The notes under the pieces are model-generated. The model was not told the DNA's origin and ran no database searches. It saw nothing but the letters and a program-made list of their open reading frames with translations. Both the position numbers and the translations under genes were made by a program. Below, one piece after another: positions 1-64,000 of a stretch of 64,000 nt of DNA. This DNA comes from Salinisphaera shabanensis E1L3A. GTDB lineage: Bacteria > Pseudomonadota > Gammaproteobacteria > Nevskiales > Salinisphaeraceae. How positions within the stretch are numbered: the first letter of the stretch is position 1; each line of letters opens with the position of its first letter. The stretch covers positions 1 through 64,000 of the forward strand of contig NZ_AFNV02000005.1 in assembly GCF_000215955.2 (NCBI RefSeq). The letters run 5' to 3'.

Positions 1-24
1 CCCTTTGGTGCTGTCATTCATAAC

Positions 25-99
25 GTATAATGCCCAAGCTCAGTTGCCGGCCGAAGCGCGCCAGCGCTTTGGGTGGTCAACTGCAGCGAACTGTTAGCT
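25..99 (-). repeat. attC site 1
   Basis: Outer boxes are GTATAAT (one base off the usual AAC) and GTTAGCT. The body has the family arms CTCAGTTGCC and GGTCAACTGCAGCG around a short hairpin. It follows the gene at 94-432, whose TAA stop lies inside the right box. Confidence 0.85.
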
Positions 100-432
100 T
101 TCACTCGGCCCGTTTTCGAAGCTCGTCAGCACCTCGTTTAGATAAGCTTGGCGATACAGTTCAAAGCGCTCCGACGAGAAAGCTTCTCTTGGGGCTGGGA
201 AGTCCAAGGCCTGCAGGCGTCCGAGTTCGGCAACAAGCATGGACTCAGATTCCAGAAATGTTCTGCCATGCAGATAGTTATAAACGTAAAACTTCGCTAG
301 ATGGTCATCATGAACATGCTTATACGAAGGGTTATCCTTTAACTTGGCTCTCACTTCCCGGAGATAGCGTTCGGCATCTTCCGCTCTACGCAAGAACCCT
401 CGGGATATCGATTCTTTATCGTACTTTTTCAT
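94..432 (-). CDS. Cassette-encoded hypothetical protein
   Basis: 112 residues, starting MKKYDKES. I chose this ATG because it lies 3 bases from the attC 2 box; an upstream in-frame ATG would fall inside attC 2. The protein is hydrophilic, charged and probably helical, with no signal peptide or membrane segment and no catalytic motif that I recognise. Its stop codon is inside attC 1, so gene and site form one cassette. Function unknown. Confidence 0.7.
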   Translation of the reverse strand: MKKYDKESISRGFLRRAEDAERYLREVRAKLKDNPSYKHVHDDHLAKFYVYNYLHGRTFLESESMLVAELGRLQALDFPAPREAFSSERFELYRQAYLNEVLTSFENGPSES

Positions 433-435
433 GAT

Positions 436-522
436 AGCTAACGCCAACCATGAGGGCCGCATTTGGAGTGGAGCGCGAAGCGCGTAGCGGAAAATGCGTC
501 CCTCTCCATGGTTTTGTTGGGT
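436..522 (-). repeat. attC site 2 (divergent type)
   Basis: Outer boxes AGCTAAC and GTTGGGT. The arms CCAACCATGAGGG and CCCTCTCCATGG are complementary, but the body is unrelated to the main attC family of the array. The cassette at 524-1522 therefore probably came from a different source. Confidence 0.75.
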
Positions 523-523
523 G

Positions 524-1522
524 TCATTTTATATGAGCCTCATCTTTGGTTAGCTCGTACTGAATTACCTGAATTTGAAGCTCGCTCAGTGAGGCTTCTA
601 TATCTGGCGGGATATTCGCTGGGCTTGGTAGGACGAGATGCCTTCGTGCGCTAAAACCACATGAGTGAACAACTAATTGGCCGATTGCCGTGTACAGGTC
701 AGAGCGGCTACTACTGGTTTTTACTTCGTATAACTCAGATAAAATTCCACCTACCTCTAATCCAAGGTCAATCTGTACATTTTTTACAAAGCGCGATTTT
801 TCGTTTAAGCGCTTTTTCTCCCTCCATAATTTCAGTGCCTCAACTACTTCGCCGTGGCGTGAAAGGTAGTCGATTTTCGACTTCCTGCGCCCTTTCCTAC
901 GTCCGAATGACTCTGCATAGTAGTCTTCAAACGCACTCAGCTTTCGTTGAAAGTCAGCGGTGGATATCTCGCCGTTTCGGACGGCTATCTTAAACTCGAC
1001 AATGCTTTCAATATATTGAATGGCTGAGCGAGTTGCGTTTACTCCATTAATGGGCATAACTACAACGCCAAAGCGCTGATTACCTTCTGAGTCCATAGCG
1101 GGAGCCAATGTGTGGTTGCTCCATGCTAAAAATGCGGATTTACCAACGCCTTTGGTACCGCCACCAACCCGACCCGAGTGCATTAGATAAACTTGGCCGT
1201 CATCTGGGTTACGGGCGAAATAACCAGATACCTGTCTATTTGCACCAGAAAACGGCGTGTTGATCTCTACTGAAATTTGCAACCCGCCAGCTGCCTCGTA
1301 TACACCGAACCAGTTTAGTTGACGGGGATTTGGCGTTTCTTCCTTAAGTTTGCTGCTCCAGAACCAGTACTCACCGTTCGTATAAACCTTGGCATCGTAA
1401 GTTGTACCGCCTGGATAGCCTATGTTTCTGACATCAGGCCTAACGAGGCTCTTCTGGACAGTTGCTTTGAGAGTGGCGTGTGCCTCAGATATTTCTTGCT
1501 TTTTTTCAAGAAGGATAAACAT
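524..1522 (-). CDS. Probable PD-(D/E)XK nuclease-like cassette protein
   Basis: 332 residues. Near the C terminus a hydrophobic strand leads into ELYEVKTSSS and then YTAIGQL. The E-x-K pair followed by a helix carrying GQL is the layout of PD-(D/E)XK nucleases, including many restriction enzymes. The middle holds a Gly-rich SGRVGGGTKGVGKSAF stretch and a basic linker (GRRKGRRKSK), which would suit nucleic-acid binding. No signal peptide or membrane segment is seen. It has no methyltransferase partner in the array, so a modification-dependent or stand-alone defence nuclease is a reasonable guess. The fold assignment rests on motif reading only. The ATG at 1522 is about 30 bases from attC 3. 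Confidence 0.6.
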   Translation of the reverse strand: MFILLEKKQEISEAHATLKATVQKSLVRPDVRNIGYPGGTTYDAKVYTNGEYWFWSSKLKEETPNPRQLNWFGVYEAAGGLQISVEINTPFSGANRQVSGYFARNPDDGQVYLMHSGRVGGGTKGVGKSAFLAWSNHTLAPAMDSEGNQRFGVVVMPINGVNATRSAIQYIESIVEFKIAVRNGEISTADFQRKLSAFEDYYAESFGRRKGRRKSKIDYLSRHGEVVEALKLWREKKRLNEKSRFVKNVQIDLGLEVGGILSELYEVKTSSSRSDLYTAIGQLVVHSCGFSARRHLVLPSPANIPPDIEASLSELQIQVIQYELTKDEAHIK

Positions 1523-1551
1523 TCAGGCACTCCACATAGTCTGGCTCTGAT

Positions 1552-1654
1552 ACCCAACGCCGAAGCTCAGTTGCCGCCGGAGCGGCCGCAGGCCGCGGAG
1601 GGAACCCAAAACGCGGCAGCGTTTTGGGCGGTAAACTGCAGCGCTATGTTAGAT
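1552..1654 (-). repeat. attC site 3
   Basis: Outer boxes ACCCAAC and GTTAGAT, with the family arms GCTCAGTTGCC and GGTAAACTGCAGCG and inner stem-loops rich in GGCCGC. It separates the cassettes at 524-1522 and 1671-1904. Confidence 0.9.
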
Positions 1655-1670
1655 AGCTGTGAGTTAGAAT

Positions 1671-1904
1671 TTAAGGAGTAGCTTTGCGGCGGGGTCTGTT
1701 TTTCGGGCTAGGCCCTTCGCGCTTGCAGCAGCACTTTTGTTGGCAACCGCACTCAGGACAAGTGCATACCCACAAACAATTGGGTAACCCCTCGGGACGC
1801 CCTGGACTAACGCAATTCTCCAGGTAGAGCCTCGTGCCGCAGTCAGGGCAAGCTGGCTCATTCCCTTCAACCTTGTCACAGTCTGGAACAGCTTTTGAGC
1901 CCAT
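1671..1904 (-). CDS. Small Cys-rich (zinc-ribbon-like) cassette protein
   Basis: 77 residues with two cysteine knuckles, CPDCG near residue 19 and CTCPECGCQQKCCC near residues 48-61, followed by a basic tail. This is the look of a small zinc-ribbon protein, probably cytoplasmic. The ATG at 1904 is preceded by AGGGGAAA about 6 bases upstream and by attC 4. A longer overlapping frame (1664-1978) runs into attC 4 and is less convincing. Function unknown. Confidence 0.65.
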   Translation of the reverse strand: MGSKAVPDCDKVEGNEPACPDCGTRLYLENCVSPGRPEGLPNCLWVCTCPECGCQQKCCCKREGPSPKNRPRRKATP

Positions 1905-1920
1905 TCGAATTTTCCCCTAT

Positions 1921-2023
1921 ATCTAACGCCTAAGCTCAGTTGCCGCCGGAGGGGCCGCAGGCCACGGAGGGAACCCAAAGCGCGGCAGCGCTTCGGGCGG
2001 TCAACTGCAGCGTATCGTTAGGC
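1921..2023 (-). repeat. attC site 4
   Basis: Best-preserved site of the array: outer boxes ATCTAAC and GTTAGGC, arms GCTCAGTTGCC and GGTCAACTGCAGCG. It terminates the two-gene cassette 2023-2760; the stop codon of the 53-residue gene begins in the outer box. Confidence 0.92.
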
Positions 2024-2184
2024 TATCGCTTGTTTTTGTCGTTATCTGTGACAAATTTTCTTCGACGCGATCTTTCATCGCTTTCAGTCACAATTCTTCG
2101 CTGCCTTGATTCGTCAGGGATCTTCGGCTCAGGAACTTTTGGAGCGGGCTTTTCACCGTTATTATTGCCATCCGATTCGGCCAT
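2023..2184 (-). CDS. 53-residue highly charged cassette protein, coupled to the upstream gene
   Basis: Starts MAESDGNNNGEKPAPKVPEP and ends at TAG inside the attC 4 box. The protein is hydrophilic, with a Pro/Lys-rich first half and an Arg/Glu/Asp-rich second half, and is likely disordered. A very strong ribosome-binding site (AGGAGGAAG) sits 3 bases before the ATG and overlaps the end of the 188-residue membrane protein gene, so the two are translationally coupled. The reading frame fills the whole space between that gene and attC 4, which argues that it is real. No homology is recognised. Confidence 0.7.
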   Translation of the reverse strand: MAESDGNNNGEKPAPKVPEPKIPDESRQRRIVTESDERSRRRKFVTDNDKNKR

Positions 2185-2193
2185 ATCTTCCTC

Positions 2194-2760
2194 CTACGCT
2201 GTTACGACTTTGATGAAATAGATCGAGCACGAAAAACAAGCAACTACAAAAGAGCCGATCAACAGCCAACTCACGAAGCGAAGCAATTTAGCGCGCTTGA
2301 GGTTAGTGTTGCTCCCGTAGTCTACAGCCCTATCAATCTCCTCAATAAGGCTAGTCAAAGTATTTGCGTGAATTGTTTCACACTCATCTTTTAATGATTT
2401 GTAAGCGTCGTGCGCAAGAATACGCCAACCAGGGCCAATCTTTAGATAGCCCCTTCTACCCGGCAGGGCATACAAGCACAACCCAAAGGCTGCAGCAGAA
2501 AGTAGAACTGATAAAACAAATAGCAATATTGAACATGGCCCCGGAGAAGTCTCGACATTGCTATAGATGAAACTGTAGCTGGTAAAAAATGCCCCTAGCA
2601 AGGCGGCAGCTACCCACAGATACGTTCTTGCCACCATTATTTGATGGCGGTTGATATCGATATGCTGAGACCAATACTCTTTTGAGGCTTCATCGAGGAT
2701 ATTCGACAGTGAGGCCGAATATTGCTCGTAATCGTAGTAAGGCTTTTTTTCGTCGTTCAT
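2194..2760 (-). CDS. Cassette-encoded membrane protein
   Basis: 188 residues with a charged N terminus, then hydrophobic segments near residues 45-67 and 76-98, a soluble stretch, and a third segment near 162-186. The middle region (about residues 105-155) is predicted helical and acidic. It is the first gene of a two-gene cassette; the next start (2184) lies 10 bases beyond its stop. The layout resembles SLATT-type small membrane proteins found near defence genes, but I cannot confirm this. Confidence 0.65.
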   Translation of the reverse strand: MNDEKKPYYDYEQYSASLSNILDEASKEYWSQHIDINRHQIMVARTYLWVAAALLGAFFTSYSFIYSNVETSPGPCSILLFVLSVLLSAAAFGLCLYALPGRRGYLKIGPGWRILAHDAYKSLKDECETIHANTLTSLIEEIDRAVDYGSNTNLKRAKLLRFVSWLLIGSFVVACFSCSIYFIKVVTA

Positions 2761-2766
2761 TATTTC

Positions 2767-2865
2767 GCCTAACGCCGAAGCTCAGTTGCCGCCGGAGCGC
2801 GAAGCGCGGAGGGAACCCAAAGCGCGATAGCGATTTGGGCGGTCAACTGCAGCGATTCGTTATGC
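2767..2865 (-). repeat. attC site 5
   Basis: Outer boxes GCCTAAC and GTTATGC with the family arms GCTCAGTTGCC / GGTCAACTGCAGCG. Separates the cassettes 2194-2760 and 2867-3133. Confidence 0.88.
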
Positions 2866-2866
2866 A

Positions 2867-3133
2867 CTAGTAGCGCGCGAACCACGTAGGTGCGTTTACT
2901 CTTGAGTCATACGATTCATCGCAAACGAAACCTACAAATTCGCTGGCAGCCTCGTGCGCCGACTTACCTCGCGGAATACGCTCCGCCGCGTAAAACGCAT
3001 CGTCCATATTTATTAAGGTTCCAGTAGCAGAAAAGATATGCCTCTTCTCTTTCGCGTCGTCCTCTAGAATCCTATTGATCGCGTGGTTGATAAGCGCCGT
3101 TTGAACCTCGGTGACGAACTGAAATTTTTCCAA
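2867..3133 (-). CDS. Cassette-encoded hypothetical protein (TTG start likely)
   Basis: About 88 residues if it starts at the TTG at 3133 (LEKFQFVTEVQ). The frame stays open further upstream only by running into attC 6 (another TTG at 3175). A purine-rich GGGGGAGAAATGG lies some 15 bases upstream. An ATG in another frame right after that motif is closed after 25 codons, so the start is uncertain. Soluble, no motif recognised. The stop codon abuts attC 5. Confidence 0.55.
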   Translation of the reverse strand: MEKFQFVTEVQTALINHAINRILEDDAKEKRHIFSATGTLINMDDAFYAAERIPRGKSAHEAASEFVGFVCDESYDSRVNAPTWFARY

Positions 3134-3162
3134 GAAAACTCTGCTTCCATTTCTCCCCCTGT

Positions 3163-3265
3163 GTATAACGCCCAAGCTCAGTTGCCGCCGGAGCGGCCGA
3201 AGGCCGCGGAGGGAACCCGAAACGCGCCAGCGCTTTGGGCGGTCAACTGCAGCGATTTGTTAGAG
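3163..3265 (-). repeat. attC site 6
   Basis: Outer boxes GTATAAC and GTTAGAG (last base atypical), with the family arms and a GCGCCAGCGC inner region. Separates the cassettes 2867-3133 and 3268-3507. Confidence 0.88.
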
Positions 3266-3267
3266 CT

Positions 3268-3507
3268 TCAATTTTTCTTTTGCTGTGCGAAGACTAGAAG
3301 TTTCCAGCGGATCGGCCCACTTCCCGCGGAATGTTGGTGGTGATTCTGGGGAGGGAAAGGATTCCCCTTATTTGATGCGATCTCATCGCCACATACTTTG
3401 CATCGGTAAATGCCCGAGTTGTTGCATGTATCGCCCGGGCTGTATTCAGCGTCGTATTCGTCACTATTCCCTTTTGAAAGATAGCTTCCGTATTTGTATT
3501 GAGCCAT
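3268..3507 (-). CDS. Small cassette protein with a SGxYxCxxCG...KGxxFPP motif
   Basis: 79 residues. The core reads PGDTCNNSGIYRCKVCG, then ASNKGNPFPP, a His-rich NHHQH and a C-terminal Trp-Lys-Leu strand. Small proteins with a PG...SGxYxC..C..KG..FPP layout are common in integron arrays and probably bind a metal through the CxxC pair and nearby His residues. The ATG at 3507 has AGGGAGGAAGTG just upstream; a preceding in-frame GTG is less likely. Function unknown. Confidence 0.65.
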   Translation of the reverse strand: MAQYKYGSYLSKGNSDEYDAEYSPGDTCNNSGIYRCKVCGDEIASNKGNPFPPQNHHQHSAGSGPIRWKLLVFAQQKKN

Positions 3508-3530
3508 CACTTCCTCCCTCGTTTATACAT

Positions 3531-3608
3531 CTCTAACGCCCGCAATAAGCGGCGCGAGGAACGAGCGTCCGGCGACCGCAGGGAGCGAACTTAATTGCTT
3601 TGTTAGCT
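3531..3608 (-). repeat. attC site 7 (short, divergent type)
   Basis: Outer boxes CTCTAAC and GTTAGCT with the arms GCCCGCAATAAG and CTTAATTGC around a GC-rich core. At 78 bases it differs from the main family, so the cassette 3609-3980 has a separate origin. Confidence 0.8.
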
Positions 3609-3980
3609 TTAATTGACCCGAACACTGAGAGAAATCCCTTTATTTGAAAGAACACTGTTCTGGTCTGCTTCGCTTATAAATGGCGTGTTGCATGGATTAT
3701 GAACATATTTGATTGAATCCTGTGGATCTACTTGCGAAAGATATTTTTTAATAAGCTCGATAGCCGCATCAAAATTATCCATAGCAGAGTCGCTTGCTGG
3801 CTTTGTGCTGTACACCCAGCTACCTGACGGGCTTGAAACACTATCAAGAATGGTTACTTCTGAGTCAAAGCCGCTATCATTCTTGTATATGTCGATGGTG
3901 CAACGACGCCCATTGGTTGTCGCGACATCAATGTCATGGACGTCGCGAAACGGCCCGATAGAAATAACGGTGGTTGCCAT
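3609..3980 (-). CDS. Cassette-encoded hypothetical protein
   Basis: 123 residues, starting MATTVISIGP, with a good ribosome-binding site (AAGGAGAT) 8 bases upstream. It appears to be an alpha/beta soluble protein with no signal peptide, membrane segment or recognised catalytic motif. Its stop abuts attC 7 and its start follows attC 8, so it is a complete cassette. Codon usage is clearly AT-richer than the chromosomal genes to the right. Confidence 0.7.
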   Translation of the reverse strand: MATTVISIGPFRDVHDIDVATTNGRRCTIDIYKNDSGFDSEVTILDSVSSPSGSWVYSTKPASDSAMDNFDAAIELIKKYLSQVDPQDSIKYVHNPCNTPFISEADQNSVLSNKGISLSVRVN

Positions 3981-4002
3981 ACTGCTGATCTCCTTCTTGT
4001 AA

Positions 4003-4077
4003 AGCTAACGCCGAAGCTCAGTTGCCGACCGAAGCGCGGCAGCGCTTTGGGCGGTCAACTGCAGCGATTCGTTGGGC
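4003..4077 (-). repeat. attC site 8
   Basis: Outer boxes AGCTAAC and GTTGGGC; arms GCTCAGTTGCC and GGTCAACTGCAGCG. It is a shorter version of the main family, similar in length to attC 1. Confidence 0.88.
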
Positions 4078-4079
4078 GC

Positions 4080-4520
4080 TCATTCCGTAATATTCTCTGA
4101 GCGCTCTTTAAGGGCTTTGAGCTTCTTATTTAGCTTTTCTTTGCTATCTGGGTATTTACGAATATCTTCTAGCCGGGTTAATGCCAGAATCGCGAACATC
4201 GCCGCCATGCTAAGTACGCTGAGCTTCAGAAATACCGATAAATTGGAAGCTCCGGTGACGAAGGCGACAACTGGGTCAATAATCAGCGCGATGCAAATTA
4301 GCAAGACTAAGAAAAAAACCATCTTAAAACAAAACAACGTCGTTTTCTCAAAGGATGGCGCTACAGCATCAAGCCATTCTTCCTGCTCCGACAAGTCTTT
4401 GATTTTACGGCGAAGCGATTTTTTAGTTCGATATTTCCACCAGCGACTTACCAGATAGATGAGTCCCGCAGTTATCAAGCTGACTGCGATTGATCGTAGG
4501 TCTTGCGCTGTCAAAAGCAT
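4080..4520 (-). CDS. Cassette-encoded membrane protein
   Basis: 146 residues. One hydrophobic segment lies near residues 10-27, a basic stretch follows (RKIKDLSEQEEW), then two closely spaced segments near 65-85 and 93-113, and a Lys/Glu-rich C-terminal helix that may be cytoplasmic. No enzymatic motif is seen. The stop codon is 2 bases from attC 8. Function unknown. Confidence 0.65.
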   Translation of the reverse strand: MLLTAQDLRSIAVSLITAGLIYLVSRWWKYRTKKSLRRKIKDLSEQEEWLDAVAPSFEKTTLFCFKMVFFLVLLICIALIIDPVVAFVTGASNLSVFLKLSVLSMAAMFAILALTRLEDIRKYPDSKEKLNKKLKALKERSENITE

Positions 4521-4538
4521 TCTATTGCTCTACTTAGT

Positions 4539-4677
4539 GCCCAACGCCAAGTATACGGACGAAGCTAGGTATAGCGCTAACGGCACTTTTCGCATAGCAA
4601 TAAACCAATCTCCACGATATGCGGATCCGGCCGGCTTGGCACGTTCCTATACGAATAGCCAGCTTCGCCGATTAGGT
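4539..4677 (-). repeat. attC site 9 (long, degenerate; right edge of array)
   Basis: Outer boxes GCCCAAC and ATTAGGT (first base not G). Within the 139 bases, CGAAGCTAGGTAT near 4560-4572 and ATAGCCAGCTTCG near 4655-4667 are complementary apart from two positions, giving the long stem expected of a large attC. It is the last site before GC-rich chromosomal sequence and abuts the stop of the secreted-protein gene 4687-5007. Confidence 0.6.
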
Positions 4678-4686
4678 TTTTAGCGT

Positions 4687-5007
4687 TCACCACTCCGGAA
4701 TCCCTCGCTCGCTCAACACCACTCGATTCCCCGCCGCGTCAAACCGCGTCAATTCCTGACGCCCGCGACGACAGCGGACGAAGGTGGAATTGATCACATC
4801 ATTGGACTCGGCGAAGCATTCTTCCTTGGAACGCGGCGCGATGGTGACCCATTGCGGCTGGCTGTTGATCAGCGGCTGCATGGCGGCCTGGCTGACGCCG
4901 CTGCTGAAGCTGCCCACGGCTCGGCCGAGCGCGTTGGCGGGATCGGCTTGTGCAGCCGTGGTAGCGCCGGCGAGTAATGCCAGCGCGGCGATGATTGGAT
5001 AGTTCAT
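4687..5007 (-). CDS. Small secreted hypothetical protein
   Basis: 106 residues starting MNYPIIAALALLAGATTAAQ, a clear Sec signal peptide with likely cleavage after AQA. The mature part contains two cysteines (EECF and VRCRR) that could form a disulfide. It ends at the array-chromosome junction: its stop is 9 bases from attC 9. Base composition is that of the chromosome, not of the cassettes. GAGGGGGAAC precedes the chosen ATG; a longer frame to 5082 lacks this. Function unknown. Confidence 0.65.
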   Translation of the reverse strand: MNYPIIAALALLAGATTAAQADPANALGRAVGSFSSGVSQAAMQPLINSQPQWVTIAPRSKEECFAESNDVINSTFVRCRRGRQELTRFDAAGNRVVLSERGIPEW

Positions 5008-5100
5008 GTTCCCCCTCGTCTCGCGCGGCGTGCCGCGCGCTGGGCCGGCGCAGGCGTAGCTGCGAGGCCAAGTAGAGAACATTCCATAAAACCGGGCGCA

Positions 5101-5126
5101 AAGAAAAGACCCGCGGTAGCGGGCCT
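5101..5126 (-). terminator. Rho-independent terminator
   Basis: On the minus strand GCCCGC-TACC-GCGGGT is followed by CTTTTCTTT. It lies between the fatty-acid transporter gene and the small secreted-protein gene and would end the 11052-5274 operon. Confidence 0.6.
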
Positions 5127-5273
5127 TGATTAGTCATTGGTCGCAGATTCGGGGCAAATCAACGCGGGCCAATGGATACGTTTGTTACCGCAACGGGGGC
5201 GGCGGGCGTGTTTTTTACGGCGTGCCGCCGGCGGCGCCGCGCCAAACGGCGCGCGCCGCGCAGGCCGGCTGTT

Positions 5274-6590
5274 TTAGATCAGCAATAGCCCGCCGATGGC
5301 CACGCCGGTAACCAGCATGATGACCACACAGAAACCCATGATGTCGCGGGCCTTGAGGCCGGCGATGGCGAGCGCCGGCAGTGCCCAGAAGGGCTGGATC
5401 ATGTTGGTCCAGGCGTCGCCCCAGGCAAAGCCGGTGATCACGTCGCCGATATCGGCATTCAGCGATTGCGCGGCCTCCATGAGGATGGGACCTTGCACGG
5501 CCCACTGGCCGCCGCCGGAGGGAATGAAGATATTGATAAAGCCGGCGGAGAGGAAACTCACGAGTGGCAGCGTGTGAGCGGAGGAGATGCTCACGAAGCC
5601 GCTGGCCATGAGGGCCGCGAGGCCGGAGGCTTTCATCATGCCCATGATGCCGGCGTAGAACGGGAACTGGATGAGCACGCCAGCCACGCCGCGTACGGCT
5701 TCGTCCAGCGTTTCCAGATAACGCTTCGGGCTGCCGTGCAGGGCCAGGCCCAGAAAGATGAGCACGAAGATCACGATATTTAGGTTCAGCCCGCCGCCGC
5801 CCACGGCATAGGTGATGACTGCGGCAAAGCCCAGCGCGGCGCTGATCCAGGCCAACCATTTGGACTGTTCCAGGCGTTCGGCCGGCCGTGTTTCTTCATC
5901 AGCTGCCGTCGCAGTCGCGGATTCGTCGGCGAGCTGCTCGGCCTTGACCGTGACCGGGTTCTTGAGGCCACGCATCATGAAGCCGCAGACCACGGGCAGC
6001 AGCACGAGGATGACCGCACAGATGATGAGATTGAGCGGGCTGAAAATCGTCTCGCCCGTAGAGATGATGCCGATCTGTTCTTCCAGAAAGTGCCCGGGCG
6101 TGGCCACGACCAGCGGTGCGGCGGCCGACAGGCCGGCATGCCAGATGATGAAGCCGGCATAGGCACTGGCCACCAGCAGGCGGTAATCCACGCCTTCCAC
6201 GCGGCGGGCCATTTCGCGTGCGAGGATCGCGCCGACCACCAGGCCGATGCCCCAATTGAACCAGGTGACGATCAGCGATACGAACGCCACCATGATCACC
6301 GCGCGAATCGGCGTGCGGGCGACCGTGGCGATACGCGACACCAGAGTCATGAACAGCGGCGTCTTGGCGACAGTGAAGCCGGTAACAAGCATCAGCGCCA
6401 TCTGCATGGCGAAGCTGAGCAGGTTCCAGAAGCCGTCCTGCCAGAAGCCGAGCATGGCGACCGGGCCGTGGCCCTGGAAGATCATGCCCGCCGCGAACAC
6501 GATCAGCGTGATGATCAGTACCAGGATCAGCGGATCCGGTAGATAGCGGTCGAAGACGCGGACACAGCCGCGGGTGAGTGCACTGAACAT
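5274..6590 (-). CDS. atoE: Short-chain fatty acid transporter, AtoE family
   Basis: 438 residues with about ten hydrophobic segments, including a WFNWGIGLVVGA segment and the conserved C-terminal FIPSGGGQWAVQGP, which is typical of AtoE/SCFA transporters (inner membrane, uptake of short-chain carboxylates). The start has GGGGGATTT upstream. It is the last gene of a three-gene minus-strand operon with the cyclodeaminase-like enzyme (48 bases upstream) and the molybdoenzyme fusion, so its true substrate is probably whatever that pathway degrades rather than acetoacetate. Confidence 0.85.
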   Translation of the reverse strand: MFSALTRGCVRVFDRYLPDPLILVLIITLIVFAAGMIFQGHGPVAMLGFWQDGFWNLLSFAMQMALMLVTGFTVAKTPLFMTLVSRIATVARTPIRAVIMVAFVSLIVTWFNWGIGLVVGAILAREMARRVEGVDYRLLVASAYAGFIIWHAGLSAAAPLVVATPGHFLEEQIGIISTGETIFSPLNLIICAVILVLLPVVCGFMMRGLKNPVTVKAEQLADESATATAADEETRPAERLEQSKWLAWISAALGFAAVITYAVGGGGLNLNIVIFVLIFLGLALHGSPKRYLETLDEAVRGVAGVLIQFPFYAGIMGMMKASGLAALMASGFVSISSAHTLPLVSFLSAGFINIFIPSGGGQWAVQGPILMEAAQSLNADIGDVITGFAWGDAWTNMIQPFWALPALAIAGLKARDIMGFCVVIMLVTGVAIGGLLLI

Positions 6591-6609
6591 GATGGAAATC
6601 CCCCTTTCC

Positions 6610-6625
6610 AGAGCCGGTGGGCTCT
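6610..6625. other. Intergenic stem-loop in operon
   Basis: AGAGCC-GGTG-GGCTCT is a perfect 6-bp hairpin between the cyclodeaminase-like gene and the transporter gene. It has no T-tract, so it is more likely an mRNA processing or stability element than a terminator. Confidence 0.4.
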
Positions 6626-6638
6626 TATCGATTGAAAA

Positions 6639-7571
6639 TCAGGTCTGGCGTGCTTCGTAGATGAGCGTGGCGCTCGCCAGATCCTCCAGCGCGGTACCGA
6701 CGGCCTTGAACACGGTGATCTCGTCGTCGTGTTCGCGGCCGGGATTGTCGCCGCGGCACAGGCTGGCCAGATCGGCCTGTATGTCGGCTTCGGCCAGCGC
6801 GCCGCTGCGAATCGGTTCGATCAGATCGCCGCTTTCATGCAGGGCGCCGAATACGTCGACGAACACGCGCCCTCGCGCGAACACGTCGTCGTCGGCTTCG
6901 CGCATGACCGGCGAAAAACTGCCGATGAGATCGACATGCACACCCGGCTGCAGCCAGGCGCCGCGAATGAGCGGCTCGGTGGACAGCGTGGCCCCCACCA
7001 CGCAATCCGCCCGGCGCACCGCGGCTTCAAGGTCGGTGGCGACCTGGGCATCGAAACCCTGATCGTTGAGGTCGCGTACGAGGCGATCGGCGTTTGCCCG
7101 GGTCGGGTTCCAGACCCGAACGCGCTCGATCGGCCGCACGCTCGCGTAGGCGTCTGCCATGAGCGAGCCGATCCGGCCGGCGCCGAGGATGAGCAGTTCC
7201 CGTGCATCTTCGCGGGCGAGATAAGACGCACCGAGTGCCGAGGCCGCGGCGGTACGGCGGGCGGTGATCTGGTCGCCGTCGATCAGCGCGAGATGCTTGC
7301 CGGTATCGGCATCGCACAGCAGATAGCTGGCATGCAGTCCGGGCATGCCACGCTTGCCGTTACCGGGAAACACACTCACCACCTTGATGCCCATATAACG
7401 CTCGGACCACGCCGGCATGAGCAACAGCGTGCTGTCGTCGGCATTGCCTACGCCATGGTGGTGGTGGCGTTCGGGCGCCTGACAGCCGGCGACAAAGGCA
7501 TCGCGCAGCGCCGGCACGAGGCGCTCGAAGGGCAGATTGCGGCGGGCGGTTTGGGCATCCAGGTTCAACAT
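6639..7571 (-). CDS. Ornithine cyclodeaminase / mu-crystallin family protein
   Basis: 310 residues from the ATG at 7571 (upstream in-frame GTG and TTG would add 4-9 residues). A Rossmann NAD(P) site ILGAGRIGS lies near residue 125, preceded by LIDGDQITARRTAAASA, the substrate-binding signature of this family. Members deaminate ornithine or reduce cyclic imino acids such as pyrroline-2-carboxylate or other ketimines; which applies here cannot be read from sequence. It lies between a molybdoenzyme fusion and a carboxylate transporter in one operon, suggesting degradation of a nitrogen-containing carboxylate. Confidence 0.8.
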   Translation of the reverse strand: MLNLDAQTARRNLPFERLVPALRDAFVAGCQAPERHHHHGVGNADDSTLLLMPAWSERYMGIKVVSVFPGNGKRGMPGLHASYLLCDADTGKHLALIDGDQITARRTAAASALGASYLAREDARELLILGAGRIGSLMADAYASVRPIERVRVWNPTRANADRLVRDLNDQGFDAQVATDLEAAVRRADCVVGATLSTEPLIRGAWLQPGVHVDLIGSFSPVMREADDDVFARGRVFVDVFGALHESGDLIEPIRSGALAEADIQADLASLCRGDNPGREHDDEITVFKAVGTALEDLASATLIYEARQT

Positions 7572-7644
7572 CGGGGCATCCACATAAAAAGAGAGCAACA
7601 GGTCGCCGCTGGCGGCAATGGCATGATGGCGAAACGCGGCGCGC

Positions 7645-10600
7645 TCATGCGTCCAGCTCGATCAGCGTGAGCGGTACAGCCTGACAGGTCAGGCAGATAT
7701 CTTCGTCGAGCGCGCTGGTGTCGACCGCGGTTTGGATACGGCCGGCCACGAGTTTGAGCGCACAGCTTTCACACTGGCCGGCCCGGCAGCCGCTGGGCAG
7801 TTCGATGCCCTGGGCGGCGGCGCTGTCGAGAATGGAGTGCTGCTCGGGCGTCCAGGTGAAGCTCACGCCCGAGCGCTTGAGCGTGACCGTCTGCGCCGAC
7901 AGCCCGGCACGGTCGACCGGCGCGGGCGATGTAAACGCTTCGGAAAAGATCTCGAAATCGAATACGCCGCGCGCGGTAAGCCGTTCGCGTACTTGCGTCA
8001 TCATCGGTGCCGGCCCGCATAGATAGAAGCGCGCCCGCCGGGCGATCCAGTCCGCCGGGATGAGCCGGTCATCCACATAGCCATCGGCGTCGTAATCGCG
8101 CCCGAGGGCGTCGCCGGCCTGCGGTTCGCTATACACATCGACGACTTCAAGGCGTGGCAGCAAGGCCTCGAGCGCTTTCAAACGCGTAGCAAACGCATGC
8201 GTTGCGCGGTTGCGATTGGCATGGATCAGATGGATTTCCGGCATGGTTTGCGCATCGGTCGCGGCCAGTGTTTCCAGCAGCGACAGAAACGGCGTGATGC
8301 CGATGCCGCCGGCGATGAGCACGATAGGTGCGTCGTGGCGCGTAGGCAGCGTGAAGCGCCCGGCCGGCATACGCGCCTGCACGATATCGCCCTCGCCCAG
8401 GGCGTCGTTGATATGCGTGGAAACCTGCCCCGCCGCGTTCTGCGGCGTTTGGGCTAGGCGTTTGACGCTGATGCGATAGCGCGTTGGCGTATCGAGCGCC
8501 GCATCCGACAGCGAATAGAAGCGTTCGGCCACGCTGCCATCGGCCAAGGTGAAACGCAGTGGCAGATGCTGGCCCGGTCGAAAACCGGCCAGGGGCGCGT
8601 TATCGACCGCTTCCAGATAAACGCTGGCCACAGCATCGCCTTCGCGCTCGATCGCGGCAACCCGAAAATCGCGATAGCCGGTCCAACAGGCGCCGAATGC
8701 CAGCGCACGCACATCGCAGCGCGCGCTGCGCAAGGCGATTGCGCCGCTGATGGGATCCCGCGCGTTGCCGTCCATCACGGCATTGAGATTGAAACTGCCG
8801 CTACCGGCGATTGGCGCGCCGGGCAGGCCGAGGTCATCACAGGCTTGCCACCAGCCGTAATCTGCCACCACGACGTCATCGGCGAGCGTGTCGTCCACAC
8901 GGGCGCGCAGGCGTATCGGCCCCCGTTGTCCGTCGAGGGCAACCCACTGGCTGCCGACGATATTGCGCTCGGACGCCGCCACAGCCGATAACGCCACGCG
9001 CGGATCGGGCGAGCGCCGGCGCAGGGAACTGATCTGGCGATGCTGCGAATGACAGTAGTAGCCGTCCTTGGCGGTGGTCAGGCGCAGTGGCCAACGGCTA
9101 TCGGGCGCCGGTGGCCCGCACGCCTGGGGCACGGCCGAATAGCCGTGGCTGTGCAAACGCTCGGAATAGAATTCGACCCGCCGTGTCGGTGTCGCAAACC
9201 CGGTCACTTCGCCGCTGGCCGTGGCCCGTGCGTATTTGCGCTCGCTGACGTCGATATCGACAACGCGACCGCCGGGCTCGGCACGCAGCGTGGCCACGTC
9301 GAGGCCCAACGGCGCGAGCATGTGGTTCCAGCCGGCCTCGATATCGCCACCGAAGAAATCATCAGCCATGCCCAGGCGGCAGGCCAGGTCCAGCGCCACG
9401 TCGTAGTCCGCACGCGATTCGCCACGCGGCGCGACCATGCGCTGGCGCAGTTGTACAAGGCCGGCCGCGCGCGCATCGATCTCGAAACCGGGGCGCAGGC
9501 CTTCGCGTTCCCATGGCGTATTGATGGGCAGCAGGATGTCGGCATAGGCATTGGTCGGCGTATGAAACAGGTCGCAATGCACATGAAATTCCAGCGCTTC
9601 GAGCGCGCGCTGGCCGCGCTCCACATCCGGCTGTGACGCGAGAAAATTGCCGCCGAAGCCGAACAGCGCGTGCACGCCGTACGGTTTTTCATCGAGTACG
9701 GCGTCGTAGACATCGGCCGCGGTGACCCAGCCGGATGCCGGCGGGCCGAGTGGCCGGTCGTCGATGCCGAGTGCCTTGGCGCGCTGGGCGGGTTCCAGCA
9801 GCGTGATGTGATTCACGCGGTTGATCGGCAGCGGCCCGTAGATCCGGTTGCCGCCCACGCAATCGAAACTACCGGTGAGCGCATAGAGCGTGGCGATCGC
9901 GCGGTCGGTCTGACTGGCGTTCGCATGCTGGCCGATACCAGTCCAGCCGTGATAGCTCACCGCCGTGCCAGCGTCGGCAATCATCTCGGCGGCGCGCAGA
10001 ATATCGTCCGGCGCCAGGCCGGTGGCCTCAGCCGTGCGGGCAAGCGTCCATTGCTCGCAGGCGTATCGATAATGAGAAAACGCCGGGCGTGCCCGCACGA
10101 CGCGTCCTGCTGCGAGCGCGATGCCATACCGTCCGTCGAGCGCGGCGTCGCCAGCCAACGCCTCGTCCATGGCCACCGACGTATCCACACATACAGGCTT
10201 CGCCTGGGCCTGCGACCAGACCACGAAGCCGGTACGCGCCGCATTCAGTTTTTCCGCACGCAGAAAACGGCCGGTCGCTTCGTTCACGAGAAACGGCGCA
10301 TTGCTCCAGCGACGCACGAAATCCGTATCGACATGCGCGTCGGCCACCAGCAAACGGGCAAGCCCCATCGCGAGCGCATCGTCGGTGCCGGGTTTGATCT
10401 GCAACCACAGGTCGGCCGCCCGGGCATGCGGCGTTGCGCGCGGGTCCACAACCAGCAGTGCGCGCGGCGCGTGATCATCCCCGCCTTCGGCCAGCTTCGA
10501 CGCCTCGGCCAGCCATACGCTCGACGGATTGTGCCCCCACAGGATACTCAGGCGCGCCTGCGCATAGTCGGGCGCGGGCATGCCGCAGCCAAAGGTGAAC

Positions 10601-11052
10601 TGGTGCGCGACATCCTTGTGCCAGTTGCATAGCTCGGTGGCATAGATCGTGTTCGGGCTGCCGTAACGACGAATGAAGCGCTCCACCCAGTCGATGCTGT
10701 CGGACATGGGCGTGCCGCTGGGCGTGGTCACGGAGAAGGCCACGCTTTCCGCGCCGTGCCGATCGCGGTAGTCGGCCAGTTTGTCGGCGATCTCGGTCAG
10801 CGCTTCATCCCAGCCGATACGCTGCCAGCCGGGGTCAGCGTCGCTCTTGGGGCGGGTACGCCGCAACGGGTAGAGAATGCGTTCGCGGCTATGCACCAGT
10901 TCCGGCGCGGCACGACCCTTGGCACAGGTGGCCTGACCGGTGGGATGCGTAGGGTCAGCCGCAACCGATAGCAGCCGATCGCCGTCCACGGTATTGAGCG
11001 TGCCGCAGCGCGAGCGGCACAAAGTGCAATAGCCTGGCACACGACGCATCAC
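7645..11052 (-). CDS. Molybdopterin oxidoreductase fused to a ferredoxin reductase and a 2Fe-2S ferredoxin domain
   Basis: 1135 residues. Cys9, Cys12, Cys16 and Cys43 form a 4Fe-4S motif at the N terminus of a DMSO-reductase/nitrate-reductase-type molybdopterin domain (to about residue 770). ATELCNWHK near residue 142 is a candidate Mo-ligating segment. From about residue 800 follows a flavodoxin-reductase-like domain: RFYSLSD for the flavin and IAGGIGITPFLSLL for NAD(P)H. The C terminus carries a plant-type 2Fe-2S motif, SGCRAGQCESC plus CLTC (Cys1089, 1094, 1097 and 1123). The chain could pass electrons from NAD(P)H through FAD/FMN and 2Fe-2S to Mo, or in reverse, without a separate reductase. 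No Tat signal, so cytoplasmic. The substrate is unknown. First gene of the operon, divergent from lysR. Confidence 0.85.
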   Translation of the reverse strand: MMRRVPGYCTLCRSRCGTLNTVDGDRLLSVAADPTHPTGQATCAKGRAAPELVHSRERILYPLRRTRPKSDADPGWQRIGWDEALTEIADKLADYRDRHGAESVAFSVTTPSGTPMSDSIDWVERFIRRYGSPNTIYATELCNWHKDVAHQFTFGCGMPAPDYAQARLSILWGHNPSSVWLAEASKLAEGGDDHAPRALLVVDPRATPHARAADLWLQIKPGTDDALAMGLARLLVADAHVDTDFVRRWSNAPFLVNEATGRFLRAEKLNAARTGFVVWSQAQAKPVCVDTSVAMDEALAGDAALDGRYGIALAAGRVVRARPAFSHYRYACEQWTLARTAEATGLAPDDILRAAEMIADAGTAVSYHGWTGIGQHANASQTDRAIATLYALTGSFDCVGGNRIYGPLPINRVNHITLLEPAQRAKALGIDDRPLGPPASGWVTAADVYDAVLDEKPYGVHALFGFGGNFLASQPDVERGQRALEALEFHVHCDLFHTPTNAYADILLPINTPWEREGLRPGFEIDARAAGLVQLRQRMVAPRGESRADYDVALDLACRLGMADDFFGGDIEAGWNHMLAPLGLDVATLRAEPGGRVVDIDVSERKYARATASGEVTGFATPTRRVEFYSERLHSHGYSAVPQACGPPAPDSRWPLRLTTAKDGYYCHSQHRQISSLRRRSPDPRVALSAVAASERNIVGSQWVALDGQRGPIRLRARVDDTLADDVVVADYGWWQACDDLGLPGAPIAGSGSFNLNAVMDGNARDPISGAIALRSARCDVRALAFGACWTGYRDFRVAAIEREGDAVASVYLEAVDNAPLAGFRPGQHLPLRFTLADGSVAERFYSLSDAALDTPTRYRISVKRLAQTPQNAAGQVSTHINDALGEGDIVQARMPAGRFTLPTRHDAPIVLIAGGIGITPFLSLLETLAATDAQTMPEIHLIHANRNRATHAFATRLKALEALLPRLEVVDVYSEPQAGDALGRDYDADGYVDDRLIPADWIARRARFYLCGPAPMMTQVRERLTARGVFDFEIFSEAFTSPAPVDRAGLSAQTVTLKRSGVSFTWTPEQHSILDSAAAQGIELPSGCRAGQCESCALKLVAGRIQTAVDTSALDEDICLTCQAVPLTLIELDA

Positions 11053-11109
11053 CGTTGGCCTGTCCTGCGATCCCCCATACTGGAACCGTACCGGCGTCGC
11101 TTCAAAACA

Positions 11110-11153
11110 ATCTAATATGTATTTTCGAGCCCTAGATATAGAAAAAACCTATA
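11110..11153. promoter_or_regulatory. Divergent promoter region with LysR-type dyads
   Basis: In the 102-base gap between the molybdoenzyme fusion and lysR, ATCTA (11110) and TAGAT (11133) form one dyad, and TATAG (11137) and CTATA (11149) form another next to the lysR start. The AT-rich stretch is where a divergent LysR autoregulatory site is expected. Confidence 0.4.
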
Positions 11154-11154
11154 C

Positions 11155-12069
11155 ATGAAGCTGCAACAGCTGCGCCATTTTCTAGCGGTCGTCGACAGCG
11201 GCTCGCTCTCCGAAGCCGCCCAGCGCTGTCATATTTCGCAGCCGTCGATGTCGGCCTCGTTGCATCGGCTGGAAGAAGATGTCGACAAGCAGCTGTTCAT
11301 CCGCCATGCCCGCGGCCTCACGCCCACCGACAGCGGCCGACGCCTGCAACAGTACGCCACGCGCATCCTGCAAACCGTCGAAGAGGCCCGTCTTAACCTC
11401 GACAACGAACCGGCCAACCTTACCGGACGCCTGCGGGTGGGCGTGACCGAAACCATCTCGGCTTATCTGTTGCCGCGCCTGCTGCGCTGGCAACAAACCA
11501 TGCTGCCCGAGCTGTCGGTGACCTATATCGAAGACGATATCGCCGGCATGCAGCGACGGGTGAAAAACGGCGAACTCGACCTGGGCGTGATGGTCACCGA
11601 CAACATCGCAGCCGACCCAGCCTTGCGCTGCGACGTGCTCTTTTCATCACCGCGTCGGCTGTGGCTGAGCCCGGGCCATCCGCTGCTACAGCAAGACAAG
11701 ATCTCGCTTGTCGACGTCGCTGCGTATCCCTTCGTATTACTTGAGATGGACGAACACATCAGCACCTGGTCGCGCTATTGGCAGGCCAGCCCGGTACGGC
11801 CGGAGGTCGTTTTCCAGAGCCACTCTATCGAAGCGGTACGTAGCATGGTCGGACGCAATGTCGGCATCACCATTCTGTCCGACATGGTGTTCCGCCCGTG
11901 GACGCTCGACGGCGAACACCTCTCCCGGCGCACGCTCGACGCCGAGGTGCCCGGTATGGATATCGGCGTGCTTCGTGTCGATGCCAGCGACAGCACCGAG
12001 ATTCAGGCCTTCGTGGACATGCTCTACCACCACCTGCGGCGCGACGCATTGCTGGAACAGCAGCGCTAG
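11155..12069 (+). CDS. LysR-type transcriptional regulator
   Basis: 304 residues. The N-terminal winged helix (MKLQQLRHFLAVVDSGSLSE, SQPSMSASLHRLEE) matches the LysR DNA-binding domain; the rest has the periplasmic-binding-protein-like effector domain (GRLRVGVTETISAYLLP). It is divergent from the molybdoenzyme/cyclodeaminase/transporter operon and is its likely regulator. The effector is unknown. Confidence 0.9.
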   Translation: MKLQQLRHFLAVVDSGSLSEAAQRCHISQPSMSASLHRLEEDVDKQLFIRHARGLTPTDSGRRLQQYATRILQTVEEARLNLDNEPANLTGRLRVGVTETISAYLLPRLLRWQQTMLPELSVTYIEDDIAGMQRRVKNGELDLGVMVTDNIAADPALRCDVLFSSPRRLWLSPGHPLLQQDKISLVDVAAYPFVLLEMDEHISTWSRYWQASPVRPEVVFQSHSIEAVRSMVGRNVGITILSDMVFRPWTLDGEHLSRRTLDAEVPGMDIGVLRVDASDSTEIQAFVDMLYHHLRRDALLEQQR

Positions 12070-12304
12070 GCCGCCAAACGCCGCGCCGGCTACCTGTCGT
12101 AGCGCGCTTTCTTCCCAGTTCGCCGGTTAGCCCGCCACTTGCACGATGGCGGCGCTAGCGGCCGCTTCCCGCCCGCTCAAGGTCTTGGTGACCAGGCTTG
12201 CATGAAGCTCCGCTTCGACTCCCCGTCCCCGCCCCAAACGGCATGTGAAGCGCGTATGCCGCGCTGCACGAGCGAACCGATATAACGTCTCACCGGTCTG
12301 CCTA
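12070..12304. other. Intergenic stretch without recognised gene
   Basis: Between the lysR stop and the allE promoter. I see no credible reading frame, hairpin terminator or repeat here apart from general GC-rich sequence. Confidence 0.5.
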
Positions 12305-12305
12305 C

Positions 12306-12345
12306 GACAATTGTCTACTACGCACAAAGCAAATTGTATCCAATT
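12306..12345 (+). promoter_or_regulatory. Candidate GntR operators upstream of allE
   Basis: A perfect palindrome GACAATTGTC (12306-12315) is followed by ATTGTATCCAAT (about 12333-12344), a near-palindrome resembling FCD-type GntR operators (ATTGTATACAAT). Both lie 50-90 bases upstream of allE, in an unusually AT-rich stretch. The second gene of the cluster encodes a GntR/FCD regulator, which would be the natural ligand. Confidence 0.5.
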
Positions 12346-12394
12346 ATTATTGTCATTAGGATCCATTCATGTTTATAGCCAGCGATACCCGACG

Positions 12395-13243
12395 ATGACC
12401 GACCGCAGCTACGCTTTTCCGCCCGGCGGCTTGCCGCCACAGACCGCTCGCACGGTCGATCGCGCGGTATTCAAAAACGCTTATGCCGTTATTCCGGCCG
12501 GCACGATGCGGGATATCGTCACCAGCAAGCTGCCGCACTGGCGCGAGACACGAGCCTGGATTCTGGCCCGGCCGATGACCGGCTTTGCCGAGACCTTTGC
12601 CCAGTACGCAATGGAAGTCGGCCCCGGCGGCGGCTGCGATCAGGGCGAGCCGGAAGCGGGCGTGGAAGGCGTGCTGTTCGTGCTTTCGGGCGCCGCCGAG
12701 CTGACGCTGGGCGAGGCAACGCACACGTTGCATGCCGGCAGCTATGTGTTCATCGCACCCGATACGAAATGGTCGCTGCACAACAATGGCAACAACCCGC
12801 TGCGTTTTCAGTGGATACGCAAGGCCTATGAGCCGGTGGCGGGCATTGCAGCCCCCGCGTCGTTCGTCACCCACGATGACGATGTGGCCCCCGACTACAT
12901 GCCCGATTGCAACGGCGTGTGGGCGACCAGTCGCTTTGTCGATGCCGACGATCTGTCGCACGACATGCATGTGACGATCGTGACCTTCGAGCCGGGCGGC
13001 GTGATTCCGTTTTCGGAAACACATGTGATGGAGCACGGCCTGTACGTGCTCGAAGGCAAGGCGATCTACCAGCTCAACGAGGATTGGGTCGAAGTCGAGG
13101 CCGGCGATTTCATGTGGCTGCGCGCCTTCTGCCCACAGGCTTGCTATGCCGCCGGGCCGGGGCGTTTTCGCTATCTGCTCTACAAGGACGTGAACCGGCA
13201 TCCGCGCATGGACGCACTGGCCCGGCCGGGGACGCGCTCGTGA
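12395..13243 (+). CDS. allE: (S)-ureidoglycine aminohydrolase
   Basis: 282 residues, a bicupin like AllE/YlbA. The first cupin holds VEGVLFVLSGAAELTLG and the second HVMEHGLYVLEGKAIYQLNEDW followed by FMWLRAFCPQACYAAG, the metal-binding signature of ureidoglycine aminohydrolase. It releases ammonia from (S)-ureidoglycine to give (S)-ureidoglycolate in allantoin degradation. The ATG at 12395 gives the usual family length; upstream in-frame codons cross the operator region. The stop overlaps the GTG of the regulator gene (GTGA). Confidence 0.85.
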   Translation: MTDRSYAFPPGGLPPQTARTVDRAVFKNAYAVIPAGTMRDIVTSKLPHWRETRAWILARPMTGFAETFAQYAMEVGPGGGCDQGEPEAGVEGVLFVLSGAAELTLGEATHTLHAGSYVFIAPDTKWSLHNNGNNPLRFQWIRKAYEPVAGIAAPASFVTHDDDVAPDYMPDCNGVWATSRFVDADDLSHDMHVTIVTFEPGGVIPFSETHVMEHGLYVLEGKAIYQLNEDWVEVEAGDFMWLRAFCPQACYAAGPGRFRYLLYKDVNRHPRMDALARPGTRS

Positions 13244-13932
13244 GCGATAACGAAGACAAGGCACTGCCCATCGATCGCCGGATCGAGGCGGATATTACCC
13301 GTGCGATCTACGACCAGCGCATGCCGCCGGGCACGCGGTTGTCCGAAGAACGCCTCGGCGAGCTGTACGAGGTGAGCCGCACGGTGGTGCGCAAGGCATT
13401 GTTTCAGTTGTCCAGCCGCAAGCTGGTGGAAATTCGCCCCAACCGCGGCGCCCGTGTGGCCCAGCCCAGCGCGGCCCAAGCCCGCGAGGTGTTCGCTGCC
13501 CGCGCCACGCTCGAAGCCGCCATGCTCGAAGAGAGCATGACGCGCCTCACACCAGCCGACATCGCCGCCCTGCGCGACACGCTGGCCCACGATCACGACA
13601 CGCCAACCGACGAGGCGGACGCGGCCGAGTCGATCGCCGAATCCGGCGACTTCCATCGCGCCCTCGCGCGTCTGCACGGCAATACCGTATTGCAGGAATT
13701 TCTCGACGAGCTGATCGGCCAGACGTCGTTGATCATCGCCCTGTACCGCCCACGCGATGCCGCGCTGTGCTCGCACGACGCCCACGACGCGTTGCTCGAC
13801 GCCATCGAAGCCGGCGATGCCGCCACCGCACGCCGGGCGATGCGCGCGCACCTGATGGCCTGCCTCGACGCCCTCGAACTCGACCCGCCGCAACCCGCCG
13901 CGCTGGCCGACATGCTCGGCCGGGCGCGCTGA
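13240..13932 (+). CDS. GntR-family regulator (FCD subfamily) of the allantoin cluster
   Basis: 230 residues from a GTG that overlaps the allE stop. A winged helix (PPGTRLSEERLGELYEVSRT, then VVRKALFQLSSRKLV) is followed by an all-helical FCD domain with the metal-ligand pattern FHRALARLHGN and HDALLDAIEAGD. This is a FadR-like repressor, probably of the allantoin genes; candidate operators lie before allE. Confidence 0.88.
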   Translation: MSDNEDKALPIDRRIEADITRAIYDQRMPPGTRLSEERLGELYEVSRTVVRKALFQLSSRKLVEIRPNRGARVAQPSAAQAREVFAARATLEAAMLEESMTRLTPADIAALRDTLAHDHDTPTDEADAAESIAESGDFHRALARLHGNTVLQEFLDELIGQTSLIIALYRPRDAALCSHDAHDALLDAIEAGDAATARRAMRAHLMACLDALELDPPQPAALADMLGRAR

Positions 13933-13970
13933 CGCAGCCGCCGAATCACACAGACCAGGACACCGTTGTC

Positions 13971-14918
13971 ATGAGCGAAACCGATACCGCCAACGCCCCC
14001 TATCCGCGCGACCTGATCGGCTACGCCGGCCAACCGCCACATGCGCAGTGGCCGGGTAACGCCCGCATCGCGGTGCAGTTCGTCATCAACTACGAAGAAG
14101 GCGCTGAGAACAACATCCTCCACGGCGACCCGGCCGCCGAAGCGTTTCTATCCGAAATGGTGGGCACCGAGGCACGCGAAGGCGTGCGCCATATGAGCAT
14201 GGAATGGCTCTACGAATACGGCAGCCGCGCCGGCTTCTGGCGGCTGTTGCGGTTGTTCACCGAACGCGACCTGACCGCGACGGTATTTGCCGTCGGCATG
14301 GCCCTGGAACGCAACCCGCAGGCGGCGCAGGCAATGGTCGATGCCGGCTTTGAAATCGCCTCGCACGGATGGCGCTGGATCGATTATCAATACGTCGACG
14401 AGGCCACCGAGCGCGAGCATATCGCCAAGGCCGTCGATGCCATCGAGCGTACGACGGGCCAAACGCCGGTGGGCTGGTATACCGGCCGCTGCGGGCCGAA
14501 TACGCGCCGGCTGGTAGCCGAACACGGCGGCTTTCTCTACGACGCCGATTCCTACGCCGACGACCTGCCCTACTGGGAAACGGTCAACGGCACGGTGAAC
14601 GACGAGCCGCACCTGATCGTGCCCTACACGCTCGACACCAACGACATGCGCTTCGTGGCCCCGCAGGGTTTCAACAGCGGTGAGCAGTTCTATACCTATC
14701 TAAAAGATGCCTTCGACGTGCTCTACGCCGAGGGCGAAGACGCGCCGAAGATGCTGTCGGTTGGCCTGCATTGTCGCGTCGCCGGACGCCCGGCGCGCGC
14801 GGCCGCGCTCGCGCGTTTTCTCGACTACGTGCGCGCCCACGACGATGTCTGGGTGTGTCAGCGCCAGGAGATCGCTCGCCACTGGCGCGCCACGCATCCC
14901 TATAACAAGAACACATAA
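13971..14918 (+). CDS. puuE: Allantoinase, polysaccharide-deacetylase type
   Basis: 315 residues. RDLIGYAGQPPHAQWPG at the start, NYEEGAEN, then EIASHGWRWIDYQ and GWYTGRCGPNTRRLV are characteristic of PuuE, the metal-independent allantoinase of the NodB/polysaccharide-deacetylase superfamily, converting allantoin to allantoate in the cytoplasm. It lies 38 bases after the regulator gene on the same strand, so it is probably co-transcribed with allE and allA. Confidence 0.9.
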   Translation: MSETDTANAPYPRDLIGYAGQPPHAQWPGNARIAVQFVINYEEGAENNILHGDPAAEAFLSEMVGTEAREGVRHMSMEWLYEYGSRAGFWRLLRLFTERDLTATVFAVGMALERNPQAAQAMVDAGFEIASHGWRWIDYQYVDEATEREHIAKAVDAIERTTGQTPVGWYTGRCGPNTRRLVAEHGGFLYDADSYADDLPYWETVNGTVNDEPHLIVPYTLDTNDMRFVAPQGFNSGEQFYTYLKDAFDVLYAEGEDAPKMLSVGLHCRVAGRPARAAALARFLDYVRAHDDVWVCQRQEIARHWRATHPYNKNT

Positions 14919-14966
14919 AAGAATCGCTTCAGCGGTTCGCAGAAACACGAGTTCGGAGGAGAACCG

Positions 14967-15509
14967 ATGCCCCACACCACCCGTACCGGCCGGCCTACAT
15001 TACTGCAGGCCGAGCCGCTGCGCGCCGAGACCTTCGCGCCGTTCGGCGACGTGATCGAATCCACGACTACGCCGAACGCCATCAATCAGGGCATGGGCGA
15101 ACGCTTCGCCGATCTGGCCACGCTCGAACTCGATGCCGAGGGCGGGCGCCCGACCATCAGCCGTATGCGCTGCCAGCCGGAAACGCTGCCCGTGGATCTG
15201 CGCCTGATGGAGCGTCATCCGCTGTCCAGCCAGGCTTTCGTACCGGTCGACGGCCAGCGTTATATCGTCGTCGTCGCACCGGCCGGCGATGTGCCCACGG
15301 CCGATACGCTGCGGGCCTTCGTGGCCAACGGCGATCAGGGCATCAACTACCGGCGCGGCGTGTGGCACCACCCGATGATCGCGCTCGATCGTGTCTGCGA
15401 ATTCCTGGAGGTCCACCGCGCCGGCCCCGAAGCCAACTGCGACGAAGTGCCGCTCGACGCGACCATAGTGGTCGATGTGCCCGAGTCGCTGGCGGGAGGC
15501 GATCAATGA
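14967..15509 (+). CDS. allA: Ureidoglycolate lyase
   Basis: 180 residues with a good ribosome-binding site (GGAGGAG). LRAETFAPFGDVIE near the start, FVPVDGQRYIVVVAP in the middle and NYRRGVWHHPMIAL near the C terminus match AllA, which splits ureidoglycolate into glyoxylate and urea. The stop overlaps the start of the permease gene (ATGA), indicating coupled translation. Confidence 0.9.
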   Translation: MPHTTRTGRPTLLQAEPLRAETFAPFGDVIESTTTPNAINQGMGERFADLATLELDAEGGRPTISRMRCQPETLPVDLRLMERHPLSSQAFVPVDGQRYIVVVAPAGDVPTADTLRAFVANGDQGINYRRGVWHHPMIALDRVCEFLEVHRAGPEANCDEVPLDATIVVDVPESLAGGDQ

Positions 15510-17014
15510 GCGATCACACTTCCACAGCGAGCCCGGCCAATACCGACTACACCGGCCGGCCGAGCGACGTGCCCAAGCCCAGCCCGCGGTTGTACAACAA
15601 CGACCTCGCCCCCGTGCAGCGTGATTTTCGCCCCTGGGGCGCCTATAGCGTGTTTACGCTCTGGGCAAACGATGTGCATAGCCTGGGCAACTACACCTTC
15701 GCGATCGGGCTGTTCGCGCTGGGCCTGGGCGCCTGGCAAATCATGACCACCATGCTCATTGGCGCGATCGTGCTGTTCGGCATGCTCACGCTCTCCGGCT
15801 TTGTCGGCGAGCGTACGGGCGTGCCCTTTCCGGTGATGAGCCGTATCGCCTTTGGTATCCACGGCGGGCGTATTGCCGCCATTGCCCGCGGCGCCGTGGC
15901 CATCGTGTGGTTCGGTATTCAGACATTTCTGGCCGCGGAAGTGCTCAACGTGGTGCTGGTGACGATCGCGCCCGGGCTGGCCTCACTGGAACAGACCCAG
16001 GTACTGGGTCTGTCGTTGCTCGGGTGGATATCGTTTTCGGCCCTGTGGCTGTTGCAGGTGGTGATCGTGAGCTATGGCATGGCCATGGTGCGCCGTTATG
16101 TATCGCTGGCCGGGCCGGTGATTCTCACCACCATGGCGCTGCTGGCGATCTGGGTGCTCGCCCAGGCCAACTTCACCATGGCGTGGTCGATCGATGAGCC
16201 GCTTACCGGTGCCGCGATGTGGCAGAAGATCTTCGCCGGCGCGGGCCTGTGGGTGGTCATCTATGCCACCTTCGCCCTGAATTTCAGCGACTTCACCCGC
16301 TGTGCCAAGAGCCGGCGCGCGATCGTGGTGGGCAACCTGGCCGGTATTCCGCTCAACATGATGCTGTTCGCAGCGATCGTGGTCGTGCTCGCCGGCGCCC
16401 AGTTTCAAATCGACGGCCAAATCATCCAGAGCCCGGCGGATATTGTGAGCAGCATGGCCCAGCCCTGGCTGCAGATCCCGGCCAGTTTGGCGCTGATCGT
16501 GCTCACCGTGGCGGTCAATCTCGTGGCCAACTTCGTGGCCCCGATCTATACCCTGGCCGATATCGCCCCGCGCGCGCTCAACTTCAAACGCGCTGGCGTG
16601 ATCAGCGCGGTGCTGGGCGCGGTGATTCTGCCCTGGAACCTCTACAACAGCCCGCTGGTGATCGAGTATTTCTTGGGCGGGCTGGGTGCTGTGCTCGGGC
16701 CGCTCTTCGGCGTGATCATGGCCGACTACTGGCTGCTGCGCCGCGAGCGCGTGAATGTGCCGGACCTCTACAGCGAACGCCCGGACGGCGACTACCACTA
16801 CACCGGCGGCGTCCATCGGCGCGCTTTCGCCGCGCTGATCCCGGCTGCCATCGTCGGCGTGGTGATCGCCCTCGTGCCCGCGTTTGAAAGCGTGGCCGGT
16901 TTTTCGTGGTTCTTCGGCGCGGCAATCGCGGCCGTGCTGTATCTGCTGATCGTACCGCGCGGCCAGCGCTTCAACGACGTGAGCGGCGCGGGCATTTCGC
17001 GCCCCGGTATCTGA
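15506..17014 (+). CDS. NCS1-family permease (probable allantoin/purine-related uptake)
   Basis: 502 residues with about twelve hydrophobic segments. NNDLAPVQRDFRPWGAYSVF and LWANDVHSLGNYTFAIGL are the NCS1 signature, and NFVAPIYTLADIAPR follows in a later segment. NCS1 proteins import nucleobases, hydantoins or allantoin by cation symport across the inner membrane. Position right after allA points to allantoin or a related ureide. Its stop codon is the left boundary of the structured repeat 17012-17293. Confidence 0.88.
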   Translation: MSDHTSTASPANTDYTGRPSDVPKPSPRLYNNDLAPVQRDFRPWGAYSVFTLWANDVHSLGNYTFAIGLFALGLGAWQIMTTMLIGAIVLFGMLTLSGFVGERTGVPFPVMSRIAFGIHGGRIAAIARGAVAIVWFGIQTFLAAEVLNVVLVTIAPGLASLEQTQVLGLSLLGWISFSALWLLQVVIVSYGMAMVRRYVSLAGPVILTTMALLAIWVLAQANFTMAWSIDEPLTGAAMWQKIFAGAGLWVVIYATFALNFSDFTRCAKSRRAIVVGNLAGIPLNMMLFAAIVVVLAGAQFQIDGQIIQSPADIVSSMAQPWLQIPASLALIVLTVAVNLVANFVAPIYTLADIAPRALNFKRAGVISAVLGAVILPWNLYNSPLVIEYFLGGLGAVLGPLFGVIMADYWLLRRERVNVPDLYSERPDGDYHYTGGVHRRAFAALIPAAIVGVVIALVPAFESVAGFSWFFGAAIAAVLYLLIVPRGQRFNDVSGAGISRPGI

Positions 17015-17293
17015 GGAACCTCTGATCTATTCATGCACGGTCGCGCCGGAGTCTTTTGCGCGCGACCAACGAGCATCCGCGAGCCGCAGTTTGCTGATTG
17101 CAAATAAACAAGAATGCGCGCCGCTCAGGCGCGCGCAAAAGCCCTGCCGCAGGGCGGTTTGGCCCAAAAGGCCCCGCTACGGCGTTGCATGGCTTGGTCA
17201 TAGAATGGCTATGACGCGGCGCCATGCGCCTTGTATCGAGGCCTTTTGGGACACAAACGCGAACCGTGTATGAACAGATCAGAGGCTCCCTAA
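17012..17293. repeat. Structured ~282-bp intergenic element, copy 1
   Basis: Terminal arms 17018-17041 and 17263-17286 are complementary over about 22 of 24 positions. Inside are the nested stem GCATGGC (17187) / GCCATGC (17221) with the inner stem GTCATAG (17197) / CTATGAC (17209), and the hairpin GCCCTGCCGCAGGGC. A second copy, in opposite orientation, lies at 46708-46990; shared blocks include GGTCGCGCCGG, TCAGGCGCGCGCAAA, CGCCTTGT and CGAACGCGAACCG. No reading frame of note, so it is a MITE-like or structured-RNA element. Confidence 0.75.
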
Positions 17294-17309
17294 CTTAAAA
17301 GAGCATTGC

Positions 17310-18032
17310 ATGCGAATTCTCATCGCCAACGTCAACACCACCGCTTCCATGACCGATGCCATCGCCGCCCAGGCGCGGCGCGTGGCCGCCCCCGGCACCG
17401 AAATCGTCGCGCTCACGCCGGCCTTTGGCGCCGAATCGGTCGAAGGCAACTATGAAAGCTATGTGGCCGCGGTCGCGGTAATGGAAACCATTCGTGCCTA
17501 CGAGGGCGAATACGATGCCATCATCCAGGCCGGCTACGGCGAGCACGGCCGCGAAGGTCTACAGGAGCTGTTCGACGTGCCGGTGGTGGATATAACTGAA
17601 GCCGCCGCGGCGAGCGCGATGTTCGTCGGCCACAAGTATTCGGTGGTCACCACCCTCGACCGGGCCGTACCGCTGATCGAAGACCGCCTGCTGCTGGCCG
17701 GCCTCGATCGCCGCTGTGCCTCGGTACGCGCCAGCGGACTGGCCGTGCTCGATCTCGAACGCGACCCCGACGCCGCTATCGAGCGTATCGTCGAACAGGC
17801 CGTGGCCGCCGTGGAAGAGGACCGGGCCGAGGCGATCTGTCTGGGCTGTGGCGGCATGTCGGGGCTCACCCAGCGGGTGATCGAACGGACCGGCGTGCCG
17901 GTGATCGACGGCGTGGCCGCCGCCGTGTGTCTGGCCGAAGGGCTGGTCCGCCAGGGCCTGAGCACCTCCAAGAGCCGCACCTATGCGCCGCCGCGGCCCA
18001 AGCAGTTCAAGAACTGGCCGCCGCGCAGCTGA
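17310..18032 (+). CDS. Asp/Glu/hydantoin racemase family protein (probable allantoin racemase)
   Basis: 240 residues. NVNTTASMTDAI near the start, PVVDITEAAAASA in the middle and CLGCGGMSGL plus PVIDGVAAAVCLAEGL near the end are typical of HyuE-type hydantoin/allantoin racemases. The second catalytic Cys (LGCGGM) is present, but the first position, usually Cys in HyuE, appears to be in a GYGEHG loop without Cys, so the mechanism may differ. It would interconvert allantoin enantiomers for the stereospecific allantoinase. Separated from the permease by the structured repeat. Confidence 0.78.
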   Translation: MRILIANVNTTASMTDAIAAQARRVAAPGTEIVALTPAFGAESVEGNYESYVAAVAVMETIRAYEGEYDAIIQAGYGEHGREGLQELFDVPVVDITEAAAASAMFVGHKYSVVTTLDRAVPLIEDRLLLAGLDRRCASVRASGLAVLDLERDPDAAIERIVEQAVAAVEEDRAEAICLGCGGMSGLTQRVIERTGVPVIDGVAAAVCLAEGLVRQGLSTSKSRTYAPPRPKQFKNWPPRS

Positions 18033-18057
18033 GCACGTGTTTGATGTCGTACAGGCG

Positions 18058-18930
18058 TTAGCCGCTTTCGGCGAAATCCAGTTCGGCATCGACCACGCGA
18101 TCGAACGTCCAGCCGATGTCGAAAGAAAACGGACGGCCGGTTTCGGCGACACGTTTGTTGCACTCGTCGTGACTGCCGCTCGAAGCCATGCCGCCGCGGC
18201 CCGGCCCCATGTCGATGGCATCACCGATGACGCCAAAATCCAGTCTTACATGGTGCAGCGTGGGCGAGACGCCGAAACCGGTGCCATGGGATTGGCTCAC
18301 CTCGAAGCGATCCGATGTAAAGGCCTCGTGCAAGGGCGCATACTCGAAATCGATCGCATGTTTTCTGGCCGCGGCATCGAAGGTGTCGAAATCGACTGGT
18401 AGTGGTGGCTCGAATTCGAGCCGGACGATGCAGTGCGTCGGATTATTGGTGGCCGGCATCTCGATGCCATAGCGGTATTGCTTGAAATAGATCAGCGATG
18501 CGCCGCCATGGCCTAGCGCTACCTGACTGGTGTCGCCGTCCACCGTGATTCCAGGCGGCCAGTTTTCGCGTGCGTCGTGCAGCTCGTCGAAGATATCTCG
18601 TATCGACTGACGCTGACTGGCGTCGAGATCGTCGACGAAGGTCAGTCGCATGCGATAGCGATGCTTGTAGAACGTCGTGCCCGGGTTGTTCTTGCTCTCG
18701 TACGGGATTTCCTGCGGCTCCATCGATTCGAGCCGCAGCTCGCCGAATTGGCCGAACCGCTCGTCGACGGAAACCCTGAGGCTTGCGGGAATCGGCCGCA
18801 TGCCGCCGTTGAGCGGATCGCTTTCGCCGAACTCGAGTACGGCCGTGCCGCCGTCGCTACAACCTGAAAGCGGACTTATACCGGCGACGACAAAAAGCGC
18901 ACAGCCGATACGAACCGAAGATGAGGGCAA
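18058..18930 (-). CDS. Hypothetical lipoprotein
   Basis: 290 residues. The N terminus has a short basic start, a hydrophobic stretch and a lipobox LSGC (Cys24), so it is probably a lipid-anchored periplasmic or outer-membrane protein. The body is mostly beta-rich with no catalytic motif that I recognise. It converges with the racemase gene, stop codons 25 bases apart. Function unknown. Confidence 0.7.
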   Translation of the reverse strand: MPSSSVRIGCALFVVAGISPLSGCSDGGTAVLEFGESDPLNGGMRPIPASLRVSVDERFGQFGELRLESMEPQEIPYESKNNPGTTFYKHRYRMRLTFVDDLDASQRQSIRDIFDELHDARENWPPGITVDGDTSQVALGHGGASLIYFKQYRYGIEMPATNNPTHCIVRLEFEPPLPVDFDTFDAAARKHAIDFEYAPLHEAFTSDRFEVSQSHGTGFGVSPTLHHVRLDFGVIGDAIDMGPGRGGMASSGSHDECNKRVAETGRPFSFDIGWTFDRVVDAELDFAESG

Positions 18931-19090
18931 GCGCTGAAACTCCTTGTCGGCATTGCCAGCTCATCTTACGCGAAAAACACAAGCGCATGATATTGAAGAA
19001 CTTTGAGCATAAAATTGTCCACGATCGATCGTGGCGAGGGGACGGCGTAGTCGGGCAGACTATGCAGCGACCCCGCCCGCCTGGTGCCAC

Positions 19091-19594
19091 ATGACAATTG
19101 ACCACCACCCGGCTCGGGATCATTCACTGCACCGACGCTCGGGTAATCGGGGCCTACTGGGCCCGATCTGGGCCGGCACCTGGCGATTCGCCCTGGCTGG
19201 ACCGCCGGTCGGCACGGCTCTGTTGGTGCTGCCGATGCTCGCGGCGTCGGCGTCGGCGTTGGACATGCCGGTTAGCTTAGATGAGGTAATCGGCAGCTGG
19301 CTGTTCTTCTCGATATTCGCCTATTTCTTTGCCGGCCCCTCGGCGGCCATGGCCGGTGCTTTGTACGGCTGGATGAAATATCACAGCGGCCATCGCAGCC
19401 GATGGGGTATTGGCGCGCTTGCCGGCACGCTGGGCTGGCTGCTCCAGGTCGCAGCCATAGCGCTATGGACCCCGGACGTAGAGAACATACAAGCCGTCGT
19501 CTTCACCCCGATCGCGCTGGCGTCGGGCGCCCTCTGTGGGCGTTTGTTCGAGCCTGCCTCTTCGGCGGCGAAAGACAGCACCGTGCCGCGATGA
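19091..19594 (+). CDS. Hypothetical small membrane protein
   Basis: 167 residues from the ATG at 19091, with four likely membrane segments (near residues 32-54, 64-82, 102-118 and 128-146) and a GPSAAMAGALYGWMKY segment. The stop overlaps the start of the following WG-repeat lipoprotein gene (ATGA), so the two probably act together. No family recognised. Confidence 0.6.
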   Translation: MTIDHHPARDHSLHRRSGNRGLLGPIWAGTWRFALAGPPVGTALLVLPMLAASASALDMPVSLDEVIGSWLFFSIFAYFFAGPSAAMAGALYGWMKYHSGHRSRWGIGALAGTLGWLLQVAAIALWTPDVENIQAVVFTPIALASGALCGRLFEPASSAAKDSTVPR

Positions 19595-21189
19595 CGACAA
19601 CGCCTACGTCTGTTCGCAGCCGGCGTCGCCTGCTGACCCGTACGGTACTGCTCGCATTGCTGGCGCTTGCTCTGGCCGCGTGTAGCACGCCTGACGACAA
19701 GGCACCCGATACTCGGATGGTGCCGTGGCGCGGCGCCGACGGGCAGTTCGGCTTCTCGACCCGCGACGAACAACTACTCATCGAGCCGCGCTTTCAAACA
19801 GCCCGACCCGGCAACCACGGTTTTGCGCCCGTCGCCACCGCCAAGGATCGCTGGGGGCTGGTCGACGCCCACGGCCATATGGCACTGGATTTCGACTATG
19901 CCGCCATGGAGTTCATCGACACGCCGTATGCCGCGCTCGTCGTGACCAAGACGGAATACAACGCCTGGTGGCGCGTCTGGGAATGGCGCCTCTGGCCGGA
20001 ATTCAACATTCTGAGCACATCGCATAACGGGCCGACACTGACCACCCGAGTGCCGCGCGCCGTCTGGCGGGTATACGACCCCGCCACGGGCGAAACGCTC
20101 TATGAAAGCGACCGCCCCGACGACAAAAAGGGCGGTGCCGATAGCCAGTACTGGCGCGATGACTGGGAACCCGAGCGCCATCGCCCCCGCGACCTACGGA
20201 TCGACCATTGGCCGGACGGTGCGGTGGTGATCGACAACACCCTCTATGCCGACAGCGGCACCGGCCGTTTGAGCGCCGTCGCGCACGATATTCGCGACCG
20301 CCTCGCCGGCGGTGATTTTCTGCAGCGTATCGATGACAAACGCCACCGCCGCACCGACGCCAACGGCCAAGCAACCGATGCGCCTGTCTATACCGAACGC
20401 TACGGCGTGCCATTCGAAACCGAAGACGGCGAATCGATCACCGTGCCGCGTTCAAACGTCTTCGAAGACGAGGCCGGCCGGTTCTATCTGTTCCCCGACC
20501 TGTCGCACCCACTTCCGACCACGCTGGCTGACTACCGATTCGCGGACGGCACACGCCTCGCGGCACGGGATTTCGCCGGCACGAACGTAGCCACGTTCAT
20601 GCCCGTGCCGAACAGTCCTTGGTTTGCACTCGTCTCGCGAGTGACGCGCACCGGCCAGACCGAGCCCGGCAAGACGCTCACGTTCCTGTTCGACGGCGAC
20701 GGCCGCTGGTGCGAAGGTTTCTATTGCATGCTCGCCGACGGGCGCATGCTGTTTCGCTATACCGAGCCCTATGGCGTGCTCGCGCCCAACCTGACGTTCG
20801 AGCCGCTGCCCATGGCCGCCATGGGGCGCGGCGCGCTCGGCCCGCACCGCTACGCAGGCACGGATAGCAAGGACCGCAAGGGCGTCTACGACAGCGAAAA
20901 CCGCCGCTCGGTGTTTCGAGCGGCGAACATCGCGATCGACAGCCTGCCGTTGGCCCCTGGCCGCGTCGGCTACCGAGCCAAGAACAGCGAGGGCAAGTCT
21001 GTCGGCGCCGGTCTGCTCGACAGTGAGACCGGCTACGTCGCGGTGCCGCCCATATACGGCTATATCAAAGACGATGGCCACGTGCTGTTCGATCCTGACG
21101 ACGGCGAACCCATGCACTTCTATATCGATTTGCAAAGCGGACGCGAATATCGTGACGGCGCTGCGCAGCGGCCTGCCGACGAGTCTTAG
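19591..21189 (+). CDS. WG-repeat-like lipoprotein
   Basis: 532 residues. RRRLLTRTVLLALLALALAA precedes a lipobox Cys near residue 31, giving a lipoprotein signal. Beta-rich units such as WRGADGQFGFSTRDEQLLIE and KDRWGLVDAHGHMALDFDYA follow the WG (KWG) repeat style, in which each unit restates G-x-D/x-I-P-x-x-Y-D. Probably surface or periplasmic, role unknown. Translationally coupled to the membrane protein gene upstream. Confidence 0.65.
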   Translation: MTTTPTSVRSRRRLLTRTVLLALLALALAACSTPDDKAPDTRMVPWRGADGQFGFSTRDEQLLIEPRFQTARPGNHGFAPVATAKDRWGLVDAHGHMALDFDYAAMEFIDTPYAALVVTKTEYNAWWRVWEWRLWPEFNILSTSHNGPTLTTRVPRAVWRVYDPATGETLYESDRPDDKKGGADSQYWRDDWEPERHRPRDLRIDHWPDGAVVIDNTLYADSGTGRLSAVAHDIRDRLAGGDFLQRIDDKRHRRTDANGQATDAPVYTERYGVPFETEDGESITVPRSNVFEDEAGRFYLFPDLSHPLPTTLADYRFADGTRLAARDFAGTNVATFMPVPNSPWFALVSRVTRTGQTEPGKTLTFLFDGDGRWCEGFYCMLADGRMLFRYTEPYGVLAPNLTFEPLPMAAMGRGALGPHRYAGTDSKDRKGVYDSENRRSVFRAANIAIDSLPLAPGRVGYRAKNSEGKSVGAGLLDSETGYVAVPPIYGYIKDDGHVLFDPDDGEPMHFYIDLQSGREYRDGAAQRPADES

Positions 21190-21262
21190 TCATGCTCCAT
21201 GTCTGACCATCGGTTTCCAGTAACACGCTCGTACATCCATGGCGGATTTCAGCGATACGCGC

Positions 21263-22147
21263 TCATCCGATGCCATGCCAGCGCGCCGCAACGGCGCCTA
21301 CGTCGGCCAGGACACGATCGCGCTGTGCTTTCGACGCACTTGAGCCCGTGTAGTACGTCGCAATCAGTACCGGCGCGCCGCCTTCGGGCCAGGTGATGGC
21401 AATATCATTGGCCGTGTTGTTGCCGCCGGAGCCGGTCTTGTCGCCGATACGCCAGCTTTCGCTCAGGCCGGCGCGCAAACGGTTGTCGCCGGTTTCATTG
21501 GCTTCGAGCCGTGCAATGAGCTGATCGCGCGAGGACGAAGTAAGACGATCGCCCAGCAGAATCTTCTGCATGAGCCCCACCATCGCTCGCGGCGTGGTGC
21601 TGTCGTGCGGGTTGCCGGGCGTATATTCGTTAAGCGCTGTTTCGTAACGATCCAGACGGGTCACGTCATCGCCGAGTGAACGCATGAAGGCAGTCAGCGC
21701 CTTGGGGCCACCCAGGCTTTGAAGCATGAGATTGCCGGCGGTGTTGTCGCTCAACGTGATTGCGGCACGACAGATCGCGCCCAGCGTCATGCCGGTGCCG
21801 GCATGCTTTTCGGTTTCGGGCGAATAGGTCACGAGGTCGGCCGTGGCGTAGTCGATATGCCGGTCGAGAGACTCCTCGCCCGCGTCCACACGCGACAGGA
21901 TCATCGCCGCGGCGACAACCTTGAACGTGCTGCACAACAGAAAGCGCTCATCGCCGCGCTGGGCGATATATCGATCGCTGCCGGTATCGAGCACGCAAAC
22001 GCCAAGGCGACCGCCATGACGCTTTTCGAGCTTGTGCATCGTGGCCGCAAAATCGTCAGCCTCGCGGGCAAGAACTGCGGGCATACCGAGCACTGATAGC
22101 GCGGCACCCGCAGTGAGTTGTTTGAGAATACGACGACGCGTGGTCAC
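21263..22147 (-). CDS. Class A beta-lactamase
   Basis: 294 residues from a GTG at 22147. The N terminus TTRRRILKQLTAGAAL looks like a twin-arginine signal. Active-site motifs are all present: CSTFK (Ser70-x-x-Lys73), SDN (130 loop), ETALN (Glu166-x-x-x-Asn170) and KTGSGG (234 loop). A Cys precedes Ser70 as in some carbapenemases, but no Cys is visible at the 238 position, so that disulfide cannot form. It hydrolyses beta-lactams in the periplasm. No ampR-type regulator adjoins it and base composition is chromosomal, so it is probably an intrinsic species enzyme. Confidence 0.88.
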   Translation of the reverse strand: MTTRRRILKQLTAGAALSVLGMPAVLAREADDFAATMHKLEKRHGGRLGVCVLDTGSDRYIAQRGDERFLLCSTFKVVAAAMILSRVDAGEESLDRHIDYATADLVTYSPETEKHAGTGMTLGAICRAAITLSDNTAGNLMLQSLGGPKALTAFMRSLGDDVTRLDRYETALNEYTPGNPHDSTTPRAMVGLMQKILLGDRLTSSSRDQLIARLEANETGDNRLRAGLSESWRIGDKTGSGGNNTANDIAITWPEGGAPVLIATYYTGSSASKAQRDRVLADVGAVAARWHGIG

Positions 22148-22334
22148 GAGACAGATCCAGGACAAAAGCGGGGCGGGATCATAGCAGCGGCGCTTGCGCG
22201 CATCGCCAACGGTTGTCGAAGCCCGGTTCGAGCAAAGCTCGCTTCGCGGTTGCGTAATTCTCACGGCACTCGTACAACGGTCGGGATAAGCGCCCCGATT
22301 TTGGCGCCTACCTCTTCAACCCGAGAAATACGAT

Positions 22335-23498
22335 ATGAGCAATACCGTGGCAATCGTCGGCAGCGGCCATACGAAGTTCGGCCGGCTCGAAGACAACCTG
22401 GAAGCGCTGATCGTTGCCGCCACGCGCGAAGCAGTAGAAGAATCCGGCCTCGCCCCCGAGCAGATCGATGCGGTATTTCTCGGCCACTTCAATTCCGGCA
22501 TGGTCACCGACGGCTTTGCCTCGTCGCTGATTCATCAGGCCTATCCGGAGCTGCGCTTCAAGCCGGCCATGCGCGCCGAAAACGCCTGTGCCTCCGGCTC
22601 GGCTGCCATCCATGCGGGCATGAACACCATTCTCGCCGGCAAGGCCCAGACCGTGCTGGTGGTCGGCGCCGAAAAAATGACCCATCGCCCCACTGCCGAT
22701 GTGACCACGGCTCTGGCTGGCGCGGGCTATCAGAACGACGACGATGAAAAGATCCTGAGCTTTCCGCAGGTGTTCGGCGTGGCCGCGCAGCAGTACGCCG
22801 AGCGCTATGCCAGCCCGCTCGATGCCATGGCCCATATCGCGGCCAAGAATCACCACAACGCCATGCGTAATCCGCTGGCGCATATGCAGAAGGCATTCTC
22901 CTTTGACGCGTGCAGCCAGGTCAGCGACAAGAACCCCGAAATCGCGCCGCCGCTACGCCTGACCGATTGCTCACTGGTCACCGACGGTGCCGCCGCGATC
23001 GTGCTCACCGCCGAAGACAACGCCGCGAACTTCCAAAACGCCGCCCGTTTTCGCTCGGCCGTGCACGTGAGCGATTTCCTGCCCATGGGCCGTCGTGACT
23101 TCGTGGCCTTCGAAGGCCCCGAACGCGCATTCGCGATGGCACTCGAACAGGCCGGCGTCACAGTCGACGATATCGACTTCGCCGAAGTCCACGACTGTTT
23201 CACCATCGCCGAACTGCTCACCTACGAAGCCATGGGCCTCGCGCCCAAGGGCCAGGGCGCACGGGCGATCGAGGACGGCAGCGTCTATCGCGACGGCCGC
23301 CTGCCGGTGAATCTCTCTGGCGGGCTCAAAGCCAAGGGCCACCCGGTCGGCGCGACCGGCGTATCCATGCATGCGATCGCCTATCGCCAGCTCACCGGCC
23401 AGGCCGGCGAGCTCCAGCTGCCCAACGCCAAGCTGGGGCTGATTTTCAATATGGGCGGTGCGGCCGTAGCGAACTACGTTTCCGTGTTGGAGGCGTAA
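22335..23498 (+). CDS. Thiolase (acetyl-CoA acetyltransferase, SCP2-like)
   Basis: 387 residues. The nucleophile Cys is in AENACASGSAAIHAG, followed by the catalytic EVHDCF and GHPVGATG motifs of thiolases; the layout with DFAEVHDCFTIAELL is typical of the SCP2-like/acyl-CoA acetyltransferase branch. It condenses or cleaves acyl-CoAs in the cytoplasm. Stands alone, so the pathway is not clear; a terminator-like hairpin follows. Confidence 0.85.
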   Translation: MSNTVAIVGSGHTKFGRLEDNLEALIVAATREAVEESGLAPEQIDAVFLGHFNSGMVTDGFASSLIHQAYPELRFKPAMRAENACASGSAAIHAGMNTILAGKAQTVLVVGAEKMTHRPTADVTTALAGAGYQNDDDEKILSFPQVFGVAAQQYAERYASPLDAMAHIAAKNHHNAMRNPLAHMQKAFSFDACSQVSDKNPEIAPPLRLTDCSLVTDGAAAIVLTAEDNAANFQNAARFRSAVHVSDFLPMGRRDFVAFEGPERAFAMALEQAGVTVDDIDFAEVHDCFTIAELLTYEAMGLAPKGQGARAIEDGSVYRDGRLPVNLSGGLKAKGHPVGATGVSMHAIAYRQLTGQAGELQLPNAKLGLIFNMGGAAVANYVSVLEA

Positions 23499-23534
23499 AG
23501 GGGCCGGCCCTCAGCGTCGCGCGCTCGCCAACCC

Positions 23535-23618
23535 GTTTTTGACGGCCGCTCGGCGAGCTGTTCCAGTCCGTCTAAAAACGCTTGCACAGGCAAGGCGGCA
23601 ACAAGCCGCCCTGCCTTT
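23535..23618. terminator. Terminator-like hairpins between convergent genes
   Basis: GTTTTTGACGG (about 23535) and CCGTCTAAAAAC (about 23568) pair, and AAGGCGGC-AACAA-GCCGCC followed by CTGCCTTT lies at 23591-23618. They sit between the thiolase gene and the convergent aldehyde oxidoreductase gene, so they can serve both strands. Confidence 0.5.
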
Positions 23619-23627
23619 ATGGCTACA

Positions 23628-25904
23628 TCAGTCTGCGGTCGCCGGCTCAGCGATCATATCGGCCACACCGATGGGGAACCGGCGGACGCGTTTGCTGGTG
23701 GCATGCCAAACGGCATTGGCGATGGCGCCGGCCGTGCCGGTGACCGCGATTTCGCCGACACCCTTAATGCCAAGCACGTTCACGTGCGGGTCGTCTTCGT
23801 TGACGATCAGGGCTTCGATATTCGCGACATCGGCATTGGTCGGCACATGATATTCGCCCAGATTGGCGTTCATGATGCGGCCGGTGCGCGGGTCAGTTTC
23901 GGCTTTTTCGTGCAGCGCGAACCCCAGGCCCCAGATCATGCCGCCAAAGAACTGACTTTCGACCATACGCGGGTTGATCACGCGGCCCGCGGCGAATGCG
24001 CCGACCATGCGTGTGACGCGCATCTGGCCCAAATCGGGGTCGACCTTGACCTCGGCAAACACCGCGCCATGCGCATGCATGGCATAGCGTTCGCCCACAT
24101 CGGCATCGGCGCGCCCGCGGCCATGGCCTTCGAGTTCGCGAAGCCCGGCACGCCGCAGAATATCGGCATAGCCTTCGCTGCGGGCCCCGTCGTCCACGGC
24201 CTGCAGCCGGCCCCAGCGGGCTTCAACCTGATCGGCGGCCAGACCGTGTAGCGGCGAGTCCGTATCGGCAACGGCCATGTCGATGAGCCGGGCAATGGCA
24301 TTGCGCCCGGCCGCGTCGATGGCGTTGCCCACAGTCGCGGTATGACCCGAACCGCCGGCGACACCGCCGTCCGGCAGGTCGGACGTACCAGCACGAAACA
24401 CGGTCTGATCGAGTTCGAGTTTGAGGCTGTCCGCTGCAATCTGGGCAAGCGCGGTCCAGGCGCCCTGGCCCATGTCCTGGGCACCGGTTTCCATCACGCC
24501 GGTGCCGTCGGCACGGATGATCGCGCGGGCTTCCGCTTCGAACATGATGACCGGGAACGTCGCCGTCCCCAGGCCCCAGCCCACGAGCAGGCCGTTCTCG
24601 TCGCGCATCGAGCGCGGCGCCAGTACGCGCTTTGCCCAGCCGAAGCGTTCTGCGCCCTGGGCATAGCAGTCGTAGAGCCGCTTGGAGGAAAACGGCTTGC
24701 CGGAGATCGGCTCGACGTCGGCATAGTTGGCCAGCCGGAAGGCCAGCGGGTCCATGCCACAGGCATGGGCGGCTTCGTCGATCGCGGATTCCAGCGCGAC
24801 CGAGCCACTGGCTTCGCCGGGCCCACGCATGAACATGGGCGTACCGGTATGCACGCGCACGGCGTCGTGCGTGGTCGAGATCGCCAGGCTGGCATAAAGC
24901 GTATGTGAAATATTCGCTGACGGCTCGAAGAACTCGTCGAACATCGATGAAGTGGTACGGGCATGGTGCGACAACGCGGTGAGTTTGCCGGCGTCGTCCA
25001 TGCCCAGACGCAAGGTCTGGCTTGTCGGCGCGCGATGGCCGAGCGGGCCGTACATCTGCGGCCGGGTCGGCACCAGCTTGACCGGACGACCGACCATTTT
25101 CGCGGCCAGAATCCCCAGAACCTGCGGGCTCATCAGCGCGCCCTTGCAGCCGAAACCGCCGCCCAGATAAGGGCTGCGGATGAGCACGTCGTCTGCATCG
25201 ATACCGAACAGCCCGGCCAAGCGACCGCGCGCAATCGTCATCGCCTGGCTGGGCGTATCGACAATGAGCTTATCGCCTTCCCAGGCTGCGACCACCGCAT
25301 GCGGTTCCATGGGGTTGTGATACTGCGCCGGCGTTTCATAGGTCGAATCGACCCGATGGCTGCCTTGGGCCAGACCCGCGTCGATATCGCCGACATGGCT
25401 TTCAGCCGGCGCGCCGGGGCCGACCGCTTCGGGCACGAACGCCTCGCTATCGGCGTGCATATCGAGCTGCGCCGGCTCGACGTCGTACCGCGGTGCCAGC
25501 AACGCGGCGCCCTCGGTCGCAGCCTCGAAGGTTTCGGCAATCACCACGGCGATGGGCTGATTGGCGTAGCGCACGCGATCGCTTTGCAACAGGTCGAGCC
25601 GGAACATGAACGGGTTGTCGCGATCGTCGGGGTTCTTGGCCAGTGCCGGGCGATTCTCCGGCGTCATGACTTCAACCACACCCGGGTGCGCTTTGGCCGC
25701 CGCTACGTCGAGCGCGCGCACGCGGCCGTTGGCGATGGTCGCTACTGCCATGACGGCATGCAGCATGTCCTTCGGATGATTGTCGGCGGCATACGTGGCG
25801 GCGCCAGTGACCTTGGCCACGCCGTCGCGGCGCTTGACCGGCTGGCCGATGCTGGCTTGTTGGCGCTGACGCGCCGGGGCGGTGATGGGGACGAACTCAG
25901 ACAT
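23628..25904 (-). CDS. paoC: Aldehyde oxidoreductase, molybdenum cofactor-binding subunit (PaoC/XdhA-like)
   Basis: 758 residues from the ATG at 25904, which overlaps the stop of the FAD subunit gene. Xanthine-oxidase-family landmarks are GGGFGCKGAL, FMRGPGEASGSVALESAIDE and, near the C terminus, GIKGVGEIAVTGTAGAI holding the catalytic Glu (GVGE). It binds molybdopterin cytosine dinucleotide and oxidises aldehydes or N-heterocycles. The closest arrangement that I know is E. coli PaoABC. Last gene of the operon. Confidence 0.85.
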   Translation of the reverse strand: MSEFVPITAPARQRQQASIGQPVKRRDGVAKVTGAATYAADNHPKDMLHAVMAVATIANGRVRALDVAAAKAHPGVVEVMTPENRPALAKNPDDRDNPFMFRLDLLQSDRVRYANQPIAVVIAETFEAATEGAALLAPRYDVEPAQLDMHADSEAFVPEAVGPGAPAESHVGDIDAGLAQGSHRVDSTYETPAQYHNPMEPHAVVAAWEGDKLIVDTPSQAMTIARGRLAGLFGIDADDVLIRSPYLGGGFGCKGALMSPQVLGILAAKMVGRPVKLVPTRPQMYGPLGHRAPTSQTLRLGMDDAGKLTALSHHARTTSSMFDEFFEPSANISHTLYASLAISTTHDAVRVHTGTPMFMRGPGEASGSVALESAIDEAAHACGMDPLAFRLANYADVEPISGKPFSSKRLYDCYAQGAERFGWAKRVLAPRSMRDENGLLVGWGLGTATFPVIMFEAEARAIIRADGTGVMETGAQDMGQGAWTALAQIAADSLKLELDQTVFRAGTSDLPDGGVAGGSGHTATVGNAIDAAGRNAIARLIDMAVADTDSPLHGLAADQVEARWGRLQAVDDGARSEGYADILRRAGLRELEGHGRGRADADVGERYAMHAHGAVFAEVKVDPDLGQMRVTRMVGAFAAGRVINPRMVESQFFGGMIWGLGFALHEKAETDPRTGRIMNANLGEYHVPTNADVANIEALIVNEDDPHVNVLGIKGVGEIAVTGTAGAIANAVWHATSKRVRRFPIGVADMIAEPATAD

Positions 25905-26958
25905 GGGCGAGCTCTCCAGTGGCAGTGGCGAAAGGCGCGCCGGGCAGGGCCGGCAATTCGCGCGGGGTGCCGGCAGCCGCACGAGCCAGTACGCGCGCAA
26001 CGGCATTCTGGGCCAGCGGGATCTTGTAGGCGTTATCGCCCGAGGGCGCTGCACCGGCCAAAGCGGCCCGCCCCGCGGCAGCGAATGCTTCGATGCCGAT
26101 CTGAGAACCGATCAGCCCGGCCTCGGCGTCATACGCGCGCCATGGTTTGGCGGCGATGCTGCCCATCGCGATACGCGCGTCGGTAATCGTGCCGTTATCG
26201 TCGATCTTGAGTGCAGCAGCAGCCGAAACCAGGGCAAAGGCATAAGAAGTCCGCTCACGCACTTTCAAATAACGCGAATGCCATGCAAATGCCGCGGCTT
26301 CTTTAGGCAGGCGAACGCCGACGATGAGTTCGCCGGGCGCAAGCCGGGTTTCCTGGTGCGGCGTGTCGCCCGGCAACCGATGGAAATCGGTGAGCGCGAC
26401 TTCACGCTGGCCTTCGCGACCTGCAATTTCGACCACGGCATCAAGCGCGGCCAGCGCCACACAGAAATCGGAGGGCTGGGTGGCGATACAGGCGTCGCTG
26501 AAGCCAAGCACCGCATGATTACTGTTCAGGCCATCGCGTGCATCGCAGCCGGCGCCGGGCACGCGTTTGTTGCAGGCACTAGCCGGGTCGTAGAAATAGG
26601 CACAGCGCGTGCGCTGCAGCAGATTGCCGCCGACAGTAGCGGCATTGCGCAGTTGCGGCGACGCGCCGGCAAGCAAGGCTTCGGCCACGGCCGGGAAGTC
26701 GTGGGCGAACTCGTCGTCGTAGGCCAGACCGGCATTTTTTACCAGCGCGCCGATGCGTGCGCCGCCGCCCTCGTCGCGTTCGATCCTGTTCAGTGCCGGC
26801 AGGTGCGTGATATCCACCAGCCGCGCCGGCTTGATCGCCCCGCCCTTCATCAGATCGAGCAGGTTGGTGCCGCCGGCCAGATATGTCGCGCCGGGCTCGC
26901 TCGCGGCGGCGACGGCGTCTTCGATAGTCGTCGGGCGAACGTAGTCGAAGTGATTCAT
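25897..26958 (-). CDS. paoB: Aldehyde oxidoreductase, FAD-binding subunit
   Basis: 353 residues. TYLAGGTNLLDLMK is the FAD-binding motif of the xanthine dehydrogenase FAD domain, and RNAATVGGNLLQRTRCAYFY plus CNKRVPGAGCDA resembles the PaoB insert that binds an additional 4Fe-4S cluster. It transfers electrons from the 2Fe-2S clusters. Overlaps both neighbours by a few bases (translational coupling). Confidence 0.85.
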   Translation of the reverse strand: MNHFDYVRPTTIEDAVAAASEPGATYLAGGTNLLDLMKGGAIKPARLVDITHLPALNRIERDEGGGARIGALVKNAGLAYDDEFAHDFPAVAEALLAGASPQLRNAATVGGNLLQRTRCAYFYDPASACNKRVPGAGCDARDGLNSNHAVLGFSDACIATQPSDFCVALAALDAVVEIAGREGQREVALTDFHRLPGDTPHQETRLAPGELIVGVRLPKEAAAFAWHSRYLKVRERTSYAFALVSAAAALKIDDNGTITDARIAMGSIAAKPWRAYDAEAGLIGSQIGIEAFAAAGRAALAGAAPSGDNAYKIPLAQNAVARVLARAAAGTPRELPALPGAPFATATGELAHV

Positions 26959-27452
26959 GCCACACCCCGCTCGGACTCGCGCGCCGTGAGGCGTTCGGCG
27001 TCAAGCACGGCCTCGACGATGCCGGCGTAGGCGCCGCAGCGACACAGATTGCCGCTCATCTGCTCGCGCACGCGTTCCGGGTCGCCGTGAACGCGTGCTT
27101 CGCGCAACAGGCCGATCGCGCTCATGATCTGCCCCGGCGTGCAGAAACCGCACTGAAAGCCGTCGTGATCGATAAAGGCCTGCTGAACCGGATGCAGTTC
27201 GGGGCCATCGGCCACGCCTTCGATCGTTTCGACGCTCGCACCCTCCAGGCTGGCCGCGAGCGTTAGGCAGGCGTTCACGCGCCGGCCGTCGACCAGCACG
27301 GTGCAGGCACCGCACTGGCCGCGGTCGCAGCCTTTTTTGGTGCCGGTGAGCTCAAGGCGCTCGCGCAGCAGATCGAGCAACGTGATACGCGGATCGTCCA
27401 GTTCAATCGCGCGCGATTCGCCGTTAAGCGTTATTTGAATAGCCAGCGACAT
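26955..27452 (-). CDS. paoA: Aldehyde oxidoreductase, 2Fe-2S subunit
   Basis: 165 residues. Two cluster motifs are visible: CDRGQCGACTVLVDG with a later Cys for the plant-type cluster, and CGFCTPGQ with CRCG for the helical one. Unlike E. coli PaoA it has no twin-arginine signal (it starts MSLAIQITLNG), so this complex is probably cytoplasmic. First gene of the operon; the stop overlaps the start of the FAD subunit. Confidence 0.88.
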   Translation of the reverse strand: MSLAIQITLNGESRAIELDDPRITLLDLLRERLELTGTKKGCDRGQCGACTVLVDGRRVNACLTLAASLEGASVETIEGVADGPELHPVQQAFIDHDGFQCGFCTPGQIMSAIGLLREARVHGDPERVREQMSGNLCRCGAYAGIVEAVLDAERLTARESERGVA

Positions 27453-27490
27453 GCGCAGCCTCCGGTAAGATGACGGGTAAAACCGTAGCC

Positions 27491-27548
27491 GTGAAACACT
27501 ATACGCGCCGTTTCACGTCTCCGATTCAATATACGGAGGCGTCCTCCG
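27491..27548. promoter_or_regulatory. Divergent operators between paoA and tetR
   Basis: GTGAAAC (27491) and GTTTCAC (27510) form a 7-bp inverted repeat. CGGAGG-CGT-CCTCCG (27534-27548) forms a second, perfect 6-bp one, 22 bases before the tetR start. Such paired dyads in a 117-base divergent gap are expected for TetR autoregulation and control of the oxidoreductase operon. Confidence 0.55.
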
Positions 27549-27569
27549 CTTTGTACAGACACTTCGACG

Positions 27570-28166
27570 ATGAGCAATAACGAGGGGAAGACGAAACCAC
27601 GCGGCCGCCCCCAGCGAGCGGATGCACGGCGCAATCGCGAGCGGCTGCTGTCAGCGGCGCGAACGGTGTTTGCCACAAACGGCGCAAACGCCAGCCTGCA
27701 AGGCATCGCGCGCGAAGCGGGCGTGGGCATCGGCACGCTATATCGGCATTTTCCCTCGCGCGAAAATCTCTATACCGCGGTCTATGAGCACGAGGTCGAT
27801 CACCTGGTCGCCCTGGCCGCATCACGCACGCAAGCGCCCGATCCGGTGGCTGCCCTGCGCGACTGGCTGCAAGCGCTGGTATCGCTGGTCGCCACCAAGA
27901 CCGGCATGATCTCGGCGTTGGCCATATCGGCCGAAACCAAGTCGGCCGTGTCGCAGGCCACCTCCGCCCGTTTGATCGACGCGCTCGGCAGCCTGCTCGA
28001 CCGATGCGTCACGCAGAAGCTGCTGCGTGACGCGCTTTCCGCGCGCGACGTACTGCATGCCGTGGTCGGCATGTGCCTGATCCAGACCGAGCCCGACTGG
28101 CAGCAACGTGTCGCACCGATGATCGATGTTCTGATCGACGGACTGCGCCGACCTGCGGGCGACTGA
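27570..28166 (+). CDS. TetR-family regulator
   Basis: 198 residues. RRNRERLLSAARTVFATNGA followed by SLQGIAREAGVGIGTLYRHF is the TetR helix-turn-helix; the C-terminal ligand domain is helical. Divergent from paoABC, which it probably represses until an aldehyde-type inducer is present. Confidence 0.9.
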   Translation: MSNNEGKTKPRGRPQRADARRNRERLLSAARTVFATNGANASLQGIAREAGVGIGTLYRHFPSRENLYTAVYEHEVDHLVALAASRTQAPDPVAALRDWLQALVSLVATKTGMISALAISAETKSAVSQATSARLIDALGSLLDRCVTQKLLRDALSARDVLHAVVGMCLIQTEPDWQQRVAPMIDVLIDGLRRPAGD

Positions 28167-28309
28167 GGCCGCATCGATCGCCGTGGTCGGCAATCGAAGT
28201 CCGTGAACACAGACCACCCGCGCTGCCCACACACTGGAAATTGCGCCCGAATGCACATAGCGTTGCGCGCACGAATATCCCGAACACCGCCGATACTGCG
28301 ACGAACGCC

Positions 28310-28759
28310 ATGAGTGAAGACGATCTGATCGAGGCCAGCCCCTGCAAACTGCGCAACGGCGATTGGGGCTGCAAAACACAGGAGCCGGTCCAGGTTGGCG
28401 ATGCCGTTCAGATCGTCACCCGGGCCAACAAGCAATGGCGCGCCGAAATCACGCAGGTGGTCTGGACCGACGGCCAGGTCTGTATCTGTGCGACGGCCAG
28501 CGACAAACAGAAAAAGGCGCCGGACGACGCGAAACAGCCGCCCCGTAAGGCAACCCCAGAACGCACGCCAAAAGCCGCCGCTTCGCCGCGCAACGCCACG
28601 ACAGACTCGGCCGTTGACGACGCGCCGCCGGCGCCGCCGCGCTTCGACGTGCCGCCCACGGACGAACTCGACGCCATGGCCGACAGCGCCGCCGAACAGG
28701 CCGACGATGACGACGACCTCATGAACGCCATGAACGAGTTCGAGCGCGACTCACGATAA
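28310..28759 (+). CDS. Hypothetical acidic cytoplasmic protein
   Basis: 149 residues. Residues 1-65 form a compact beta-type domain (LRNGDWGCKTQ, VGDAVQIVTRANKQWRAEIT, VVWTDGQVCICAT), a layout seen in small proteins of unknown function. Residues 66-149 are low-complexity, Pro/Ala-rich and end in an acidic tail with a run of five Asp. ATG chosen because the upstream sequence lacks codon bias. Function unknown. Confidence 0.6.
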   Translation: MSEDDLIEASPCKLRNGDWGCKTQEPVQVGDAVQIVTRANKQWRAEITQVVWTDGQVCICATASDKQKKAPDDAKQPPRKATPERTPKAAASPRNATTDSAVDDAPPAPPRFDVPPTDELDAMADSAAEQADDDDDLMNAMNEFERDSR

Positions 28760-29021
28760 GCAGCCTTTCCCCTGCCGGCACGGCAGGCGCAGATGCCCGC
28801 CTATACCTTGTCGCGCGGGCTGTATCAGAACACGCGCTTTGCATACGCGCCTGCAAGGCAAGCGTCGAGCCTGTGCGCATCGCTCACATCGACGAGCCCG
28901 TTACGCGACATGCGCGGCCTGCGCTCAGTGCGTAGCACTCTACTGCGCAGATGGATTCTGCCCTTCTGCAACGCTGCCGACCCCGCGTTTCGCTCCGTCA
29001 ACGCGTAGAACAGAATTTTTC

Positions 29022-29049
29022 TAAAAAAAAGCCGCCTTGCTGCCGATAG
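29022..29049 (+). promoter_or_regulatory. Candidate sigma-28 (FliA) promoter
   Basis: TAAAAAAA at 29022 and GCCGATAG at 29042 match the flagellar sigma factor consensus (TAAA, then GCCGATAA) with a spacer one base longer than ideal. It lies about 90 bases before the chemoreceptor gene, where such a promoter is expected. The rest of the 28760-29139 gap shows no gene. Confidence 0.55.
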
Positions 29050-29139
29050 GACTAACGTATCTCTAGGTAAATCGGTTATCCACGACAACTGTCGAGACTT
29101 TTGTCTTGTCGTGCGTCCCTAGCTGCAGCTTTCAAACCA

Positions 29140-31164
29140 ATGACAAACTTCTTGCATCGCATTGGCATCAGTCGCAAGTTTCTGTTGGCGCTGACCCTGC
29201 CAACGCTGGCCATGCTTTACTTCGCCGTCTCCGGCATTGTTCAACGCCAGCAGGTGGTTAGTGAAATGGATCGCCTTCATTCGCTGACCGCCGTGGCCGA
29301 ACAGGCCGGCAATCTGGTACATCAGCTCCAGCGAGAGCGTGGCATGACAGCCGGCTTTCTCGGCAGCCAGGGCCAGACCTTCGGCGACGAACTGCGAGCA
29401 CAACGCCCCGCTACGGATACCGAGGCGAATGCTTTCATCGATCAGCTCGCCGCGCTGGACGAAAGTCAGCTCAGCACTGACCTGAGCGCCCAGATTGATG
29501 CAGCCCGCCAGCGCCTGGACGCAACCACCGATATGCGTTCACGGGTGGATGCGCTCTCGGTACCGCTGGGCGATGCACTGGAACACTACACTGGCACGAA
29601 CGCAGCCCTCATGGGTCTGGCCGGCAAACTGGGGCATACGACAGACCAAGCCAAGATCGCACAACGCCTGTCAGCCTATTACAAGCTGCTGGAAGCCAAG
29701 GATCTCGCCGGCATCGAACGTGCAGTGCTCGCAAACGCATTTGCAGCGGACCAGATGCCGCAGGCGTTGTATCGCCGATTCCTGAAATTGATCGGTGCTG
29801 AAGCCGCGTTTTTGAAAGGGTTCCAGACCCTTGCCACCCCCGCGATGCGTGAAGAATACCGGCAAGCCCTCTCCGGACCGGAAATCGACCGCCTGAAGGA
29901 CTTGCGAAACCTGGCTATCGATCGCGCCGACCAGGGCGGTTTCGGCGTCGATCCCAAGCAATGGTTCGACTGGCAGACCATCAAGATCAGCGGGCTGAAG
30001 ACCGTGGAAGACGCAGTGACGGCCGAAATCATGGCAACCGAACAGGGGCTGCGCAGCGAAGCCCGCGCGGACCTCTGGTTCTATGTGGCCATCGCTGTGG
30101 TCGCATCCCTGCTCGCGCTGGTGCTCACCATTGCCATCGTGCGCGCTATCGTTGGCCCGCTTAAGGAGGCCTTGCATAACATCACGAATCGTAATGGCGA
30201 CCTGACCCAGCGCCTGGTCGTACCGGGTACCGACGAGCTGTCCCAGCTCTACAAGGCCTTCAACGAGGCCACTGAAAGCACGGCCCAACTGGTGCGAAAC
30301 ATCCAGCGCAGCGCCCTGTCCGTCGAAGTGGCCAGCGGTGAAATCTCGCAAGGCAACCAGGACCTTGCCCAGCGAACCGAGCAGCAGTCCGCCTCGATCG
30401 AGGAAACCGCTGCGAGCATGGAGGAGATTACCTCGACGGTCCGCCATACCGCAGAGAACGCAGGCCAGGCCCAGCATCTGTCTGAAGACGTATCCGAACA
30501 GGCCACGCAGGCGCGCGCCATCGCCGACGATGCGCGCAAGGCGATGAGCGATATTCATAGCGCCAATCAGGAAGTCACCGACATCGTCGAGGCGATCGAC
30601 GGTATTGCATTCCAGACCAACCTGCTGGCCCTGAATGCGTCGGTCGAAGCCGCCCGCGCCGGCGAGCACGGCCGCGGCTTCGCCGTGGTCGCTGCAGAAG
30701 TACGCCAGCTGGCCAGCCGCAGTGCCAACGAAGCCAAGCGTATTCGTGTGCTGATCGAACGCAACGTATCGACCATCGATACCGGCAACAAGCTGGTGGG
30801 CGATACCCACAGCACGTTAACCGAAATCGCATCGCGGATCCGACAGGTAACGGGCCTGGTAACCGATATTTCGAGCGCGACAAACGAACAGTCGCAAGGT
30901 ATCGAACAGATCAATCAGGCCATTGCACAGCTGGAATCGGTGACGCAGCAGAACTCCGCCCTAGTGGAAGAGGTCGCCGCTGCCAGCAAGTCGCTCGATG
31001 AACAGGCGGTTGAAATGGCGCGTGAAGTCGGTCAATTCACGGTCGACGACAGCGGGCATGCTCACGCCGCGCATGCCGAGAATCAAGCCGGAACAACATC
31101 AGCGCGCTCGCATCACACGCCGTCTTCCAGCATGCCGTCGGGCGCACTTGCCATGGGCGGCTAG
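29140..31164 (+). CDS. Methyl-accepting chemotaxis protein with NIT sensor domain
   Basis: 674 residues. A membrane segment near residues 13-32 is followed by a large helical periplasmic domain (about 45-300, with QLQRERGMTAGFL as in NIT nitrate/nitrite-sensing domains). A second membrane segment (about 325-346), a HAMP domain and the cytoplasmic signalling hairpin follow; its tip EAIDGIAFQTNLLALNASVE is the CheA/CheW-binding region. The C terminus is Ala/His-rich and lacks a CheR-docking pentapeptide. The ligand is a guess from domain type. Confidence 0.88.
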   Translation: MTNFLHRIGISRKFLLALTLPTLAMLYFAVSGIVQRQQVVSEMDRLHSLTAVAEQAGNLVHQLQRERGMTAGFLGSQGQTFGDELRAQRPATDTEANAFIDQLAALDESQLSTDLSAQIDAARQRLDATTDMRSRVDALSVPLGDALEHYTGTNAALMGLAGKLGHTTDQAKIAQRLSAYYKLLEAKDLAGIERAVLANAFAADQMPQALYRRFLKLIGAEAAFLKGFQTLATPAMREEYRQALSGPEIDRLKDLRNLAIDRADQGGFGVDPKQWFDWQTIKISGLKTVEDAVTAEIMATEQGLRSEARADLWFYVAIAVVASLLALVLTIAIVRAIVGPLKEALHNITNRNGDLTQRLVVPGTDELSQLYKAFNEATESTAQLVRNIQRSALSVEVASGEISQGNQDLAQRTEQQSASIEETAASMEEITSTVRHTAENAGQAQHLSEDVSEQATQARAIADDARKAMSDIHSANQEVTDIVEAIDGIAFQTNLLALNASVEAARAGEHGRGFAVVAAEVRQLASRSANEAKRIRVLIERNVSTIDTGNKLVGDTHSTLTEIASRIRQVTGLVTDISSATNEQSQGIEQINQAIAQLESVTQQNSALVEEVAAASKSLDEQAVEMAREVGQFTVDDSGHAHAAHAENQAGTTSARSHHTPSSSMPSGALAMGG

Positions 31165-31262
31165 CTCGGCAGGCTCATGCTCTGCGGCAGGCGCAATCCG
31201 GCTCTATCTCGGTTCAGCCGGATAGGCAGCGGACCCATCCAGCTCACGAGTTGGCGCGGCGG

Positions 31263-32399
31263 TTAATCGTTAGCGCCGCGAAAGCCGCTTTCGGCCCGAT
31301 TGCGGCCCAGATTCTTGGCCCGATACAGCGCCTTGTCAGCCGCGTCGATCGGTTCTCGTGTCGACGGCGCGCGCCGCTTGCCGCGGCTTTCGAACTGACT
31401 GTACCCGATGCTCATGGTGACGACTTCGAGTGCATCGGGGCGATAGCGGTGCTCGATCGCCAGCGCCTCTACGGCAGCGCGCAGCCGCTCGACCGCTTCC
31501 TTGATATAACCGTGGTTGGCTTGCGGCAGAAGAATGATGAACTCCTCGCCGCCATAGCGGGCCACGAGATCGAAATCGCTGCGTGTGGAATCCCGCAGCG
31601 CCGCGCCAATCGCATACAGCGTTTCATCGCCTCGCAAATGACCGTAATGGTCGTTATAGAGCTTGAAATAGTCGATATCGCATAGCACGACGCCGACCAA
31701 GGTGTCCGGTTTTTCAGACCACCGCGCGAGAAACGCCTCCACGGCTCGACGATTGGGCAACTGGGTAAGCACATCGGTCGCACTCAGTTGTGCAAGTTCC
31801 AGGTTCGAATCCGTCAGGCTTTCTTCGACGGCGTCGATCTGCTGGCGAAAAAGCACCATAAACGCCGTTATCAACGCGACCGCAGCAACCGTACTGAAAC
31901 CGAAGACCAGCGTGAGAATAACCTCTGGCACCGCCAACGGTGGTGTGGCATGGCCGAAGTTCTGATCGCATATCCAGAACAGGAGCGCGTTGCTCCCTGC
32001 CAGCAGGGCAAGCGCTCGAGCGCGCGCACGCTCGAACAACAGCGGCAGAATGCTGATGAGGGTGAAATAGAACAGATGGACGCCCAGGTCGCGGCCGATG
32101 TACCAGGTCACCATCGCGAGCTGCGCCATCACTACGACCACAATGAAATTACGGGCGGAATCATGACGCCGGCGATAGTTCGCCCATAGCGTCCATAGGT
32201 ACCCCGCCATGATCGCCAAATTGCTGGCGAAAACCGGCGCATAGTAAGACAGCGACGTCAGGCCATAGAACAGCTGATAAGGCACGGTCGTAACCGCGCC
32301 AAACAGGCCCAGCTGATTGACGAGCATGATGCGCCTGCGCAAGGCCGGTTCCGTATCTTGCGCACCCAACTTCCAGAGTTTGGCCAACCATCTCAGCAT
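31263..32399 (-). CDS. Membrane-bound diguanylate cyclase
   Basis: 378 residues. Five or six membrane segments fill residues 25-190, followed by a short coiled linker and a GGDEF domain with an intact RYGGEEF active site, so it should make cyclic di-GMP. The residues at the usual inhibitory site upstream read SDFD rather than RxxD, so product inhibition is probably absent. Convergent with the chemoreceptor gene. The input signal is unknown. Confidence 0.9.
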   Translation of the reverse strand: MLRWLAKLWKLGAQDTEPALRRRIMLVNQLGLFGAVTTVPYQLFYGLTSLSYYAPVFASNLAIMAGYLWTLWANYRRRHDSARNFIVVVVMAQLAMVTWYIGRDLGVHLFYFTLISILPLLFERARARALALLAGSNALLFWICDQNFGHATPPLAVPEVILTLVFGFSTVAAVALITAFMVLFRQQIDAVEESLTDSNLELAQLSATDVLTQLPNRRAVEAFLARWSEKPDTLVGVVLCDIDYFKLYNDHYGHLRGDETLYAIGAALRDSTRSDFDLVARYGGEEFIILLPQANHGYIKEAVERLRAAVEALAIEHRYRPDALEVVTMSIGYSQFESRGKRRAPSTREPIDAADKALYRAKNLGRNRAESGFRGAND

Positions 32400-32774
32400 G
32401 TCGTCCGGGCCAGACGTCCTTTAATTGATTCGTGTTTCCGGCACGGCCGTCGGCCGCAAGCTACACGTCATAGCCCCAATCCAACACGCCGGCATGCATC
32501 CTGTTACCCAACCCATGACCGTACAGCTGATCGTGTCCTATCGGCCAGCGCGCTCACAAATTGATGACAGCATCCCATGCTGGCTCAACCGAACATGCTC
32601 ACCAGAGCACGCCCTTGATCGGGGCGACCTCAGTTGGTGCCGGTCGACCGATCGCCTTTATGAGATCGAGCTCGATCAACCTGCCCCGGCTGAAGAACCA
32701 GCGTGACACAAGAAAAAATCTTTCGTCATATCCGTGGGCGGCGTACTTAATTCCGGATTCCACGAAGCAATTAG
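32400..32774. other. Intergenic stretch with degraded sequence
   Basis: No convincing gene. A short open frame near 32425-32706 has weak coding character. CCGGATTCCAC occurs at 32753 and again at 32817, bracketing the broken 5' end of the phosphoesterase remnant. Confidence 0.45.
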
Positions 32775-33134
32775 CCCAAGGCCCTTAGCCCGTGCCACGA
32801 ATTCCGTACACTGTCACCGGATTCCACAGACGGGCTGCCGCTCAAGCGCCGGGGTGCGATCTGGCCCGACGAAGTCGATAATCTGGCAACGAAACGTGCC
32901 GATCTACTGATTACCCACGAAGCGCCGGGCTGTCATCGCTACGGCTTCGAGGCGCTGACGGAACTCGCACACGGCCTGGGTGCGCAAGCGCTGTATCACG
33001 GCCACGTTCACGTACAGTACGATCACGACACGGATGATTGCGGTTTGACGGTCCACGGCATCGCGCTCGGCGCGGCGGTGGATCTCGACGGCACGATTCT
33101 GCACTGGGGGCCGCGGTCTCAACGGCCATATTGA
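32775..33134 (+). pseudogene. Metallophosphoesterase remnant (C-terminal part)
   Basis: An open frame without any start codon, following a TAG at 32772. From 32835 it encodes 99 residues including RADLLITHEAPG and ALYHGHVHVQYD, the late GH/H-x-H metal-binding motifs of calcineurin-like phosphoesterases, and ends in WGPRSQRPY. The N-terminal half with the D-x-H and GD motifs is absent upstream. It is therefore a truncated copy, probably non-functional. Confidence 0.7.
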
Positions 33135-33423
33135 GCGGCTCGCGAAAGTCAGTATTGGAGACTCAGGCCATCCCCCTCAAGCCGGTCGATTCCGACGAGT
33201 AACAGGGTCGAGTCTTTCATCGCGTGCAAATTCCCGGAACTGCCCCTCACTTTCGCGCTGTAAACGCGAAACGTCAGGCTCTCGAAGGGTTGACCGTGGC
33301 GGCGGGGTGCCGTTTTGATCAGTTTGTCTTATCGCGGTTGCCTGACGATTCGATCCACGACGCCGGACACGGCGACGCGTACGCACAAGAGGGCTCGCTC
33401 ACAGACCGACCCGCGTCACAGCA
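33135..33423. other. Intergenic stretch without recognised gene
   Basis: Between the phosphoesterase remnant and the terminator of the MDR gene. I see no credible reading frame or repeat. Confidence 0.4.
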
Positions 33424-33451
33424 AAAAGCCCCGGTCGGCTGACCGGGGCTT
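33424..33451 (-). terminator. Rho-independent terminator of the MDR gene
   Basis: AAGCCCCGGTC-GGCT-GACCGGGGCTT is a strong stem; on the minus strand it is followed by a T-tract (TTTTTGC). It lies 30 bases after the MDR stop codon. Confidence 0.8.
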
Positions 33452-33480
33452 CGTTGGTGATCACGCTCGTGTCGAACGGG

Positions 33481-34494
33481 TCAAATCGTCAGGCAGATCT
33501 TGCCGAAGTGCTGGTTGGTTTCCTGATAGCGAAACGCGTCGGCCAGCTCTTGCAGGGGGAAGGTTTTGTCGATGAGCGGCTCGATGTTGCTGGCCTCGAT
33601 GGCGCGCACCATGTCCTGCTGCTGACGGCGATTGCCTACCAGCACGCCTTGGAGCCGAATCTGCTTGGCGAGCATCGGCATGAGCGAGACCTCGCCGGCC
33701 ACGCCGCTCAACACGCCGATGACGGCGATATGCCCACGGACACGAACGGCCGTCATCGACTGTGCCAGCGTATCCGGGCCGCCGACCTCGATGACGTGAT
33801 CGACACCGATACCGCCGGTGATATCACGCGCGGTCTGGCCCCAGTTCTTGTCCTGCTTGTAGTTGATCAGGTGATCCGCGCCCAGTGCGCCGAGTCGCTC
33901 GAGCTTGGCGTCGCTCGACGAGGTGGCGATGACCGTGGCCCCGCAGTGCTTGGCGAACTGGAGCGCAAAGATCGAGACCCCGCCCGTGCCTTGCACGAGC
34001 ACGGTTTCGCCCGGCTTTAGCGCGCCGTCTTCCATAAGCGCACGCCAGGCCGTCAGGCCCGCGGTGGTGAGCGTGGCCGCCTGGACAGGCGTGTAATTCG
34101 ATGGCGCCGGAGTGAACGCCTGGGCCGAGCGGGTGACGCGTTCGCAGGCATAGCCGTCGATGCCGTCGCCCGGCACGGTGTCGAAGCCTTCGACTTCGGT
34201 TTCGCCGTCGTACCAGGTGGTAAAGAACGTGCTGACGACGTGATCGCCCACGGCAAACTCGGTGACGCCCTCGCCGATGGCTTCGACTTCGCCGGCACCG
34301 TCGGCCATGGGCACGCGGTCTTCGCTCAGCGCGCCCCACAGGCCGGTGACCACGGCATAGTCGTGGAAATTGAGGGAGTTCGCCCGAAGACGCACGGTGA
34401 TTTCGCCGGGCCCAGGCGCGGCCACATCCCGCTGTTCGAGGCGGACTTTGTCGTAGCCGCTACCGGCACCGACGACGATGGTTTGATTGGACAT
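33481..34494 (-). CDS. Zinc-independent MDR oxidoreductase (quinone-oxidoreductase-like)
   Basis: 337 residues from the ATG at 34494, with AAAGGAG upstream. RANSLNFHDYAVVTG near the N terminus, VLVQGTGGVSIFALQFAK for NAD(P)H binding and no catalytic or structural zinc cysteines place it among zinc-independent medium-chain reductases such as quinone or enone reductases. An ArsR-type regulator gene lies just upstream on the same strand with an operator in between. Confidence 0.82.
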   Translation of the reverse strand: MSNQTIVVGAGSGYDKVRLEQRDVAAPGPGEITVRLRANSLNFHDYAVVTGLWGALSEDRVPMADGAGEVEAIGEGVTEFAVGDHVVSTFFTTWYDGETEVEGFDTVPGDGIDGYACERVTRSAQAFTPAPSNYTPVQAATLTTAGLTAWRALMEDGALKPGETVLVQGTGGVSIFALQFAKHCGATVIATSSSDAKLERLGALGADHLINYKQDKNWGQTARDITGGIGVDHVIEVGGPDTLAQSMTAVRVRGHIAVIGVLSGVAGEVSLMPMLAKQIRLQGVLVGNRRQQQDMVRAIEASNIEPLIDKTFPLQELADAFRYQETNQHFGKICLTI

Positions 34495-34520
34495 ATCCAA
34501 GCTCCTTTAAACGATTCGTT

Positions 34521-34540
34521 ATTTCGTTAAAAAACGAAAT
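34521..34540. promoter_or_regulatory. ArsR-type operator
   Basis: ATTTCGTT-AAAA-AACGAAAT is a perfect 8-bp inverted repeat in the 56-base gap between the ArsR gene and the MDR gene. The position suggests that the regulator controls a promoter directly in front of the MDR gene. Confidence 0.65.
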
Positions 34541-34556
34541 GTATGTCGAAAAGATA

Positions 34557-34856
34557 TCAGAGATTGGCGCGGATGTCGTCCAACAATGTGTCGATGGCAG
34601 CTTCGTTGCGGCGATAGTAGGTCCACTTGCCAATGCGCGTGGCCTGTACGAGTTCGGCGCGCTGGAGAATCGCCAGATGGGTCGATGCCGTCGACGGCGA
34701 CATGCCCGCCTTGGATTGGATATGGCTCACACAGACGCCAATACCCACCGGATCGCCGTGCGCCTGGGCCGGGAAATGCTCGGCCGGCGCGCGTAACCAG
34801 GCCATGATCTGCAAGCGAGTATCGCTGGCCAGCGCCTTGAGTTGATCGACCATCAT
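34557..34856 (-). CDS. ArsR-family regulator
   Basis: 99 residues. DQLKALASDTRLQIMAWL followed by KAGMSPSTASTHLAILQRAE and TRIGKWTYYRRNE is the ArsR winged helix. It has only one cysteine and lacks the paired-Cys or alpha-5 His/Asp metal sites, so it probably senses something other than a metal. First of two genes with the MDR oxidoreductase. Confidence 0.85.
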   Translation of the reverse strand: MMVDQLKALASDTRLQIMAWLRAPAEHFPAQAHGDPVGIGVCVSHIQSKAGMSPSTASTHLAILQRAELVQATRIGKWTYYRRNEAAIDTLLDDIRANL

Positions 34857-34990
34857 GCGTTCACGATAACGGCTTCGTCGGGCGTTGTCGCCGAAAGTTC
34901 ACGCAGCCATCTTGGTGGTGCGATCCGGCAAGTTGGTCACACACCCGCTGCTCGATGCGTATTCCTGGATCACCCAACGAGCGCTCGCCG

Positions 34991-35353
34991 CTAGTGCCAA
35001 AGCTTGTCGCGCGAGGCCTCGGCCGCTTGGAGACGTTCCAGATAGTCGTTCCAGTTCGCTTCGTAGGCATCGCCCAGCTCGCGCAACCCGGCCCAGGAGA
35101 AGATGCCGGTGTTGTGACCGTCGTCGAAGTGGAGCTGGATCGCATAGTTGCCGACCGGCTCGATCTTGTCGACGCCGACATCGCGCTTGCCGGTGACCAG
35201 CTGCATGGGCCCGCCGTGGCCACGCACTTCGGCCGACGGCGAATAGACCCGCAGGTATTCGAGCGGCAGCTTGTAGACGGCGCCGTCGGCGTATTCGACT
35301 TCCAGCACCTTGGATTTCTGGTGGAGCGTGATGTCGGTGGGTGCATCGGCCAT
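34991..35353 (-). CDS. DUF971 protein
   Basis: 120 residues from the ATG at 35353. ITLHQKSKVLEVEYADG, LPLEYLRVYSPSAEVRGHG and AIQLHFDDGHNTGIFSW are the hallmarks of DUF971, the N-terminal domain type of gamma-butyrobetaine hydroxylases. Often found after hslU in gammaproteobacteria; suggested roles involve iron-sulfur metabolism. Separated from hslU by a terminator. Confidence 0.85.
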   Translation of the reverse strand: MADAPTDITLHQKSKVLEVEYADGAVYKLPLEYLRVYSPSAEVRGHGGPMQLVTGKRDVGVDKIEPVGNYAIQLHFDDGHNTGIFSWAGLRELGDAYEANWNDYLERLQAAEASRDKLWH

Positions 35354-35379
35354 GATCGACCTCGTTGACAGCAGAAATG

Positions 35380-35414
35380 AAAAAGCCGGGACAGGATAAC
35401 CCCGCCCCGGCTTG
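35380..35414 (-). terminator. Rho-independent terminator of hslVU
   Basis: On the minus strand AAGCCGGGG and CCCGGCTT flank a short loop and are followed by TTTTT. It lies 40 bases past the hslU stop. Confidence 0.75.
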
Positions 35415-35451
35415 GCAGACACGCAAGCGTGCCTGATGGCCTGCCTGTCGA

Positions 35452-36864
35452 CTACAGAATATAGCGCGACAGGTCTTCGTCGGCGGCGAGGTCCTTGAGC
35501 TTGGAGTCGACGTAGTCGGCGTCGACCTTGAGCGTTTCACCGGCCTTGTCCGGGCCTTCGAAGGAGATTTCCTCCATCAGCCGTTCCATGACGGTATGCA
35601 GACGCCGGGCACCGATGTTTTCGGTGCCTTCGTTGACCTTGAAGGCCATCTCGGCGATGCGGTGCACGCCATCGTCGGTGAACTCGATGGTCACGCCTTC
35701 GGTGTTCATCAACGCGCCGTACTGTTCGGTGAGCGAGCAATGCGGCTCGGTGAGGATACGCACGAAGTCTTCGGCCTTGAGCGCGTCGAGTTCGACACGA
35801 ATCGGCAGACGGCCCTGGAGCTCGGGGATCAGGTCCGACGGCTTGGCCACATGGAACGCACCCGAGGCGATGAACAGGATATGGTCGGTCTTGACCATGC
35901 CGTACTTGGTGGAGACGGTGGACCCTTCCACCAGCGGCAAGAGGTCGCGCTGTACGCCTTCACGGGAGACATCGCCGCCCGAGCCGCCGCCGGCATCCGA
36001 GCGTTTGCAGACCTTGTCGATCTCGTCGATGAAGACGATGCCCGAGTTTTCGACCTGATCGATGGCCTGGGTCTTGATCTGCTCTTCGTCGACCAGCTTG
36101 GCGGCTTCTTCGTCCACGATCTGACGGTAGGCGTCCTTGATCTTGATCTTCTTGCGCTTGGTCTTGTCGCCCTTCATGTTCTGGAACATGGACTGGAGCT
36201 GGTTGGTCATCTCCTCCATGCCCGGGGGCGCCATGATTTCGAAGTTCTGGCCGCCCTGCTGCAGTTCCAGCTCGATTTCCTTATCGTCGAGCTTGCCTTC
36301 ACGCAGGCGCTTACGAAACACCTGACGCGTGGCGCTGGATTCGACCGCCTTCTGGTCGGATTCGCCGGCTTCTTCCCAGCTGCTCGGCTTGGGCAGCAGC
36401 GCATCCAGGATGCGTTCTTCGGCGGCGTCCTCGGCCTTGATCCGCACCGCCTTCTTGGCCGATTCGCGCGTCATCTTGATGGCGACTTCCACCAGATCGC
36501 GGATAATGGAATCCACTTCCTTGCCGACATAGCCCACTTCCGTGAACTTGGTCGCTTCGATCTTGGTGAACGGCGCATTGGCGAGCTTGGCCAGGCGTCG
36601 GGCGATTTCGGTCTTGCCGACACCCGTGGGGCCGATCATGAGAATGTTCTTGGGCGTGATCTCGCCGCGGATGGATTCATCCAGCTGCATGCGCCGCCAG
36701 CGGTTACGCAGCGCAATAGCGACCGAGCGTTTGGCTTCGCCCTGACCGATGATGTGGCGGTCGAGTTCGGCCACGATCTCGCGCGGCGTCATTTCGTGGC
36801 GCGGCAACGCAGCGGTTTCTTCGCGGCTGTCGTCGGCCATGGTCTCGGAGGCTGTATCAGACAT
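35452..36864 (-). CDS. hslU: ATP-dependent protease ATPase subunit HslU
   Basis: 470 residues. [17 protein letters not shown], Walker [10 protein letters not shown], the I domain, Walker B VFIDEID and the C-terminal DLSRYIL tail that activates HslV are all present. It unfolds substrates for the HslV peptidase. About 17 extra N-terminal residues ([13 protein letters not shown]) precede the usual start. The ATG overlaps the hslV stop. Confidence 0.97.
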
Positions 36865-37399
36865 TGTCCAGCACCTCGACGGTGATGTGGTGATTGGTAT
36901 AAATGCAGGTGTCGGCGGCGATATGCATGGCCTTTTCGGCGATGGTGGGGGCATCCATATCGGTGTTTTCCACCAGCGCGCGGCCGGCCGCCTGGGCATA
37001 GGAGCCGCCCGAGCCGATCGCCATGCAGGCGAACTCGGGCTCCATGACATCGCCGTTGCCGGAGATCATCAGCGTGGCGGTTTCGTCAGCGACCAGCAAC
37101 AGCGCTTCCAGACGGCGCAGCGCGCGGTCGGTACGCCAATCCTTGGCCATTTCCACCGCCGCTTTCACAAGCTGGCCGCCGTGTTCCTGAAGCTTGCCTT
37201 CGAAACGCTCGAACAGCGTGAAGGCATCGGCCGTGCCGCCTGCAAAACCGGCGAGCACCTTGTCGTTATAGAGCCGGCGCACCTTGCGCGCATTGCCCTT
37301 GAACATGGTGTCGCCCATGGAAACCTGGCCATCGCCGGCCAGGGCCACTTTGCCGTTATGGCGCACGGCGAGAATTGTTGTGCCGTCGAATTGTTTCAA
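36857..37399 (-). CDS. hslV: ATP-dependent protease peptidase subunit HslV
   Basis: 180 residues. [23 protein letters not shown] with the catalytic N-terminal Thr after a short propeptide (KQFDG) identifies HslV. No ATG fits; a TTG at 37399 with AAGGAGCACC 3 bases upstream is the probable start. Co-transcribed with hslU; a heat-shock-type promoter lies upstream. Confidence 0.95.
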
Positions 37400-37439
37400 C
37401 TGGTGCTCCTTCGACCTACGTTGACGTCGGTTCGATTCG

Positions 37440-37468
37440 AGTTGGGGCCATGCATAACACGATTCAAG
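37440..37468 (-). promoter_or_regulatory. Candidate sigma-32 heat-shock promoter of hslVU
   Basis: On the minus strand CTTGAAT (37468-37462), a 14-base spacer and CCCCAACT (37447-37440) match the sigma-32 consensus CTTGAAA / CCCCATNT. It lies about 40 bases before the hslV start. Confidence 0.7.
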
Positions 37469-37589
37469 CAATCCTTTTGTGCGGCCGTTCGGCCGGCGTT
37501 CAGCTTCGCAGATCGGCGCTGACAATGCGTTCGGCAAAGATCCTGACTCGCAATGCCGGCCAGAGCGCGCACACGCCCTCGGAAGAATG

Positions 37590-38504
37590 CTACGAGTCGC
37601 TGGGCTCGGCGCGTTGGCCCGCGCGCGGATGAGCGGCGTCGTAGACCTTGGCCAGATGGGCGAAATCCAGATGCGTATAGATCTGGGTGGTGCCGATATT
37701 CGCGTGGCCAAGCAATTCCTGCACCGCCCGAAGGTCGGCGCTGGATTCCAGCAAATGGGTGGCAAAAGAATGACGCAGCTTGTGCGGGTGCAGATGCACC
37801 GGCAGGCCGTGCTGCTGGGCCCAGCGCTGCATACGCGCCGCCACGCTCGAACGCGACAGACGCGTACCGCGCTGGGAGACGAACAGTGCCGGTTCGTCGG
37901 CAGCGGCCAATTGGGGACGCACCTTCAGCCAGTTCCGAAGGGCCGCAATCGCGCGTGAGCCGATCGGCACGCTGCGCTGGCGGGAGCCCTTGCCGAGTAC
38001 CCGTGCTTCGCCGCCGGTTAGATCGACATCGTTGACGTCGAGGCCCACCGCCTCGGCCAGACGCACGCCCGCAGAATAGAACAGCTCCAGCAGCGCGTGG
38101 TCTCGGACGTCGAGATCGTCGGACGGGGCCACATCGAGCATCGCGGCGAGATCGTCCACGTCCACGGTTTCCGGCAGACGGGCCGGGCGCTTGGGCGCGC
38201 GCACGTCGGTGGCCGGGTTGCGCACGGCCAGGCCTTCGCGCATCTGCCATGTATAAAAACTGCGCAGCGCCGAAACCAACCGCGCCAGGCTGGCCGGCTT
38301 CAAACCCGCACGATGGCGGGCCGCGATGAATTCACGCAGGTCGGCTGTGGTTACGCGGGCCCAGTCCGGTATTCCGCGTTCTTCGAGCCAGTCGGCCGCA
38401 CTGCCCAAATCGCGTGCGTAGGCAGCCTGGGTATGCGTCGACACGCGGCGCTCGTGGGTGAGATGGGCCAGAAATACATCGACCCGGTCGTCAAGCTCGC
38501 TCAC
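37590..38504 (-). CDS. xerC: Tyrosine recombinase XerC
   Basis: 304 residues. The catalytic set is visible: SAGVRLAE (Arg), [13 protein letters not shown] (His-x-x-Arg), [15 protein letters not shown] (His and nucleophile Tyr). With XerD it resolves chromosome dimers at dif. It sits between DUF484 and hslV, its usual place, and lacks the IntI-specific insert, so it is not an integron integrase. Confidence 0.95.
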
Positions 38505-38507
38505 GCG

Positions 38508-39236
38508 CTAGGGCAGCGTTTCGCGGCCCAACAGACGTTGCAGGGCGACTGTGACAAGTTCGCCCATCAATTCCAGAAACAGGGTACCCATATCGGGCAC
38601 GAAGCGCTCGCCCTTGCGGCTGGCCAGCACCAGCGCGCCGTGCACGCCGCTCGTGCCCAGCGGGATCATCGCGGCGCTCGCCAGAGCGGGCACGTCGTTG
38701 CTACGGGTGGCGAACAACGCTTCGGACTGCTCTTCGGACAACGGCCCGCAGATCGGCTTGCCACGACGATAAACGTTGATAAGCGCCTTGCCCGCCGGGG
38801 TGTCGTCGGCAACCGCGTGGATTTCGCCGTCGGCCAGGGCTTCGACATCGCCCGCGGTGCCGGAGAGCCCAACATAGATATGATCCACGTCGAGATGCTG
38901 TTGCAGGCAATAGGCCAGTTCCGGCACCAGTTCGGCCGCGCTTTGCACCGTCACCAGCACCTTGGCCAAGCGATTGAGCTGGACTACACGCTGTTCGTTG
39001 TCGCGCGCGGTTTCCACGAGCTCGTTGAAACGCGCCTGCAACTGGCGATTGGTGTTGCGCAGGCCGGCGACCTGGCGTTCGATCAGCGATACCGCGTTGC
39101 CGCTGTCGTGCGGCACGTCGAGCGCCTCGAGCACGGCCGGGTAGCGGCTGAGCAGATCGGGGTGCGCCTGAAGATAGGCTGCGACCTCGGCTTCATCCAA
39201 TGCCGGCGTTGGATTTTGTTTTTCGGCTTCGTTCAT
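38508..39236 (-). CDS. DUF484 family protein
   Basis: 242 residues. VAAYLQAHPDLLSRYPAVLE near the start and a GAF-like domain ending HGALVLASRKGERFVPDMGT are typical of DUF484. Its role is unknown, but it is conserved between dapF and xerC. The stop is 3 bases from the xerC start. Confidence 0.88.
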   Translation of the reverse strand: MNEAEKQNPTPALDEAEVAAYLQAHPDLLSRYPAVLEALDVPHDSGNAVSLIERQVAGLRNTNRQLQARFNELVETARDNEQRVVQLNRLAKVLVTVQSAAELVPELAYCLQQHLDVDHIYVGLSGTAGDVEALADGEIHAVADDTPAGKALINVYRRGKPICGPLSEEQSEALFATRSNDVPALASAAMIPLGTSGVHGALVLASRKGERFVPDMGTLFLELMGELVTVALQRLLGRETLP

Positions 39237-39318
39237 GTCGGAGCATCTCTTCAAAGAGGTGAAAACCCACCCGCCGCCGGGCAAAGCACAAACCACGCCA
39301 CGCTGGGCGCGATCCGTG

Positions 39319-40167
39319 TCATCTGCTGGTATTCGACAATAGCAGTTCGCCGTCGAATACGCGCTCGGCCGGCCCACTCAAATATACCTGTTTGCCGTGA
39401 CCGGCCCAGTCGACCGTCGCCGTACCACCGGGCAAGTCGACCGTAACGCTCGGATCCAGCACGCCGGCACGAATGCCGACCACCGCCGCGGCCGCCGCGC
39501 CGCTGCCACAGGCCAGCGTCTCGCCGGCGCCGCGCTCGTACACCCGCAGGCGAATGCGCTCTGGCGTGACGAGCTGTGCAAATCCCACGTTCACACGCGC
39601 GGGAAACGCGGCATGGCTCTCCAGAGCCGGGCCGATCGTGGCCACATCGGCGGTGTCGACATCGTCGACGCGAACCACGGCGTGCGGGTTGCCAATGGCA
39701 AGCGCGGCAAAACGTACGGTGCGCCCGGCGATATCGTCGAGGCGATATTCGTCGGCGGTATTGAAACCGCTCAAGGGGATATCGGCCGGTTCGAACACGG
39801 GCACACCCAGCGCGACACGATAGTGATGGTCGTCAAGGCTTTCGAGCACCATCTGGCCGTCACGCACGTCGACGACGATCTCGTTTTTCTCGGTCAGCCC
39901 CTGCTCACGCACGTAGCGGGCGAAGCAGCGTGCACCGTTACCACACTGGCCCGATTCGCTGCCGTCGGAATTGAGGATGCGATAGCCGAAATCTGCGTTG
40001 GCACTGCGTGCCGGCTCCACAATCAGAATCTGATCGCAGCCGATGCCGAAGTGGCGGTCGGCTATCGCGCGCGCGGCTTCGGCATCGAGCGTAATCGACT
40101 CGCGCGTACCGTCGAGTACGACGAAATCGTTGCCGAGACCGTGCATCTTGGTAAAACGCAAACTCAT
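39319..40167 (-). CDS. dapF: Diaminopimelate epimerase
   Basis: 282 residues. TKMHGLGNDFVVLD at the N terminus, and the two catalytic cysteines in GQCGNGARCFARY and LACGSGAAAAAV. It converts LL- to meso-diaminopimelate for lysine and peptidoglycan synthesis. Upstream gene of the DUF484-xerC block. Confidence 0.97.
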   Translation of the reverse strand: MSLRFTKMHGLGNDFVVLDGTRESITLDAEAARAIADRHFGIGCDQILIVEPARSANADFGYRILNSDGSESGQCGNGARCFARYVREQGLTEKNEIVVDVRDGQMVLESLDDHHYRVALGVPVFEPADIPLSGFNTADEYRLDDIAGRTVRFAALAIGNPHAVVRVDDVDTADVATIGPALESHAAFPARVNVGFAQLVTPERIRLRVYERGAGETLACGSGAAAAAVVGIRAGVLDPSVTVDLPGGTATVDWAGHGKQVYLSGPAERVFDGELLLSNTSR

Positions 40168-40175
40168 CGATCCCC

Positions 40176-40802
40176 CTATTCGGCGCTGGCCGAGTCCTCG
40201 TTGGCGTTGCCGGCGCTGTCCGCATCGTCGGACAGGTCCGGCTCGCTGGCGTCTTCGTCGGCCCCGTTGCCGTGGCCCATCCCATCCATATCGTGACCGC
40301 CGTGACTCATATCCGAGCCCGGCCCATCGGCCCGCACGGTGGCGGCGATAGGCAACTCGGCCTGATCGCTGCCACAGGCCAGAATCAGCTCGACCTGATC
40401 GCCAGCCGCATAAGCCTGGCTGGGCGAAAACAGCATGACATGACGACCGCCGGATTCGAACGCTACTTGCTCGCCCGGCCCGACCACAACCTGTTCGATC
40501 GGGTGCATGCTCGCCTGGCCACCTTCATTCACCACGGTTTCGTGCATTTCGGCGCGGTCGAACTGGCTGCTGCTCACGCCGTTGACGATGACCTTGTCGT
40601 CGCCGTCGTTCGACAAGGTGAAATAGGCACCCATGACATCCGCGCCTTCAGGCGCCACACGAACCCACGGGTCTGCGGCGCTCAACGACCCGCAGTCCGG
40701 CGCTTCGGATGTGCCACATGCCACAAGCGGCAACGAGAGCACGCCAGCCAGCGTGAAAACCAGCCCCTGCCGTGCGCGCGCCCCAATTAATACTCTTTTC
40801 AT
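40176..40802 (-). CDS. PCu(A)C-family metal chaperone lipoprotein with His/Met-rich tail
   Basis: 208 residues. Lipobox LVAC near residue 29. The body has AEMHETVV, ASMHPIEQVVVGPGEQVAF and GGRHVMLF, the H/M set of periplasmic Cu(I) chaperones of the PCu(A)C family. The C terminus adds MSHGGHDMDGMGHGNG and an acidic tail, an extra metal-binding segment. Divergent from merC, with a Zur-like box between, so it may handle zinc or mixed metals here. Confidence 0.82.
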   Translation of the reverse strand: MKRVLIGARARQGLVFTLAGVLSLPLVACGTSEAPDCGSLSAADPWVRVAPEGADVMGAYFTLSNDGDDKVIVNGVSSSQFDRAEMHETVVNEGGQASMHPIEQVVVGPGEQVAFESGGRHVMLFSPSQAYAAGDQVELILACGSDQAELPIAATVRADGPGSDMSHGGHDMDGMGHGNGADEDASEPDLSDDADSAGNANEDSASAE

Positions 40803-40818
40803 CGCTTGCTCCGCTTAA

Positions 40819-40838
40819 AATGTTATATACTAACGATT
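40819..40838. promoter_or_regulatory. Candidate Zur box (PCu(A)C / merC divergent promoter)
   Basis: AATGTTATATACTAACGATT resembles the gammaproteobacterial Zur consensus (AATGTTATA, then TATAACATT) with one half well matched and the other imperfect. It lies 17 bases before the lipoprotein start and 27 bases before the merC-like start; zur itself is the next gene but one. Confidence 0.55.
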
Positions 40839-40864
40839 GAATATCTTTCGATCAGGGCATCGCC

Positions 40865-41299
40865 GTGAGCCGAGGCTCTCCCTCCAATGTTACCGGCAAA
40901 TTAGATAAGGCCGCAGTGATCCTTTCGGGAATCTGCCTGGTGCATTGCCTGGCGTTTCCGCTGCTGATTGCGCTGTTCCCGGTGTTCGGCTTTTCCTTCG
41001 TTGCGCATACCACCTTTCATCAGATCATTTTAATTGTCGTGGTGCCGACTACCACGTTCGCGCTCGGGCTGGGGTATTGGCGCCATCGGCATATTGCGTT
41101 GCCCATCTTTGGCGTCGCGGGCGTATCCATGCTGGTGGTAGCCGCGTTTGGCGTGCATGCACTCGGCGCCGAAATCATCGAGCGCGGTGTGACCGTGGCG
41201 GGTGGTCTGCTGCTGGCGGCCGCGCATATCCAGAATTATCGGCTGACCCGCGCCGGGCACTGCCCCCATCATGAACGCGCGCACGTATCGAGTGTCTAG
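40865..41299 (+). CDS. MerC-domain membrane protein
   Basis: 144 residues from a GTG. Four membrane segments; the first carries LSGICLVHCLAFPLLIALFP, with the Cys pair expected of MerC. The C terminus is HCPHHERAH, a possible metal-binding tail. MerC transports mercury in mer operons, but stand-alone copies next to Zur boxes are probably linked to zinc. Divergent from the lipoprotein gene, same strand as zur. Confidence 0.78.
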   Translation: MSRGSPSNVTGKLDKAAVILSGICLVHCLAFPLLIALFPVFGFSFVAHTTFHQIILIVVVPTTTFALGLGYWRHRHIALPIFGVAGVSMLVVAAFGVHALGAEIIERGVTVAGGLLLAAAHIQNYRLTRAGHCPHHERAHVSSV

Positions 41300-41335
41300 T
41301 TTTTAACGCTCGAAAAGTGCACGCTCGCCATCATA

Positions 41336-41830
41336 ATGATTGATGCTCCCCAAAATTCCGTATTCGACGCCAGTGGTCACGACCACGGCGCCTGTATCCA
41401 CGATGCGCTGGCGCGCGCGGAAACCCTCTGCCAGCAGCAAGGTCTACGCCTGACGGCCATTCGCCGGCGCGTGCTTGAACTGATCTGGGAAAACCATCGG
41501 CCGACCAAGGCCTACGATCTGCTCAACACGATCAACGCCGAACGAGGCAATGCCGCGCCGCCGACGGTCTATCGCGCACTCGACTTCCTGCTGGATGCCG
41601 GCTTGATTCACAAGATCGAATCGCTCAATGCGTTCATCGGCTGCGACGCAGGCCATGGTGACGGGCATCCGAAATTCCTGATCTGCCGTGCCTGCGAGCG
41701 CGTGGCCGAGATTCCAAGTCCTGCCGTCGACAACGCCCTTGCGCGGGAGGCCAAACGCGCCGGCTTCACCATCGATCACGAAACCATCGAGATTGGCGGC
41801 ACCTGCGCGGCCTGCGCCCACCGCGGCTGA
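41336..41830 (+). CDS. zur: Zinc uptake regulator (Fur family)
   Basis: 164 residues. GLRLTAIRRRVLELIWEN and PPTVYRALDFLLDAGLIHKI form the Fur DNA-binding domain. FLICRACERVAEI and GGTCAACAHRG hold the CxxC pairs of the structural zinc site, and an N-terminal HDHGACIH adds further ligands. Zur rather than Fur is supported by LNAFIGCDAGHGDGHPKFLI and by the neighbours. Confidence 0.85.
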   Translation: MIDAPQNSVFDASGHDHGACIHDALARAETLCQQQGLRLTAIRRRVLELIWENHRPTKAYDLLNTINAERGNAAPPTVYRALDFLLDAGLIHKIESLNAFIGCDAGHGDGHPKFLICRACERVAEIPSPAVDNALAREAKRAGFTIDHETIEIGGTCAACAHRG

Positions 41831-42037
41831 TCGATCCGGGCCGGCCACGCCGCGCCAGCACACCCTCCATAAGTCGAAGCGACTAACGTCGAATAACCCG
41901 CGGCCCTACGCGCCAGTATAGTCGGATCGATAGCTGACTGGGCTGTCAGGTTCGTTTCTATTCACCGCCGGACCACGGGTTATGACGCGACGGTTTCTTA
42001 CGATCATCTCCACCGCGCCCCGCGCGACTAATACCGC

Positions 42038-42799
42038 ATGACCGATGCCATCCTGCAGGCACGCGGTCTGAGCAAGACCTTTGCCGGCTTTTCGGCCGTG
42101 TCGAATATCGACCTGGACGTCGAGCGCGGCAGCATTCATGCGTTGATCGGCCCCAACGGCGCCGGCAAGACGACGGTGTTCAACCTGCTCACGCGCTTCA
42201 TCACGCCCAGCGCCGGTTCGATTGTCTACGACGGCACGGACATCACCCGCGCCAAACCCACCGATATCGCCAACCGCGGCATGGTGCGTTCGTTCCAGAT
42301 CTCGGCGATCTTTCCGCACTTGAGCGTGCTGGATAACGTGCGCGTGGCCTTGCAGCGCCACCTCGGTCTTTCGTATCACTTCTGGCGCTCGAACAAGGTG
42401 CTGGATTCAACCAACGAGCGCGCGATGGCGCTGCTCAAGGAAGTCGGGTTGGCCGAATTCGCCGGCACCACGGCCGTGGAACTGGCGTACGGCCGCAAGC
42501 GCGCGCTCGAGATCGCCACAACGCTCGCGCTCGATCCCAAACTGATGCTGCTCGACGAGCCCACGCAGGGCATGAGCGCTGAAGACGTGGGCAAAGTGAC
42601 GGCATTGATCCGGCAGGTAGCAGCCGATCGCACCATTCTGATGGTGGAACACAACTTGAAGGTCGTCTCGACGCTGGCCGACAAAATCACCGTTCTCAAC
42701 CGCGGCGAAATTCTGGCCGAAGGCCCGTACGCGCAAGTGTCGAAAGACCCGGCGGTCATGGAAGCCTATATGGGCAGTGCCGAGGTGGCGCATGGCTGA
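42038..42799 (+). CDS. livG: Branched-chain-amino-acid-type ABC transporter ATPase LivG
   Basis: 253 residues. Walker A GPNGAGKTTVFNLLTRF, LAYGRKRALEIATTLA as the modified signature, Walker B LMLLDEPTQGM and the H-loop EHN. Couples ATP hydrolysis to import with LivF, LivH and LivM. First gene of a five-gene plus-strand operon; overlaps livF by 8 bases. Confidence 0.9.
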   Translation: MTDAILQARGLSKTFAGFSAVSNIDLDVERGSIHALIGPNGAGKTTVFNLLTRFITPSAGSIVYDGTDITRAKPTDIANRGMVRSFQISAIFPHLSVLDNVRVALQRHLGLSYHFWRSNKVLDSTNERAMALLKEVGLAEFAGTTAVELAYGRKRALEIATTLALDPKLMLLDEPTQGMSAEDVGKVTALIRQVAADRTILMVEHNLKVVSTLADKITVLNRGEILAEGPYAQVSKDPAVMEAYMGSAEVAHG

Positions 42800-43496
42800 G
42801 TTGCTGCGCATTGCCGATCTCAACGCCTGGTATGGCGAATCGCACATCCTGCATGGCGTGAATCTGAGCGTGAACGAAGGCGAAGTCGTGACGCTTCTCG
42901 GGCGCAATGGCGCCGGACGCACGACCACGTTGAAATCGATTCTCGGCCTGGTCGACAAACGTAGCGGCTCGATCACCGTCAGCGGCACCGAGGTAATCAA
43001 ACAGCCCACCCACAAGATCGCGCGTCTGGGCCTGCTCGGCTATTGCCCGGAAGAGCGCGGCATCTTCGCGCGCCTGAACGTGGACGAAAACCTGGCCCTG
43101 CCGCCAAAGCTCGGCGATGACGGCATGAGCGTGGAAGAGATCTACGACATGTTCCCGAACCTTGCCGAGCGCCGCCGCAGCATGGGCACCCAACTATCCG
43201 GTGGCGAACAGCAAATGCTGGCGATGGCCCGTGTGCTGCGTACCGGCGCGCGTTTACTGCTGCTCGACGAGATCACCGAAGGCCTGGCGCCGGTGATCGT
43301 CGAAGCACTCGGCAAGACCATCCGCCAGATGAAAGAGCGCGGGCTCACCATCGTGCTGGTCGAACAGAACTTTCATTTCGCCGCACCGCTGGCGGATCGT
43401 CACTACATCATCGAACACGGCCACGTGGCCGAAGTCGTCGAAGGCCACGAGGCCGACGCCAAGCGAGAACGTATCAACGAGTTCTTGAGCGTCTGA
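42792..43496 (+). CDS. livF: Branched-chain-amino-acid-type ABC transporter ATPase LivF
   Basis: 234 residues from the ATG that overlaps the livG stop. QLSGGEQQMLAMARVL signature and LLLLDEITEGLAP Walker B are normal. Walker A reads GRNGAGRTTT, with Arg in place of the usual catalytic Lys; this variant may be characteristic of a LivF subgroup, but it should lower ATP affinity. Asp of Walker B is followed by Glu-Ile. Confidence 0.9.
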   Translation: MAELLRIADLNAWYGESHILHGVNLSVNEGEVVTLLGRNGAGRTTTLKSILGLVDKRSGSITVSGTEVIKQPTHKIARLGLLGYCPEERGIFARLNVDENLALPPKLGDDGMSVEEIYDMFPNLAERRRSMGTQLSGGEQQMLAMARVLRTGARLLLLDEITEGLAPVIVEALGKTIRQMKERGLTIVLVEQNFHFAAPLADRHYIIEHGHVAEVVEGHEADAKRERINEFLSV

Positions 43497-43530
43497 ATCA
43501 TAAAAAACCGGCGCGACCGGGGGAGACATA

Positions 43531-44754
43531 ATGAAAAAGACCATGATCGGGGCCGTCTGTGCAGCCACGCTGACCGCCGTCGCCGCCACCAGCGCGCTCG
43601 CGGCGGCGGACGGGTTGTCCAACGGCAGCGTGAAGATCGGCGTGCTCAGCGATATGTCGGGCGTCTACAAGGCGATCGAAGGCCCGGGCGCGGTGATCGC
43701 CGCGCAGATGGCGATCGACGACTTCGGCGGCCAGGTGCTGGGCGAGGACATCGAACTGGTCTCGGCCGATCACCAGCTCAAGGCCGATGTGGCCTCGTCA
43801 ATCGCGCGCCGCTGGATCGATCGCGACCATGTCGACATGCTCGTGGGCATGGATAATTCAGCGGTCGGCCTGGCCGTTCAGGGCCTGGCCTCGGCCAAGA
43901 AGACGATCGCAATCAACACCGGCGCGGGCACCGTCGAACTCACGGAAAGCCAGTGCTCGTCCTACGGTATCCATTACGTCTACGACACCTATGCCCTGCC
44001 CGTAGGTACCGCGACCGCCATGGTGCAGAACGGCGGCAAGAAATGGTTCTTCATAACGGCCGACTATGCCTTCGGCCATTCGCTGCAGGACAACACCGCC
44101 CGCGTGGTCAAGGAACTCGGCGGTGAAGTGGTCGGCAGCGTCAATGCGCCGTTGAGCACGAACGATTTCTCGTCCTACCTGCTCCAGGCGAGCAGCTCCG
44201 GGGCCGATGTGATCGGCCTGGCCAATGCCGGCGGCGATACGGTCAACTCGATCAAGCAGGCCAACGAATTCGGCATCGTCGCCCGCGGTCAGAAAATGGC
44301 CGGCATGCTGGTCTTTCTGACCGACGTGAAAGCGCTGGGCCTGGATACCGCCAAGGGCCTGCAGTTCACCACCGCGTTTTATTGGGACCGCAACGACGAA
44401 AGCCGCGAATGGTCGCAGCGATTCTTCGATAAACATGGCGCCATGCCGACGATGGTCCAGGCGGGCGTGTATTCGGCCACGATGCATTATCTGGAAGCGA
44501 TCAAGGCCGCGGGCACGGACGATGCCGACGCGGTACGCGCCGAACTGGGCCAGATGGAGCTCAACGATTTCTTCGTGAAGAACGGCAAGATCGAGGCCAA
44601 CGGGCTGATGTCACACGACATGTATCTGGCCAAGGTCAAAACACCCGATCAGTCGAAGAGCGACTGGGACCTGCTCGATATCGTGAGCACGATTCCGGCA
44701 GAAAAAGCCTATATCCCGGTGGCTGAAAGCAGCTGCTCGCTGGTCAAGCAGTAA
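43531..44754 (+). CDS. Liv-type periplasmic substrate-binding protein
   Basis: 407 residues, with a signal peptide MKKTMIGAVCAATLTAVAAT and cleavage after ALA. VKIGVLSDMSGVYKAIEG and KWFFITADYAFGHSLQ identify the Leu/Ile/Val-binding family, in the branch with amide, urea or aromatic acid ligands rather than simple amino acids. Strong ribosome-binding site (GGGGGAGA). Paralogous to the orphan 56280-57497. Confidence 0.88.
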   Translation: MKKTMIGAVCAATLTAVAATSALAAADGLSNGSVKIGVLSDMSGVYKAIEGPGAVIAAQMAIDDFGGQVLGEDIELVSADHQLKADVASSIARRWIDRDHVDMLVGMDNSAVGLAVQGLASAKKTIAINTGAGTVELTESQCSSYGIHYVYDTYALPVGTATAMVQNGGKKWFFITADYAFGHSLQDNTARVVKELGGEVVGSVNAPLSTNDFSSYLLQASSSGADVIGLANAGGDTVNSIKQANEFGIVARGQKMAGMLVFLTDVKALGLDTAKGLQFTTAFYWDRNDESREWSQRFFDKHGAMPTMVQAGVYSATMHYLEAIKAAGTDDADAVRAELGQMELNDFFVKNGKIEANGLMSHDMYLAKVKTPDQSKSDWDLLDIVSTIPAEKAYIPVAESSCSLVKQ

Positions 44755-44780
44755 GCAGACACGGTTAAGGATCGGTAGCG

Positions 44781-45683
44781 ATGAATATCGACGCCATTCT
44801 GGCGCAGACGATGCTGGGGCTGAGCCAGGGCGTGTTCTACGCCATGCTCAGCCTTGGCCTTGCGATCATCTTCGGGCTGCTCAACGTCATCAACTTTGCC
44901 CACGGTGCGCTCTACATGCTGGGCGCGTTCGTGGCGTTGATCGGCTATTCGTATATAGGCCCGTGGCTAGGCTACCCGGATTTCCAGATGGGCTTCTGGT
45001 GGGCGTTGATCGTCGCGCCACTCGTCGTGGCCTGCTTCGGCATGCTCATGGAACGCTTCATGCTGCGCCGGCTGTATCAGTTCGACCATATCTACGGTCT
45101 GCTGCTGACTTTCGGCGTGGCGCTGGTACTCCAGGGCGTGCTGTCGAACTATTTCAATATCTCGGGCACGGCTTACCCGGCCACGCCGGAATCGCTGCGC
45201 GGCATCGTGAATCTCGGCTTCATGTATTTTCCGAAGTACCGGCTGTTCGCGATCGTGCTGTCGGTGATCGTTTGTTTCGCCACCTGGTACATGATCGAAC
45301 GCACCAGCCTGGGCGCGGTGCTGCGCGCCGGCCAGGAGAACCCGAAACTGGTGGAAGCCTTCGGCATCAACGTGCCGCGCATGATTACGCTCACCTTCGG
45401 TTTCGGCGTGGCGCTGGCAGCACTTGCCGGCGTGCTGGCCGCGCCGATCTATTCGGTGAGCCCGCTGATGGGGGCCGATCTGATCATCACCGTATTCGCC
45501 GTCGTGGTCATCGGCGGCATGGGCTCGATTCTGGGGGCGATCGTGACGGGACTCACGCTCGGACTCGTGCAGGGCCTGACCCAGGCGCTCTATCCACCGG
45601 CGGCCAATACCGTGATCTTTTTCATCATGGTGGTCGTGCTGCTGATCCGCCCGGCGGGCCTGTTCGGGAAGGCAGAAGGATGA
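44781..45683 (+). CDS. livH: Liv-type ABC transporter permease LivH
   Basis: 300 residues, about eight membrane segments. LGLAIIFGLLNVINFAHGAL at the start and VFAVVVIGGMGSILGAIVTG near the end are the LivH signatures. Stop overlaps the livM start (ATGA). Confidence 0.9.
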   Translation: MNIDAILAQTMLGLSQGVFYAMLSLGLAIIFGLLNVINFAHGALYMLGAFVALIGYSYIGPWLGYPDFQMGFWWALIVAPLVVACFGMLMERFMLRRLYQFDHIYGLLLTFGVALVLQGVLSNYFNISGTAYPATPESLRGIVNLGFMYFPKYRLFAIVLSVIVCFATWYMIERTSLGAVLRAGQENPKLVEAFGINVPRMITLTFGFGVALAALAGVLAAPIYSVSPLMGADLIITVFAVVVIGGMGSILGAIVTGLTLGLVQGLTQALYPPAANTVIFFIMVVVLLIRPAGLFGKAEG

Positions 45684-46597
45684 ATAAAGTCTTCTGGGTA
45701 CTGCTGATCGTGCTGGGGCTGGCCGCACCGTGGCTGACCTATCCCGTGTTCGCCATGAAGCTGCTGTGCTTCGCACTTTTCGCCTGCGCATTCAATCTGT
45801 TGCTGGGCTATGTGGGTCTGCTGTCGTTCGGCCATGCCGCGTTTTTCGGCGGCGCGGCGTACATCACCGGGCATGTGATTACAGCCTGGGGCTTCGGCCC
45901 GCTGCCGGGTATTCTCACCGGCACCCTGTTCGCGATGATGCTGGGGGCGATCTTCGGCGCGCTGGCAATCCGCCGCCAGGGCATCTATTTCGCCATGATC
46001 ACGCTGGCGCTGGCCCAGATCATCTTTTTTCTCGCGCTCAAGCTGCCGTTTACCGGCGGCGAAAACGGGCTGCAGGGCATTCCGCGCGGCACTCTGCTGG
46101 GCGTGTTCGATCTGAATGAACCGATCACGATGTACTACTTCGTGTTCGCGGTATTCATGGTCGGCTTTCTGATCATCTACCGCACCATTCATTCGCCGTT
46201 CGGTCAGATTCTCACCGCGATCCGCGAGAACGAACCCCGCGCGCGCTCGCTGGGCTACAACGTGGAACGCTTCAAGCTGATCGCCTTTACGCTGTCGGCC
46301 ACGCTGGCCGGCACCGCGGGCGCGACCAAGGCCGTGATCTTCCAGTTCGCCTCCCTCACCGACGTGCACTGGCAGATGTCCGGCGAAGTCGTGCTCATGA
46401 CCCTGCTCGGCGGCATGGGCACGCTGTTCGGCCCTATCGCCGGGGCTGCTGCCGTGATCACGCTGCAGGACGAACTCGCCTCCTTCGGCTCGTGGGTGCA
46501 GGTCGCCATCGGCGGTATCTTCGTGGTCTGTGTACTGCTATTCAGGCGCGGCTTCGTGGGCGAACTGGCGCGGCTGGTCAAGGCCAAGTCCAGCTAG
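45680..46597 (+). CDS. livM: Liv-type ABC transporter permease LivM
   Basis: 305 residues from the ATG that overlaps the livH stop. AFNLLLGYVGLLSFGHAAFF, AIRRQGIYFAMITLALAQII and VVLMTLLGGMGTLFGPIAGA are typical of LivM. It forms the transmembrane channel with LivH. Last gene of the operon; a hairpin follows. Confidence 0.9.
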   Translation: MNKVFWVLLIVLGLAAPWLTYPVFAMKLLCFALFACAFNLLLGYVGLLSFGHAAFFGGAAYITGHVITAWGFGPLPGILTGTLFAMMLGAIFGALAIRRQGIYFAMITLALAQIIFFLALKLPFTGGENGLQGIPRGTLLGVFDLNEPITMYYFVFAVFMVGFLIIYRTIHSPFGQILTAIRENEPRARSLGYNVERFKLIAFTLSATLAGTAGATKAVIFQFASLTDVHWQMSGEVVLMTLLGGMGTLFGPIAGAAAVITLQDELASFGSWVQVAIGGIFVVCVLLFRRGFVGELARLVKAKSS

Positions 46598-46684
46598 CGG
46601 GGTACGCTGTCACCGGTTAACGTTGGCGTTCTATGCAACCACGACGCGCACAGCAGGACGGTGATAGCTGGGGCGAGCGGCTGG

Positions 46685-46710
46685 CTGGCGCTGCCGCCAG
46701 TCTGTTCTTT
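46685..46710 (+). terminator. Possible terminator of the liv operon
   Basis: CTGGCG-CTGC-CGCCAG followed by TCTGTTCTTT, about 90 bases after livM. Confidence 0.45.
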
Positions 46711-46990
46711 GAGGAATCTCTGCACCACCTCTCGCGGTTCGCGTTCGAGTCCTAAAATGCGTTGCGACAAGGCGTCCGAGCGCAGCGCCTGCCTTATTGG
46801 CAGGTCAAGCTCGGCAACGCAGTCGCGGCGAATTTTAGGCCGAACCCCTTCGGGGCCGGGTCTTTGCGCGCGCCTGATCGGCGTCGAGGCAGACGCACCG
46901 TGCAACCAGCACGCTACGCCCGCCTCTCCTTGCCAGCCACGCGCAAAGCACGCCGGCGCGACCTCGACAGGTGGTGAAGAGATTCCTTAG
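46708..46990. repeat. Structured ~282-bp intergenic element, copy 2 (inverted relative to copy 1)
   Basis: Terminal arms GGAATCTCTGCACCACCT (from about 46713) and AGGTGGTGAAGAGATTCC (to about 46987) pair almost perfectly but differ in sequence from the arms of copy 1 beyond the outer GGAAYCTCT. Inner stems CCGAGC (46776) / GCTCGG (46809) and CCTGCC (46788) / GGCAGG (46799) occupy the positions of the GCATGGC and GTCATAG stems of copy 1, with different bases. Conserved blocks are shared with copy 1 on the opposite strand. No gene inside. Confidence 0.75.
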
Positions 46991-47362
46991 CGTGCCGACG
47001 GCGGCGTTCATCTGGTTTGCGCTCAACAAGCGGCTGGCGCTTCACAGCCTGCCATTCATCGAAGGGCCGGTCGGCGGGGGGATGGCTTGTTGCAGCCATC
47101 GTCTTTCTCGCCTGCTTCGCTTTCGTTTTTCCGCGGCGTTTCACCCGTTTTCTTGGGGGCGTATGGCACGGGCTGCATCGCATCATCAATCTTTGGTGGT
47201 AGTTCCGCGGCTTCGCGTTCTGGTGCCCTCGCCGAGACGTCTTGGTCTTGGAGTTCGTCCTGCTTGCAGCAAGGGGACTAATCGAACTCGTGAGTGCGGA
47301 AAGACCCGCGTCCCGAAACCAAAGCCCCGACAAACTCGTGAGTGCCAACAGCCCGAGCGCAA
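46991..47362. other. Intergenic stretch, unassigned
   Basis: A Lys/Arg-rich open frame (46914-47348, minus) overlaps the repeat and has no recognised homology. A minus-strand frame beginning with MQPVPYAPKKTGETP has better composition but no upstream start. AACTCGTGAGTGC is repeated directly at 47285 and 47333. I see nothing that I can name. Confidence 0.35.
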
Positions 47363-49045
47363 CTACCCCTTGAGCTCAGGAAAATCCGCTTCGCTATAGG
47401 CAAACTCTCCCTTCTCATCCCCCGCCGCATGGGCCCGCAGTTCCACGCGCCGAATCTTGCCCGAAATGGTCTTGGGCAATTCAGCGAATTCCAGTTCGCG
47501 GATACGCATATAAGGCGCCATGCGCTCGCGACTGAAAGCAAATAACGCCTTGGCGGCTTCCGGGCCCGGTTCATGGCCGCGACGTAAAACCACATACGCC
47601 TTGGGGACATTCAGCCGCATGTCGTCGGGCGCCGGCACCACGGCCGCTTCGGCCACCGATTCGTGCTCGATGAGAATCGACTCCAGCTCGAACGGCGACA
47701 CGCGATAGTCGGAGGACTTGAACACGTCGTCGGCCCGGCCGACATACCAGTAATAGCCGTCTTCATCGCGGCTGGCGACGTCGCCAGTACGGTAGTAGCC
47801 GTCGTGCAGGGCCTTGGCCATACGCTCGGGATCGTCTCGATATTCCTGCATGAGCCCAAGCGGGCGATCGGCGCGTACGTCGATCGCGATCTCGCCTTCG
47901 TCGCATTCCTCATCGAAAGCGTTGAGCAACGCGATCCGGTAGCCCGGCAGTGGTCGGCCCATGGAACCGGACTTCATCGGCTGGCCGGGCGGATTGCCGA
48001 TCTGGGCGGTGGTTTCGGTCTGGCCATAGCCATCCCGAATCTTGAGACCCCAGAGCCGTTCCACGCGGGCGATGACTTCCGGGTTGAGCGGCTCGCCGGC
48101 GCCGACCAGACTCTTGAGTTTCATATCGTAGGCAGACAGCTCTTCCTGGATCAGCAACCGCCATACGGTTGGCGGCGCACACAGGCTGGTCACGCCCTTG
48201 TCGGCAATCACCTGCAAGGCGTCGGGGGCGGAAAACCGCGCGCTGCGATAGACGAACACCGTGCAGCCCGCATCCCAGGGCGCGAACAGGTTCGACCAGG
48301 CATGCTTGGCCCAGCCGGGCGAGCTGATATTGAAATGGATATCGTCCGGCTGCAGCCCGAGCCAGTACATGGTCGACAGCGAGCCCACCGGATAGCTTTG
48401 ATGCGTATGCAGCACGAGCTTGGGTTTGGAGGTGGTGCCGGAGGTGAAATACAGCAGCATCGGGTCAGTGGCGCGGGTCGTGCCCACGGGCTCGAACTCG
48501 GTGGCGCATTCATACGCCGCCTCGTAACCGACCCACTGGCCGACCGGTTCGCCGGCTGCGATACAGGTCAACCCACCGGCCACGCCTTCGAACTTGGCGA
48601 TATGTTCTTCGGCCGCCAGGATGTGCGACACCCCGCCCCGGCCGAGGCGATCACCCAGGTCTTTTTGCGACAACAGCGTGGTGGCCGGGATGACTACTGC
48701 ACCGAGCTTGATCGCGGCCAGCATGGTTTCCCATAGCTCGACCACGTTATCGAGCATCACCAGCAGCGTATCGCCGCGGCCGAGTTCGTGGTCGCGCAGG
48801 AAGTTGGCGACCTGATTCGAGCGTTGGCGCAGCTGCTCGAAGCTGTAGCGTTCTTCGCTGCCGTCGGCGTCGACGAGCCATAGCGCAATCTTGTCGTTAT
48901 CGCGGGCATAGTCGTCGAACCAGTCCAGTGCCCAGTTGAACTCATCGAGCTCGGGCCATTTGAACGCCTCGTAGGCGCGGGCGTAGTCCTGTCGCATGTC
49001 CAGCAGTTGCTGGCGTGCGGCCTTGAATGCGTCTACCGAGTGCAT
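47363..49045 (-). CDS. AMP-dependent acyl-CoA ligase
   Basis: 560 residues. LYFTSGTTSKPKLVLHTHQS is the P-loop, followed by DGYGQTETT and YYRTGDVASRDEDGYYWYVG, then PKTISGKIRR with the catalytic Lys. Overall layout matches acetyl/medium-chain acyl-CoA synthetases of the ACSM type. It is the last gene of the valine-degradation operon, so it may activate isobutyrate or propionate. Confidence 0.85.
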   Translation of the reverse strand: MHSVDAFKAARQQLLDMRQDYARAYEAFKWPELDEFNWALDWFDDYARDNDKIALWLVDADGSEERYSFEQLRQRSNQVANFLRDHELGRGDTLLVMLDNVVELWETMLAAIKLGAVVIPATTLLSQKDLGDRLGRGGVSHILAAEEHIAKFEGVAGGLTCIAAGEPVGQWVGYEAAYECATEFEPVGTTRATDPMLLYFTSGTTSKPKLVLHTHQSYPVGSLSTMYWLGLQPDDIHFNISSPGWAKHAWSNLFAPWDAGCTVFVYRSARFSAPDALQVIADKGVTSLCAPPTVWRLLIQEELSAYDMKLKSLVGAGEPLNPEVIARVERLWGLKIRDGYGQTETTAQIGNPPGQPMKSGSMGRPLPGYRIALLNAFDEECDEGEIAIDVRADRPLGLMQEYRDDPERMAKALHDGYYRTGDVASRDEDGYYWYVGRADDVFKSSDYRVSPFELESILIEHESVAEAAVVPAPDDMRLNVPKAYVVLRRGHEPGPEAAKALFAFSRERMAPYMRIRELEFAELPKTISGKIRRVELRAHAAGDEKGEFAYSEADFPELKG

Positions 49046-49122
49046 CGCCTTCTCCTTCTCGCGGTCGGCGGTCCGGTGTTCGGCCGCCGTGATTATGTTT
49101 TTTTACTCGATAGCGTCGGCGC

Positions 49123-50034
49123 TCAGCCGCCGGCGCTTCCATCGGTATAGCCCTTGAGCAGATTGAGAATGCTCGAGAAATCGTCGCCGCCGTGGCCGGA
49201 CTGGCTGTGTACCGAATACAGATTGCGCGCCATCGAGCCCAGCGGCGTGGCGACGCCTTTCTTCAGGCTGGAGTCCATCGCCAGGCCCAGATCCTTCAAC
49301 ATGAGATCCACGCCAAAGCCGGGCTTGTAGCCGTTCGAGGCCGGGGCGTTGTCCATCACACCCGGATAGGGATTGTAGACATTGAGCGCCCAGTTGCCGC
49401 CGGAGGCGTTCTTCATGATGTCGGACACCACGCTCGGGTCGAGGCCGTTGGCCACGGCCAGATTGATGGCCTCCGAGGTGCCGGTCATGAGAATGCCCAG
49501 CAGCATGTTGTTGCACATCTTGGCGACCTGCCCCGCGCCGGCCGGCCCGGCATGGAAATAGGTCTTGCCCATGACGTCGAACAGCGGACGCGCCTGTTCG
49601 ACCGCCTCGGCCTCGCCGCCGACCATGAACGTCAGCCCGCCCGCCTTGGCCCCGTTCACGCCGCCGGAGACCGGGGCATCGAGCATGGACAGCCCGCGTT
49701 CGCCCGCGGCCGCGGCCACCTGGCGCGCGGTTTCGGCATCGATGGTGGAGCAGTCGACCAGTAGCGTGCCGGCGGCGACAGCATTCAGCAGGCCGTTTTC
49801 GCCCTGATAGAGCGTGGCGACGTGCTTGCCCGCGGGCAGCATGGAGATGACGATATCGGCGTGCTCCGCTGCGGCGGCGGCACTCTCGGCGCGCTCGGCG
49901 CCCAGTGCCACGGCCTCGGCCATGGCCTGTTCGACCAGATCGAACACCGTCAGCGCATAGCCGGCCTTGATCAGGTTGGCGGCCATCGGCGCGCCCATAT
50001 TGCCCAGGCCGATGAAAGCGATTTTGTTGGCCAT
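49123..50034 (-). CDS. mmsB: 3-hydroxyisobutyrate dehydrogenase
   Basis: 303 residues from the ATG at 50034. AFIGLGNMGAPMAANLIKAG is the NAD-binding site, DAPVSGGVNGAKAGGLTFMV and GQVAKMCNNMLLGI with the catalytic Lys are the substrate-binding and catalytic motifs. Oxidises 3-hydroxyisobutyrate to methylmalonate semialdehyde, the substrate of MmsA. Confidence 0.93.
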   Translation of the reverse strand: MANKIAFIGLGNMGAPMAANLIKAGYALTVFDLVEQAMAEAVALGAERAESAAAAAEHADIVISMLPAGKHVATLYQGENGLLNAVAAGTLLVDCSTIDAETARQVAAAAGERGLSMLDAPVSGGVNGAKAGGLTFMVGGEAEAVEQARPLFDVMGKTYFHAGPAGAGQVAKMCNNMLLGILMTGTSEAINLAVANGLDPSVVSDIMKNASGGNWALNVYNPYPGVMDNAPASNGYKPGFGVDLMLKDLGLAMDSSLKKGVATPLGSMARNLYSVHSQSGHGGDDFSSILNLLKGYTDGSAGG

Positions 50035-50090
50035 TCTCTCCTCCTTGTCGTACTTGTTTATCGGTTTCGCGCGCGGCCGCGTACGGCCGA

Positions 50091-51230
50091 TCAAAGATCG
50101 GCCAGCGGGTGCTGCGCGTAATCGTCGGGCAGCGTGAAATGGGCCGCGATCTGTTCGGGCGTCACCGCATCCAGCGTGGCCGGCGACCACTGCGGGTTCT
50201 TGTCCTTGTCGACCAGCAGGGCGCGAATGCCCTCGGCGAAATCGGGCCGGCGGGTACAGGCAATGGCCATGGCGAGTTCGCGCTGAAACACCTGTTCGAT
50301 CGACAGTTTCGGATCGCGGGCGAGCTGTCGATGCACCACCGCCAGCGACAATGGCGACGCGCCGGCGATGGCTTTCGCGCCGTGGGCAAACCAGTCGTCG
50401 GTTCCGGCCTGCGCTGTCAGGCGCTTTTGAAATTCAGCAACGGTGGCGGTATCGGTAAGCCGGGCGATGGTGTGCTGATGGGCGAACAGCGCGGATTCGC
50501 GGCGTGCCTTATCGCTGGCTTCGGCGTCTTCGAAATCACGTAGCGCACGCGCGAGTACGGCATCGTCGGCAGCGCGTTCACCCCGCCAATCCAGCTCGGT
50601 GAGCGATGCAAACACCGCCTCGCGTTTGCCGGAGTCGACACGGTAATCAGCCAGGCCCAGCCAGAGCGCGTCGCCCGGCTGCATGGGCGTTGTCGTCAGC
50701 CCGAGAAACAGGCCGATACGTTGCGGCATACGCCCCAGAAACCAGCTCGCACCCACGTCCGGAAACAACCCGATGGTGACTTCCGGCATGGCAATCTTGC
50801 TGCGCTCGGTGACCACCCGATGGCTGGCCCCCGCCATCACGCCCAGGCCGCCGCCCATGACCGTGCCGTTGCCCCAGCACAGCACCGGTTTGGGGTAGCG
50901 ATGGATGCTATGGTCGAGCCGGTACTCGTGGGCAAAGAAGGCTTCGGCATCGGGGCTCGGCGCATCGCCAGTGCTCGTCATGGCCTTGTAGAGGCCGATG
51001 ACGTCGCCACCGGCACAGAACGCTTTTTCGCCCGCACCGTGGAGTACGACACACACGATATCGTCGCGTTCGGCCCAGGCGTCGAGCTGGGCCTGCAGGC
51101 GGTCGATCATCGGCCGCGACAGCGAGTTCAGCGCCCGGGGCGCGTTGAGCTGGGCGAAAGCCACGCAATAGCCATCGCCGGTATGACGCTCTTCGAACAA
51201 CACGCTGCTGTCGGTCGTTGCTTCGCTCAT
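50091..51230 (-). CDS. 3-hydroxyisobutyryl-CoA hydrolase (crotonase fold)
   Basis: 379 residues, longer than an enoyl-CoA hydratase and typical of HIBCH. LNAPRALNSLSRPMID, KAFCAGGDVIGLY and MPEVTIGLFPDVGASWFLGR are characteristic. Releases CoA from 3-hydroxyisobutyryl-CoA. The start overlaps the stop of the preceding hydratase gene. Confidence 0.9.
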   Translation of the reverse strand: MSEATTDSSVLFEERHTGDGYCVAFAQLNAPRALNSLSRPMIDRLQAQLDAWAERDDIVCVVLHGAGEKAFCAGGDVIGLYKAMTSTGDAPSPDAEAFFAHEYRLDHSIHRYPKPVLCWGNGTVMGGGLGVMAGASHRVVTERSKIAMPEVTIGLFPDVGASWFLGRMPQRIGLFLGLTTTPMQPGDALWLGLADYRVDSGKREAVFASLTELDWRGERAADDAVLARALRDFEDAEASDKARRESALFAHQHTIARLTDTATVAEFQKRLTAQAGTDDWFAHGAKAIAGASPLSLAVVHRQLARDPKLSIEQVFQRELAMAIACTRRPDFAEGIRALLVDKDKNPQWSPATLDAVTPEQIAAHFTLPDDYAQHPLADL

Positions 51231-52021
51231 CGATTACGGCTCCTGTCGTGTTCCCATACGGGCTCGCGTTTGCCCAGGAAGGCGGCGACGCCTTCGGCAG
51301 CGTCGGCGGTTTCGAACAGCGTGCCAAAGGCCGCGCGCTCGCGCGCCAACGCCGTGGTCAGCGCGGCGCCCTGATGAGCGTCGATCAAACGCTTGCTGGC
51401 CACAAGCGCGATCGGGCTCTGGCGGGCGGCCTGTTCGGCAAGCGCCAATGCGGCCGGCAAACTCTCGCCGCTGGGCACCGACTGTTGGATCAGCCCGATA
51501 CGCTTGGCGGTTTCCACGTCCACGGTTTCGCCGCATAGAATCAGCCGCTTGGCCCAGCCGCGGCCGATCTGACGGGCCAGCGTGGCCGTGCCGCCGCCAC
51601 AGGGCAGCAGCCCGACCCGCCCTTCCGGCAAACCGAAACGGGCCTGGGTTTCAGCGATGCGAATATCGCAGGCCAGCGCGCATTCCAGCCCGGCGCCGAG
51701 ACACCAGCCATTGATCGCCGCGACCGTAAGTCCGGAAAAATCGTGCAGCCGGGTCACGACCGCCGCGAGCAGGCGCGTGAGTTCGCGGGCCGCGGCCGGA
51801 CTGATGCCGACATACATGTTGAGATCGTCGCCAGCACAGAAAAACCGCTCGCCGGCGCCCGTCATCACCAGCGTATCGATCGCGCTGTCGGCCTCGAGCG
51901 TATCCAGCTGCGCGGCCAGTTCGCGCAGAATCGCGGCCGTGAAGACATGCGCCGGCGGATTGTCGAACGTGAGAATCGCCACGCGCTCCCGGCGTTCGAG
52001 CCTCGGCAGGCCGTCGCTCAC
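51227..52021 (-). CDS. Enoyl-CoA hydratase
   Basis: 264 residues. ERFFCAGDDLNMYV forms the oxyanion hole and RFGLPEGRVGLLPCGGGTATL the active-site loop. In this operon it would hydrate methacrylyl-CoA to 3-hydroxyisobutyryl-CoA. Overlaps the neighbouring genes on both sides by 4 bases. Confidence 0.88.
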   Translation of the reverse strand: MSDGLPRLERRERVAILTFDNPPAHVFTAAILRELAAQLDTLEADSAIDTLVMTGAGERFFCAGDDLNMYVGISPAAARELTRLLAAVVTRLHDFSGLTVAAINGWCLGAGLECALACDIRIAETQARFGLPEGRVGLLPCGGGTATLARQIGRGWAKRLILCGETVDVETAKRIGLIQQSVPSGESLPAALALAEQAARQSPIALVASKRLIDAHQGAALTTALARERAAFGTLFETADAAEGVAAFLGKREPVWEHDRSRNR

Positions 52022-53178
52022 CGCAGCCTGTCTCCGTCGTGATCGGCAAGCACACGCCGGGCGATGATCAGGCGCATGATTTCGTTGGTGCCTTCCAGAA
52101 TCTGGTGCACGCGCACGTCACGCACATGGCGTTCCAGCGGATACTCGCGGATATAGCCATAGCCGCCGTGGATCTGCAGCGCGTCGTTGCAGATATCGAA
52201 GCAGCGATCGGTCGCCATGCGTTTGGCCATGGCACAGAATGCCGTGGCTTCGGCATGGCCCGCGTCGAGCCGGCTGGCGGCCAGCCAGACCATTTGTCGT
52301 GCCGCGATGAGTTCAGTGGCCATATCGGCCAGCTTGAACTGGAGCGCCTGGAAATCCTCCAGCTTGCGCCCGAACTGCTGGCGTTCGCTCATGTAGCGGC
52401 GCGCGGCGTCGAGCGCAGCCTGGGCGGTGCCCAGCGAACAACAGGCGATATTGATCCGCCCGCCGTCGAGGCCTTTCATGGCGATAGAAAAACCCTGACC
52501 TTCCTCGCCCAGCCGGTTGGCCGCCGGCACGCGCACATCCTCGAACGTAATGGTGCGCGTGGCCTGGCTGTTCCAGCCCATCTTGGGTTCCTTGCGCCCA
52601 TAGCTGATGCCGGGCGCGTCCGCCGGCACCGCAAAGGTGCTGATGCCGCCCGCCCCGGCCTTGCCGGTGCGGGCCATGACCACCAGCAAATCGGTATCGC
52701 CCGCGCCGGAGATGAAGCACTTGCTGCCGTTGAGCACGTAGGCGTCGCCGTCGCGCTCGGCTTTTGTCTTGAGCGAGGCCGCATCCGAACCGGCACCGGG
52801 CTCGGTCAGGCAATAAGAGGCCAGTTTCTCGCCGGCCGTGAGCTCGCCACACCACTGGTCGCGTACGTCGTCGCCGCCAAACGTGGCGACCATCCAGGTC
52901 GCCATGTTGTGGATGCTGATATAGGCCGCGGTCGAGGTGCAGCCCGCAGACAAGGCTTCGAAGATCATCGCGCTGTCGAGGCGGGCCAGGCCCAGCCCGC
53001 CCTGATCCTCGGGGGTATACAGCCCGCAGAAACCCAATTCGCCGGCCTGGGCGATCACTTCGCGCGGGAAATAGGCCTCGGCGTCCCATTGCGCGGCGTT
53101 GGGCGCGAGTGCCGAACGGGCGAAATCCTCAGCGGCTTCGCGCAGCGCGATCTGGGTCTCGTTGAGTTCGAAATCCAT
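52018..53178 (-). CDS. Acyl-CoA dehydrogenase (probable isobutyryl-CoA dehydrogenase)
   Basis: 386 residues. CLTEPGAGSDAASL and GGYGYIREYPLERHVRDVRV are family signatures; the catalytic Glu lies in ILEGTNEIMRLIIARR. FAD enzyme that oxidises isobutyryl-CoA to methacrylyl-CoA, judging from the neighbours. Confidence 0.9.
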   Translation of the reverse strand: MDFELNETQIALREAAEDFARSALAPNAAQWDAEAYFPREVIAQAGELGFCGLYTPEDQGGLGLARLDSAMIFEALSAGCTSTAAYISIHNMATWMVATFGGDDVRDQWCGELTAGEKLASYCLTEPGAGSDAASLKTKAERDGDAYVLNGSKCFISGAGDTDLLVVMARTGKAGAGGISTFAVPADAPGISYGRKEPKMGWNSQATRTITFEDVRVPAANRLGEEGQGFSIAMKGLDGGRINIACCSLGTAQAALDAARRYMSERQQFGRKLEDFQALQFKLADMATELIAARQMVWLAASRLDAGHAEATAFCAMAKRMATDRCFDICNDALQIHGGYGYIREYPLERHVRDVRVHQILEGTNEIMRLIIARRVLADHDGDRLR

Positions 53179-53187
53179 ACCAGCTCC

Positions 53188-54714
53188 TCAACGCATGCTG
53201 ATGGTCATGTTCGGGCCTGAGGGCACATCGTCTTCGGGCCAGCGCGAGATCACGGTCTTGGTTTCGGTATAGAAGCGCACCGCCTGCTTGCCATAGGCAT
53301 GCAGGTCGCCAAAGAACGAATTTTTGGAGCCGGTGAATGAGAAGAACGGCGCTGGCACTGGAATCGGCAGGTTGATGCCGACCTGGCCCACTTCGGTTTC
53401 GTACTGGTACTTGCGTGCGGCCGCACCCGATTTGGTGAAAATCGATGTGCCGTTGCCATAGGGGTTGGCGTTGACCAGTTCGATCGCTTCTTCGAGCGTA
53501 TCGACATGCATCACGCATAGCGCGGGCCCGAAGATCTCTTCCTGATAGATCTTCATGTCCGTGGTGACGTTGTCGAACAACGTGGGGCCAATCCAGTTGC
53601 CGTCCGGATAGCCCTCGACCGTGCAGTCGGAGCCGTCGAGCAGTACATCGGCGCCTTCGCCGGCTGCGCCCTTGATGAGATCGCGTACGCGATCGCGCGA
53701 TTTTTTATTGATCAGCGGGCCGTAGGCCGCGCCCTCATCGCCCGGCGCGCCGGGACGAATATCGGCGAGCGCATTCTTGATGTCCTCGACCCAGTCACGG
53801 GTCGATTCGCCCACCAGTACGGCCACGGAGATCGCCATGCAACGCTGCCCGGCTGCGCCACAGGAGGAACCGACCAGCGACGACACCACCTGATCCTTGT
53901 CGGCATCGGGCATGACGATCATGTGGTTCTTGGCACCGGCCATGGCCTGGACCCGCTTGAGGTTATCCGTACCGCGGCGATAGACATGCTCGGCCACCGG
54001 CACCGAACCCACGAAAGACACGGCCTTCACATCCGGGTGATCGAGAATCGCATCCACTTGGCGCTTGTCGCCGTGGATGAGCTGCAACAGCCCCTTGGGA
54101 AAGCCGGCTTCGGCGAACAGCTCGGTGAGCATGACCGGCGTGAGCGGATCCTGCTCCGACGGCTTGAGGATGAAGCTGTTGCCGCAGGCCACGGCAAGCG
54201 GATACATCCACAGCGGGATCATGGCCGGGAAGTTGAAGGGGGTAATGCCGGCACAGACGCCGATCGGGTGCACATAGCTGTGCGTATCGATATTGCGGGC
54301 GACGTTCTCGGCGGTCTCGCCCATCATGTGGGTGGTCATGCCGCAGCCGTGTTCGACCACTTCGATCCCGCGCCAGACATCGCCCATGGCGTCTGCAAAG
54401 GTCTTGCCCGTTTCTTCGGAAAGCACCTTGGCAATATCTTCCTGACGTTCCTTGAGCAGCGTCTGATACTTGAACAGATAGCGAACGCGCTCGACGGTGG
54501 GCACATCGCGCCAGCTCTTGAAGGCCGCCTTGGCAGATTCGACCGCCCGCTGCATTTCCTCGTCGGTGGCCACCGGCACCTGGGCGATCACTTCCTGGGT
54601 GGCCGGGTTATTGAGCTCGATCCACTCCGAAGTGGCGCTGTCGACGAATTCGCCGTCGATGAACAGCGGGACTTTCTGGCTCTGTCGAATCGTGTCGATA
54701 CGGGATGAAGACAT
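53188..54714 (-). CDS. mmsA: Methylmalonate-semialdehyde dehydrogenase (CoA-acylating)
   Basis: 508 residues from the ATG at 54714. [29 protein letters not shown] and the catalytic Cys in [18 protein letters not shown] are typical of MmsA, which converts methylmalonate semialdehyde to propionyl-CoA. First gene of the valine operon, divergent from the AraC regulator. Confidence 0.94.
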
Positions 54715-55244
54715 GGGCTTGTTCCTGATGGGATCACGGGTTGGCCGTATCGTGTCGAACCGCTGAGCCTGCAGCGCAGGGGTCGAGCCGGCCGTTGAAA
54801 AGGTCATGGAAGAACCACGGTGGCAAAACGCACCGGCGTTGTGCCGCCGTCGACGCTAGCCGAGGGTGTTCGACGCGGCGAGAAAACGACGGTTTGGCGA
54901 GGCATGAGCGTCGGCGTACGCCGACACGTGCTTAGCACTCGAGCGCTGAATGAGGCAGGCGGTACGCATTGGATCTCCTCCGTGGCGTTGTATTGGGCGG
55001 TCAGCGTTCGTTATGCGGGACACGCTGCCGTTTTTTTTTCGATATCGAAACAGCCCGGCACTGCCTGCTGTTTCATCGCGGCCCTGCTTTGTTTTTTGTG
55101 CCGCGTTTATAACTTATTGCCAATCAGATCACGCCGATCCGGCGTCTGAAATAGTCTTAATTGCCGCCGGCTGGACAAAATTGCTTCGCGCATGATCAAG
55201 TGTCCTGTAACGCAAATTCGCCACACCCACACGAAATTCATGTC
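54715..55244. promoter_or_regulatory. Divergent control region of the valine operon with palindromes
   Basis: 530 bases without a convincing gene. TTTCGATATCGAAA (55037-55050) is a perfect 14-bp palindrome, and GAAACAG (55046) with CTGTTTC (55068) forms a second inverted repeat. They are candidate binding sites for the AraC-type regulator or another factor. Confidence 0.5.
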
Positions 55245-56159
55245 GTGAACTTAGCGCCCCGCATACCTGCGTATGCCGGTATCGAGACCTCGCGCTGGCC
55301 GCTGCCGGAAACCGGACGGCGCGTGATCCTGCCGCAAAAACTCGTTGACGAAATGGCCGCCAACCCGCTGTGTCGCGACTGCCTGCCGCATGGCGTGGGG
55401 TACTACCCGAGGGCGGCGGGCCATCGCATGGGCCGTCGCAATCCGCGCGATCATCTGCTGATCTATTGCCTGTCCGGCGCCGGGGTGGCCCGGCGCGAGG
55501 GCCGGCGCCAGGCGGTACAGGCCGGCGACGTGCTGCTGCTGCGCGAAGGCGAGCGCCATAGTTATTGCGCCGACCGTCACGAGCCGTGGTCGATCTACTG
55601 GGCGCATCTGGGCGGCCATGCGGTCGCGCGTTTCTTCGACGAGATCGCGGCCGGGCACGATGACTTCGTGGTGCCGGTGGGCCTGCACCCACGCCTGACC
55701 GAGGATCTGAACCTGCTGCTGACCGTGGCGGATCGCTTCAAGAGCCAGCACTTCGTCTATGCGGCGAATCTGCTGCAGAGCATTCTGTCGTTCATGGCGC
55801 TGGTCCATCACCAGCACCGCGATCGCGGCGCGGCGCTGGATATCGACCGCGTCCAGGCCTGGTTGCAGGCGCATCTGCACGAGCGCATCGATCTCGACGA
55901 ATTGGTGACCGCGACCAGTACGATCTCGCGCTATCACTTCATCCGCGAATACCGCCGCCAGACCGGCCAGACGCCCATGCAGGCCTTTCAGCGGCTCAAG
56001 ATCAGCCGCGCCTGCTATCTGCTCGATATCACCGACTGGAACGTCGGCGAGATCGCCAGCGATCTGGGCTATGACGACCCCTATTATTTTTCGCGGCTGT
56101 TCAAGAAGGTCATGGGCGTGCCGCCGCGCGACTATCGGCGCGAGCATCAGGCCGGCTGA
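55245..56159 (+). CDS. AraC-family regulator (MmsR-like)
   Basis: 304 residues from a GTG at 55245 (start uncertain). An N-terminal cupin-type sensor domain with DHLLIYCLSGAGVARREG, then two helix-turn-helix motifs: DELVTATSTISRYHFIREYR and VGEIASDLGYDDPYYFSRLF. Divergent from mmsA, as mmsR is in Pseudomonas, so it probably activates the valine operon. Confidence 0.88.
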   Translation: MNLAPRIPAYAGIETSRWPLPETGRRVILPQKLVDEMAANPLCRDCLPHGVGYYPRAAGHRMGRRNPRDHLLIYCLSGAGVARREGRRQAVQAGDVLLLREGERHSYCADRHEPWSIYWAHLGGHAVARFFDEIAAGHDDFVVPVGLHPRLTEDLNLLLTVADRFKSQHFVYAANLLQSILSFMALVHHQHRDRGAALDIDRVQAWLQAHLHERIDLDELVTATSTISRYHFIREYRRQTGQTPMQAFQRLKISRACYLLDITDWNVGEIASDLGYDDPYYFSRLFKKVMGVPPRDYRREHQAG

Positions 56160-56218
56160 AAACTTTTCTGACGAGCCCTGCCCACCCTTATAGAAGGGTG
56201 CAGATTGGCAGTCGCATA

Positions 56219-56258
56219 CAAAAACACCGGCACGCGCACTGGGCACGTACCGGTGTCT
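56219..56258 (-). terminator. Rho-independent terminator of the orphan binding protein
   Basis: ACACCGG and CCGGTGT flank a second pairing GCACGTA / CACGCGC; on the minus strand the stem is followed by TTTTTG. It lies about 25 bases after the stop at 56280. Confidence 0.7.
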
Positions 56259-56279
56259 ACGCACAACAACCGTGTTGAA

Positions 56280-57497
56280 CTACTTCAGGCGCGCGCAGCC
56301 AGATTCGGCCAGCGACGGATAGGCCTGATCACCTGGAATCGTACGCTCGACAGTAGCGACATCCCATTCGCCTTTCGACGCATCCGGCCCCTTGACCTTG
56401 AGCAGATACATATCGTGCTCGAGCAGGCCGTCGTCGCGGATGGTGCCGCCCTGGGCAAAGAAATCGTCGATCGGCTTGTTACCGATCGCCTTGCGCACGG
56501 CATCGCTTTCATCCGTGCCGGCAGCGTTGACCGCATTCAGATAGGCCATCGTCGCCGAATACAGCGCCGCATGCGGGAACGTGGGCGTGGTGCCGCCGCT
56601 GGCCAGATAACGTTTCGCCCATTGCCGCGAGTCTTCGTCGTGATCCCAGTACCAGCCGCTGGTGAACTGCAGGCCCTTGGCGGTATCCAGGCCCAGGCTT
56701 TTCACGTCGCTAATAAGCACGAGCATGCCGGCCAGCGACTGGCCGCGCGAGACGATGCCGAACTCATTGGCCTGCTTGACCGCGTTAATGGTATCGGTGC
56801 CGGCATTGGCCAGACCGATCACATCCGCGCCGGAGCTCTGGGCCTGCAACAGATACGAAGAAAAGTCATTGGTGTTCAGCGGCGCGCGTACCGAGCCGAC
56901 CACGCTGCCACCCAGTTCCTTGACCACGTCCGAGGTATTGCTTTCCAGGGCCTGGCCGAAGGCATAGTCGGCAGTGATGAAGAACCATTTCTTGCCGCCA
57001 TTCTTGACGATGGCCGTGGCCGTACCGACCGGTAGCGCATGGGTATCGTAGCCGTAGTGGATACCGTAGGCCGTACAGGCATCGTTGGTCAGCGCCGAGG
57101 TGGCACTGCCGGTATTGATGGTGATGATGCCCTTGTTCGAGGCCAGCTGCTGTACCGCCAGGCCGACCGCGCTGTTGGTCAGATCCATGATGACATCGAC
57201 ATTATCGCGGTCGATCCATTCGCGGGCGGTAGAGGAGGCGATATCGGCCTTGTTCTGATGATCGGCCGAGATCACCTCGATATCCTTGCCGAGCACACTA
57301 CCGCCAAAATCCTTGACCGCCATCTTCACCGCAGCGGTCGCACCGGGCCCGCTGAAACCATCGGCATAGACGCCGGACATATCGCCGAGCACGCCGATGG
57401 TTACCTGGCCGTCGTCGTTGCCGGCCGCCTGGGCCGTACCGACCGTGAGCAGGCCCGCCGCCGCTACGCCCAACAGGGCGTTTCGCCATATCGTCAT
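56280..57497 (-). CDS. Orphan liv-type periplasmic substrate-binding protein
   Basis: 405 residues with a signal peptide (LLGVAAAGLLTVGTAQA). VTIGVLGDMSGVYADGFSG and GGKKWFFITADYAFGQALE are clearly related to the binding protein of the liv operon at 43531-44754, with long identical stretches such as LDTAKGLQFT. No permease or ATPase gene adjoins, so it probably feeds that transporter or another elsewhere. Ends at a terminator. Confidence 0.88.
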   Translation of the reverse strand: MTIWRNALLGVAAAGLLTVGTAQAAGNDDGQVTIGVLGDMSGVYADGFSGPGATAAVKMAVKDFGGSVLGKDIEVISADHQNKADIASSTAREWIDRDNVDVIMDLTNSAVGLAVQQLASNKGIITINTGSATSALTNDACTAYGIHYGYDTHALPVGTATAIVKNGGKKWFFITADYAFGQALESNTSDVVKELGGSVVGSVRAPLNTNDFSSYLLQAQSSGADVIGLANAGTDTINAVKQANEFGIVSRGQSLAGMLVLISDVKSLGLDTAKGLQFTSGWYWDHDEDSRQWAKRYLASGGTTPTFPHAALYSATMAYLNAVNAAGTDESDAVRKAIGNKPIDDFFAQGGTIRDDGLLEHDMYLLKVKGPDASKGEWDVATVERTIPGDQAYPSLAESGCARLK

Positions 57498-57761
57498 GGT
57501 CCTCTCCTCGTTTTATAGGCTTCGTCGCTGCGCTTTGTACAGGCCGAACCGCTCGTTGTTGTAGTTGCACATTGCAGCACCGGCCAAACCCTGGCCCATT
57601 CGACCTTTGTCCAATGGCCACGCCGAGAGTGCGGGTTGCCGGCCTTAGCCACCACCGCATCGCGCCGCGACCGCACCGTTGTCGAAATCACCCCGCACCA
57701 GCTACCCGCCCGGGTAAGCTCGCAACCGTCCAGTGACTGCCATTAACCGGGACGTATCGTT

Positions 57762-59387
57762 TTGCCTGTTTCTCGTTTGACCACCGCCGTCCGCGTACTG
57801 GTCGCGCCACTGCTGCTTTATGCGCTGGCCGCCCTGCCGCTGCGCCCGGGTGGCAGCGTTACCTGCATGCCCATCGAGCCGGCGCTGGTACTGGCCGCCA
57901 TGCTATGTGTGCCGCGCCGTGCCGAACGGGGGCTGCGCGTGCTCGTCGTTCTGGGGTATGGCCTGTTACTGGCGCTCACGGCCGCGGACTGGGGCACCGG
58001 GCTTGCCTTCGGTCGTTCGTTCGAGCTGGCCCGCGATTACCGCCTGCCCGTCTTCGGCTGGAATGTGTTCGCCCATGTCGTGGGTTACGGGCTGGCCGTG
58101 GTGGCGCTCGTTGCGGCAATCGTTGTTATCGGCCTGCTGCTCTACCTGCTGTTTCGTGGCCTCGCGGTCTGGACGCGTACAGCCGGGCCGCACCGCCTGC
58201 GCTACGCAGCGCTCGTCGCGGCATTGCTGATTGCGCCACTGACAGTCAGCCTGACGCGTTCGCAAACCGCTGCCCCGGTTTACGAGCGCATCGCCCTGCA
58301 TGCGCATCAGTACCTTGCGCGTCGCACCGAGCGCCGGGCGTTCCAGCGCAGCCTGCAAACGCCAGCAGTAGACGCCGGTACCGACCTCGCCCGGCTCGCC
58401 GGCAAAAACGTATTGTTCGTTTTCGTGGAGTCCTACGGGCGTACGGTCTTCGAGCGCGCACTCTATGCCGAGACCATCGGCCCGCGGCTGCGCGCCTTCG
58501 AACACACCATTGCCGCCGCCGGATTTCGCGCACGCAGCGGCTGGCTCACCTCGCCGACGGTCGGGGGCCAGAGCTGGCTGGCCCATGCCACGCTGTTGTC
58601 CGGTCTCTGGATCGACAGCCAGCCGCGCTACGAGGCGCTGATCGCCAGCGATCGCATCTCGCTGAACCGACGCTTTCGTCAGGCCGGCTGGCGCACGGTC
58701 GCGGTCATGCCCGCCATTACCCGTGCCTGGCCGGAGTCCGCCTGGTTCAGCTACGACCGCGTCTATGCCAGCGACGATCTGGGCTATGAAGGCGAGCCGT
58801 TCAACTGGGTGACTATGCCCGACCAATACACCTTGGCCGCGTTGCAGCGCGCCGAACTCGATCCGGCCGGCACACAGCCGGTGATGATCGAAGCCGCACT
58901 GATTTCCAGCCATGCGCCCTGGGTGCCAATTCCACCACTAATGGAGTGGTCGCGTATCGGCAACGGCGCGGTTTTCAACGACTACGCACGCGCGGGCGAT
59001 CCGCCGGTGGAAGTATGGAAAGACGCCGACCGGGTGCGCACGCAATACCGCAAGGCCATCGATTATTCGCTGGCAACGCTGGCCTCGTTCATTGCCGAAC
59101 GCGCCGACGACAATCTGGTGCTGGTGATTCTGGGCGATCATCAGCCGGCGCCGATCATCACCGGCAACAACGCCTCACGCGACGTCCCGATGCATATCGT
59201 ATCGGCGGATCCTGCAGTGCTTGAGGCAGTCGAGGGTTGGGGCTGGAAACACGGCATGACACCGGATGCCAATACACCGGTCTGGCGGATGGATACCTTC
59301 TACGACCGATTTTTGAGCGCTTTCGATAGCAATGCCGACGCCGGTCAACCTCCATCCCCGGCCGGAACGCCAGCTCAGCCCAAGTAG
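57762..59387 (+). CDS. Membrane-anchored sulfatase/phosphoglycerol transferase-like protein
   Basis: 541 residues from a TTG. About four or five membrane segments in the first 170 residues are followed by an alkaline-phosphatase-superfamily domain: NVLFVFVESYGRTVFE (metal ligand Glu), a GGQSWLAHATLLSG nucleophile-region segment, and ILGDHQPAPIIT (Asp-His metal ligands). Related proteins transfer phosphoglycerol or phosphoethanolamine to glycans or lipids in the periplasm. The usual C/T nucleophile is not certain (S or T in the GGQSWLAHATLL loop). Confidence 0.78.
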   Translation: MPVSRLTTAVRVLVAPLLLYALAALPLRPGGSVTCMPIEPALVLAAMLCVPRRAERGLRVLVVLGYGLLLALTAADWGTGLAFGRSFELARDYRLPVFGWNVFAHVVGYGLAVVALVAAIVVIGLLLYLLFRGLAVWTRTAGPHRLRYAALVAALLIAPLTVSLTRSQTAAPVYERIALHAHQYLARRTERRAFQRSLQTPAVDAGTDLARLAGKNVLFVFVESYGRTVFERALYAETIGPRLRAFEHTIAAAGFRARSGWLTSPTVGGQSWLAHATLLSGLWIDSQPRYEALIASDRISLNRRFRQAGWRTVAVMPAITRAWPESAWFSYDRVYASDDLGYEGEPFNWVTMPDQYTLAALQRAELDPAGTQPVMIEAALISSHAPWVPIPPLMEWSRIGNGAVFNDYARAGDPPVEVWKDADRVRTQYRKAIDYSLATLASFIAERADDNLVLVILGDHQPAPIITGNNASRDVPMHIVSADPAVLEAVEGWGWKHGMTPDANTPVWRMDTFYDRFLSAFDSNADAGQPPSPAGTPAQPK

Positions 59388-59509
59388 AACGCGCCCTGCG
59401 AACACGCGGCATCGGTCGGCGCGATACGCCGCAGCGCAATGCGGCGAGTGCCGCGCCGGCAGGCTATTCACCGCGGGTGGGGAATAGCCAGCTGGAATAT
59501 CGGAAGCGC

Positions 59510-59538
59510 TTGCACATGGCGCAAGCTGGATCTATCAT
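59510..59538 (+). promoter_or_regulatory. Sigma-70 promoter of the SmtB-like gene
   Basis: TTGCAC at 59510 and TATCAT at 59533 with a 17-base spacer. The operator overlaps the -10 box. Confidence 0.65.
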
Positions 59539-59564
59539 TCTTTCATTTCATGGAATGACAGAAT
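59537..59564. promoter_or_regulatory. SmtB/ArsR-type operator
   Basis: ATTCTTTCATT and AATGACAGAAT are inverted repeats with 10 of 11 matches around a 6-base spacer, immediately before the gene at 59570. Binding here would block the promoter. Confidence 0.7.
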
Positions 59565-59569
59565 AAACG

Positions 59570-59923
59570 ATGCCTTCAGCGCACAGCCCATGTGAACACT
59601 CGACCGATCCAAAGCCGCCGCGACTACCGGCGGACGCTGACCTGTCGCTAGCCGCGGAGATGTTCAAGGCGCTCGCCGACCCGGACCGCCTGCGCCTGCT
59701 CGCACGGCTGGCCGACGGCGAAACCTGTGTCACCGAGCTCGCCGCGCTGGAAGATCAGAAGGTGACCACCGTCTCGGCCCGACTGAAGCTGCTGCTTACC
59801 GCACGACTGGTCAGCCGCCGACGCGAAGCCAAGCATATGTATTACCGCCTGACCGACGATCACGTACTGCAGATCGTCATCACTGCCCTCGAACATTCAG
59901 CCGAGGATGCCCTCTCGCGTTGA
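59570..59923 (+). CDS. SmtB/ArsR-family zinc-type metal sensor
   Basis: 117 residues. MFKALADPDRLRLLARLADG and KVTTVSARLKLLLTARLVSR form the winged helix. DDHVLQIVITALEHSAED carries the D-x-H-x10-H-x-x-E pattern of the alpha-5 zinc site in SmtB, ZiaR and CzrA. HSPCEHS near the N terminus could add ligands. It probably releases its operator when zinc is high. Lies 44 bases before the His-rich gene. Confidence 0.88.
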   Translation: MPSAHSPCEHSTDPKPPRLPADADLSLAAEMFKALADPDRLRLLARLADGETCVTELAALEDQKVTTVSARLKLLLTARLVSRRREAKHMYYRLTDDHVLQIVITALEHSAEDALSR

Positions 59924-59967
59924 ACGCGCAGATGTCTCCATCACTATCCAACCCAAGGAGCCACACA

Positions 59968-60228
59968 ATGAGCGAATGCAATCACGACCATCATCAGCCC
60001 CATCCGCATACCCATGGCCCGGAGTGCGACCACACTTTTTTCGGATGCAAACAGGCCGGCTATGTTGATCGAATATTGAGCCATGGCCGGCAGACCGGCA
60101 CGAAAATAGCGCGCGCCGGCTACCCAGCGCGCCAGGACGACGGATTGCCGCCCTTTCCGGACTTTCCAAGCCTGCTCTTTTCAAGCCGTAATACCCTTCA
60201 AAAACAAAACCAACGCGCTGCGACCTGA
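59968..60228 (+). CDS. Small His/Cys-rich protein, possibly truncated
   Basis: 86 residues. MSECNHDHHQPHPHTHGPEC is a strong metal-binding N terminus like that of small zinc-handling proteins found with SmtB-type sensors. The second half (from about residue 35) is not His-rich and looks unrelated to such proteins, so the gene may be a fusion or frameshifted remnant. Follows the sensor gene on the same strand. Confidence 0.6.
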   Translation: MSECNHDHHQPHPHTHGPECDHTFFGCKQAGYVDRILSHGRQTGTKIARAGYPARQDDGLPPFPDFPSLLFSSRNTLQKQNQRAAT

Positions 60229-60397
60229 AAAAATCGCGATCGTGGCTCGCAGCGATCCGCGCGGCGTGCACACATACGACTTCGTGGATACGTCCGAATG
60301 ACGGCATCCGCGGCAAGAGCCATAGCCAACACAACCATGCCGCTTGCCCAAAGTAGCGCGCTGCCGTAATCGCACCCGCGCCGTCTTGAACCGTCGA

Positions 60398-62595
60398 TCA
60401 ACCCCCGAATGGAATACGCGCGGTCAGCCGGATATCGCGACCGGGCGAGAGCGCGTAGCCTTTATAGGTATCCAGAAAACCGCGATAGTCGGTATCGAGC
60501 AGGTTGTGTACGGCCGCATCCAGATGCACGGTCTGGCCAGCGATCTGCGGCGAGAAGCCGGCGCCGAGATCGACCAGAAAATAGCCGTCGGTCGAGGCGG
60601 TGCCGAACGGCGCGCCATCGAACTGCGCGAACAGTTCACCCGGTGCGGCGTCCTTGGCAGCGTAGTAGCGCACCGTCACCGAGCCGCGCGGGGCGCGAAG
60701 CCAGCCATCGCTGGCTGGCGTGAACGTCGCGCCCAGACGTACGTTGTCGGCCGGCAATAGCGGCAATTCGTCGTCGTTATCGCGCCGCTCGCCGTTGACG
60801 GTCTCGGCCGCGGCGTTGAGCGTCAGCCAGGCGTTAACGTCTTTTTCGATCGACAGTTCGGCGCCAATCAGCTCGGCGTCGGCCTGATCGTAGGCCAGTA
60901 CCGGCAAGCCGTTCATGGCCTGGCCGGTATCCCGCAGGAAGGTATAGTTGTCGATCACGTTGCGATAAATCGTGGCCTTGGCCCGCAGCGATTCCGAGAC
61001 CCAGCGCAGCGACAGATCGGTGTTCAGCGAGGTCTCTTCTTCGAGGCTCGAATCGCCGCGCTGGAATGCAGCCACACCGCCATGCTGACCGGCCACATAC
61101 AGCTCGAACAAAGTGGGCGCGCGAAAACCGCGCCCCACGTTAGCCGCAACCGAGAGCCGATCGGTCAGGCTATAGATGCCGCCGAGCGACCCGGTGACCA
61201 CATCGAAATGATGCGGCTCCGCGTCGATCACGCTTTGCGAAGGATTAGCCGTTTTGGAGGCCTCGCCTTCAATTTCGTGATGGTCATAGCGCAGTCCCGC
61301 TTGCAACAACAGGCCGCCGAGCTGTTTCTCCTCGAAAGCAAAGATCGCCGCGTTGTCGATCGTACCGCCGGGCGACAACTGCGTGGTGCCGCGCGATACC
61401 TGGTCCTTGGTCACATACTCGATACCGACCGTACCGCCATCGAGCCCCAGCACCGGCCCGTGCTGGGCTTCCAGGCGTGCCGTGTACTGATCGAACTCGA
61501 TATCGATCGCGTGATCGAAGCCCGCGACTCGCGGCGTGCCAGCAGCATTCGAACGCCGACGGTTGTTCTGCCAGAGCAGGTTCGGCTTCCAGGTGATATT
61601 GCCGGCTTGTTTTTCGCCTGCAAGTTCGATCTGTTCGTTATCGATGTATTGACCGATACCCTCTTCGCCGGCGGCCGGCGGTAGGTTACCGCCCGGCGGT
61701 GGCAACAGAAAATTATGTTCGTCGCTGTAGCGCGCGTAACGGGCGGTCCATTCGCCGCCCGAGTCGTCACGATAGCCCAGAGCAAAGTCGCCGTTGACCT
61801 GTTCGAAGCCGGTAAAGCCGAGACGGCCGGTATAAGCCGGGGCATCCCGGAACTGTTCAGCCGGCGGCGGCGGGAAATAGGTCGGCTCGTCGGGCGTTTC
61901 GATATTGCCCGCGCTACGCCGTATAATGCCGAAGGAATAACCCAGCGTGCCATTGCCGCCAGAGGCCTTGACGCCGGGATCCCACTGGCCGTTGTTGGTC
62001 GAATAACGCGTGAGCGTTTCGCCCTCGAGCGGCCTACCCCAAGCAATCCCGGGCGGCAGAAGATTGATCGCGCCGCCCAGCGCGCTCGAACCATAGAGCA
62101 CGCTGGAAGCGCCGCGTACAACCTCGGCACGATCGATCAGAAACGTATCGGTGGTCGGCATATGGCGCACGCCGTACTGCTGGTGGTCCACGCCCACGCC
62201 GTTCGACAGGATCTTGATACGTTCACCCGACAGCCCGCGTATCACCGGCTTGCCCACACTGTTGCCGGTGCTGATCGAATTCACCCCGCAAGGGCGTCGA
62301 GCGCCTCGCCCAGATTGGTCGCCCCCTTGGCTTCGATTGCGTCGGAGTCGACCACATCGACATCGGCTGCCTGGGATAGCGGACTGCCGGGCAATGGCAC
62401 TCCGGTTACCGAAATCGCCCCAAGCTCATGCCTTGCCCTATCGGCCGGCAACGATAACGTTTCGACATCGCTGTACTGCGCGAATGCCGACAGCGGCAGG
62501 CACAACGCGACGACGCCCCACGGCACGCCCCGATATTGCCCCGTCGTACTGCAAGACCGACGCCGTTCAGTATTCCGGTTTTCAAACGCATTCAT
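60398..62595 (-). pseudogene. znuD: ZnuD-like TonB-dependent receptor, split by a frameshift
   Basis: Two frames join into one receptor. The first (62595-62281) has a signal peptide, ELGAISVTGVPLP and the plug start ending LGEALDALAG. The second (62284-60398, 628 residues) continues with VNSISTGNSVGKPVIRGLSG, the rest of the plug and the beta-barrel, ending HLDAAVHNLLDTDYRGFLDT and IPFGG. The junction is a G tract of four at 62284-62287 where five would keep the frame. Such receptors take up zinc across the outer membrane. A Zur box lies upstream. Confidence 0.82.
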
Positions 62596-62604
62596 GGCTC
62601 TATT

Positions 62605-62623
62605 AATATTATGTAATAACATT
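62605..62623 (-). promoter_or_regulatory. Candidate Zur box upstream of the TonB receptor
   Basis: On the minus strand AATGTTATTACATAATATT matches the Zur consensus at 15 of 18 defined positions. It lies within a larger inverted repeat, CTCTATTAAT (62598) / ATTAATAGAG (62621), 10 bases before the probable start. Confidence 0.72.
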
Positions 62624-62658
62624 AATAGAGCATTCGCGTCAAGAGCCTTCAGGCCATT

Positions 62659-63270
62659 TCAAGCGTCGACGTGAACCAGACCCGCCCAGAACACCCGCCA
62701 GCTCGACGCCAAGCGGCGTTCGTACTCGGCGTGAGAATAGATGAAACGCTGGCTATAGAGCCCGTCCATTAGGCAATAGAACGCATCGAGGAAAGCGCGT
62801 TCGTCGAGCCTATGCCAATAGCCTTCGTTACGCCCCTGGATATACAGCGCGCGCAGCGCCTCGTCGATCCGGGCTTCGTTCTGGGCATTGATGGCACGTA
62901 TCTGGGCATCGAGCGGTTCGGGGGGGAACAACAGACAACGTTTGTAGAACGCGCCCTGCGACTCGGTAAAAATAAACGTACTCAGGTCCTCGACCAGTGC
63001 GTGCAGGCGTTCTTCCGTACACGCCAACTCATAGCGCGCCAGGCTCGCATCCTGGATCGCGAAAAACGCGGCTTCGACCTGTCCGACGAGATACAGGAAC
63101 AGGCTTTCCTTGCTCTCTATATGGTTGTAGAGCGAAGGTTTTCGAATGCCAACACCCTCGGCGATCTGCGCAAGAGTAGTTGCTTCGTAGCCCTGACGCG
63201 CGAACAGCGCGAGGGCCGTCGTTTCAATACGTTCGGCGGTAGAAGCAGCGGCGTCATTCATCGTTCCCAT
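62659..63270 (-). CDS. TetR-family regulator of the SMR pair
   Basis: 203 residues. RIETTALALFARQGYEATTL and IAEGVGIRKPSLYNHIESKE form the helix-turn-helix. Divergent from the two SMR genes with a strong operator between, so it probably represses them. Confidence 0.88.
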   Translation of the reverse strand: MGTMNDAAASTAERIETTALALFARQGYEATTLAQIAEGVGIRKPSLYNHIESKESLFLYLVGQVEAAFFAIQDASLARYELACTEERLHALVEDLSTFIFTESQGAFYKRCLLFPPEPLDAQIRAINAQNEARIDEALRALYIQGRNEGYWHRLDERAFLDAFYCLMDGLYSQRFIYSHAEYERRLASSWRVFWAGLVHVDA

Positions 63271-63300
63271 TCTAGCGCGGCCGGCGTGGCCAGGCCTGCC

Positions 63301-63341
63301 TTGCAGTCCAACCGTATTCGCTTATACTAACGACCGTTAGT
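63301..63341 (+). promoter_or_regulatory. SMR promoter with TetR operator
   Basis: TTGCAG (63301) and TATACT (63323) are separated by 16 bases. ACTAACG-AC-CGTTAGT (63326-63341) is a perfect 7-bp palindrome overlapping the -10 box. Confidence 0.75.
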
Positions 63342-63356
63342 TAGTAGGACCGCATC

Positions 63357-63689
63357 ATGTGGAACATTGCCTGGCTGATTCTGGCTGCGGCCGCTGAAGT
63401 CGGCTGGATTTCGGGCCTTAACGCCGCCGACAGTCCGCTCGACTGGTGCGCGACCGCGGTTTGTGTGATCGCCAGTTTCAGCCTAGCGCTGGTTGCTGCC
63501 CGTCGGCTGCCGGCAACCACGGTCTATATCCTGTTTGTCGGCCTCGGCACGGCCGGCACTGCCCTGCTCGACCATCTGCTGTTCGATATGGGGTTGGAGC
63601 CCACCGCCATGGCCTGGCTGGCGCTGCTGCTTGCCGCGATCTTCGGGCTCAAGCTCACAGCCACGTCGGCGCCGAGCGCGTCGTCGTGA
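63357..63689 (+). CDS. SMR-family efflux subunit 1
   Basis: 110 residues, four membrane segments. The essential Glu14 is present (LAAAAEVGW). Together with the next gene it forms a paired SMR of the YkkCD/EbrAB kind, exporting cationic compounds by proton antiport. The stop overlaps the next start (GTGA). Confidence 0.85.
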   Translation: MWNIAWLILAAAAEVGWISGLNAADSPLDWCATAVCVIASFSLALVAARRLPATTVYILFVGLGTAGTALLDHLLFDMGLEPTAMAWLALLLAAIFGLKLTATSAPSASS

Positions 63690-64000
63690 ACTGGCTCGTT
63701 CTGATCTGTGCCGGCGGCTTCGAAATCGTGGGCGTGGCCGGTTTCGAGCGACTGACACGGAGGATTTATATCTCCGGTCTGCTGCTCGGCGTGGGCGGTT
63801 TCGGGCTGGGACTGGCCTGCTTGCACTACGCCATGCAAAGCATTCCGATGGCAGTCGCCTACGGCGTTTTTACCGGTGTCGGCGCGGTGGGCAGCACGGC
63901 ATTGGGCATCTTTTTCTGGGGCGATTCGGCACGCCCCGCGCGCCTGTTTTGTATTGCCCTGATCGTAATCGCGGTCATCGGACTCAAAACCAGCTACTGA
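63686..64000 (+). CDS. SMR-family efflux subunit 2
   Basis: 104 residues from a GTG. Glu13 lies in CAGGFEIVGVAGF, and SIPMAVAYGVFTGVGAVGST is the conserved third/fourth segment signature. The TGA ends exactly at the window edge. Partner of the preceding gene; in paired SMRs both chains are needed. Confidence 0.85.
   Translation: MNWLVLICAGGFEIVGVAGFERLTRRIYISGLLLGVGGFGLGLACLHYAMQSIPMAVAYGVFTGVGAVGSTALGIFFWGDSARPARLFCIALIVIAVIGLKTSY

Follow-up and report, generated by a model that had tools for sequence, protein, structure and literature searches.

What keeps a fold intact in a short DNA element whose sequence is otherwise free to change is the question raised by two segments, here W1 and W2, of the 64,000-nucleotide stretch of the Salinisphaera shabanensis contig analysed here (the window). 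The earlier note had seen that both segments stay complementary to themselves where they differ from each other and had offered two readings, a structured RNA, or mobile DNA that is processed as a folded single strand. Both copies belong to one family of ~275-bp elements. W1 (275 bp, plus strand) occupies positions 17015..17289 and W2 (274 bp, minus strand) positions 46713..46986, and the bounds first proposed (17012-17293 and 46708-46990) were thus correct to within the target duplication. The architecture of each copy consists of a closing terminal stem, a hairpin arm A, a small middle hairpin, and a hairpin arm B. In W1, the terminal inverted repeats, or outer arms (about 17015-17042 and 17258-17289), enclose arm A (17048..17144, motif-sense on the plus strand; helices 2-4 of alignment A3), the middle hairpin (17148..17156, plus strand; helix 5), and arm B (17165..17248, motif-sense on the minus strand; helices 6-9), the latter holding the stems GCATGGC/GCCATGC and GTCATAG/CTATGAC. 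The corresponding parts of W2 are arm A (46858..46954, minus strand; helices 2-4), the middle hairpin (46846..46854, minus strand; helix 5), and arm B (46753..46837, motif-sense on the plus strand; helices 6-9) with the stems CCGAGC/GCTCGG and CCTGCC/GGCAGG.

All self-complementary stem pairs quoted earlier are present in the copies, and two of the three sequence blocks described as shared, GGTCGCGCCGG and TCAGGCGCGCGCAAA, occur in both; the third, CGAACGCGAACCG, is exact in the lower copy only, the upper one reading CAAACGCGAACCG. That no gene lies inside either copy is true insofar as the ORFs found there are short, the longest being 64 and 71 codons. The description of the elements as intergenic does not extend to W2, which splits a small ORF (MQPRRAQQDGDSWGERLAGAAASLFF / SVPTAAFIWFALNKRL...) with its 5' part at 46633..46712 on the plus strand and its continuation from 46989. 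Elsewhere in the window, positions 28-4067 contain six repeat sites with attC-like ends (e.g., 1552-1654 and 1921-2023) and short minus-strand ORFs between them, and this region looks like an integron cassette array.

Several observations concern how the copies arrived. W1 is flanked by CTGA on the left (17011..17014) and CTAA on the right (17290..17293), and its ortholog in genome G003 (L128), which is 97% identical, has CTAA on the left as well. The aligned site in G001 (L364) is free of the element. W2 is absent from both G003 (L365) and G006 (L366), the target in G003 reading TTCT-TTAG-CG; the duplicated target of W2 was therefore TTAG, of which the right copy (46987..46990) is intact, while the left copy (46709..46712) has since become TTGA. 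The ORF interrupted by W2 is full-length in G003, and the ORF of G006 spans the W2 site without the element and is frameshifted further on. In the window, the part of this ORF beyond W2 (46989-47150) shifts frame near 47080 relative to the G003 homologue and looks like a pseudogene. A further record is offered by G001, from which ten fetched copies are 97.8-99.6% identical over ~273 bp at different loci. Perfect 4-bp duplications (CTAA, TTAG, TTTA, CTTA) flank eight of the ten; L066 and L069 have common flanks, so that seven of nine independent sites carry a perfect duplication, which answers the earlier call to look for flanking duplications. CTAA and TTAG fit a YTAR target, whereas TTTA and CTTA depart from it, and one G001 copy also has an element-free counterpart site. 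Among 94 elements with GGGYCTG- or GAGYCTG-type ends, TA lies on both flanks in 56, on one flank in 34, and on neither in 4. In G001 and at W2, the element has inserted into YTAR-like targets with a 4-bp duplication, and the family spreads in bursts. Its mobility, part of one of the two readings proposed at the outset, is well supported by near-identical copies at separate loci, 4-bp target duplications, and empty sites in relatives. The window copies are 274-275 bp long, contain no transposase gene, and end in terminal inverted repeats, as MITEs do; the terminal stems measured at 32 loci are 22-38 bp long.

The family reaches far beyond the window. Its genome (G000) has at least six matches to the family model, W1 and W2 included, and congeners in the 14-genome genus carry many more copies. 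L009, L006, and L010 of G000 are short remnants consisting of terminal repeats only or of a single end. Elements of equal plan with different tips are found in other families of the order: the window's group has GGAACCTCTGATC, G023 has GGGAAGCTCTGATTG, and the genus of G028 and G060 has GGGTCTGTTGACA or GGGCCTGTCATCA. Tips differ from group to group, while the interior stays conserved throughout the phylum. Following the earlier suggestion to collect copies and build a model, model R1 was built from cores without the terminal arms and detected the family in 88 of 369 genomes of the class (70 of 271 genera) at E <= 1e-4 and in 82 of 398 genomes of the phylum at E <= 1e-5, 54 of the latter lying outside the class; copy numbers per genome are lower bounds, as five or six candidates were scored at most. 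Exact matches to the apical motif stand in 84 stretches from named genomes, which include Azotobacter vinelandii, A. chroococcum, Pseudomonas, Stutzerimonas, Alcanivorax, Candidatus Thiodiazotropha, Nitrococcus, Gilvimarinus, Algicola, and Methylobacillus. One viral contig has the motif as well. With an Azotobacter copy as query, five plasmid records were retrieved, with matches on plasmids of Azotobacter, P. aeruginosa, and Halomonas; E. coli genomes gave no match. W1 had no match among plasmids, and W2 had none among phages. On the Pseudomonas aeruginosa plasmid NZ_CP017294.1 (L381, 3001-3270), an unannotated copy lies between an acyl-CoA dehydrogenase gene and a CaiB-type gene on the same strand.

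An extreme case is the symbiont Candidatus Thiodiazotropha endolucinida (G407), in which the end TAGGGCCTGTTAACA occurs 120 + 127 times with at most one mismatch and the reversed pattern not at all. Around mostly unpaired ends, 17 + 16 stretches of this genome show full elements beside internal-deletion forms (22 to about 43 bp) and solo ends. The solo ends (L232-L248, L388-L403) are cut at varied inward points, and 33-bp TAGGGCC...GGCCCTA forms stand at several loci. These deletion forms and solo ends could stem from palindrome instability or from one-ended insertion.

The claim that selection acts on base pairing was assessed by folding and by covariation. RNA folding gave z = -9.0 for W1 and -10.1 for W2, and none of 200 shuffles folded equally well. 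A total of 77 copies were extracted, of which eight (truncated, N-containing, false, or duplicate) were removed, leaving 69, or 49 after de-duplication at 95%. In alignment A3, which holds 26 of 29 chosen diverse cores, 93.9% of pair cells show standard pairing, and 43 of 56 pairs have changed on both sides. The covariation score is 0.561, compared with 0.166 (sd 0.010) for shuffled alignments and at most 0.099 for slid partners; relatedness inflates such scores, and the slid control preserves relatedness. None of 500 shuffles equalled the alignment in any of the five measures used. Together, the folding scores and the pairing relative to shuffles exclude chance. In the window's group, two-sided Watson-Crick variation is seen at 60 of 104 pairs (38 copies, near-identical ones included). 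The pairing constraint on the family, as proposed from the two window copies, is well supported.

What exactly is constrained becomes clearer from the symmetry of the element, which is an inverted dimer: within the terminal repeats, two arms carry a common apical motif on opposite strands, roughly CAAGGCG...hairpin...CAACGCC. Many arms end in GTTG...CAAC, and some have an inner purine-rich loop, e.g., GAGGAG facing GACGA. A search for the motif plus stem was positive at 36 of 38 element loci from different genomes (L376 left out), on both strands at 26 of the 38, and in none of 128 control windows taken from the same loci. The model likewise scores the two strands of many elements (e.g., L209 with 127 and 107 bits), and in some elements the second strand scores less than half of the first. 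In arm A of several G023 copies (L074-L077, L080), the sequence can be read as a purine-rich stretch, then a start codon with a 9-codon frame and a stop.

A G.T mispair in a folded strand reads as A.C in its complement, and the two can thus tell which strand is kept in the folded state. In the arm stems of the 38 loci, read in motif sense, 54 G.T stand against 6 A.C (24:4 and 30:2 by strand). Counted by genome, the ratio is 25 to 0, or 24 to 0 without L376, whose search exceeded the element bounds; the sampled genomes are not phylogenetically independent, several being related. The terminal stems, counted at the 32 of 39 loci of at least 3 kb, hold 15 G.T and 20 A.C (9 to 10 by locus). A larger set of 139 arms, with many related copies included, gave 102 G.T and 28 A.C. 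Most wobbles lie at stem positions 4-9, with T as the 5' and G as the 3' partner. When whole elements are pooled, G.T and A.C are equal or reversed (66 to 102 in f1, the window's group, and 14 to 14 in f4), f2 having 20 to 7. By part, the top-strand G.T/A.C counts are 34/22 in arm A, 11/39 in arm B, and 20/39 in the outer stem for f1; 4/0, 6/10, and 4/4 for f4; and 9/0, 7/4, and 4/3 for f2. Read in motif sense, both arms of f1 have the expected G.T excess (34:22 and 39:11). Exceptions to the rule are arm B of f2 (4:7 in motif sense) and the outer stem of f1, which leans towards A.C. The model that fetched the loci favours wobble in its own top strand, but such a bias cannot yield a motif-sense excess on both arms. 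Strand-biased mutation, on the other hand, could mimic selection for wobble. As the G.T excess is found in the arms and is missing from the terminal stems, the sequences suggest selection on the arms in the form of a folded single strand and on the ends as ordinary DNA. The two readings first offered, structured RNA and folded single-stranded DNA, both draw support from the covariation and from this strand-specific wobble, which do not choose between them.

The ends can be related to a known class of transposase. A scan of transposase loci with the tip of the window's group only (GGAA[CT]CTC) gave no matching IS. With a wider tip set, all 403 loci yielded 50 gene-sized end pairs in which 15 or more of 20 bases match. 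Three of these pairs bound PF01609 genes exactly: L148 1147-2001 in G006, L154 1074-1929 in G003, where the gene is frameshifted, and L155 1142-2001 in G001. These IS5-family elements are 855-860 bp long, have GGGCGTGTTGCCGTTTC- or GGGCCTGTTGATGTTTC-type inverted ends, and carry TA on both flanks; the L148 and L155 proteins score 267 and 249 bits with the NCBIfam IS5 model NF033580 (cut-off 110). The end pairs of L247 and L396 enclose ORFs unlike transposases by eye, and many other pairs look like chance matches in GC-rich DNA or like ends that belong to two separate elements. The L155 IS of G001 has a right tip equal, at 17 of 17 bases, to the tips of the short elements in L129 and L131, these two having partial hairpin-model matches (35 and 26 bits), and the tip of L152 in G002 has 15 of 17 bases in common with the IS of other congeners. 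A YTAR-like target with a 4-bp duplication is typical of the IS5 subgroup, and the W2 site TTAG and the G001 duplications CTAA and TTAG are of this type. With as many as 17 of 17 tip bases shared inside a single genome, IS5-type transposases probably move the GGGYCTG-ended group. PF01609 is present in five of seven genus genomes searched and absent from G000 and G009, where it may have been lost. The earlier note had named a known IS with an internal deletion as the finding that would undo its reading. Similar-ended IS5-family elements do exist, yet the hairpin model has no match above chance within the bounds of the L148, L154, and L155 elements, and the arms are therefore not a deleted remnant of those IS. 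As candidates for a universal mobiliser, IS630/Tc1-mariner and RAYT were set aside: PF13358 (DDE_3) is absent in 13 of 14 carrier genomes, and PF01797 is absent from the carrier G023, a 98% complete genome with 12 element matches. RAYT (PF01797) is the Y1 transposase that mobilises REPINs and REP elements.

If an IS5-type enzyme accounts for the ends, the arms appear to form a second module that is conserved independently. The explanation we tentatively prefer, although its probability stays somewhat below even, is a non-autonomous transposable element of two modules, with IS5-type ends and with arms that act as a folded single strand, likeliest RNA. The first module would be the terminal inverted repeats, bound as double-stranded DNA by a transposase supplied in trans, an IS5-family enzyme for at least one end group. 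The second would be the inverted pair of hairpin arms, kept across the phylum while the tips change and working as a folded single strand, most likely as RNA. With its two arms inverted, the element would present a motif-sense arm first to read-through transcription from either side, and every insertion would supply a conserved host protein that binds or processes RNA with one hairpin in the correct fold; this contact may make the insertion tolerable or the transcript stable. The lean towards RNA comes from the consideration that double-stranded transposition leaves folded single-stranded DNA without a clear use, while the dimer gives a sense hairpin either way. Against RNA, the second arm is antisense in a single transcript, yet both arms are biased, and a DNA role fits this equally well. 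Against the IS5 part, no IS was found for the tip of the window's group, and G000 and G009 lack PF01609. Stated without that choice, a phylum-wide folded module between interchangeable IS5-type ends, with one functional fold per strand that a conserved protein of the cell or of the element would recognise as RNA or single-stranded DNA, is a proposal we hold with less than even confidence.

That the arms are folded single-stranded DNA, whose hairpin a transposase or partner reads on whichever strand is exposed, as in RAYT-REP and integrase-attC, is unlikely, though by no means negligibly so. One motif-sense hairpin per strand is what would be expected if either strand were usable, the wobble bias is alike in both arms, and the stems vary with the shape kept. 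Against this stand the 4-bp duplication and the IS5-type ends, which point to double-stranded cutting for which a folded arm is not needed, as well as the lack of RAYT in G023. The IS5-family partner weighs against an enzyme that reads hairpin shape as the mover and in favour of the RNA reading. It could also be speculated that the covariation is mutational, template switching at replication perfecting imperfect palindromes by copying changes from arm to arm. The elements are indeed long quasi-palindromes, G407 has many deletion derivatives and solo ends, the terminal stems are strand-neutral, and a ~9-nt zone of the terminal repeats in group f2 (L109-L115, L046; genus of G028, G060, and G059) is copy-variable and mostly self-complementary. 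Template-switch correction may well keep the terminal repeats matched; as the source of the arms' covariation it is improbable, because a strand-symmetric process does not predict the motif-sense wobble excess on both strands and should erase internal loops, yet arm A keeps its non-Watson-Crick loop from family to family. Also improbable is the reading as ordinary MITEs of IS5-family IS with hairpin arms as passive filler. The genus has IS5-family elements with matching tips and flanks, and the size, the duplications, and the lack of long ORFs all fit a MITE. However, the interior is conserved phylum-wide despite differing tips, covaries strongly, and is foreign to those IS, which argues that it is not filler.

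A common Pseudomonadota repeat, with 247 ends in one symbiont genome alone, appears to be unnamed. The family documents compensatory change in a mobile element with deep natural sampling and allows a direct test of the selecting force: either transposition delivers an RNA hairpin, or the transposon itself needs folded single strands; the partner protein, once found, would open either question. For annotation, the element matters as it interrupts genes, can sit inside an operon-like gene row, and will inflate genome scans for structured RNAs.

Searches against Rfam 15 at the curated threshold gave no match in the window and, at 20 further loci, none that covered the arms; in L370 a cobalamin riboswitch match reaches about 20 nt into the left terminal repeat. 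Matches below the threshold were mir-3926 (24 bits, L112) and, in W1, MIR5084 (16 bits) and anti-hemB (14 bits). A literature search found no description of the element. Unnamed repeats catalogued earlier may partly coincide with it: R200 or R26 of P. fluorescens (PMC2718517) could include the element, as could the stem-loop families of P. aeruginosa and P. putida (PMC2267715).

Among known systems, MITEs (IS5-family NF033580; Correia/NEMIS, ERIC, RUP, QMITE, and P. fluorescens R0/R2) are likewise small, without a long ORF, and with terminal inverted repeats and a target duplication, and in the present family the tips of one end group match an IS in the genus. From MITEs as described in PMC2229807, PMC10969869, and PMC2718517, the family differs in having, in addition, two covarying arms with the motif on opposite strands, phylum-wide and independent of the tips; for other elements, a review describes a stem-loop that arises from pairing of the two ends. 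The CIR elements of Caulobacter and Brucella are alike in having two linker-joined arms and a phylogenetically conserved fold (PMC2229807); they are ~110 bp long with an exposed GANTC motif and are tabulated there, with a footnote, without a terminal inverted repeat. The family here differs in its ~275 bp and its closing terminal stem. REPINs and REPs are inverted hairpin pairs of high copy number moved in trans (see also PMC3116915 and PMC2817692), and REPs are 20-40 bp long (PMC3733652). The hairpin units in inverted pairs resemble the present element, with its motif on both strands at most loci, whereas its arms of ~85-100 nt, pairing outer ends, and 4-bp duplication set it apart, as does its presence in G023 without RAYT. 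Integron attC sites are hairpins with variable self-complementary stems, one strand of which is recognised by shape, and their ends read RYYYAAC...GTTRRRY. The present arms, many with their GTTG...CAAC ends, differ in that they form inverted pairs within an element that has target duplications. By its ends and insertion habits, the family is a MITE, at least one group being probably of IS5 type, and a phylum-wide, covarying, inverted hairpin module separates it from known MITEs as their descriptions present them.
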